From positions 1-33,683 of the forward strand of contig JAKITD010000029.1 in NCBI GenBank assembly GCA_021648265.1: a stretch of DNA of 33,683 nucleotides. The letters are read 5' to 3'. Positions within the stretch are counted from its first letter, which is position 1. Every line of letters begins with the position of its first letter. Source of the DNA: Flavobacteriaceae bacterium. Lineage in GTDB: Bacteria; Bacteroidota; Bacteroidia; Flavobacteriales; Flavobacteriaceae. This document shows, piece by piece, positions 1-33,683 of the stretch. The translations under genes were made by a program, and so were the position numbers. Below the pieces are notes generated by a model. It was not told the origin of the DNA, made no database searches, and saw only the letters and a program-made list of their open reading frames with translations.

Positions 1-102
1 TCAATTGATATTGAACTTCTTACCACCAAAATAATAGAAAATATTGAAGATTTTGGGTTGCTGAAAAATACTCACAACTTTAAATGTCAAGCGGTTGCGT
101 AA
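1..102 (+). CDS. C-terminal end of an unidentified protein (partial)
   Basis: An open frame runs from the first base of the window to a TAA at 100-102 and encodes 33 residues ending in KCQAVA. The residue mix looks protein-like (IENIEDFGLLKNTHNF) and the frame points toward the minus-strand gene ending at 259, so the two would be convergent. I do not recognise the family from this short tail. It could also be a chance open frame, because the start lies outside the window. Confidence 0.4.
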   Translation, partial: SIDIELLTTKIIENIEDFGLLKNTHNFKCQAVA

Positions 103-258
103 TGTTGTTTTGGTGCGAAACTTGAGTAATTTTATTTATTTCTTGTTAAAAAAGTAATCTACTAATTATTACTAGCTGAATTCAAGTCACAAATGCAACT
201 TTTTGGTTAAACAATAATTTTTCCATTTCAAATATATGTTAGCGAAAAAACAATCTTA

Positions 259-954
259 TTAATTTAAGTTTTTTCTAAAAGTAGCACTCACCGATTGTAT
301 TATATTTTTAATTTCGTAGGAATTAACCCCTTTTACAATGGCAATTTCATCGTAAGTTAATTTTCCGAAGACAAATAAATCTAGAATATTAGAAGTTTTT
401 AAAGGCAACCAGTTATAAATATTATTGAAAGCTTTTCGTTTACCTTCACTTATATCTAATCTAGTATCGTTAATTTGAAGTGAATTAATAATGTTTTTTT
501 CAGCATCGTAAAATAAAATTTCTTGTTTAACAAACCTACCTTGTTGGTACGATATATCATCTAATTCTCCTTCCATTACCATTTCATTATTAAAATCTAA
601 CTCGTAATTTTCTTCTAATAATTTAAGTTCTTCTTCTAAAATCTGACTGGTATTTAATGAATCTTTATAACGTGCTTCAATTTTAAACAAGGAACTTAAT
701 TGTTGGCTTACCAATGAAAAAAGCTTGAGTTTAACCTCTTGATTATCATTAATTTTTCCTTCGTATTTTTCATACAACTCAACAATGGCATCATCTATAA
801 TCCCCGTACTTGTGTACATGTTATGAGGAATAATTCCACTAATTTCAGCAGTATATAATCGATGCTTAACATAAGGATGAATCTGTGCAATAATGGTTAA
901 TATTTTTCTTCCAAATTCGTTGTGTTGCTTGCTGGTTTTAAGATCTTCTTTCAT
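259..954 (-). CDS. sigma-70 family-like RNA polymerase sigma factor (flavobacterial type)
   Basis: A 231-residue soluble protein. The C-terminal 45 residues (about 185-230) read like sigma region 4: a hydrophobic helix (ILDLFVFGKL), then TYDEIAIVKGV and a recognition-helix-like segment ending in FRKNL. This is the usual layout in which a helix-turn-helix contacts the -35 element. The N-terminal part (about 15-90, containing HPYVKHRLY and IDDAIVELYEKY) could be a diverged region 2, and the middle is acidic and Glu-rich. From family knowledge it would bind core polymerase as an alternative sigma; that role is inferred. No anti-sigma gene lies beside it. The gene is alone on its strand, and the next upstream gene (DUF4251) has its own terminator between them. 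It could instead be a non-sigma HTH protein. Confidence 0.5.
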   Translation of the reverse strand: MKEDLKTSKQHNEFGRKILTIIAQIHPYVKHRLYTAEISGIIPHNMYTSTGIIDDAIVELYEKYEGKINDNQEVKLKLFSLVSQQLSSLFKIEARYKDSLNTSQILEEELKLLEENYELDFNNEMVMEGELDDISYQQGRFVKQEILFYDAEKNIINSLQINDTRLDISEGKRKAFNNIYNWLPLKTSNILDLFVFGKLTYDEIAIVKGVNSYEIKNIIQSVSATFRKNLN

Positions 955-990
955 TGCTTCTGGATTTAAAATTCTCTTAAAATTACAAAA

Positions 991-1030
991 GCTGGAGTAA
1001 TAATAGTATGATAAATATCACTACTCCAAC
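991..1030 (-). terminator. Rho-independent terminator of the DUF4251 gene
   Basis: On the minus strand a 9-bp stem (arms 1030-1022 and 999-991, one G-U pair) is followed by a short T-rich run. It lies 32 nt past the DUF4251 stop and before the sigma-like gene, so it probably separates the two transcripts. Confidence 0.5.
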
Positions 1031-1061
1031 TTAAAAAAATTGGTGTTCTTATATACTTATG

Positions 1062-1565
1062 TCATTCTATTGTAATGGCGGTAATTTTACCCTCATAAGT
1101 TACACTTCGTTTATTATTACTATTCACATCTACATAGGTAGTACCCGACTTAGTAATTGACATATAAATATTATACGTTTCAGATTTAAATTTGGCTTTA
1201 AATGAAACCGTTATTCTTCTTTTCTCATCATTATATTTTACCTCGTAGCCTTCCATTTTATTGTTGAATTCTACTCCTTCACCATCATCAAACCGAATGG
1301 AAGTAACCTCACCAAAAAATTGTAATGATGCTTTTGCAGAGTCTTGTACAACTGCAATTCTGTTGGAACCACCAGCAATATTGACACGAATTCCTCGGGT
1401 TGTTGAAACCCAATCTGCATCAAAAACATATTGTTTCGAATTGATTAACTCTTTTGTTGCTTGATATTCTTGAGTTGCCTTTTCTTCTTTTAATTCTTTT
1501 TTGGACTGCGAAAATGCTATTTGACTGAAACCCAATAAAACAACAATAACTAATGTCTTTTTCAT
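1062..1565 (-). CDS. DUF4251 domain protein, secreted
   Basis: A 167-residue protein. It begins with a clear Sec signal peptide (MKKTLVIVVLLGFSQIAFSQ, probable cleavage after the AFSQ region) and then a short charged linker rich in Lys and Glu. From about residue 50 to the end it follows the Bacteroidota DUF4251 pattern: a strand after ADWVSTTRG, a central F-G-E/GEGVEFNNKMEGYEVK segment, FKAKF, and a closing NNKRSVTYEGKI strand. The family is an all-beta periplasmic fold of unknown function found almost only in Bacteroidota. There is no lipobox cysteine, so it is probably free in the periplasm. It is monocistronic with its own terminator. The family call is from pattern recall and the function is unknown. 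Confidence 0.8.
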   Translation of the reverse strand: MKKTLVIVVLLGFSQIAFSQSKKELKEEKATQEYQATKELINSKQYVFDADWVSTTRGIRVNIAGGSNRIAVVQDSAKASLQFFGEVTSIRFDDGEGVEFNNKMEGYEVKYNDEKRRITVSFKAKFKSETYNIYMSITKSGTTYVDVNSNNKRSVTYEGKITAITIE

Positions 1566-1724
1566 AATAAAATATTTTTATAAAAATACGCAATAATTAG
1601 ACCAAATTAAAAGCCCTAAACTTGTGAAATTTCTCATCGTATTTGCGTTTAATTTCTACAAAAATAATTTCTATTAATACCTAGATTAATGATATATGTC
1701 ATAAAATAGCAATTATTTGCATTC

Positions 1725-1732
1725 TAATTTTG
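1725..1732 (+). promoter_or_regulatory. Probable -7 element of micro-ORF 1
   Basis: TAATTTTG fits the Bacteroidota -7 consensus TAnnTTTG. It lies 47 nt before the ATG of the 33-aa ORF. The preceding bases (CAATTATTT then GC) also precede the matching element of the second micro-ORF at 7147-7154, so the two promoters look homologous. No good TTG -33 box is present. Confidence 0.45.
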
Positions 1733-1779
1733 AGAAGATTTAAGGAAATTCTTTTAATAATTAATCTTTATAAAAAACA

Positions 1780-1881
1780 ATGAGAACTTTAAACAGTAAT
1801 CGATTGACAGAAACCCAAAGAAAAACTAAAATTTTTATTTGGAACACTAAAAGACGCTTTAGAACCTTGAGTACTCCCTAA
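1780..1881 (+). CDS. 33-residue cationic micro-protein, copy 1
   Basis: A short ORF from ATG at 1780 to TAA at 1879-1881. It starts MRTLNSN, ends KRRFRTLSTP, and carries nine Lys/Arg against one acidic residue. A second 33-residue ORF at 7273-7374 is identical at 20 of 33 positions with no gap. Seven of the identical residues (T3, N5, L9, K17, N22, R26, L30) use different synonymous codons, which is what selection on the peptide would leave. Conserved features are the MRTLNSN start, LT at 9-10, F19, W21-N22, K24-R-R-F27 and LST at 30-32. It is flanked by its own TAnnTTTG promoter and a strong terminator, so the transcript should be about 180 nt. There is no signal peptide. I know of no function; RNA or ribosome binding would suit the charge but is speculation. 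Confidence 0.7.
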   Translation: MRTLNSNRLTETQRKTKIFIWNTKRRFRTLSTP

Positions 1882-1888
1882 AAAAATG

Positions 1889-1923
1889 AAAGCCACGGAT
1901 TTTAATAAATTCGTGGCTTTTTT
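1889..1923. terminator. Bidirectional terminator between micro-ORF 1 and the oxidoreductase gene
   Basis: A perfect 9-bp stem (AAAGCCACG at 1889-1897, CGTGGCTTT at 1912-1920) is followed by T's on the plus strand. On the minus strand it is followed by a C-A interrupted T run. It sits 7 nt after the micro-ORF stop and 22 nt before the end of the convergent gene at 1946, so it can serve both. Confidence 0.85.
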
Positions 1924-1945
1924 AATTTTTAATACTTGTTATTAT

Positions 1946-2950
1946 TTATTCTTCAATTACTTTTAAAACTAGCTTTCCTAATTTATCTCCTGAAAATAAT
2001 CGCAAAAAAGTATCGTGAAAATTTTCGATACCAACGTAAACATCTTCTCGGCTTTGTAGTTTTCCTTGCATCATCCACATTCCCATTTCTTGAGCAGCAG
2101 TACTGTAATCTTTTGTGTAATCTAGCACTACCATTCCTTGCATTGTAGCTCTATTTACCAATAAAGATAAATAATTTTTTGGACCAATAACATCTCCTGT
2201 GTTATTATATTGCGAGATAGCTCCACAAATAACCACTCTTGCATTTAATCGTAATTTACTAAGTGCTGCATCTAAAATTTCACCTCCAACATTATCAAAA
2301 TATACATCGATTCCTTTGGGACATTTTTCATTTAAAGCATCCATTAAATCTTCCGATTTATAGTTAATAGCAGCATCAAAACCTAGTTCATTTAAAATAT
2401 AGTCACATTTTTCTTTTCCACCAGCAATTCCAATAACCGTACATCCTTTAATTTTCGCAATTTGCCCCACAATACTTCCAACAGCTCCAGCAGCTCCAGA
2501 AACCAAAACAATGTCGCCTTCTTTAATTTTTCCTACTTGCTGAATTCCAAAATAAGCGGTCATTCCTGGCATTCCTAAAGCTCCTAAATATTTAGGCATT
2601 GGCACTAGGCTATCATCTACTTTATAACAGTTTTCACCATTGGTTGTTAGGTATTGTTGGACTCCACCCCAATTTACAATACAATCACCAATTTTAAAGC
2701 CTGGATGATTATTTTCTTTAATTACTTTACCGATGCTTCCCGCTCTCATTACTTCTCCAATTTCAACTGGAGGTATATACGATTTGCGATCCATCATCCA
2801 ACCACGCATAGCAGGGTCTAATGAAATATAATGAGTTTTTATAAGAACCTCGCCTTCTTTTGGTTCAATAATAGGATTTGTTTCAAGTTTCCAAGTATCT
2901 TCTTTTGGTAATCCTTCTGGACGTTTTACTAATATTAATTGTTTGTTCAT
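1946..2950 (-). CDS. NADP-dependent oxidoreductase, MDR superfamily (curcumin reductase / LTB4 dehydrogenase-like)
   Basis: 334 residues with the start taken at ATG 2950 (MNKQLILVKRPEG). The frame runs 11 codons further upstream only to a TTG, and those residues match nothing in the family. The N-terminal GroES-like domain (1-120) carries SLDPAMRGWM, the usual signature of the zinc-free medium-chain reductases. The Rossmann domain has SGAAGAVG at about 151-158, the AxxGxxG cofactor loop, followed by YFDNVGG at about 225. Family members reduce alpha,beta-unsaturated ketones and aldehydes with NADPH in the cytosol; the real substrate cannot be read from the sequence. The length matches the family. 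It is divergent from the hypothetical gene at 3046 and convergent with micro-ORF 1. Confidence 0.88.
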   Translation of the reverse strand: MNKQLILVKRPEGLPKEDTWKLETNPIIEPKEGEVLIKTHYISLDPAMRGWMMDRKSYIPPVEIGEVMRAGSIGKVIKENNHPGFKIGDCIVNWGGVQQYLTTNGENCYKVDDSLVPMPKYLGALGMPGMTAYFGIQQVGKIKEGDIVLVSGAAGAVGSIVGQIAKIKGCTVIGIAGGKEKCDYILNELGFDAAINYKSEDLMDALNEKCPKGIDVYFDNVGGEILDAALSKLRLNARVVICGAISQYNNTGDVIGPKNYLSLLVNRATMQGMVVLDYTKDYSTAAQEMGMWMMQGKLQSREDVYVGIENFHDTFLRLFSGDKLGKLVLKVIEE

Positions 2951-3045
2951 TTTCGAAAAATTTATGGGTTGAATATACCACAATTTACAGTGGCTTTTAG
3001 GACAATCATTTTCATAAAAACTATTTTTTTCGTAAATTTACACTT

Positions 3046-3471
3046 ATGAAAAAGTATCAAGAAATCGAAAAATTAAAATCGATTTTCAAAAAGAATGGTA
3101 TTCAAATAAAACGTTTGAAACGTGCTAATTTTGAAAGTTTTGTACTCGCAGAAATTACAATCAAAAATCAATCATGGAAAATCTATATCGATGATGAATA
3201 CGGAGATTTCAGCAAAGACAAACCACTTGTAGCATTTTATTTAATGTTGTTTTCTTTAGATGTATATCACGATAGTTTGGATTATTTAGATTGGTGCAAT
3301 CAAAACAAAATAAACGGCTCCGATTTAAAATGGTTAACCTATTATAAATCACTTGAAAAATCTTATTTCGAGCTGAAACAAATTTTAGGGGATTTGGACC
3401 CTTGTATCGATTCATTTGACTATCAAATTAGGAATGGAGTTATTGATGCTTTATTTGCTTCAGAAGTTTAA
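3046..3471 (+). CDS. Hypothetical protein, 141 aa
   Basis: A soluble 141-residue protein with no signal peptide or membrane segment. The N-terminal 20 residues are Lys-rich. The rest is rich in aromatic residues and Asp (IYIDDEYGDF, DYLDWCNQNKINGSDLKWLTYYKSL) with a final helix ending FASEV. I do not recognise the family. It starts 95 nt from the divergent oxidoreductase and lies 60 nt before the acyltransferase, so it could be co-transcribed with that gene. The codon use and the well-formed alternating pattern make it a credible gene, and its role is unknown. Confidence 0.65.
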   Translation: MKKYQEIEKLKSIFKKNGIQIKRLKRANFESFVLAEITIKNQSWKIYIDDEYGDFSKDKPLVAFYLMLFSLDVYHDSLDYLDWCNQNKINGSDLKWLTYYKSLEKSYFELKQILGDLDPCIDSFDYQIRNGVIDALFASEV

Positions 3472-3531
3472 TAAACTATAATATAGGTTATATTTGTAAA
3501 TACCTTAATATTGATTTTCCTAGTATAATTT

Positions 3532-4608
3532 ATGAAGATATTACCAAACCTAAACCCATTACGTTTTCTGTTAGCTTGTTTAGTTATTATTTTTCATGTT
3601 CCACAATTATGCAAGAACCAAGGGCTTCCATATTTTGATATGGCTCCAATATTTCATAAAGGAGTTGAAGCTGTTTATATGTTTTTTGTTTTAAGTGGAT
3701 TTCTAATTATCAGGTTAATATATCTTTCAAAAATGAATGATTCCTTTTCAATAAAGAACTTTTATTTTAGAAGAATTCTCCGCATTTTTCCTTTGTATTA
3801 CCTCATCGTATTTTTTGGATTCTTTTTTTATAATGTTTTATTACCATTTTTAAACATTCCGTTTCCTATTAATTATGATTTAAAAACTGGATTATTAATG
3901 ACTGTGTTTTTTATACCAAATATTTTTATACAATACAGCCCTGGAGGAATACTCGAAGTTCTTTGGTCTATTGGGATTGAAGAACAATTTTATATTATCA
4001 TTGCACCATTACTATACATAATTCGGAAAAATTATATCTTTAAATCACTATTAATTATTAGCTGTTGCTACTTTTTAATATTTCATTTAGACGTATTCTA
4101 TTTACTTAAAAAGTATCAATTTGTTTATTTTTATATGCTTTCTGGAGGTTTAATCGCTATTTTAGAAGAAAAGAATAAATTGGTTTTATTGAAAAACAAT
4201 AAGTCCCTGTCAATTATTATTGTTATAAGTACTCTCCTGTTTTTTACGACGAATGTATTTGATTTTGAAAATTTATTTACTTCAAATTTAATAACCTGTC
4301 TATTATTTAGCTTATTTATTTATACAATTAGTTTTGCAAATCATAATTTTGAGGTTAAAAGTAAGTTACTTAATTATTTAGGGAAAATCTCTTACGGAAT
4401 CTATATGTATCATGTTATAGCATTAAATATTATAGTTTACATTCTCTTAAAATTTGATTTTACAAACATCCCGAATTTTATACCCATACTATTAATCAAT
4501 TTATTAACAATAGTTCTTACAATAATAATTTCACACTTTTCATATCAATATTTTGAAAAATATTTTTTAAAATTAAAAGAAAAATATAGAGAAAAAACAA
4601 TTAAATAA
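3532..4608 (+). CDS. Acyltransferase-3 family membrane protein (OafA/YrhL-like)
   Basis: 358 residues, highly hydrophobic with about ten predicted membrane helices. The N-terminus shows the family hallmark: LNPLRFLLACLVIIFHV with the likely catalytic His22, then GVEAVYMFFVLSGFLI, and a basic loop FYFRRILRIFPLYYL. A WSIGIEEQFYI segment follows near residue 150, and NYLGKISYGIYMYHV near residue 285 is the conserved late helix. Family members move acetyl or other acyl groups onto extracytoplasmic sugars such as O-antigen, capsule or exopolysaccharide. The acceptor here is unknown and no glycan cluster surrounds it. The C-terminus is a short Lys-rich cytosolic tail with no SGNH domain. An Ntn hydrolase gene follows after 55 nt. 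Confidence 0.87.
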   Translation: MKILPNLNPLRFLLACLVIIFHVPQLCKNQGLPYFDMAPIFHKGVEAVYMFFVLSGFLIIRLIYLSKMNDSFSIKNFYFRRILRIFPLYYLIVFFGFFFYNVLLPFLNIPFPINYDLKTGLLMTVFFIPNIFIQYSPGGILEVLWSIGIEEQFYIIIAPLLYIIRKNYIFKSLLIISCCYFLIFHLDVFYLLKKYQFVYFYMLSGGLIAILEEKNKLVLLKNNKSLSIIIVISTLLFFTTNVFDFENLFTSNLITCLLFSLFIYTISFANHNFEVKSKLLNYLGKISYGIYMYHVIALNIIVYILLKFDFTNIPNFIPILLINLLTIVLTIIISHFSYQYFEKYFLKLKEKYREKTIK

Positions 4609-4627
4609 TAGTTTAACCCAATACGTC

Positions 4628-4649
4628 TAATCTAATATTGATTAGATTA
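4628..4649. repeat. 9-bp inverted repeat just upstream of the penicillin acylase gene
   Basis: TAATCTAAT (4628-4636) and ATTAGATTA (4641-4649) are perfectly complementary around a 4-nt ATTG loop. There is no T run on the plus strand, so it is not a good terminator. It ends 14 nt before the next ATG, which would suit an operator or a leader hairpin. Confidence 0.5.
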
Positions 4650-4663
4650 AATAAATACAACCT

Positions 4664-7051
4664 ATGCGAGTTTTAAAAAAAATACTCAAGTTCTTACTTA
4701 TTATAATAATTGTGATTGCTATCGCTGGTTTTTGGTATTACAATCATTTAAAACCCAGTTATTCAGGAGAAGTCTCTTTAGCAAATATTGAAGCTGAAAC
4801 TACTGTTTACTATGATGATTACGGTATTCCACACATTTATGCAGATAACAGATTGGATGCAACTACAACTCTGGGCTATGTTCATGCACAAGATCGCTTA
4901 TGGCAAATGGAATTAATGCGAAGGATTTCTCCAGGTCGCCTTTCAGAATTATTTGGAAAAGATTTAATTGAAAACGATACCTTTTTTGCTTCTTTAGGAA
5001 TTGATGAAGCCGCAGAAATTTCCATAAGTAAACTCGATAAAAATAGTGAAGTCTATAAAATAATGGAAGCTTATTTAAAGGGGGTAAATCAGTTTGTAGA
5101 TGAAGGGCCAACTCCTATAGAATATACCCTTATTGGTCTTGAAAAAAAGCATTTCGTTATTAAAGACATTTATAATATCATGGGCTATTTATCTTTTAGT
5201 TTTGCAATGGCACATAAAACAGACCCATTATTGAGTGCTTTACAGTTAAAATTAGGAAATGAATATATCAAAGAATTAGATGTTTCTATAAGTCCTGAAA
5301 CGCTTTACATTAAAAATTCAAAACAAGAGGTTGAAAGCTATACTAAAATGCTTTCAAAAATTAACACAATTATGGAAACCAATCCTATTCCTCCTTTTAT
5401 TGGTTCGAATAGTTGGGTGATTTCAGAAGATAAAACCTCCAACGGAAAAGTAATTTTAGCAAGCGATCCACATATTGGGTTTGCTCAACCTTCCGTTTGG
5501 TTTGAAGCACATTTGGTGACTCCCGACTATGAAATGTATGGGTATCATATGGCGGGAATTCCTTTTGCAATGCTGGGTCATAATAGGAATTTCGCCTACG
5601 GAATCACCATGTTTGAAAATGATGATATTGAACTTTATAGGGAAGAAAATCATCCCACAGACAACAACAAATACAAAACTCCAAATGGTTACGAAACCTA
5701 TAAAAAAACTACAAAAACTATCAAAGTAAAAGATGGAGAAGATGTAACTTTTGAATTAAAAAGTTCGCGTCACGGACCAATAATCAATAATACATTTAAA
5801 GGAATTACTGAAGGTAATCCTATTGCAATGTCTTGGATTTATACGCAACTAGATAATAAAATGCCTAATGTTTTTCATTTATTGTCCACAGCAAAAAGTA
5901 TGGAAGATTTTAAAAAAGGTGTTTCTTTGCTTCACGCTCCCGGTTTAAATTTAATGTATGGAGATTCCAAAGGAAATGTTGCTTGGTACGCTTCGGCAAA
6001 ACTATATAAATACAAGAATCACGTAAACACCAAGTTTATTTTAGACGGTGCTTCTGGGGAAGATGATATTGTAAGTTATTTGGATTTTTCAGAAAACCCA
6101 ATGGCTGAAAACCCTGAATGGAATTACGTATATTCAGCTAACAATCAACCAGACAGTATCGCAGGTATGCTATATCCTGGTTATTACATTCCAGAAGATA
6201 GAGCCAAACGAATTACTCGTCTTTTAGAACCTAAAAATAATTGGAATAAAAAATCGGTAAGCGCTATGATTAATGATGTTACTTCGTCTGTGGCTCCCGA
6301 AGTTATCAAGGAATTGACAAATAACATCAACTATAATTCATATAGTAGAAACGAACAACGCGCTATTGACGTGTTACAACTTTGGGATGGATCTCACACA
6401 TTAGATGCCGTTGCTCCTACTATTTATAATAAGTTTATTTATTTGTATATGAAAAATACATTTCAAGATGAAATGGGAAAAGAATTATATGCACAATTTG
6501 AAGAAACTCATTTAATAAAACGTCAAATTGCATTACAAATTCATAAAGAAACATCTGTTTGGTGGGACGATATTTCAACCACTCAAATAACTGAAACTAA
6601 GAAAGATATATTATCTAAAACTTTAAAAGAAACCGTTGCTTCTTTAGAGGTGCAATTAGGAGAAGATATGAATCATTGGGTCTGGAATAAAGTACATATT
6701 TTAGAACATCATCATCCTATAGGAAAAATAGAATCTTTACGAGAGTTTTTTAATGTGGGACCGTATTCTGTTAATGGAGGTTCCGAAGTAATTAATAATC
6801 TTGATTATAATAGAGATAGTACCGGAGTTTATAATGTTGATTCGGGTCCTTCCACTAGAAGAGTAATTGACTTTAGTGATATTGAAAACAGTTTAAGTAT
6901 AAATCCTACTGGGCAATCTGGTAATCCTTTGAGTAAGCATTACCGTGATCAAGCTGAAATGTACAATAAAGGAGAATTCAGAAAAATGAAAATGAATAAG
7001 GAAGAGATTATTAAGGTTTCCACAAAAATTATTTTTATACCAAAAAATTAA
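4664..7051 (+). CDS. Penicillin acylase family protein (N-terminal-nucleophile hydrolase)
   Basis: 795 residues with an N-terminal membrane anchor or signal segment (about 5-25, LLIIIIVIAIAGFWYY). The small-subunit part contains TTVYYDDYGIPHIYA and GYVHAQDRLWQMELMRRISPGRLSELFG, both typical of the family. The precursor should cut itself before Ser248 in GSNSWVIS, which makes that serine both the new N-terminus and the nucleophile. The large subunit then carries SDPHIGFAQPSVWFEAHL and a late NGGSEVINN region. Members hydrolyse amide bonds of beta-lactams, acyl-homoserine lactones or other acyl-amino compounds in the periplasm. The substrate cannot be told from the sequence; quorum quenching and beta-lactam turnover are both possible. 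The length is normal and the frame is intact. Confidence 0.93.
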   Translation: MRVLKKILKFLLIIIIVIAIAGFWYYNHLKPSYSGEVSLANIEAETTVYYDDYGIPHIYADNRLDATTTLGYVHAQDRLWQMELMRRISPGRLSELFGKDLIENDTFFASLGIDEAAEISISKLDKNSEVYKIMEAYLKGVNQFVDEGPTPIEYTLIGLEKKHFVIKDIYNIMGYLSFSFAMAHKTDPLLSALQLKLGNEYIKELDVSISPETLYIKNSKQEVESYTKMLSKINTIMETNPIPPFIGSNSWVISEDKTSNGKVILASDPHIGFAQPSVWFEAHLVTPDYEMYGYHMAGIPFAMLGHNRNFAYGITMFENDDIELYREENHPTDNNKYKTPNGYETYKKTTKTIKVKDGEDVTFELKSSRHGPIINNTFKGITEGNPIAMSWIYTQLDNKMPNVFHLLSTAKSMEDFKKGVSLLHAPGLNLMYGDSKGNVAWYASAKLYKYKNHVNTKFILDGASGEDDIVSYLDFSENPMAENPEWNYVYSANNQPDSIAGMLYPGYYIPEDRAKRITRLLEPKNNWNKKSVSAMINDVTSSVAPEVIKELTNNINYNSYSRNEQRAIDVLQLWDGSHTLDAVAPTIYNKFIYLYMKNTFQDEMGKELYAQFEETHLIKRQIALQIHKETSVWWDDISTTQITETKKDILSKTLKETVASLEVQLGEDMNHWVWNKVHILEHHHPIGKIESLREFFNVGPYSVNGGSEVINNLDYNRDSTGVYNVDSGPSTRRVIDFSDIENSLSINPTGQSGNPLSKHYRDQAEMYNKGEFRKMKMNKEEIIKVSTKIIFIPKN

Positions 7052-7146
7052 TAGTGATAGCTTAATGTAATTTCACTATTCGCAATATTATAATTCTCAT
7101 GACTGTTAATTTTATGTTATATTTAATATAATCAATTATTTAGCGT

Positions 7147-7154
7147 TAATTTTG
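7147..7154 (+). promoter_or_regulatory. Probable -7 element of micro-ORF 2
   Basis: TAATTTTG matches the Bacteroidota -7 consensus exactly and is preceded by CAATTATTT then AGC, nearly the same bases as upstream of micro-ORF 1 (1710-1732). It lies 118 nt before the ATG, against 47 nt in copy 1. The extra distance is filled by the structured repeat at 7171-7247. Confidence 0.5.
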
Positions 7155-7170
7155 TAACGAAAAAAATGAA

Positions 7171-7247
7171 CTACCTCGACCCAAGGGTACGAGGTATCAA
7201 ATAGGAATTCCTTTTTATTTCGACGCAAGCGTCGGGGAATTAAACCC
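7171..7247. repeat. Structured REP-like element in the leader of micro-ORF 2
   Basis: This 77-nt stretch is much richer in G and C than its surroundings and folds into two compact hairpins, both closed by an AA loop. The first pairs TACCTCG (7172-7178) with CGAGGTA (7190-7196), with ACCC/GGGT stacked inside. The second pairs CGACGC (7221-7226) with GCGTCG (7229-7234). The palindrome AGGAATTCCT lies between them at 7203-7212 and a GGGGAATT...CCC end closes it. The matching leader of micro-ORF 1 lacks it, so it looks like an inserted dispersed repeat. It might still affect translation of the ORF downstream. Confidence 0.6.
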
Positions 7248-7272
7248 TAAAAATGATTAAAACAATAAAGTT

Positions 7273-7374
7273 ATGAGAACATTAAATAGTAATAAATTAA
7301 CAGACAGAACAAAGGCTTCAAAGTCTTTTAATTGGAATAGTAAAAGACGTTTTAATAAGTTAAGTACTTATTAG
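7273..7374 (+). CDS. 33-residue cationic micro-protein, copy 2
   Basis: ATG at 7273 to TAG at 7372-7374, the same length as the copy at 1780 and alignable end to end without gaps (20 of 33 identical). Conservative exchanges dominate the rest (R8/K8, E11/D11, T23/S23). It starts MRTLNSNKLT and ends KRRFNKLSTY, with nine basic residues against one acidic. It has its own TAnnTTTG promoter and a strong terminator 29 nt after the stop, so it is monocistronic. The spacer 7052-7272 otherwise holds only the promoter and the structured repeat. The two copies lie 5.4 kb apart on the same strand with unrelated genes between them, so this is not a simple recent tandem duplication. Function unknown. Confidence 0.7.
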   Translation: MRTLNSNKLTDRTKASKSFNWNSKRRFNKLSTY

Positions 7375-7402
7375 ACTTTAATTCTATTAAAATAAGTTAA
7401 GA

Positions 7403-7437
7403 AAAAGCTCCTTATAATCAGATTATAAGGAGCTTTT
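7403..7437 (+). terminator. Terminator of micro-ORF 2
   Basis: AAAAGCTCCTTATAA (7403-7417) pairs perfectly with TTATAAGGAGCTTTT (7423-7437) around a 5-nt loop. A 15-bp stem ending in TTTT soon after a plus-strand stop is a strong intrinsic terminator. Confidence 0.85.
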
Positions 7438-7470
7438 AAATTCAATATTTTTGGCAAGTATATTGCAAAA

Positions 7471-7504
7471 AAAAGCTGAACAATATAATTATTGTTCAGC
7501 TTTT
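7471..7504 (-). terminator. Terminator of the TPR gene
   Basis: A perfect 15-bp stem (7471-7485 with 7490-7504) around a 4-nt loop. On the minus strand it is followed by eight T's. It lies 29 nt beyond the end of the minus-strand gene at 7533, so it closes the gyrA-TPR transcript and backs onto the micro-ORF 2 terminator. Confidence 0.88.
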
Positions 7505-7532
7505 AATAAATTTAATTCTTAAATAATTTATA

Positions 7533-8801
7533 TTATTTATTTTCAATTTCATCTAATCTAGCTTTCATAAGTTTAGACTCTGCATCCATACCTACTTGGC
7601 TATAAATGTCTTTTAAAACTTTTAACAAACTTGCATCATCTTTTCTTATATCAGTAGCTTTTTTTAAGTAAGGAATAGCATCTCGATAAATATTTGCTTT
7701 AACTTCTTTAAGCTCATCATAACGATCATAATCAGCCTTTGAGGTCCCTAACGCATTCATCTCTTCGATAATTGCTCCTTCTTTTGATAAAATAAGATTC
7801 GCAGTATTAATTAATGCACTTGTATAATCTGGTTTTAATTCCAATGCTTTTTTATAATAGTTCATTGCTTCTTCTTCCTCTCCATTTTTATAACTACTTA
7901 CACCAAGATTGTAATACAATTCTGCATTATTAGGATCGGTTGCTATAATTTTTTTCATAATACTTTTGTAAGTATTCATATCTCCAAAATTATATGCCAT
8001 GTCTGCCTCAGCTCTCATTAAAGAAACATCATCTGGGTTTTCTTTTCTAGCTTCACTCATCATCGCTTTCGCTTCCTCATTTTTACCTTGACTAATATAT
8101 ATTAATGTAACGTTTCTTAAAATTTCGCCTTTATTAGATTTTGATAACCGCTCTTTAGGACTTGTATACATTTTTGTTAGCAATTTTGTGTTTCTATCGG
8201 CTTCACTAGCAAAAACAACTACTTCACCTGAAATAATATTTGTAGCTATATACTCTTTTGCAATACCTGTATAACCTAAATCTAATAGTTTTTTATAATA
8301 GGTTAAAGCATTCTCGTATTCTTTTGCATTAACAGCATTACCCGCTGCAAAATATAAATCTGAGGTATCTTTTTTACTCACCATATAACTTGTATATAGT
8401 TTTTTTGACGCTCTTTTATAATTTTTAGCTTTTTGATCTTCAATAGCACTGTTTACCAATTTAACTCTTATATTTTGAGTTCCATTTTGGGCATCTACTG
8501 CATTTTTCCCTTTTGGGTTTAAGTTAATTGCTTTTTCAAAAGATTCTGCAGATTCAATAAGTTTTTCAAAATCATCATTACCAGAATCACCAAGTAAAGC
8601 CTCACCTTTTGCAATGTAAAATTGAATTTTTAAATCTTTATCGGCATTATTTATTAATCCTTCAGCCTGTTTTAATAATGTAACTGCTTCTGAAAAATTT
8701 CCAGCCTTGATGTTTTTTTGAGCTTTTTTAATCTCTTTTTTTTGTCCAAAAGTTATAGCAGATACCATCATCAAGCCTACTATTAAAATTTGTTTTTTCA
8801 T
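7533..8801 (-). CDS. Periplasmic tetratricopeptide-repeat protein
   Basis: 422 residues beginning with a signal peptide (MKKQILIVGLMMVSAITFGQ). The mature part is a chain of TPR helices. The clearest repeats are AKEYENALTYYKKLLDLGY near 160 and AELYYNLGVSSYKNGEEEEAMNYYKKALELKPDYTSALINTANL near 293-335; the last 60 residues (AIPYLKKATDIRKDDASLLKVLKDIYSQVG) form another pair. TPRs are protein-binding scaffolds and the partner is unknown. It starts 30 nt after the gyrA stop with no terminator between, so it is the second gene of a gyrA operon. I have the impression that this pairing is common in flavobacteria. No lipobox is present. Confidence 0.9.
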   Translation of the reverse strand: MKKQILIVGLMMVSAITFGQKKEIKKAQKNIKAGNFSEAVTLLKQAEGLINNADKDLKIQFYIAKGEALLGDSGNDDFEKLIESAESFEKAINLNPKGKNAVDAQNGTQNIRVKLVNSAIEDQKAKNYKRASKKLYTSYMVSKKDTSDLYFAAGNAVNAKEYENALTYYKKLLDLGYTGIAKEYIATNIISGEVVVFASEADRNTKLLTKMYTSPKERLSKSNKGEILRNVTLIYISQGKNEEAKAMMSEARKENPDDVSLMRAEADMAYNFGDMNTYKSIMKKIIATDPNNAELYYNLGVSSYKNGEEEEAMNYYKKALELKPDYTSALINTANLILSKEGAIIEEMNALGTSKADYDRYDELKEVKANIYRDAIPYLKKATDIRKDDASLLKVLKDIYSQVGMDAESKLMKARLDEIENK

Positions 8802-8831
8802 TTTATTTGATTTTAAATTATTTATTTGATT

Positions 8832-11378
8832 TTATTCCTCTTCGTTATTTGCCTCAGAAGTAGTTTCATCTGTTTGATCTGTAGCGGTTTCATTTTCAGG
8901 AACAATTACATTTCCATCTTCGTCTAATTCTACCTCTTCATCATCGTGCATCACTTTTGCTACTGCGGCAATTGCATCACCGTCTCTTACCTTAATAAGC
9001 CGAACACCTTGTGTTGCACGACCCATTACACGTAATTTAGATACTTCTAATCGGATTGCAATTCCAGATTTATTGATAATCATCAAATCATCATCATCCG
9101 TTACGTTTTTAATGGCGACTAATTTACCAGTTTTTTCTGTAATACTAATAGTTTTTACACCTTTTCCGCCACGGTTTGTGATTCGGTAATCTTCTAGGCT
9201 TGAACGTTTACCATAACCATTTTCAGCTACAACTAAAACATCCGTTTCAGAATCGTTAATGGTAATCATTCCTATTACTTCATCAGTATCATTTCCTAAA
9301 CGAATCCCTCTAACTCCTGAAGCATTACGACCCATAGAACGAGTTTTCTCTTCTTCAAAACGAATGGCTTTACCAGAGCGAACCGCCAACATCACTTGAC
9401 TATCGCCAGTGGTTAGTTTTGCTTCTAGTAATTCATCGCCTTCCTTAATAGTAATGGCGTTGATTCCGTTGGTACGAGGTCTAGAATATTGTTCTAAAGG
9501 TGTTTTCTTAACTTGACCTTTTTTGGTTGCCATAATAACATAATGACTATTAATATAATCTTCATCTTTAAGGTCTTGTGTACAAATAAATGCTTTCACT
9601 TTATCCTCTAAGCCTATATTAATTAAGTTCTGAATTGCTCTACCTTTTGAAGTTCTACTTCCTTCAGGTATTTCAAATACACGCATCCAGAAACATTTTC
9701 CAGTTTGTGTAAAGAATAACATATATTGATGGTTAGTTCCCACAAATAAATGTTCTAAGAAATCTTCATTTCTTGTAGATGTTGCTTTAGCACCAACTCC
9801 TCCTCTATTTTGCTTTTTATATTCAGAAAGAGAAGTACGTTTAATATAGCCTGCATGAGAAATGGTAATCACCACTTTTTCATCAGGAATTAAATCGGTA
9901 ATACTTACATCACCGCCAGAATATTCAATTACTGAGCGTCTTTCATCACCATATTTAGCTCTTATTTCTTCAAGTTCTTCCTTAATAATACTCATTCTAA
10001 GTTCTTCACTAGCTAAAATATCTCTATATCCTTGAATGGTTTTCATCAACTCTTCATATTCAGAACGTAATTTATCTTGTTCTAAACCTGTAAGTTGACG
10101 CAATCGCATTTCAACAATAGCTTTGGCTTGAATTTCGGAAAGTTCAAAAGCTTCAATTAATTTTGCTCTGGCTTCATCAGCATTTTTTGAAGCACGAATT
10201 AACCGAATTACTTCATCTATATTATCGGAAGCAATGATTAATCCTTCTAAAATATGAGCGCGTTCTTCTGCCTTTCTTAGTAAATATTCTGTACGGCGAA
10301 CCACCACTTCATGACGGTGCTCCACAAAATAATGAATTAATTCTTTCAGATTTAATAATTGTGGTCTTCCTTTTACCAAGCAGATATTGTTAACACTAAA
10401 ACTCGACTGAAGCGCCGTGTATTTGTACAACATATTCAATACGATATTAGGGATTGCATCACGTTTTAAAATATAAACGATACGCATTCCTTTTCTATCA
10501 GATTCATCACGAATATTAGAAATTCCTTCAATTTTCTTATCATTTACAAGATCGGCAGTTTTCTTAATCATATCTGCCTTGTTCACTTGATAAGGAACTT
10601 CGCTAACAATAATACATTCTCTTCCTTGTACTTCTTCAAAAGAAGTTTTTGCTCGCATTACAATTTTTCCTCTTCCTGTATGAAAAGCATCTTTTACACC
10701 TTCATATCCATAAATGGTTCCTCCAGTTGGAAAATCGGGAGCTTTAATATGTTGCATCAATCCATCGATATCAATATCATTGTCTTCGATATAAGCAATG
10801 GTACCGTCGATTACTTCGGTTAAATTATGAGGAGGCATATTGGTTGCCATACCTACCGCAATTCCCGAAGCTCCATTAATTAATAATCCTGGAACACGAG
10901 TTGGTAAAACAGTTGGTTCTTTTAAGGTATCATCAAAGTTTAATTGATGATCTACGGTATCTTTATCAATATCTGCCAACATGTCTTCCGAAATCTTCTG
11001 CATTCGCGCTTCTGTATAACGCATGGCAGCCGGACTGTCACCATCAATTGAACCGAAATTTCCTTGCCCATCGACCAACATATAACGCAAACTCCATTCT
11101 TGAGCCATACGAACCATCGCATCGTACACAGAAGTATCACCATGTGGGTGGTATTTACCTAAAACTTCTCCTACAATTCTTGCCGATTTTTTATGAGCGC
11201 CTGTAGCTCTAATACCTAATTCGTGCATTCCAAATAAAACTCTTCTGTGAACTGGTTTCATACCATCCCTTACGTCTGGTAGTGCACGAGACACAATAAC
11301 TGACATTGAATAATCAATGTAAGCTGATTTCATTTCATCCTCAATGTTAATAGGGATTATTTTTTCGCCTTCAGCCAT
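8832..11378 (-). CDS. gyrA: DNA gyrase subunit A
   Basis: 848 residues, full length. Gyrase introduces negative supercoils by cutting and passing duplex DNA, with GyrB supplying ATP hydrolysis. The winged-helix cleavage domain holds the quinolone-determining region ([19 protein letters not shown], 75-93) and the DNA-linking Tyr121 in [10 protein letters not shown]. The position equivalent to E. coli Ser83 is Thr82, while the Asp87 equivalent (Asp86) is kept. The C-terminal beta-pinwheel starts after a GyrA-box-like QNRGGVG near residue 525, and a second NRGGKG copy lies near 735. The last 35 residues are an acidic tail rich in Glu, Asp and Thr, as in other Bacteroidota. GyrA is preferred over ParC because of the box and the full pinwheel. 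It is first in an operon with the TPR gene and divergent from clpC. Confidence 0.97.
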
Positions 11379-11636
11379 AAATATTTTCTTTAATTTTAAT
11401 TAATAATTCTAAAAAAGCAAGATACATTATTTGTATATTTCTGAGCATAAAAAACACTTTAAAAAACAACTATTTTATTAACAAAAAATAAGGTAAAAAC
11501 CGTTAATAACTATCGGTTTTATTGTTTTGATATTCGTAAGTTTTTTTGTCCTTTTACTACTATTCACAGTATAAGGTATAATTTTTGACTTATTGAAGTA
11601 ATTATACTATTTTTAGACGCTTAGGATTTATATAAT

Positions 11637-14189
11637 ATGGACGATAATTTTTCACCAAGAGTAAAGGATGTAATTGCTTTTAGCAAAGAAGAAGCATTGC
11701 GCTTAGGTCACGAATTTATAGGCACTGAACATTTAATGTTGGGATTGCTTCGCGACGGAAATGGCAAAGCTGTTTCCATATTAAACACCTTAGAGGTGGA
11801 TTTAAATCACCTTCGTAGAAAGGTGGAAATTTTAAGTCCTGCCAATCCCAATTTAGTAAGTCAGGAAAATGAAAAGAAAAACCTTCATTTAACCCGTCAA
11901 GCGGAAAGAGCCTTAAAGACCACTTTTTTAGAAGCAAAACTGTTTCAAAGCACGTCTATAAATACAGCACATTTACTTTTGTGTATTTTAAGAAATGAAA
12001 ATGACCCGACCACAAAATTATTAAACAAGATGAAAATAGATTATGACGGTGTAAAAGATCAATTTAAATTATTGATTTCAAAAGACGAAGACTATATAGA
12101 AGGACCAACATCTGCAGCGTTTCCTAACGATGATGATTTACCCTCAGAACAACCCGGGAAAGAAAATATTTTTTCTGGAAGTCCAGCCAAAGCAAATAAA
12201 AAGTCTAAAACTCCTGTTTTGGATAACTTCGGAAGAGATTTAACCACTCTAGCTATCGAAGGAAAATTAGACCCTGTAGTGGGTCGAGAAGCTGAAATAC
12301 AACGTGTTTCACAGATACTTTCTAGAAGAAAAAAGAACAACCCATTACTTATTGGTGAACCTGGAGTAGGTAAATCTGCTATTGTTGAAGGTTTAGCTTT
12401 ACGTATTATTCAACGAAAAGTGTCTCGTATATTATTTGACAAACGAGTAGTTACTTTAGATCTGGCGAGCCTTGTAGCTGGAACAAAATACCGTGGTCAG
12501 TTTGAAGAACGAATGAAAGCTGTAATGAACGAGCTTGAAAAGAATAATGACATCATTTTGTTTATAGACGAAATCCACACCATTGTTGGTGCGGGTGGTG
12601 CGACAGGCTCTCTTGATGCTTCCAATATGTTTAAACCTGCATTAGCAAGAGGTGAACTGCAATGTATTGGCGCGACTACTTTAGATGAATATCGACAATA
12701 TATTGAGAAAGATGGTGCTTTAGAAAGACGTTTTCAAAAAATAATTGTAGAACCTACTTCGGTGGAGGAATCTATTGAAATACTTCAGAATATAAAAGAT
12801 AAATACGAAGCGCATCATCACGTAACATATACAGATGAAGCGATTGAAGCTTGTGTAAAATTAACCAACCGTTATATGACGGAACGTTTTTTACCAGACA
12901 AAGCAATCGATGCTTTAGATGAAGCGGGGTCTCGTGTACACATTACTAACATTCACGTTCCTGATAAAATTTTAGAAATTGAAGAGCAGTTACATAAGGT
13001 ACGTGAATTAAAAAATTCGGTAGTTAAAAAACAAAAATATGAAGAGGCTGCCAAATTGCGTGACGACGAAAAAAACCTAGAAAAAGAACTAGCAATTGAA
13101 CAAGAAACTTGGGAAAAAGAATCGCAATTACATCGCGAAACAGTTTCGGAAGCTAATGTAGCCGAAGTAGTTTCTATGATGACAGGTGTTCCTGTAAATA
13201 GAATCGCTCAAGCCGAAAGCTCAAAACTAGCCGAATTACCTAAACTAATCAAAGGAAAAGTAATAGGTCAAGATGAAGCGGTTACTAAAGTTGTGAAGGC
13301 AATTCAGCGTAATCGTGCAGGATTAAAAGATCCAAATAAGCCTATCGGTTCATTTATATTTTTAGGTCAAACTGGCGTTGGTAAAACTCAGTTAGCCAAA
13401 GTATTAGCTGAAGAACTTTTTGATTCAGACAATGCGTTAATTCGTATTGACATGAGCGAATATATGGAGAAATTTGCCATCTCCCGTTTAGTGGGTGCTC
13501 CTCCAGGATATGTAGGTTATGAAGAAGGAGGACAACTTACCGAAAAAGTTAGAAGAAAACCCTACGCTATTATATTATTAGATGAAATTGAAAAAGCACA
13601 TCCAGACGTATTTAATATGATGCTTCAGGTGTTAGACGACGGATTCTTAACCGATAGTTTAGGAAGAAAAATAGATTTTAGAAATACTATTATTATAATG
13701 ACTTCTAATATTGGTTCTCGTCAGTTGAAGGACTTCGGACAAGGTGTTGGTTTTGGTACTTCAGCTAAAACTACTCAGGCAGATGCACATTCAAAAAGTG
13801 TAATTGAAAATGCTTTAAAGAAAACATTTGCTCCAGAATTTCTTAACAGAATTGATGATGTGATTGTATTCAACTCTTTAGACAGAGATGATATCCACAA
13901 AATTATTGATATTGAGTTGTCTAAATTATACAATAGAATTGATGGGCTTGGTTATCATTTAAAACTTTCTACTGCTGCAAAAGATTATATTGCTGATAAA
14001 GGATTTGACAAACAATACGGGGCAAGACCTTTAAAAAGGGCTATTCAGAAATATATTGAAGATACTTTAGCGGAAGAAATCATCAACACAAAATTAAAAG
14101 AAGGTGATAGTATTTCTATGGATCTTGATAAGAATAAAAATGAACTGACTATTAAAATCATTAAGAAAAAGAAGAAAACCGATTCGTAA
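11637..14189 (+). CDS. clpC: ATP-dependent Clp protease ATP-binding subunit ClpC
   Basis: 850 residues, the standard length. ClpC is a hexameric AAA+ unfoldase that feeds substrates to ClpP. A double Clp-N repeat covers residues 1-145. The first AAA+ domain has Walker A GEPGVGKS at 240-247 and Walker B LFIDEIHT near 305. A UVR/M-domain coiled coil with [16 protein letters not shown] lies near 480, which separates ClpC from ClpA and ClpB. The second AAA+ domain has Walker A GQTGVGKT at 577-584 and Walker [16 protein letters not shown]. The C-terminal D2-small domain ends in a Lys-rich tail. It is divergent from gyrA across 258 nt of AT-rich DNA and closed by its own terminator. No clpP or mcsB lies nearby. 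Confidence 0.97.
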
Positions 14190-14214
14190 AACTCTTCTCT
14201 TAAACACATTTAAG

Positions 14215-14257
14215 AAGCAACATTTTTTTTGTAAATATTAAATGTTGCTTTCTCTTT
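14215..14257 (+). terminator. Terminator of clpC
   Basis: AAGCAACATTT (14215-14225) pairs over 11 bp with AAATGTTGCTT (14240-14250), followed by TCTCTTTT. It lies 25 nt past the clpC stop. Confidence 0.85.
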
Positions 14258-14641
14258 TAATAAAAACAAAAAAGAAATAAAAAATAGAATTAAAGAAGAA
14301 ATGTTTCTTACTGAAGAACCTGTGCTTAAATACAAAGAACTCACCAAGCCTATTGCTCCCTATCATACTATTGGTAATGTGTTGCGAATGGATGCAATTA
14401 ATAACAAATCAGTAAATTAACTTGCTTTACGGAATGCTGAAACAATATTTAAAAACCTAAAATGACACTTTCAAAAATTGAATACTCCGATTTTTGGATT
14501 TGTATTCGTTGTAAAAATCCTATTCTTTGGAAAAAAATTTTTTAATGCCACAAGTAATAACTTGTGTTAATTGTAGAGATAACGATAAAGTATTTAAATT
14601 TCTTTTCGTAACTTTATAATCTTAAAATTACTAGTTAATAA
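14258..14641 (+). other. Gene-poor spacer with short open frames of doubtful status
   Basis: Between the clpC terminator and the next gene there is no long frame. A 39-codon ATG frame at 14301-14420 (MFLTEEPVLKYKELTKPIAP...) has unusually protein-like composition. A 28-codon frame follows at 14462-14545. Neither resembles anything I know, and neither has a paired promoter and terminator. They may be remnants of a decayed gene. Confidence 0.3.
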
Positions 14642-15010
14642 ATGAAAACCTTACTTAAATACGATTTTTGCGAGATAGAAGTTTATAATGATTACATTAT
14701 TGCTATTATGAATGAAGGAATCTCACTTACTCCAGATAAGAATGATGTTTTATTAGGAATTTCTTCTAAATATTTTAAAAATAAAGATTTTGGATATATT
14801 ACGCATCGAATCAATTCGTACTCTGTAGATCCTAGAATTTATACCGAAACTTCAAAAATTGAAAATCTAGTATCTTTTGCAGTCGTTTCAAATAATAAAT
14901 TGGCATTGTCTAATGCTCAAATTGAAAAATTATTTTACAAAAAACCCTTTAAACAATTCATTAATCTTGAAGATGCAATTTCTTGGATTAAAAAACATGT
15001 AATTAATTAA
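14642..15010 (+). CDS. Small STAS/SpoIIAA-like domain protein (tentative)
   Basis: 122 residues, soluble, with no signal peptide. Alternating strands and helices run in the order expected of a SpoIIAA/STAS-like fold: FCEIEVYNDYIIAIMNEG, FGYITHRINSYSVDPRIY, LVSFAVVSNN, NAQIEKLFYKKPFKQFINLEDAISWIKKHV. The last segment (F...F.NLE.A..WI) is the typical closing helix of that group. The fold call is from pattern only. Members often act as small regulatory or lipid-binding proteins and the role here is unknown. Its stop overlaps the convergent hutH stop by 3 nt (shared TTAATTAA sequence), so no terminator separates them. Confidence 0.6.
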   Translation: MKTLLKYDFCEIEVYNDYIIAIMNEGISLTPDKNDVLLGISSKYFKNKDFGYITHRINSYSVDPRIYTETSKIENLVSFAVVSNNKLALSNAQIEKLFYKKPFKQFINLEDAISWIKKHVIN

Positions 15011-16515
15011 AAGAGCATATCACTGTCAATCCCTAAAGTATCTAAGAACGTAATGGTGTTCTCAATATCAGTTGCCAAAATTCGATCGTCTTCAATAATT
15101 GAAACATCACTTCTGTAGGATTTAATAAAAGCTTCAATTCCTTCTGAAGATTTTAAAGGTTCTCTAAACGAAAGTGCTTGTGAAGCATTCATTAATTCAA
15201 TTGCCAAAATACGTTCCAAATTATCTACAATTCGCAAACATTTGGTGGCAGCATTCGCACCCATACTTACGTGATCTTCTTGTCCGTTAGAAGAAACAAT
15301 AGAATCTACCGAAGCTGGTGAAGCCAATTGTTTATTCTGACTTACAATACTTGCTGCGGTATATTGTGGAATCATAAACCCGCTATTCAATCCCGGATTC
15401 TTCACTAAAAACGCTGGTAATTCTCTTAAACCTGAAACAAGTTGATAAGTTCTTCTTTCAGAAATACTTCCTAATTCCGCCATCGCAATTCCTAAATAAT
15501 CCAATGCCAATGCTAAGGGTTGTCCGTGGAAGTTTCCTCCTGAAATAATTTTATCTTCTCCAATAAATATATTTGGATTATCGGTCACCGAATTTATTTC
15601 AGTTTTAAAAGTCTTGGTAACAAACACTACGGTATCTTTTGAAGCTCCGTGTACTTGAGGAATACAACGGAAAGAATACGGATCTTGAACAGGTTTTCCT
15701 TTCGCTTGTCCTATTTCACTTCCTTCTAATAATTCCAAAATACGTTCTGCTGTTTTTACTTGGCCTCGGTGAGGTCGCACCAAATGCACCAATGGATCGT
15801 AAGGACTCATATTGCAATTAAAAGCATCGATAGAAACTGCCGAAATTAAATCTGATAAATACGATAATTTATGACTTTTTAATAAGCAATACACACCGTA
15901 AGCACTCATAAATTGAGTTCCGTTGAGCAATGCCAACCCTTCTTTTGCTTGAAGTTTTACTGATTGCCAGTTATTTTGTTTTAAAATTTCTTTAGCTTCA
16001 ACAACTTCATTATTATAGTATGCCTTTCCTTTTCCAATTAATGGCAATGCTAAATGTGCCAACGGAGCTAAATCGCCCGAGGCACCTAAAGATCCCAACT
16101 CATAAATTACTGGTAAAACATCTTCGTTATAAAAATCGATCAATCTTTGAACTGTTTCTAATTGAACTCCGCTATAACCATAACTCAAGGACTGTATTTT
16201 AAGTAATAACATTAACTTAATAATTGGTTTCGGAACCAAATCTCCCGTACCACAAGCGTGTGACATTACAATGTTTTCCTGCAATTGAGTTAAGTCTTCT
16301 GATGCAATTTTTACATTATATAAAGATCCAAAACCAGTATTAATACCGTAAATTGGTGTGTTGTTATCTGCTATTTTTGAATCTAAATAACGCTTCGATT
16401 TATTTATGTTTAAGGTAGCTTCTTCAGAAAGAGCTAATGATTTGTTTTCTTCAACAATCGATTTAATTATTTGTAAATCGAGTAATTCGGAACTTATATA
16501 ATGAGTTTTTGACAT
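15007..16515 (-). CDS. hutH: Histidine ammonia-lyase
   Basis: 502 residues, the standard length. The enzyme removes ammonia from L-histidine to give urocanate, the first step of histidine use. The Ala145-Ser146-Gly147 triad in GSLGASGDLAPLAH cyclises on its own into the electrophilic MIO group. Other family marks are YGINTGFG at 56-63, the catalytic-region FHGQPLALALD near 325, and QEDHVSMG near 410. I favour histidine over phenylalanine or tyrosine because this pattern is the usual HutH form in Bacteroidota, but a tyrosine or aryl-specific MIO lyase cannot be fully excluded. No hutU, hutI or hutG lies beside it, so it appears to stand alone. Confidence 0.9.
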   Translation of the reverse strand: MSKTHYISSELLDLQIIKSIVEENKSLALSEEATLNINKSKRYLDSKIADNNTPIYGINTGFGSLYNVKIASEDLTQLQENIVMSHACGTGDLVPKPIIKLMLLLKIQSLSYGYSGVQLETVQRLIDFYNEDVLPVIYELGSLGASGDLAPLAHLALPLIGKGKAYYNNEVVEAKEILKQNNWQSVKLQAKEGLALLNGTQFMSAYGVYCLLKSHKLSYLSDLISAVSIDAFNCNMSPYDPLVHLVRPHRGQVKTAERILELLEGSEIGQAKGKPVQDPYSFRCIPQVHGASKDTVVFVTKTFKTEINSVTDNPNIFIGEDKIISGGNFHGQPLALALDYLGIAMAELGSISERRTYQLVSGLRELPAFLVKNPGLNSGFMIPQYTAASIVSQNKQLASPASVDSIVSSNGQEDHVSMGANAATKCLRIVDNLERILAIELMNASQALSFREPLKSSEGIEAFIKSYRSDVSIIEDDRILATDIENTITFLDTLGIDSDMLF

Positions 16516-16628
16516 CTTGAAATATACATTTTTGAGGACACAAAAATACTAATTCCTTGTTAAGATTAATGTTATTTTTTTTGTGGAATAATTATTATGT
16601 TACATTAGCAAAAATTAAAAATAATCTA

Positions 16629-17993
16629 ATGAAAAACCTACTATTACTTTTAGTTGTCATCTCTTTATTTTCTTGTCAAGAGGAAGTAAAACCTACGTAT
16701 GCAGTATTTAACGGAACCGTTGAAAACAACAATGCCAAAGCTGTTAAAATATTTGGAAATGATTTCGATAAAGACCTTACCATATCAGAAAATGGAACCT
16801 TTGGAGATACCTTAAAAATACCAAACGACGGTTTTTACGCCTTGCGTGTTGGTCGTGAAAGCTCTCCAATCTATTTAACTAAAGGGGCAATTGTTGGTGT
16901 TACTATTAATGTAAAAGAATTTGACGAATCTCTTGTATATACAGGAAACTTATCAAACGAAAATAATTATCTAGCTGCAAAATATTTACTTTCTGAAAAA
17001 GGAATGGAAATAGATAAAATGTATTCCTTACCTGAAACTGATTTTCTTGTAGAGGTTAATAAATTAAACGATTCTTATAGCTCACTACTAAACGCTACAG
17101 AAGGAGCTTCAGAAGAATTTAAAACAAAAGAATCTAAAGAATTAGAATATGCACATCTTAATAACATTGAAAACTACAAAAATTACCATCGTTATTTTGC
17201 AAAAGACAACGAATTTGAAGTTTCAGAAAATTTTTATGATGTATTAAAAGACGTTGACTATTCAGATTTGAAAGCGTATAATTCTTCTAAAGCATACAAA
17301 TCTTTATTAGAAACTCATTTTCACAGAATGGCAAATGCTGTAAAAGAAAAAGAAGGTATTTCTGAAGCATTGGCTTACTTACAAGTAATTAATGACAATA
17401 TACCTAACGGAAAAGAAAAGGACGAGTTAATGGTAAATTATTTACGTTATGGTATGAAAGCAGACAACTCTTTAGAAGAAGTATTTACTTTATACAAAAC
17501 TGCAAATCCTACTTCTAAAAATTTACCGAAATTGACAAAAAGCTACGAGTTATTAAAAACATTAACTCCCGGAAAAGCATCTCCTACTTTTAAATACGAA
17601 AACCACAAAGGTGGCGAAACTAGTTTAGCAGACCTAAAAGGAAAAGTAGTTTATGTAGATGTTTGGGCAACTTGGTGCGGACCTTGTAAAAGAGAAATCC
17701 CTTTCTTAAAAGAATTGGATAAAGATTACCACGGAAAAAACATTGCCTTTGTAAGTATCTCTATCGATGAAAAGAAAAATTACGAAGCTTGGAGAACAAT
17801 GGTAACCGAAAAAGAATTAGGTGGTTATCAACTTATAGCTGATAAAGATTGGAAATCTAAATTTGTAGAAGACTACAGAATTAAAGGAATTCCAAGATTT
17901 TTACTAATCGATGCAGAAGGAAACATCATCAACGCTGATGCACCAAGACCTTCAAGTCCTGAAATTAGAAAAATGATAGATGGATTGATTTAA
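16629..17993 (+). CDS. TlpA-like thiol-disulfide oxidoreductase lipoprotein
   Basis: 454 residues from ATG 16629. The frame is open 24 codons further upstream to a TTG, but MKNLLLLLVVISLFSC is plainly a lipoprotein signal peptide whose lipobox LFSC sets the start. The lipidated Cys would anchor it in the periplasm. Residues 20-310 are a mostly helical Bacteroidota-type N-terminal region (DUF4369-like beta part, then helices). The last 145 residues are a thioredoxin domain with WATWCGPCKREIPFL, active cysteines Cys350 and Cys353, and a cis-Pro loop in IKGIPRFLLID. Such proteins reduce or rearrange periplasmic disulfides, often for cytochrome maturation or stress. It is convergent with nnrD across a shared terminator. 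Confidence 0.9.
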   Translation: MKNLLLLLVVISLFSCQEEVKPTYAVFNGTVENNNAKAVKIFGNDFDKDLTISENGTFGDTLKIPNDGFYALRVGRESSPIYLTKGAIVGVTINVKEFDESLVYTGNLSNENNYLAAKYLLSEKGMEIDKMYSLPETDFLVEVNKLNDSYSSLLNATEGASEEFKTKESKELEYAHLNNIENYKNYHRYFAKDNEFEVSENFYDVLKDVDYSDLKAYNSSKAYKSLLETHFHRMANAVKEKEGISEALAYLQVINDNIPNGKEKDELMVNYLRYGMKADNSLEEVFTLYKTANPTSKNLPKLTKSYELLKTLTPGKASPTFKYENHKGGETSLADLKGKVVYVDVWATWCGPCKREIPFLKELDKDYHGKNIAFVSISIDEKKNYEAWRTMVTEKELGGYQLIADKDWKSKFVEDYRIKGIPRFLLIDAEGNIINADAPRPSSPEIRKMIDGLI

Positions 17994-18008
17994 TCTAGAA
18001 AAAAAATG

Positions 18009-18039
18009 AAAAAGGAAGCTAAAATTTAGCTTCCTTTTT
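18009..18039. terminator. Bidirectional terminator between the TlpA-like gene and nnrD
   Basis: AAAAAGGAAGCTAAA (18009-18023) pairs with TTTAGCTTCCTTTTT (18025-18039) and T's follow on both strands. It lies 15 nt past one stop and directly at the end of the convergent nnrD, whose stop is at 18040. Confidence 0.88.
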
Positions 18040-19584
18040 TTATGGAGTATTTTCTGCTGTAGGTTGTTCTAGTTTTTTAAATAATTCCATAAAAGCATTT
18101 CCAATATTATCAATAATATCGGAAGCGTTCAACGCTTCAAAACCTAAATAACTGGAAGCGATATCACCAGCATTCCCATGTAAATACACTCCAAAAAGTG
18201 TAGCTTCTATTGGATCATAACCTTGTGAAAGCAAACCTGTTATCATTCCTGCTAATACATCACCACTTCCTGCAGTTGCCATTCCTGGGTTTCCATTTTG
18301 ATTTATGTAAACTTCTGTTCCATTAATTATTAAGGTATTTGCACCTTTTATTAACACGATTACTTTGTTTGCTACCGAAAACTTTTTGGTCAACTCTATT
18401 TTATGATAATCGTTTTTCCAATCACCAATCAATCGCTTTAATTCTCCTGGATGTGGTGTTAAAATTGAATTTTTAGGAAATAATTTTAACAAAGATTTAT
18501 TTTCTGAAATACAGTTTAATGCATCCGCATCAAGCACTAATGGGATTTCTTTGTTTTCATTTAGAAATTTCTTGAATGCAGTTATTGTTTTTTTATCTGT
18601 TCCTAATCCAGGTCCAATACCAATAGCTGAAGGAGTAAAATTTAGCTCTATTTGAGTGATTGTGTTTTCTGAAGCATCTGTAATTACCATCGCTTCGGGG
18701 ATGGAAGTTTGAATAATAGTATATCCACATTTAGGGATCATAGCTGTAACAAGCCCTGCTCCTACTTTTACGGCAGCTTTTGTAGCTAAAGAAATAGCGC
18801 CAATTTTACCGTAACTTCCGCCAATTAGTAAAGAGTGTCCAAACTTTCCTTTGTGATCAAATTTATTTCTTGGCTTATAAATATTTTGAACTTCAAATTT
18901 ACCGATGGTAATCGCTAAAGGTTCTTGTTCATTAATAAAATTATCATCTAAGCCAATATCTAAAACATCAAAAGTTTGAGAATATTTTGCGTTTTCAGGT
19001 AAGAATAAAGCTAATTTCGGATTTTGAAAAGTCAAAGTATGATTCGCTTTAAAAACAGCTTCTTCATCTTCAATCGTCTTTTCAGGATACAATCCACTCG
19101 GAATATCAATCGCTAATTTAAAAGCTTCTATTTCATTTAAATACTGAATTAATTTTTTTACCCAACCTTCTGGTGATCGGTTCAATCCAATTCCGAAGAG
19201 GGCATCTACAATAATATCTTCGTTATTAATTTCAGGAAAATCTTCTTCCGAAGTCATTAAAATCGGCCAATTTTCACTAACTTCTCTTATTAAATTGTAA
19301 TTACTTAAAAAATCTGAAGAGCGTTTGTCTGTAAAATTTGCAATATAAACTGTGACGTTATAACCGTGTTTTACCAACATTCTGCCTAAAGCCAAACCAT
19401 CACCGCCATTATTACCAATGCCACAAAAAACATGGATAGGTACTGGAGAGCCTTTTAAATTTGTGTCAAACCAATTAAAACACTGCTCGGCAGCGCGTTC
19501 CATTAAGTCAATAGATTTTAACTTTTGAGTTTTTATAGTTACTTTATCTGCTTGGTAAAATTGCTCTGTGGAAAGGACTTTCAT
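18040..19584 (-). CDS. nnrD: Bifunctional NAD(P)H-hydrate epimerase / ADP-dependent NAD(P)H-hydrate dehydratase
   Basis: 514 residues, two fused enzymes that repair hydrated NADH and NADPH. The N-terminal YjeF-N domain (1-215) has CGIGNNGGDGLALGRML at 54-70 and VDALFGIGLNR near 125; it interconverts R and S hydrates. The C-terminal ribokinase-like domain (230-500) has GPGLGTDKK, ALVLDADALNC-type LDADALN, LTPHPGELKRL and the phosphate-binding GSGDVLAGM at 439-447; it dehydrates the S form with ADP. The fused arrangement is the normal bacterial one, also called nnr. It is divergent from gcvT across 232 nt. The last dozen residues are a poorly conserved tail that runs into the terminator. Confidence 0.95.
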   Translation of the reverse strand: MKVLSTEQFYQADKVTIKTQKLKSIDLMERAAEQCFNWFDTNLKGSPVPIHVFCGIGNNGGDGLALGRMLVKHGYNVTVYIANFTDKRSSDFLSNYNLIREVSENWPILMTSEEDFPEINNEDIIVDALFGIGLNRSPEGWVKKLIQYLNEIEAFKLAIDIPSGLYPEKTIEDEEAVFKANHTLTFQNPKLALFLPENAKYSQTFDVLDIGLDDNFINEQEPLAITIGKFEVQNIYKPRNKFDHKGKFGHSLLIGGSYGKIGAISLATKAAVKVGAGLVTAMIPKCGYTIIQTSIPEAMVITDASENTITQIELNFTPSAIGIGPGLGTDKKTITAFKKFLNENKEIPLVLDADALNCISENKSLLKLFPKNSILTPHPGELKRLIGDWKNDYHKIELTKKFSVANKVIVLIKGANTLIINGTEVYINQNGNPGMATAGSGDVLAGMITGLLSQGYDPIEATLFGVYLHGNAGDIASSYLGFEALNASDIIDNIGNAFMELFKKLEQPTAENTP

Positions 19585-19716
19585 TGTTTAAATTTGTTTT
19601 TGCAAGTTAATCTCTTATTTTGAAAAAATCAAAATTACAGCAATTACATATTAATAAATATTCGTTAAAAACAACTCTTAAATATATTTTAAACAAAACA
19701 TTATTTTTATTATTAA

Positions 19717-19724
19717 TATCTTTG
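19717..19724 (+). promoter_or_regulatory. Probable -7 element of the gcvT promoter
   Basis: TATCTTTG is a perfect TAnnTTTG match 92 nt upstream of the gcvT ATG in the divergent nnrD-gcvT spacer. The -33 box is not clear. Confidence 0.45.
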
Positions 19725-19816
19725 CATCTTAATTATCCGAAGCTTTATGCAAAGGATAAAAACATTAAAACTGAAGTATAATTTAATAGATTTTACAGTT
19801 AAGCTGTTACAAAATT

Positions 19817-20902
19817 ATGACAAAAAATATCGCACTTTCACACATACACGAAGCTCTAGGAGCAAAAATGGTTCCTTTTGCTGGTTATAATATGCCTGTT
19901 TCGTATGAAGGCGTAAATACAGAACACGAAACGGTTCGTAAATCGGTAGGTGTTTTTGATGTTTCACATATGGGCGAATTTTTAATTACGGGTCCTAATG
20001 CTTTAGATTTAATTCAAAAAGTAACGAGTAACGATGCTTCTAAGATTGTTGATAATCAAGCTCAATACAGTTGTTTTCCGAATACTACTGGCGGGATTGT
20101 AGATGATTTAATTGTATATCGATTCAATCAAGAAAAATGGTTGATGGTCGTAAATGCTTCCAATATTGAAAAAGATTGGAATTGGATTAGCAGTCAGAAT
20201 TCTATGAATGCTGAAATGCGTAATCTTTCTGAAGATTATTCATTACTTGCTATTCAAGGTCCTAAAGCTGTAGAGGCTATGCAATCATTAACATCAGTAG
20301 ATTTATCTGAAATAAAATTTTATCATTTTAATGTAGCAGATTTTGCAGGAATTGAAAACGTAATCATCAGCGCAACCGGTTATACTGGAAGTGGTGGTTT
20401 CGAGATTTATTGTAAAAACAGTGAAGTAGAACAAGTTTGGAACAAGGTTTTTGAAGCTGGTGAAGCTTTCGGAGTAAAACCAATCGGGTTAGCAGCAAGA
20501 GACACCTTGCGTTTAGAAATGGGTTATTGTTTGTACGGAAATGACATTAACGACACAACATCACCTATTGAAGCAGGATTGGGTTGGATTACCAAATTCA
20601 CAAAAAAATTCACCAACTCGGAAGCTTTAAAACAACAAAAAGAAGAAGGAACTTCTAGACGTTTAATTGCATTTGAATTAAATGAAAGAGGAATTCCACG
20701 TCACGATTACGAAATAGTAGATGCCAACGGAAACAATATAGGTATCGTTACCAGTGGGACAATGTCACCATCATTAGGAATAGGGATAGGAATGGGTTAT
20801 GTAACCACCGAACATAAAAAAATAGGCGCTGAAATTTATATCCAAATCCGTAAAAAAGCGATTCCTGCAACCATTGTAAAATTACCTTTCTATAAAGGGT
20901 AA
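19817..20902 (+). CDS. gcvT: Aminomethyltransferase (glycine cleavage system T protein)
   Basis: 361 residues, normal length. T protein takes the aminomethyl group from the lipoylated H protein, transfers the methylene to tetrahydrofolate and releases ammonia. The N-terminal motif [16 protein letters not shown], the conserved [13 protein letters not shown] near 45, the [12 protein letters not shown] folate-site segment near 195, and [21 protein letters not shown] near 225 are all present. The C-terminal barrel ([21 protein letters not shown]) is complete. gcvH and gcvP are not adjacent, which is common in Bacteroidota where the three genes are scattered. A dispersed repeat follows the stop. 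Confidence 0.97.
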
Positions 20903-20904
20903 TA

Positions 20905-20948
20905 GTTGTCATTCAGAGGGAGGAACGACCGAAGAATCTCTTAGACAA
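20905..20948. repeat. Dispersed intergenic repeat, GTCATTCAGAG type
   Basis: GTTGTC at 20905-20910 and GACAAC at 20944-20949 are complementary and enclose ATTCAGAGG...CGAAGAATCTCT. The inner words ATTCAGAG and CGAAGAAT look related to repeats at 24564-24587 and 25445-25471 (GAGCG, AGYCGAAATG). I take it to be an inactive member of the stable-RNA-like intergenic repeats seen in many Bacteroidota. Confidence 0.45.
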
Positions 20949-21002
20949 CAACATTATTCACTTACCTAATAACTCAACTTTGGATTGCAAGAGTAAGCAT
21001 AA

Positions 21003-21040
21003 TTAAACCCTGTTAGAGTTTTAAACACCTTCAGGTTTAA
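21003..21040. repeat. Imperfect inverted repeat before the SDR gene
   Basis: TTAAACCCTG (21003-21012) and CAGGTTTAA (21032-21040) are complementary except for one unpaired C. A poly-A run rather than poly-T follows on the plus strand, so it is not a plus-strand terminator. It ends 14 nt before the TTG start of the next gene. Confidence 0.4.
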
Positions 21041-21054
21041 AAAAAAACATAAAC

Positions 21055-21897
21055 TTGAATAACAAGATACTTATATTAGGTGCTAGCGGATTTATAGGAA
21101 ATACTATTTACAAAGACCTTCTGCCCTATTTTGATGTTTACGGAACATACGCAACACCAACGCCAGAGTTAGAAAACAACCATATAATGTTTTCTTTTAA
21201 TGCTGAAAAAGATACTATTTCTAACATACTAAATCAGGTACAACCCAATATTATAATTTCAAGCCTTCGAGGAAGTTTTGAAGCACAATACAAAGTACAT
21301 CAAGAGATCAACGATTATGTTTTAGCAGCAATTAACTGCAAGATTATTTACTTATCAACCGTAAATGTTTTTGATGCCAATGGAGAATTTCCTTCTTATG
21401 AAAATGATGATTTATTAGCTGAAAGCGATTACGGAAAACTTAAAATTTCTGTTGAAAAAATAATCCGAAACCTTCCGAAGTCAAAATACGCTATCATTAG
21501 ACTACCAATGGTTTTGGGTGTAAATTCACCTCGAATCATTCAGTTAAAAGAGGCCTCTAAAAATCATACTGAATTTGAAGTGTATCCCAATCTAATTATC
21601 AGTGTTATTACAGCCGATAAAATTGCTCAGCAACTACATTATATCATCAATAAAAATTTAGAAGGAATCTTTCATTTAGCAAGTAATGATGTAATGCATC
21701 ATTTTGATATTATTGAAGAAATTTCAAATAAATTAGGGCTTAAAAATGTGATTTATAAGCAAATTTTTACTTCAAATAAAGATCGATATTTAGCCATCCT
21801 TCCTAAATATAATAAACTTCCTAAAAATTATCAAATAACTATTTCAGAAGTTATTGAAGATTGTACTTTAAAGGAAGAAATAGATTCTTTAAAATAA
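21055..21897 (+). CDS. NAD(P)-dependent sugar epimerase/reductase (extended SDR, RmlD-like)
   Basis: 280 residues from a TTG start at 21055. No in-frame ATG lies between the upstream stop at 21022 and the glycine loop, so TTG is required. The Rossmann loop GASGFIG is at 9-15. A serine/threonine-rich segment YLSTVNVF near 100 precedes SDYGKLK with the YxxxK pair, and RLPMVLG near 158 is the usual post-catalytic strand. These match dTDP-4-dehydrorhamnose reductase-like or epimerase members acting on nucleotide sugars. The substrate is unknown and no rml or surface-sugar cluster surrounds it. It is 71 nt upstream of yebC with a separate promoter between. Confidence 0.8.
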   Translation: MNNKILILGASGFIGNTIYKDLLPYFDVYGTYATPTPELENNHIMFSFNAEKDTISNILNQVQPNIIISSLRGSFEAQYKVHQEINDYVLAAINCKIIYLSTVNVFDANGEFPSYENDDLLAESDYGKLKISVEKIIRNLPKSKYAIIRLPMVLGVNSPRIIQLKEASKNHTEFEVYPNLIISVITADKIAQQLHYIINKNLEGIFHLASNDVMHHFDIIEEISNKLGLKNVIYKQIFTSNKDRYLAILPKYNKLPKNYQITISEVIEDCTLKEEIDSLK

Positions 21898-21916
21898 AAT
21901 TGAATTGTAACTTCTC

Positions 21917-21946
21917 TTTGCGGTTTCCTACAATTTTCTATTTTTG
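21917..21946 (+). promoter_or_regulatory. Promoter of the YebC-family gene
   Basis: TTTG at 21917-21920, an 18-nt spacer and TATTTTTG at 21939-21946 match the Bacteroidota promoter TTTG-N19-TAnnTTTG almost exactly. The ATG follows 23 nt later. Confidence 0.65.
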
Positions 21947-21968
21947 TAAAACATAAAATAAATTTACT

Positions 21969-22685
21969 ATGGGAAGAGCTTTTGAATTCAGAAAGGCAAG
22001 AAAAATGAAACGATGGTCTGCAATGTCTAAAGCGTTTACACGTATTGGAAAAGACATTGTAATGGCAGTAAAAGAAGGAGGACCAAATCCCGATTCAAAC
22101 TCTCGTTTACGTGCGGTGATTCAAAATGCGAAATCGGTAAATATGCCCAAAGACAATGTGGAACGGGCCATTAAAAAGGCTTCAGAAAAAGGCCTAGGTG
22201 ATTTTAAAGAAGTGCTTTTTGAAGGGTATGCACCCCACGGAATTGCCATACTTGTAGAAACTGCCACCGATAACAATACCCGTACTGTTGCCAATGTTCG
22301 TGCGTGTTTTAGTAAATGTGACGGAAATATGGGAACTTCAGGCTCCGTAATTTTTATGTTTGACCATACCTGTAATTTCAGAATAAATCCAACAGAAGTA
22401 GATTTAGAAGAACTGGAATTAGAATTAATCGACTATGGTGTTGATGAAGTTTTTGAAGACGAAGACGGAATTTTAATCTACGCTCCTTTTGAAAGTTTTG
22501 GAAATATTCAAAAAGCATTGGAAGAAAAAGGATTTGAAATTTTATCTTCTGGATTTGAACGAATCCCTCAAGTAACTAAAAAACTAAGTCCAGAACAACA
22601 AGAAGATGTTGATAAGCTTTTAGAAAAGTTGGATGATGATGACGATGTACAGAATGTATATCATACGATGGACGAGAGTGAGTAG
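21969..22685 (+). CDS. YebC/PmpR family DNA-binding / translation-linked regulator
   Basis: 238 residues, full length. The N-terminus MGRAFEFRKARKMKRWSAMSKAFTRIGKDI is the flavobacterial form of the family signature, and NVERAIKKASEKG and YAPHGIAILVE follow. The three-domain layout is complete, with the acidic middle (EVFEDEDGILIYA) typical of the group. Family members have been described as transcription regulators (PmpR, YebC) and, for the YebC2 branch, as factors that help ribosomes through proline stretches, so the exact role is open. The C-terminus is a strongly acidic tail (LDDDDDVQN). A palindromic repeat lies just after the stop. Confidence 0.93.
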   Translation: MGRAFEFRKARKMKRWSAMSKAFTRIGKDIVMAVKEGGPNPDSNSRLRAVIQNAKSVNMPKDNVERAIKKASEKGLGDFKEVLFEGYAPHGIAILVETATDNNTRTVANVRACFSKCDGNMGTSGSVIFMFDHTCNFRINPTEVDLEELELELIDYGVDEVFEDEDGILIYAPFESFGNIQKALEEKGFEILSSGFERIPQVTKKLSPEQQEDVDKLLEKLDDDDDVQNVYHTMDESE

Positions 22686-22708
22686 CTAAGGATTATTATA
22701 ATTTGTTA

Positions 22709-22784
22709 GACACAAATTTTCACTAATTATAAAACACAATGATTCACAGATAAAAAATTCGTGTCAATTCGTGAAATTAGTGTC
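22709..22784. repeat. Imperfect palindromic intergenic repeat (GACAC...GTGTC)
   Basis: The left arm (22709-22730) and right arm (22758-22784) are imperfect inverted copies built from GACAC, AAATTT, CAC and TAATT words. The right arm repeats the unit AATTCGTG twice. It fills most of the spacer between the plus-strand YebC gene and the minus-strand acyltransferase. It resembles the common ACACGAATT-type dispersed repeats of many bacterial genomes. Confidence 0.5.
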
Positions 22785-22790
22785 TTCTTC

Positions 22791-23330
22791 TTAAGAATAC
22801 TCCACAACCTTACCCTCTACTCCTTTATAAAAACCTTTTAAAAAATCGCTATCAGATTTTATATCTCCCGTAGTGTAAAACGGATCTCCTATCGTTACTG
22901 TTTTAGTTTTATAATTAAAAGAAACTGGCATAATGGGCACTTTAGCTAAATGAGCGATATAGTAATATCCGGTTTTCCAGTCTTTTACTTTTTTACGAGT
23001 TCCTTCTGGTGCCATGGCTAGTCTAAATTCTTCCTTTGTTTTGAAGATATCTGCGATTGCTTCTACTTTGTTTTGTCCTGATGTTCTATCTAGAGCAGCG
23101 CCACCCATCCATCTAAAATAGTAGCCAAATGGCCAAATAAACAATTCTTTTTTGCCCACAAAATTCACCATTACACCTAATGTTTTTCGAGTAAAAATAG
23201 CTACATAGAAATCGTGCCAGCTTGTGTGAGGCACCACAATCATCACTACTTTTTTGATTTCTTTTTCTTTAAAATCACCATCGATTTTCCAACCCATTAA
23301 TTTGGTGAATATATATTTGTAAAGTTTCAT
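22791..23330 (-). CDS. Lysophospholipid acyltransferase-like protein (PlsC family)
   Basis: 179 residues, shorter than most 1-acylglycerol-3-phosphate acyltransferases (about 240) but similar to the compact glycerol acyltransferases of Bacteroidota. The HxxxxD catalytic motif is His35-TSWH-Asp40. The acceptor-phosphate motif EGTR is at 109-112 in MAPEGTRKKV, and VPIMPVSFNY near 131-140 is the conserved fourth block. It should transfer an acyl chain to a lyso-lipid at the inner face of the membrane. The N-terminal helix is weak and no full membrane span is obvious. It is downstream of kdnB on the same strand but separated by a terminator. Confidence 0.88.
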   Translation of the reverse strand: MKLYKYIFTKLMGWKIDGDFKEKEIKKVVMIVVPHTSWHDFYVAIFTRKTLGVMVNFVGKKELFIWPFGYYFRWMGGAALDRTSGQNKVEAIADIFKTKEEFRLAMAPEGTRKKVKDWKTGYYYIAHLAKVPIMPVSFNYKTKTVTIGDPFYTTGDIKSDSDFLKGFYKGVEGKVVEYS

Positions 23331-23360
23331 AGGTAAGTTAAGAGTTTACAATATTTAAAA

Positions 23361-23388
23361 TGCCTAAAATTATTAGCAACTTTAGGCA
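23361..23388 (-). terminator. Terminator of the kdnB-like gene
   Basis: TGCCTAAA (23361-23368) and TTTAGGCA (23381-23388) form a perfect 8-bp stem with a 12-nt loop. On the minus strand TTTTAAAT follows. It lies 33 nt past the dehydrogenase stop. Confidence 0.6.
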
Positions 23389-23420
23389 CTTTTAACTTTA
23401 ATATACTTTAAGTATTCAAA

Positions 23421-24515
23421 TTACATTTTAGAATACATCGTTCTTAATTTTTCACGAGTCATAATGGTTTTCCAATCTTTTCCTAAAGCATTTTCCCAAA
23501 GTGGTTCAAGGCTTAAAGCAACATTAATCATCGTTTCCATCTGTTCATCTGTAAGGTTTGCACATATCCCTGTAGGAATAGTTACTTGATGTTTAGCAAC
23601 CATTTGTTTAAAAATTGCGACTCCTTCTGGGTAGTAATCTTGTAAATGATTAAAAACAATACAGTTTCCGATGCCGTGTTTGGTTCCTAAAACGAATCCT
23701 AAACCGTAGCTCATCGCGTGTGCTACACCTACTTGTGAATAAGCAATACTCATTCCTCCGTGCCAAGAAGCCATCATTAATTTACCTTGCTTTTCAGCTT
23801 CGGTATAATCGTTATCTTCTAAATATACTTCCAAACATAGATCATAAGCCTTCTCGCCATAACTCTGACTAAAATCATTTAAAAAAGTTCCTTCCAACGA
23901 TTCCACACAATGTATAAAACAATCCATTCCGGTATAAAACCACTGATTTTTCGGAACACCATCCAATAACAACGGATCTAAAATCACTTGATCAAAAGTA
24001 GTATAATCACTATTAATCCCCAATTTACGAACAGGTCCTGAAAGCACACATGTTCTAGAAACTTCAGCTCCTGTACCTGAAATAGTAGGAATACCAACGT
24101 GATAAATAGATTTGGTTTTAATTAAATCCCAGCCTTGATAATCGGCTGCACCACCTTTATTAGTCAACATTAAAGAAACTGCTTTTGCTAGATCCATTGT
24201 AGATCCACCACCAATTCCAATAATTCCAGAAGGTAATTTATCAAACTCTTTTAATATATCTGAAACAATCGCATCTACTTGAGAAGTTTTAGGTTCTTCC
24301 TCTGCTGAAACAAATAGTATTTTATCATTCTCATTTAAAACAATACGTTCTACAATAGTCCCATGATTTTCGAAAGCATCGTCCACCAAATAAATAAAAG
24401 GTGCTCCTTCTTCTCTTTGAAGTTCTAAAATACTTGGTAATTGATTAAAACTTCCTTTTCCGAAAACCACTCTTGGTACCATCGGGAAATTTCTATATTC
24501 GTTATTTACAGACAT
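23421..24515 (-). CDS. kdnB: Iron-containing alcohol dehydrogenase family; probable 3-deoxy-manno-octulosonate 8-oxidase (KdnB)
   Basis: 364 residues with a group III iron-dependent alcohol dehydrogenase fold. The nucleotide-binding GIGGGST spans about 100-106 and PTISGTGAEVSRT about 143-155. Candidate iron ligands Asp198, His202, His266 and His280 fall at the family spacing (MDCFIHCVESLEG, VAHAMSYGLG, KHGIGN). Segments such as GSFNQL, DYQGWDLIK, GPVRKLGINSDYT and WFYTGMDCFIHCVESLEGTFLN agree with my recollection of Shewanella KdnB, which oxidises C8 of Kdo so that KdnA can aminate it to 8-amino-Kdo. The neighbour is kdsB, as in that pathway, while KdnA is not in the window. The specific assignment is from memory and context; the superfamily is certain. 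Confidence 0.75.
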   Translation of the reverse strand: MSVNNEYRNFPMVPRVVFGKGSFNQLPSILELQREEGAPFIYLVDDAFENHGTIVERIVLNENDKILFVSAEEEPKTSQVDAIVSDILKEFDKLPSGIIGIGGGSTMDLAKAVSLMLTNKGGAADYQGWDLIKTKSIYHVGIPTISGTGAEVSRTCVLSGPVRKLGINSDYTTFDQVILDPLLLDGVPKNQWFYTGMDCFIHCVESLEGTFLNDFSQSYGEKAYDLCLEVYLEDNDYTEAEKQGKLMMASWHGGMSIAYSQVGVAHAMSYGLGFVLGTKHGIGNCIVFNHLQDYYPEGVAIFKQMVAKHQVTIPTGICANLTDEQMETMINVALSLEPLWENALGKDWKTIMTREKLRTMYSKM

Positions 24516-24563
24516 TGTTATTATTTATTTTTATTGTTATTTATTTCAAACTTGGTGTTAACC

Positions 24564-24587
24564 GTTCATTGAGCGGAGCCGAAATGA
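24564..24587. repeat. Dispersed GAGCG/CGAAATG repeat, copy A
   Basis: GTTCATTGAGCG followed by GAGCCGAAATGAA. On the opposite strand at 25445-25471 a near copy is present (GTTCATATTGAGCG then TAGTCGAAATGCA). The two bracket kdsB in inverted orientation. The spacer 24516-24690 otherwise contains AT-rich simple sequence and the next two repeats. Confidence 0.6.
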
Positions 24588-24618
24588 AATTATATTATTA
24601 CTACTATTTTTTATTTTT

Positions 24619-24661
24619 TAACCACAAAGTTCACTAAGATTTTACACAAAGGATACAAAGT
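24619..24661. repeat. AACCACAAAG-type dispersed repeat
   Basis: Successive words AACCACAAAGTTCACTAAG, ACACAAAGG and ATACAAAG show a short-period pattern (CACAAAG units). This resembles common low-complexity intergenic repeats of many bacteria, and I see no gene in it. Confidence 0.45.
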
Positions 24662-24670
24662 TGAAATTCT

Positions 24671-24705
24671 AACTCCTCACTCATAACTCATCACTCCTCA
24701 CTATT
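24671..24705. repeat. Direct repeat overlapping the 3' end of kdsB
   Basis: ACTCCTCACT occurs at 24672-24681 and again at 24693-24702, joined by CATAACTCATC. The last codons and stop of kdsB (24691 onward) lie inside the second unit, so the KdsB C-terminus (NSEE) is encoded by repeat DNA. Confidence 0.6.
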
Positions 24706-25434
24706 CTTTATCACTTTATTCGCTTTCAACAAATCCTCTGGAGTATCTATCTCAATAGCGTTTTCGGTTGTTGAAATTGCTAACTTTATATTTTTACCAT
24801 ATTCTAAATATCGGATACATTCAATTTTTTCGGAAGCTTCCAAGTTTCTCATAGGCCATTTATAAAAGTCCATTAGGGCTTGTTTCCGGAAAGCATAAAT
24901 TCCTTTATGTTTATAATACTCCATCGAAATGGATCGATCACGTGGATACGGAATTGGCGAACGAGAAAAGTACAAAGCATAATTATTCTGATCTACAATT
25001 ACCTTTACAAAATTAGGATCGTTTACTTCGTTCCAATCCGTCATTCGAGTCATTAAGGAAGCTAAATCTATATTTGCTGCATCTTCTCCATTAAACAAAT
25101 CGAGTACTTTTTCTAAATCGTCTTTGGTAGTAAAAGGTTCATCTCCTTGCACGTTTACAACAATATCAACGTCCATATTTTCAATAGCTTCGGCAATACG
25201 ATCGCTTCCGCATTCGTGCTGTTTAATGCTCATGATTGCTTTTCCGCCGTGAGATTCTATTTCATTAAAAATAATTATGTTGTCGGTTACCACATACACT
25301 TCATCAAACAATTTAGTGGCTTTGGCAGATTCGTAGGTTCGAACAATCACCGATTTACCTCCTAAATCTTGCATTAGTTTTCCTGGAAATCTCGTGGCAG
25401 CATATCGTGCCGGAATCATTGCTATTATTTTCAT
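24691..25434 (-). CDS. kdsB: 3-deoxy-manno-octulosonate cytidylyltransferase (possibly 8-amino-Kdo specific)
   Basis: 247 residues from ATG 25434. The frame is open ten codons further to a TTG, but those residues come from the repeat at 25445-25471, and [19 protein letters not shown] is the standard N-terminus. The enzyme joins Kdo (or 8-amino-Kdo) to CMP for transfer to lipid A. Marks are [14 protein letters not shown] for nucleotide binding, VQGDEPF near 105, and [10 protein letters not shown] near 175. Next to a KdnB-type gene, it may belong to the 8-amino-Kdo branch known from Shewanella; which sugar it prefers cannot be read by eye. It is read in the same direction as kdnB, 175 nt upstream, with the intervening spacer full of repeats. 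Confidence 0.95.
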
Positions 25435-25444
25435 ATTCATCCCC

Positions 25445-25471
25445 TGCATTTCGACTACGCTCAATATGAAC
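25445..25471. repeat. Dispersed GAGCG/CGAAATG repeat, copy B (inverted to copy A)
   Basis: On the minus strand it reads GTTCATATTGAGCG then TAGTCGAAATGCA, differing from copy A at 24564-24587 by a 2-nt insertion and a few substitutions. It ends about 10 nt upstream of the chosen kdsB ATG, so it occupies the kdsB leader. Confidence 0.6.
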
Positions 25472-25507
25472 TCCAGCAGGTTTTTTTTATTTAAACATTA
25501 ATTTATT

Positions 25508-25530
25508 AATCTTCAAAAATAAGGAAGATT
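25508..25530 (-). terminator. Possible weak terminator of the RecD-like helicase gene
   Basis: AATCTTC (25508-25514) pairs with GAAGATT (25524-25530). On the minus strand the following bases are AATAAATTAATG, so the T run is poor. It is placed 7 nt past the helicase stop. Confidence 0.35.
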
Positions 25531-25536
25531 CTACAA

Positions 25537-26967
25537 TTAATTAGACTCTTCAAAAAAATCATCTTTAAAACCAATTAAATACAATTTTTCTTTGGCTCTT
25601 GTAATTGCTGTATATAACCAACGTAAGTAATCTTTATCGACTCCGTTTGGCAAATAAGGCTGTTCTACAAAAACGGTATTCCATTGCCCTCCTTGCGATT
25701 TATGACAAGTAATCGCATAAGAAAACTTAACCTGAAGTGAATTAAAATACACATTCTTCTTTACGGATAGAAATTTTTTATATTTAGAAGTTTCGTGCTC
25801 ATAATCCTTCATAACCTCTTGGTACAACTTATTAGATTGTTCATAAGTTAAGGAAGGTGTTTCTGAAGAAAGCGTATCTAAAAGCAATACCGTTTCAAAA
25901 GGCTTCATATTTGGATAATCGATCATCCTTATGTTTACCGTTGCAAATCGGAAGCCATATAATTCCTTTATACTGAAGATTTCTAAGATTTCAATAATAT
26001 CGCCATTAGCTATAAAACCTGCTTCACTATTAGTTTCAACCCAGAAATAATTGTTTTTTACCACCATTAAATAATCACCAGCGGCAAGTTCACTTTCTTG
26101 GTACAAAATTTTAGTCCTTATATTTTGATTGTATAAATTGGCTCTTTTATTGGAACGAACTATAAAAACCGTTTCTTCATTTCCGAGGTTTGAATAACAA
26201 TCCTCTAAAGCATCCATTAATTCTTGTCCGTCAATTGGTCTAATGACTTCAGGAAAATTTTCTTCTTGTAATTTAAACGTATCATAGAAACCTTCCTCTA
26301 ACTGTTTTCTTATTAGTGTTGCATTGAATAGAATCCCGCTGTCTCCTTTCTGTCGAACCACTTCATTTAATTCAATCGAAACCACTTCCTTATTATAATA
26401 ATTTTCTAAAATATGTTTTTCTAAAGCTGGACTCACATCCAATTTAACAGGAGGAAGCTGAGCAGTGTCTCCAATTAATAATAATTTACATTGATGACCG
26501 CTATATATATATTGAATTAAATCGTCTAAAAGAGAACCGTTTTCAAAAAGTTTTGCATCTTGATTAATATCTGGAATCATAGAAGCCTCATCCACTATAA
26601 AAATAGTATTTCGATGTTTGTTTTTTTGAAGTGTAAATGACACTCCTCCTCCTTTTTGGGACTTTGGATAGTATATTTTCTTATGAATTGTAAAAGCTTC
26701 CTTTTTTGAATAATTGCTAATTACTTTGGCAGCTCGACCCGTAGGAGCCAGTAAAACAACGGATTGCTTAATTTTTTCAATGTTTTTTACTAAAGTTCCT
26801 ACAATAGTCGTTTTTCCAGTTCCAGCATATCCTTTTAATAAAAATACTTCATTTTCATTTTTATTCAACATAAAATCTGCTAATAAGCGTAAGGCTCTAT
26901 CTTGCTTATTTGTAGGGTTATGAGGAAAATTTTTTACTAAATTTAAGTAGAATTTTGGTGTTTCCAT
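25537..26967 (-). CDS. RecD-like ATP-dependent DNA helicase (superfamily 1B)
   Basis: 476 residues from ATG 26967; the frame can be extended two codons to a TTG. The Walker A motif is GYAGTGKTT at 46-54, motif II is FIVDEASMIPD near 120, and motif III is LLIGDTAQLPPV near 170. The C-terminal UvrD_C_2-type module has YAITCHKSQGGQWNTVFVEQ and WLYTAITRAKEKLYLIGF. The superfamily-1 5'-3' helicase architecture is complete, but the N-terminal RecB-binding domain of true RecD is absent. It is thus the short RecD/Pif1-like form frequent in Bacteroidota, probably acting in repair or replication restart. It is divergent from the three-gene operon at 27097. Confidence 0.9.
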   Translation of the reverse strand: METPKFYLNLVKNFPHNPTNKQDRALRLLADFMLNKNENEVFLLKGYAGTGKTTIVGTLVKNIEKIKQSVVLLAPTGRAAKVISNYSKKEAFTIHKKIYYPKSQKGGGVSFTLQKNKHRNTIFIVDEASMIPDINQDAKLFENGSLLDDLIQYIYSGHQCKLLLIGDTAQLPPVKLDVSPALEKHILENYYNKEVVSIELNEVVRQKGDSGILFNATLIRKQLEEGFYDTFKLQEENFPEVIRPIDGQELMDALEDCYSNLGNEETVFIVRSNKRANLYNQNIRTKILYQESELAAGDYLMVVKNNYFWVETNSEAGFIANGDIIEILEIFSIKELYGFRFATVNIRMIDYPNMKPFETVLLLDTLSSETPSLTYEQSNKLYQEVMKDYEHETSKYKKFLSVKKNVYFNSLQVKFSYAITCHKSQGGQWNTVFVEQPYLPNGVDKDYLRWLYTAITRAKEKLYLIGFKDDFFEESN

Positions 26968-27044
26968 TAACAATTATTACTTTAAGGGTTTAAAGATAGT
27001 TATGTTTTTTTTCAGAAATTACTTTTACGATTAAAAAAAAATTG

Positions 27045-27052
27045 TAGATTTG
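27045..27052 (+). promoter_or_regulatory. Probable -7 element of the 27097-29169 operon
   Basis: TAGATTTG is a perfect TAnnTTTG match 44 nt before the first ATG of the three-gene operon. A clear -33 TTG is not visible at the expected spacing. Confidence 0.5.
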
Positions 27053-27096
27053 CGTTAAACCATGTTATTAGTAAAAATAATCCTCATTTATAAATT

Positions 27097-27834
27097 ATGA
27101 TTTTAAATATAGTACTAGGAACGTTAATTTGCGTTGGGTTAGCAGTTTTATTGGATAAGTTTGTTCCCTTAAAATTAAACCCTGTTATTTCAATTTTACT
27201 TTGGGTAGTTATCTTATTTCTTGGATATAGCCTTTACAAATCTGTAATTGGCCCCGTTGAATTTAACAAAACAAAGATTGCAAGATATCAAAAAGTTATT
27301 GAAAACTTAAAAGATATAAGAATTGCTGAGTTGGCTCATCAAGAAATTACTGGAAACTTTACGGGTAGTTTTGACAACTTGGTACAATTTATCGATACTG
27401 CAAAATTTGCTATTATTGAAAGACGTGATACCAGTTATGCTGATGTAGAAAAAAACAAAGCTTATGGCGTTGAAGGGTATTATCTAGAAGCAATAATTAT
27501 CGATACTTTAGGATTTGCCTCAGTAAAAGATTCTCTTTTCGGAAATTCTGATCGTTATAAAACGATGATGAACATTCCTTTAGAAAATGTTAATGGAGCT
27601 AAATTTGACTTAAAAGCTGGAAAATTTGAGAAAAATGACGTTTCTTATTCTGTATTTGAAGCAAGTGTTCCAAAAAGTTTAATTTTAAACGATCAAGATA
27701 AAGATTTATTAAAACAAGAGGAACAATTAGTTTCGGTTGATGGTATTAACGGCCCAACTGTTAAAGTTGGAGCAATGGATGATATTGACACAAGTGGTAA
27801 CTGGCCAAAATTGTATGACTCTCCAAGACAATAA
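27097..27834 (+). CDS. Conserved membrane protein of unknown function
   Basis: 245 residues. Two N-terminal membrane helices (about 2-20 and 29-50, separated by DKFVPLKLNP) are followed by an extracytoplasmic or cytoplasmic domain of about 190 residues. That domain starts with a helix (KIARYQKVIENLKDIRIAELAHQEITG), continues with strands and ends in GPTVKVGAMDDIDTSGNWPKLYDSP. I have no family name for it. Its stop overlaps the start of the DUF3822 gene by 20 nt, which indicates translational coupling, so it is the first gene of a three-gene operon with DUF3822 and rsmD. Confidence 0.75.
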   Translation: MILNIVLGTLICVGLAVLLDKFVPLKLNPVISILLWVVILFLGYSLYKSVIGPVEFNKTKIARYQKVIENLKDIRIAELAHQEITGNFTGSFDNLVQFIDTAKFAIIERRDTSYADVEKNKAYGVEGYYLEAIIIDTLGFASVKDSLFGNSDRYKTMMNIPLENVNGAKFDLKAGKFEKNDVSYSVFEASVPKSLILNDQDKDLLKQEEQLVSVDGINGPTVKVGAMDDIDTSGNWPKLYDSPRQ

Positions 27835-28645
27835 CATAAATAATATTTCAAATAAAAAACTGTCCGTGCAATTATCATTGTACGGGCTTTCTTTTTTAAT
27901 TACAGATTCTACGAATAAAGAAAACCTTTTTTTCTCTGAAACAGAATTTGAATATACCTCTTCACCAGAAGAATTGCTTTTACATTTACAAAAGGCTTTT
28001 TTAGAACAAATAGAACTTCAAAGTACTTTTAATGAAGTGTCCTTAATCTATACGACGAACCTTTATAATAATGTACCAAAAAAATTATTTGACGAAACCA
28101 AGGCTAGTGAATACCTTAAATTTAATTCTAAAATTCTAGCAAACGACTTTGTAGCTTACGATGTTATTGAAGAATTTGATATTTGCACCGTTTATATTCC
28201 GTTTATTAATATTAATAATTATTTGTTCGATCGTTTTGGGCATTTTAATTATTTTCATTCCACAACTATTTTATTAAAACATCTGTTAAATAAAGAAAAA
28301 CATTTTTCGTTGCCTAAAGTTTATATCAATATTCATAAAAATTCATTCGATTTTATCGCTATTAAAAATGGAAGCTTATTAATTTGTAACACCTACGAAT
28401 ACAAGACATCCGAAGATTTTATTTACTATATATTATTTTGTTTGGAACAACTAAAACTAAATCCAGACCGTGTGGATGTTTATCTTTCTGGAGCTATTAC
28501 GGAAGAAGATTCTAACCATACTATTCTTTATAATTATATTCGAAATATATCTTTTTATACTATTAAAGAAAGGAAAATCAACACTCCTAATAACAAGGTT
28601 TCTGACCATCAACAACTAATTTTAAAACTTTTAAATTGCGAATAA
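27815..28645 (+). CDS. DUF3822 family protein
   Basis: 276 residues from ATG 27815 (MTLQDNNINNIS). Earlier in-frame starts lie inside the upstream gene and give residues with no family likeness. The pattern matches the Bacteroidota family DUF3822: KKLSVQLSLYGLSFLI at the start, FNEVSLIYTTNLYNNVPKKLFDE near 90-112, DICTVYIPFININNYLFDRFG near 135, and a late EQLKLNPDRVDVYLSGAI. The alternating strand and helix pattern with a C-terminal LSG segment suggests an actin-like ATPase fold, which is inference. It overlaps its upstream partner by 20 nt and rsmD by 10 nt. I take the rsmD pairing to be common in this family, and the function is not known. Confidence 0.85.
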   Translation: MTLQDNNINNISNKKLSVQLSLYGLSFLITDSTNKENLFFSETEFEYTSSPEELLLHLQKAFLEQIELQSTFNEVSLIYTTNLYNNVPKKLFDETKASEYLKFNSKILANDFVAYDVIEEFDICTVYIPFININNYLFDRFGHFNYFHSTTILLKHLLNKEKHFSLPKVYINIHKNSFDFIAIKNGSLLICNTYEYKTSEDFIYYILFCLEQLKLNPDRVDVYLSGAITEEDSNHTILYNYIRNISFYTIKERKINTPNNKVSDHQQLILKLLNCE

Positions 28646-29169
28646 TTTCAGGAAAATACAAAGGAAAACGACTAATGGCTCCAAAGAAATTGCCCGTTCG
28701 TCCAACAACCGATTTTGCAAAAGAAGCATTATTTAATATTCTAACCCATAAAATTGATTTTGATGAAGTATCCTTATTAGATCTTTTTTCAGGAACTGGG
28801 AATATAAGCTTTGAATTTGCATCCAGAGGAACTCAAGAAATAACTGCTGTTGATGCTCATTATGGTTGTGTAAAGTATATTAATCAGATTTCTGACGAAT
28901 TGGATTTTTCAATTAAAACAGTCAAGTCTGATGTTTTTAAATACTTAAAAACAACTCCCTTTACTTTCGATATTATTTTTGCGGATCCTCCATATAATCT
29001 TGACAAATCGGATTTTGAAACTATTGTCAGCAAAACTTTTGAACGTAATTTATTAAATAATGAAGGTTTCTTAATTATTGAACATTCTAAACATACTGAT
29101 CTTTCCAAAGTTTCTCATTTTGTAGATGCAAGACGCTATGGTGGTTCTGTGTTTAGTTTTTTTGAGTGA
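28636..29169 (+). CDS. rsmD: 16S rRNA (guanine(966)-N(2))-methyltransferase RsmD
   Basis: 177 residues from a TTG start at 28636. The N-terminus MRIISGKYKGKRLMAPKKLPVRPTTDFAKEALFNIL is complete and no ATG lies upstream in frame before the DUF3822 overlap. It methylates N2 of G966 in 16S rRNA, using S-adenosylmethionine. Motif I is LDLFSGTGN at 48-56, and the catalytic N-methylase motif IV is DPPY at 117-120 in FADPPYNL. The TTG start and the 10-nt overlap with the upstream stop suggest translation by re-initiation. It is the last gene of its operon, and accessory DNA begins directly after it. Confidence 0.95.
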   Translation: MRIISGKYKGKRLMAPKKLPVRPTTDFAKEALFNILTHKIDFDEVSLLDLFSGTGNISFEFASRGTQEITAVDAHYGCVKYINQISDELDFSIKTVKSDVFKYLKTTPFTFDIIFADPPYNLDKSDFETIVSKTFERNLLNNEGFLIIEHSKHTDLSKVSHFVDARRYGGSVFSFFE

Positions 29170-29491
29170 TTTTTCACCTGCTAAATTTTCAAACAACTTA
29201 TCAAAGCAACTTAACCATTAAAGGTGAAATTGAAAAAAAACATACTAAATTAACTCAAATAAAAGCGGGAGTTTATATGGAGTACAATTAATTTTCACTT
29301 GAATTCTCATTTTTTTAGGCTACCTTTACAACAATGCATATCAGTCAATATCGACAAGCTAAACTACTGATATACTTGCGTTAGGTGCAAACGTGACAGA
29401 CATTTGTGATGAAAAAGAGTTCTGAATAAATAGAAAATCACGGCAGTTTTTTTCGTAGAATTTAATATCTTCGTAGATTAAAGAAAAACAG
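29170..29491 (+). other. Spacer between core genome and the methyltransferase module
   Basis: 322 nt with no convincing gene. Two inverted repeats are visible: TTTCACCT (29172-29179) with AGGTGAAA (29222-29229), and ATATCAGT (29338-29345) with ACTGATAT (29366-29373). The word GTTAGGT flanked by TTGC and GCAA is near 29380. It marks the change from conserved housekeeping order to accessory genes. Confidence 0.5.
29452..29477 (+). promoter_or_regulatory. Direct repeat TTCGTAGA x2 at the methyltransferase promoter
   Basis: TTCGTAGA occurs at 29452-29459 and 29470-29477 (18 nt apart). The second copy overlaps a near-consensus -7 box TATCTTCG, and the ATG of the methyltransferase follows 14 nt later. 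A repeated 8-mer on a promoter is what an operator for a small regulator or self-limiting methyltransferase would look like; that function is inferred. Confidence 0.45.
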
Positions 29492-32400
29492 ATGAAAAAA
29501 CCAAATATAATAGAAAATTTAGGCTTTGAAAGAGCCACTTCTATTAATTTGGATTCATCAAGTTTATCCGAAAGTCAATTATTAACTATTGAGAAAGTAC
29601 AAGGTTTTGATATTGATTCAATTTATTTTTGTACGGACAATCTAAACAATAGTCATCCAGCGGTTTTTTTGAAAAAAGTTACATCTTTTGATACTGAGAC
29701 ATTAAAAGCCATTTCAAACACTCACAAAAAAATATGGAACTATAAAAAAGTAGTTTTTCTATATGTTTATTCTGATACTGAAATTCGCATTTATAATTGT
29801 GCCGAAAAGCCTCTCATTATTTCAAGTGAAAAATTCAACTATCAAAAAGAATTAAAAAAACTTGAAATAAAATCCTATAAATTATCTGATAAAGAAAAGT
29901 TAGAAGAATTAAACAATCTATTCTCTTCCATTGCAATTGATACAGGAATTATTTGGACAATTGAAGAGGCTGAATTAATTAGAAAAAAAATAAATTTACA
30001 AAGGAGAGTTGATAAATACCTTGTAGAAAGTTTAATTAGAACTGCAAAACAACTTCAAAATGAAGGTTTAGAAATTGATTTTATTCATAAAATCATAATG
30101 CGTTCATTGTTTTTGCTTTATCTTGAAGATAGAGGAGCAACAAAAGATTTATATTCCGAAATAAGAAGAGGAGCAAAATCGTATTTTGATATTTTAGACA
30201 ATGTTGAAGATACTTACGCTTTGTTTGAGAAATTAGAAGACTATTTTAATGGTAATGTTTTTACTTTAGGAAAAGGAGAAACAATAACAGTAAAGCAACT
30301 TCAATTAATAAAGAATTGCTTTATTAATGGAAATGATAATACTGCTCAAACTCAACTTTTTAATGATAGGCTTTTTGATTTTAAAATAATTCAGATTGAA
30401 TTGTTAAGTGAAATATATGAAAATTTTCTTTCAAAAATAAATCCTGATAAAAAAAAGAAAACAGGAACGCATTACACTCCACCTTCTTTAGTAGAACTAA
30501 TCCTAAATGAAAAATTACCCATAAACAATAAAGAAACTGCGTATAATGTAAAAACATTGGATCCCTCTTGTGGCTCAGGAATTTTTTTAGTAGAAAGTTT
30601 TAAACGCTTAGTAAAGCGTTATGAGAATAATCATAAAATCGAAAAACTTACAGATTTTAAAATTCTGTCAAAACTTTTAACAAGTAATATATTTGGAATT
30701 GAAATAGATCCACAATCAATTAAAGTAACTGCTTTTAGTTTGTACTTAGCATTAATTGATGAATTAAACCCTAAAACATTTTGGCAAAATAAAAACTATA
30801 GACTTCCTTATTTAATTAATGACCTTGAAGATGATTTATTGAAAAATAAACAAGGAAAAAACCTATATCGTAGAGACACCATAGAAACAAATAGTAAAAT
30901 TGAAAGTATTGAATTTGATTTAGTTGTAGGGAATCCACCTTTTGGCACTAAAGACTTACTTCCATCAATTAGAGATTATAGCGATAAATATGGCTTTGCT
31001 AAAGAAATGGTTTTGCCGTTTCTACATAAAGCAGCTCAATTTTCTAAAAAGGGAGAGATTGTTCTTATTTTTAATACAAAAGTTTTAACAAATACAGGCG
31101 GGACATATCAAAAGTTTAGAAAATGGCTTTTTAATGATTGCTATGTAGAAAAAATATATAATTTTTCTATTTTACGAAAAGTACCAAAAGGTTTTGGTGG
31201 TCAATTATTTGGTTCTGCAACAGGACCAATAAGTATTGTTTTCTACAAAAAAGAAAAGCCAAAAAACCCTTCTAAAACAATTTTATATTACGCACCTAAA
31301 ACATTTATTAAATCTAATGTAATCGAAGGTGTTAGTATTGATAGTACAGATGTTAAATATCTGCCGATAGAAGAATGTCAAAAGCCAGATACAAAAATTT
31401 GGAAAGTTGCAATGTGGGGCGGAATGAATGACTGGAATTTGATTAATAAAATAGGTGATAAATTTGAATCCAATATTTATAATTACCTGAAAATAAACCA
31501 AAATAATTTCTCTTTTGGTTCAGGTTTACATTCGCCTTCAAAAAAACAAATTTTAAATAATAAAATATTTACACCAAAAAAGGTTATAAATCTAAGGAAA
31601 GTAAAAAGATACTATACAAACGAGAATAGTATTGAGAATACTAATAAAACTTTTCGCTTAATTGATGATACTATTTTTAAACCGCCTTTTATTTTAATAA
31701 AAGAAGGACAAAAAAATAAAGAATACTGTGTTAGTTTTATTGACTACAATTCATTTCATACAGGATATAGTATCTCACCTAAAAATGAAGACAATATAGT
31801 CTATATTAAATTATGGTGTGCTTTAATAAATTCAAGATTTGCTAAATATTTTTTATCTCTAACATCTTCTTCTTGGGGTATTGAAAGAGAAAGAGTTCAA
31901 GCAAATGAAACTTTAACACTTCCTTCATTAAATAATATTGATAAATCTAATTTAAAAGAATTTGAATTGCTCTTCAACGAATTAATTGTTTCTCATAAAA
32001 ATGATTTAGCAATAGATACTTTTGAATTGGAAAATAAAATAGATTCATATTTATTAAAAAATATATTAAAATTAACAAAAAATGAAATAAATAGTATCAA
32101 TGATATTATAGATTACTCTCTTGATTTACTTGAAAATAAACACAAATCAAAAGCACTATTCCCTGTGTTAGAATTAGGAGTAATAAATTATGTAAACTTA
32201 CTATCTGAAAGATTAAATCACTTCCTTGAAAACCAAAATTTATTCGCAAACGCTACAATATTTAATTTAAGCAGATTTTCACCCTTAATGATGATTAAAA
32301 TTTCCTTTAGTAACACAAAAGAAGAAATAAAAAAACCAAAAGAAAGTATTGAATCTGAGTTAAAAAAAATAGACGAAAAACTATGGGAAGAAAAAGCAAC

Positions 32401-32545
32401 AAATATTTATTTCAGAAAAAAATTAAACTACAAAATAGATAACGACATATATATTATTCGCCCAAATCAAAGAAGATTTTGGTCACAATCAATGGCTTTA
32501 GAAGATGCTTCTGAGCTAATTCTTGAAATTTTAAATGAAGTTTAA
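29492..32545 (+). CDS. N6-adenine DNA methyltransferase of a restriction-modification/defence module (Eco57I-type methylase domain)
   Basis: 1017 residues. The N-terminal part (1-150) has the layout of the large type IIG-like family, with HKKIWNYKKVVFLYVYSDTEIRIYNC near 75-105. I see no PD-(D/E)XK catalytic pair in it. A helical region follows (150-320). The methylase core has motif I LDPSCGSGIFLVESF starting near residue 356 and motif IV GNPPFG at 480-485, which mark N6-adenine methylation with SAM. The C-terminal half (from about 600) should hold the target-recognition domain and ends in RRFWSQSMALEDASELI. The frame is intact. It is followed after 2 nt by a nuclease-like gene. From family knowledge it modifies one host DNA site; whether it also cuts is open. 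Confidence 0.85.
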   Translation: MKKPNIIENLGFERATSINLDSSSLSESQLLTIEKVQGFDIDSIYFCTDNLNNSHPAVFLKKVTSFDTETLKAISNTHKKIWNYKKVVFLYVYSDTEIRIYNCAEKPLIISSEKFNYQKELKKLEIKSYKLSDKEKLEELNNLFSSIAIDTGIIWTIEEAELIRKKINLQRRVDKYLVESLIRTAKQLQNEGLEIDFIHKIIMRSLFLLYLEDRGATKDLYSEIRRGAKSYFDILDNVEDTYALFEKLEDYFNGNVFTLGKGETITVKQLQLIKNCFINGNDNTAQTQLFNDRLFDFKIIQIELLSEIYENFLSKINPDKKKKTGTHYTPPSLVELILNEKLPINNKETAYNVKTLDPSCGSGIFLVESFKRLVKRYENNHKIEKLTDFKILSKLLTSNIFGIEIDPQSIKVTAFSLYLALIDELNPKTFWQNKNYRLPYLINDLEDDLLKNKQGKNLYRRDTIETNSKIESIEFDLVVGNPPFGTKDLLPSIRDYSDKYGFAKEMVLPFLHKAAQFSKKGEIVLIFNTKVLTNTGGTYQKFRKWLFNDCYVEKIYNFSILRKVPKGFGGQLFGSATGPISIVFYKKEKPKNPSKTILYYAPKTFIKSNVIEGVSIDSTDVKYLPIEECQKPDTKIWKVAMWGGMNDWNLINKIGDKFESNIYNYLKINQNNFSFGSGLHSPSKKQILNNKIFTPKKVINLRKVKRYYTNENSIENTNKTFRLIDDTIFKPPFILIKEGQKNKEYCVSFIDYNSFHTGYSISPKNEDNIVYIKLWCALINSRFAKYFLSLTSSSWGIERERVQANETLTLPSLNNIDKSNLKEFELLFNELIVSHKNDLAIDTFELENKIDSYLLKNILKLTKNEINSINDIIDYSLDLLENKHKSKALFPVLELGVINYVNLLSERLNHFLENQNLFANATIFNLSRFSPLMMIKISFSNTKEEIKKPKESIESELKKIDEKLWEEKATNIYFRKKLNYKIDNDIYIIRPNQRRFWSQSMALEDASELILEILNEV

Positions 32546-32547
32546 GA

Positions 32548-33162
32548 ATGAGGTTGAATAAAGATATAGTTTTAATATTTAGAAAAGGTTTTGAAGATAA
32601 TTGCTATCAGTTATTGATAGATGCTTACAATAAAATTATTTCTGACAAAATAAATGTTTCAATATTAGATGAAGATGATATCTCTGCATTATTGAATAAT
32701 AATATAGAGTTGAATCCTAAATCTATAGAATGGAAAATAGATTCTAAAACAGAATACTACATTTTCAAGGATAATTTAGTTATCAAAAAAGGTTTTGCAA
32801 AAAAACAATCAAGAATAGATTTTGTGTTTTCAGTATTTACATTGGAGAGTAAGTTTAAATACTTTATTGAAGCAAAAAAATTAAAAGAAAAAAATGATTC
32901 AGGACTTAAACGCAGATACATTAATACAGGGATTGACAATTTTGTCACTAAAAAATACGAAAATGGGAGTTTAGTTGGTTATTTGGTGGAAGGTGATTTA
33001 AACAATACTGTCCAAGGAATTAATGAATTGCTAAAAAAAGACAATCGAAATTCGGAGTGTTTAGCAGGAAAAAAATTACATAATCATAAATATTATTACG
33101 AATCTGAACATAAAGAAATAGGAATACTCAAACATCTAATATTTAATTTCTCGAAGAATTAA
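32548..33162 (+). CDS. Putative PD-(D/E)XK nuclease partner of the methyltransferase
   Basis: 204 residues, starting 2 nt after the methyltransferase stop. The segment RIDFVFSVF then YFIEAKKLKEK places Asp91 and Glu108-x-Lys110 at a spacing typical of the PD-(D/E)XK nuclease core, with hydrophobic strands on both sides. A helical N-terminal region (1-60) precedes it, and NTGIDNFVTKKY near 127-138 may be the helix that follows the core. No family name is known to me. Position and motif suggest it supplies the DNA-cutting activity for the methylase, forming a two-gene restriction system. The catalytic reading is by eye and unproven. A recognition or accessory role cannot be excluded. Confidence 0.6.
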   Translation: MRLNKDIVLIFRKGFEDNCYQLLIDAYNKIISDKINVSILDEDDISALLNNNIELNPKSIEWKIDSKTEYYIFKDNLVIKKGFAKKQSRIDFVFSVFTLESKFKYFIEAKKLKEKNDSGLKRRYINTGIDNFVTKKYENGSLVGYLVEGDLNNTVQGINELLKKDNRNSECLAGKKLHNHKYYYESEHKEIGILKHLIFNFSKN

Positions 33163-33182
33163 AGTAAGAAAGCCTATACCTA

Positions 33183-33261
33183 ATCGAGTAGGCGGCTGAC
33201 GACCAAGTCGCCAGTACGCCTCTCACACCACTAAGCGTACGATTCTCGTACTTAGCGGTTC
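33183..33261 (-). ncRNA. 3' end of a group II intron (domains V and VI)
   Basis: Read on the minus strand. Domain V (33259-33227, 33 nt) has a 9-bp lower stem (ACCGCTAAG with CTTAGTGGT, including a G-U pair), a 2-nt CG bulge on the 3' side and a 5-bp upper stem with a GAA loop. After 2 nt, domain VI (33224-33183) pairs GAGAGG with CCT-A-CTC, leaving an unpaired A at 33189, 7 nt from the end, plus an 8-bp upper stem around TTG. The end CCTACTCGAT matches common group II intron 3' ends. The 3' exon begins at 33182 and the intron body would run toward higher coordinates. No reverse transcriptase frame is seen in the next 420 nt, so it may be ORF-less or truncated. Confidence 0.72.
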
Positions 33262-33683
33262 ATAACAAAAGATAATTTTAATTGTTGGTGTTTTGACCCC
33301 TATATAAAACAAGAGTAATCTTTTAAATCCCCATATATAATATTAGATTCAAAACATAACAGGTATAAATTTTTAAAAAGATTCCTGTTTTACTTCTACA
33401 AGCTCAGTAGTTTATTCCGCTATAAATTTTCGAGAGAGATTTGATTTATTGTATTATACTGAAATAGGTTGACCTTTTTTTTCAAGGTTTTGTTTTAAAT
33501 TTCATCGAAAAGTTATTTCCGAATTTTTTTTATGGCTTTTAAATGAGCCAAAAAAATCAGAATAACTTTTCTGGGTTTTGTTTTTTTACGACTACTGCAA
33601 TATACTAAAATAATAGTTTTTTTATTTTAGATTTATCCCTTTTATACGATTTATATTCAACCGTTGGGTTTAGATGTACTTCG
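33262..33683. other. Non-coding terminal stretch, possibly intron body or mobile-element remnant
   Basis: No open frame of gene size is present on either strand. A 6-bp stem (AACAGG at 33358-33363 with CCTGTT at 33384-33389) is followed by T's and could be a weak terminator. The most striking content is the large inverted repeat at 33507-33571 and the flanking direct repeats, listed separately. Confidence 0.5.
33450..33612. repeat. Inverted repeat (33507-33571) flanked by 17-nt direct repeats
   Basis: GAAAAGTTATT (33507-33517) pairs with AATAACTTTTC (33561-33571), and TGGCT (33533-33537) with AGCCA (33546-33550). T-rich and A-rich middles between them are also mostly complementary. The whole is bracketed by TGTATTATACTGAAATA (33450-33466) and TGCAATATACTAAAATA (33596-33612), which agree at 14 of 17 positions. 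This resembles a small non-autonomous element or an insertion-sequence edge. Confidence 0.5.

Follow-up and report, generated by a model that had tools for sequence, protein, structure and literature searches.

Small cationic proteins of an apparently undescribed family in marine Flavobacteriaceae, often encoded in tandem behind an ECF-type promoter

The DNA analysed here, a stretch of 33,683 nucleotides of contig JAKITD010000029.1 from a Flavobacteriaceae bacterium (assembly GCA_021648265.1; hereafter the window), carries two plus-strand open reading frames (ORFs) of 33 residues each, copy 1 and copy 2, which lie exactly where an earlier note on this DNA had placed them (Table 1). Their peptides align without gaps and are identical at 20 of 33 residues, seven of which (T3, N5, L9, K17, N22, R26 and L30) are encoded by synonymous codons, and the net charge, counted as K+R-D-E, is +8 in both, as had been noticed as well. 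Searched against each other within their own genome, the two copies score with an E value of 1.3e-7; a candidate third copy (G000 C93, E 1.06) contains a stop and was rejected as a chance match. Both copies are solitary, with no ORF of 42-46 residues, a frequent companion elsewhere, following either of them. Rfam families reaching their gathering score in the window numbered zero, a result with which an antisense RNA would still be compatible.

Table 1. Positions of the two micro-genes and of their flanking features in the window.
Feature	Position	Strand	Basis and remarks
Copy 1, 33-residue micro-gene MRTLNSNRLTETQRKTKIFIWNTKRRFRTLSTP	1780..1881	+	ORF list; orthologue L218 in sister genome G873
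Copy 2, 33-residue micro-gene MRTLNSNKLTDRTKASKSFNWNSKRRFNKLSTY	7273..7374	+	ORF list; syntenic orthologue L063
TAATTTTG, possible sigma-A -7 box of copy 1	1725..1732	+	Kept in L218; octamer unenriched in window
TAATTTTG, possible sigma-A -7 box of copy 2	7147..7154	+	Kept in L063
GTAAC, remnant of ECF-type -35 element of copy 2	7154..7158	+	N16-CGTC follows in L063; -10 absent here
81-bp repeat element at expected -10 region of copy 2	7168..7248	+	Absent from L063
Terminator-like hairpin 3' of copy 1	1888..1921	+	-19.6 kcal/mol, z -6.6
Terminator-like hairpin 3' of copy 2, short T run	7403..7437 (approx.)	+	-19.3 kcal/mol, z -6.3

The earlier note had given both genes a TAATTTTG promoter preceded by a common 'CAATTATTT...GC' context and a strong terminator. 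The octamer does precede both copies and is retained by their orthologues in a sister genome, the NORP82 MAG, and yet its 12 occurrences in the window against 9.0 expected make it weak evidence when taken alone, and it is not the promoter rule of the family described below. The 'CAATTATTT...GC' context fails to recur in the NORP82 orthologues of either copy. Hairpins are found 3' of both ORFs, although the one behind copy 2, its T run being too short for them, was missed by a terminator scan and by our own test.

Using copy 2 as query, we found homologues (E<=0.01) in 50 of 149 Flavobacteriaceae genomes, the own genome included, that were sampled as one genome per genus of the taxonomic family. 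Together with the score between the two copies, these homologues exclude a chance origin of the two ORFs, so that a pair of 33-codon ORFs spotted by eye proved real; instead of a duplicated pair of 33-residue genes, as first described, they represent a large, often tandem family with a common length of 28 residues. Scanning named genomes with a DNA pattern yielded at least 117 loci, 111 of the 117 holding ORFs retained by the family rule among the matches listed. The listed loci belong mostly to Flavobacteriaceae such as Winogradskyella, Aquimarina, Psychroserpens, Aequorivita, Algibacter, Hyunsoonleella, Gelidibacter, Ulvibacter and others. L035, L041, L043, L092, L110 and L131 failed the family rule and stand outside all counts; L041 looks like a true member despite its exclusion, and L043, L110 and L131 are labelled as other groups.

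As the pattern fixes the distance from the start codon to TGG, length statistics of the pattern set are biased; the loci of the 149-genome search, which are free of this constraint, show the same register, one deletion variant apart. The 216 distinct peptides have net charges of +4 to +9 and are 28 residues long in 189 cases, 29 in 21, 33 in four and 31 in two, the common form having 28 residues and the end WNSKRRYR. Aligned with 36 relatives, both window peptides stay in register without gaps (MRTL start, W21-N22, K24-R25-R26-[YF]27), and across these 38 sequences M1, T3, W21, N22, R25 and R26 are invariant, R2, L4 and K24 nearly so. The cationic character with conserved aromatics holds across the homologues. 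Both window peptides have longer C-terminal tails, with five residues following the conserved end, and by this alignment the 33-residue length is a C-terminal extension of the 28-residue form. Shortened variants of 19-24 residues beside the arrays have lost the middle or the start and retained WN.KRR[YF], and this suggests that the working part is the C-terminal end.

Selection on the peptide, which the earlier note had argued from the synonymous codons, is borne out by a dN/dS of about 0.26, not near 1 (pS 0.43, pN 0.15), over 3293 close pairs from 232 distinct sequences, the pairs differing at 3-20 of 84 nt and not being independent of one another. Judged by these substitutions, the family members are clearly selected as proteins. 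Profile searches in a different draw of genomes gave matches in 10 of 395 genomes at the level of the order, all Flavobacteriaceae, and in 5 of 395 at the level of the phylum, the own genome being included in both; the sole match outside the family was partial (E 4.2e-4). Since at most 21 candidates per genome were scored among the matches listed and other genomes were drawn, absence beyond the family is not firm. We thus describe a family of positively charged proteins of 28-33 residues in many marine Flavobacteriaceae, for which one literature collection searched returned no earlier description, and in which the window ORFs are, by their sequences, solitary, divergent and atypical members.

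More than one copy is present in 59 of 111 named loci among the matches listed, and the number per locus ranges from one to nine, the nine copies in one locus of Psychroserpens jangbogonensis being three tandem repeats of a promoter with three copies. The nearest relative lies within the same array for 76 of 147 copies in multi-copy loci among the matches listed, by which duplication looks both old and recent. A strongly divergent ORF of 42-46 residues begins no more than 130 nt after the last copy in 56 of the 102 loci with enough downstream sequence (among the matches listed), compared with 199 of 5000 random places (4%). Many of these partner ORFs close with W-x-G-[ST]-K-R-Y-A-H, which recalls the W-N-S-K-R-R-Y-R of the micro-genes.

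Short ORFs of fixed spacing that, in the 28-residue form, place a conserved basic C-terminus just before the stop could be leader peptides, the translation or stalling of which regulates a downstream gene. Candidate targets, counted in the 1000 nt downstream and on the strand of the micro-genes, are exbD in 27 of 105 named loci (the commonest such neighbour tested), a sensor histidine kinase in 5 (four with an OmpR-type regulator in view), a small exported protein in 3 and an ABC transporter in 2, all among the matches listed. No constant target emerges from these neighbours, however, because the downstream genes differ and most loci among the matches listed have none of the types named. In 72 of 101 loci (among the matches listed) the last copy is furthermore followed by a terminator-like hairpin no more than 420 nt away, which suggests that many arrays are probably self-contained transcripts, and neither the tandem copies, nor the five residues after the conserved end of the window copies, nor the lack of RNA structure in the ORF region (60 of 142 units, see below) fit a leader peptide, which we hold to be improbable. 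The kinase and response regulator were also considered as a general regulator of the arrays and rejected, because a search at 1e-60 detected the kinase in only 2 of the 20 genomes examined.

Upstream of the arrays, the family follows a promoter of the type read by extracytoplasmic function (ECF) sigma factors rather than the TAATTTTG-type promoter proposed for the window copies. GTAAC-N16-CGTC stands before the first copy, within the last 110 nt, in 114 upstream regions out of 132 distinct ones with a length of 150 nt or more, 109 of the 132 coming from named loci among the matches listed (95 of these 109 with the motif), versus 57 of 9085 windows of 110 nt taken arbitrarily from the loci with their arrays. 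The spacing is always 16, though 14-19 was allowed. Both window copies are among the 18 of 132 regions missing the motif within 110 nt; for L026 and L130, also among the 18, it lies further upstream, before a shortened copy. The ECF-type promoter is hence a common, not a defining, feature of the family. Operator-like sites accompany it: a direct repeat [GT]TTAA-N4-6-GTTAA lies upstream of the motif in 103 of 114 regions (background 122 of 20,776 windows), a palindrome adjoins the -35 box in 84 to 89 of 114, depending on which of two patterns is used, and 102 of 114 contain the half-site CA[ATC]AGTAC. The specific palindrome ACTWTGYNWTRCAWAGTA, tried as a regulon-wide operator, was discarded, with one site per genome in four genomes and none in the own genome; each of its sites directly precedes an ECF-type promoter and a micro-gene, and G149 reads ACTWTGYNWTRCAWAGTA on both strands.

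Adenine occupies position -3 in 96%, -12 in 96%, -13 in 90% and -6 in 70% of 226 distinct leaders, versus 46% (-3), 54% (-12) and 42% (-6) at 637 ordinary long-ORF starts, which were called mechanically and are partly misplaced. Adenines at these positions are reported to raise initiation in F. johnsoniae (PMC6847099), and the array leaders carry these translation-favouring adenines. In the window this pattern is only partial, copy 1 having A at -3 and -6 and T at -12, copy 2 having A at -6 and -12 and G at -3. Many array ORFs have a AUCAAUCA leader in common with several further genes that lie behind this promoter motif, and ATCAATCA is found in the 60 nt preceding 96 of 228 distinct array leaders (110 of 252 when duplicates are included), versus 4 of 641 ordinary ORFs. 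The latter enrichment could favour a non-coding RNA or an RNA sponge in which the repeated AUCAAUCA leader does the work and the ORF is an incidental passenger. This we regard as very unlikely: the dN/dS given above and length variants that keep the frame speak for the protein, folding of 40 nt upstream plus the ORF for 60 of 142 units gave a mean z of 0.10 and thereby no conserved RNA structure, and the ATCAATCA motif is absent from the window copies.

The window copies, which deviate from the promoter rule, can be compared with the sister genome (NVUT01000018.1, NORP82 MAG), which has four members, namely the orthologues of both window copies and, elsewhere, a typical ECF-driven pair. Such a pair was not found in the window's own genome, which is 92% complete, and its loss there is possible. 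Copy 1 matches its orthologue L218 at 83 of 84 nt in the core, at 203 of 228 nt of the upstream region and at 10 of 16 nt of the tail; copy 2 matches L063 at 80 of 84 nt in the core (3 synonymous changes, 1 nonsynonymous), 18 of 18 in tail plus stop, and 165 of 195 downstream. The tail is therefore poorly kept in copy 1 (10 of 16 aligned nt) and fully kept in copy 2. The orthologue L063 has the GTAAC-N16-CGTC promoter, at -55; of the 81-bp element found upstream of copy 2, the own genome contains four copies, all full-length and 100% identical, counting this one, and the ECF -10 box of copy 2 has been lost to the element. Copy 1 lacks the ECF-type motif and keeps TAATTTTG in both genomes, and is probably driven by a housekeeping sigma factor in the own genome.

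Searching the own genome for the promoter motif led to the gene of an ECF sigma factor of the PG0214/GFO_1088 type (NCBIfam NF058625, 227 bits versus a cutoff of 130), next to which lie a small gene at the anti-sigma position, with no family match, and a GFO_1090/DUF4252 gene (NF058626). The sigma factor is matched at 1e-25 in 17 of 18 genomes tested, by one gene each, and GTAAC-N16-CGTC with the same spacing of 16 stands upstream of 16 of the 17 orthologues, the own one included; the remaining one reads CGTG. Arrays and the sigma factor's own gene share -35, -10 and spacing, from which we infer that the arrays obey this sigma factor; further ECF sigmas may recognise the motif as well. The PG0214/GFO_1088-type sigma factor is also present in G001, G014, G021 and G025, genomes that gave no micro-gene match in the 149-genome search.

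Database searches gave no credible match. At E<=1, Pfam, NCBIfam and PADLOC returned nothing for the 28-residue set, and searches with the two window peptides likewise gave none. The best values obtained elsewhere are not credible: 0.068 in PHROG for the 28-residue set, 0.011 (one row of A2) and 0.042 (one row of A3) in Pfam and 0.11 in NCBIfam for the 44-residue partner set, and E 1.2 and 0.49 in a PDB sequence search. AlphaFold2 models of the peptides are low-confidence helices, too weak for a structure search; for the 44-residue partner a single helix is predicted (mean pLDDT 81, pTM 0.38). A toxin or antimicrobial peptide, for instance from a type I toxin-antitoxin system or a bacteriocin, would be small, cationic and multi-copy and might come with a variable partner peptide, as is the case here. 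Type I toxins are typically hydrophobic, whereas the present peptides are, by inspection of the alignments, polar and basic and have no secretion signal. Clustered flanking ORFs of 32 loci contain no recurrent immunity- or export-like neighbour, a statement qualified by the ABC transporter next to 2 of 105 named loci among the matches listed. Neither PHROG nor PADLOC gave a credible match, and a single majority-rule query found none in 72,556 plasmid and 50,697 phage records. We therefore regard a toxin as a most unlikely explanation.

A more serious rival is a role as membrane or envelope peptides at the surface of the inner membrane, e.g. as modulators of the ExbD/TonB machinery or of a sensor kinase. 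It owes this standing to the ECF-type control and the exbD neighbours; the sensor kinase beside a subset of loci, the combination of positive charge with an invariant tryptophan, and the single helix modelled for the partner, its low pTM notwithstanding, would also fit. We nevertheless consider it unlikely, given that these neighbours occur in subsets of loci only, the kinase being as rare as stated above, and that inspection revealed neither a signal peptide nor a hydrophobic segment. As far as can be judged from their sequences, the family proteins are cytoplasmic.

The best-supported reading is that of a stress-induced protein effector produced at high dose. Most of the relatives examined have an ECF-type promoter, with operator-like sites upstream of it, before one to nine genes of about 28 residues, followed in about half of the loci by the partner gene of 42-46 residues. 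The PG0214/GFO_1088-type sigma factor, with the same motif before its own gene, would activate the arrays in response to envelope, oxidative or nutrient stress, and many copies with strong leaders would give a high peptide dose. The peptide would then act in trans through its W-N-x-K-R-R-[YF] end on an anionic partner, putatively and most likely RNA or the ribosome, which is favoured because the basic-aromatic end is conserved and no membrane segment or signal peptide is seen by inspection. Taken jointly, that these are stress-induced cationic proteins from ECF-driven arrays acting through their C-terminal end on RNA or the ribosome has, in our estimate, slightly better than even prospects. 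A bolder version, in which the arrays form a peptide-based post-transcriptional arm of the ECF stress response, with WNxKRR[YF] binding ribosomes or the AUCAAUCA leader, dosed by gene number and feeding back on the regulon, is a long shot. If the joint reading holds, many marine Flavobacteriaceae carry a dose-tuned micro-protein behind a stress-type promoter, without a model in the profile libraries searched, and the arrays would provide a handle on the role of a poorly understood Bacteroidetes ECF sigma factor as well as a test case for the tandem expansion of micro-proteins.

Among known systems, the array peptides resemble by description FbpA, FbpB and FbpC of Bacillus, small basic stress proteins proposed to assist RNAs and induced by a stress regulator; the common ground is that they are short, basic and, putatively in the case of the array peptides, induced in this way. 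We know of no tandem arrays of FbpABC. In a subset of loci, RprY, an OmpR-type response regulator, is the best NCBIfam model for the regulator encoded beside micro-gene and kinase. The L087 regulator differs in scoring 233.5, below the NCBIfam equivalog cutoff of 370, and a search at 1e-60 did not detect the associated kinase in 18 of 20 genomes. A further known system is the PG0214/GFO_1088 regulon, the order of sigma factor, small gene and DUF4252 gene in the own genome being that given for PG0214-PG0215-PG0216 of P. gingivalis (PMC10101095). In the data of that study on these genes, a PG_0686 mutant exceeds its parent in PG_0214 to PG_0218, and more so under peroxide, PG_0214 being about 3-fold higher without and 10-fold higher with peroxide (PMC10101095). 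Peroxide control of the sigma factor was not adopted on this ground, as the comparison of mutant with parent in these data is no test of peroxide induction (PMC10101095). In F. psychrophilum, promoters of the SM6 group, which have a CGT box at -10 and among which is the promoter of an ECF/anti-sigma pair, are reported to rise under low nutrients (PMC9723704), and this box likens them to the array promoter by motif, the sigma type of that pair aside. The selection of SM6 promoters presented there includes one putative RNA, Rfp11, and, unlike the arrays, no small cationic protein (PMC9723704). From both the PG0214/GFO_1088 regulon and SM6, the arrays are set apart by the additional direct repeats and palindrome that they carry.

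At codons 25 and 26 of the 28-residue family, the two neighbouring arginines are encoded differently, R25 being AGA in 211 and R26 being CGN in 191 of the 232 distinct sequences. This preference for AGA at R25 as against CGN at R26 may stem from ancestry or from a constraint acting at the nucleotide level.

The promoter of the 33-residue micro-gene at 7273-7374 (+), copy 2 of the window, contains a repeat element, which is listed below together with a second stretch resembling it.

Repeat element at copy 2 and a partially similar stretch
Feature	Window position	Location	Remarks
81-bp repeat	7168-7248	within copy 2 promoter	4 full-length identical copies in genome
33-nt stretch	30761-30793		partial similarity to the 81-bp repeat, spanning the repeat's end

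The micro-genes were also found expanded in a relative, Psychroserpens jangbogonensis, where a unit of promoter and three micro-gene copies is repeated three times in tandem at locus L051 (4212-5800), giving nine copies; two other sites of this genome (L178 and L179) carry additional ones.

The leader sequence ATCAATCA is present as well in front of non-array genes at L154, L155, L161, L163 and L167, which lie 3' of the same ECF-type motif (GTAAC-N16-CGTC, a putative promoter) as the arrays. On contig C5 of genome G076, the orthologue of the PG0214/GFO_1088-type ECF sigma gene and an array are located about 6 kb apart (positions 133203 and 139389).

Among the named loci, which derive from the DNA pattern scan, 27 of those listed feature an ExbD-like gene 3' of the array on the same strand, e.g. 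L044, L066 and L102. At L087 (2036-4318), L049, L056, L139 and L140, the micro-gene precedes a sensor kinase as first gene, accompanied by an OmpR-type regulator at L049, L056, L087 and L140; within this kinase-linked group, GTTAA direct repeats are found 5' of the micro-gene at L049, L087, L139 and L140.
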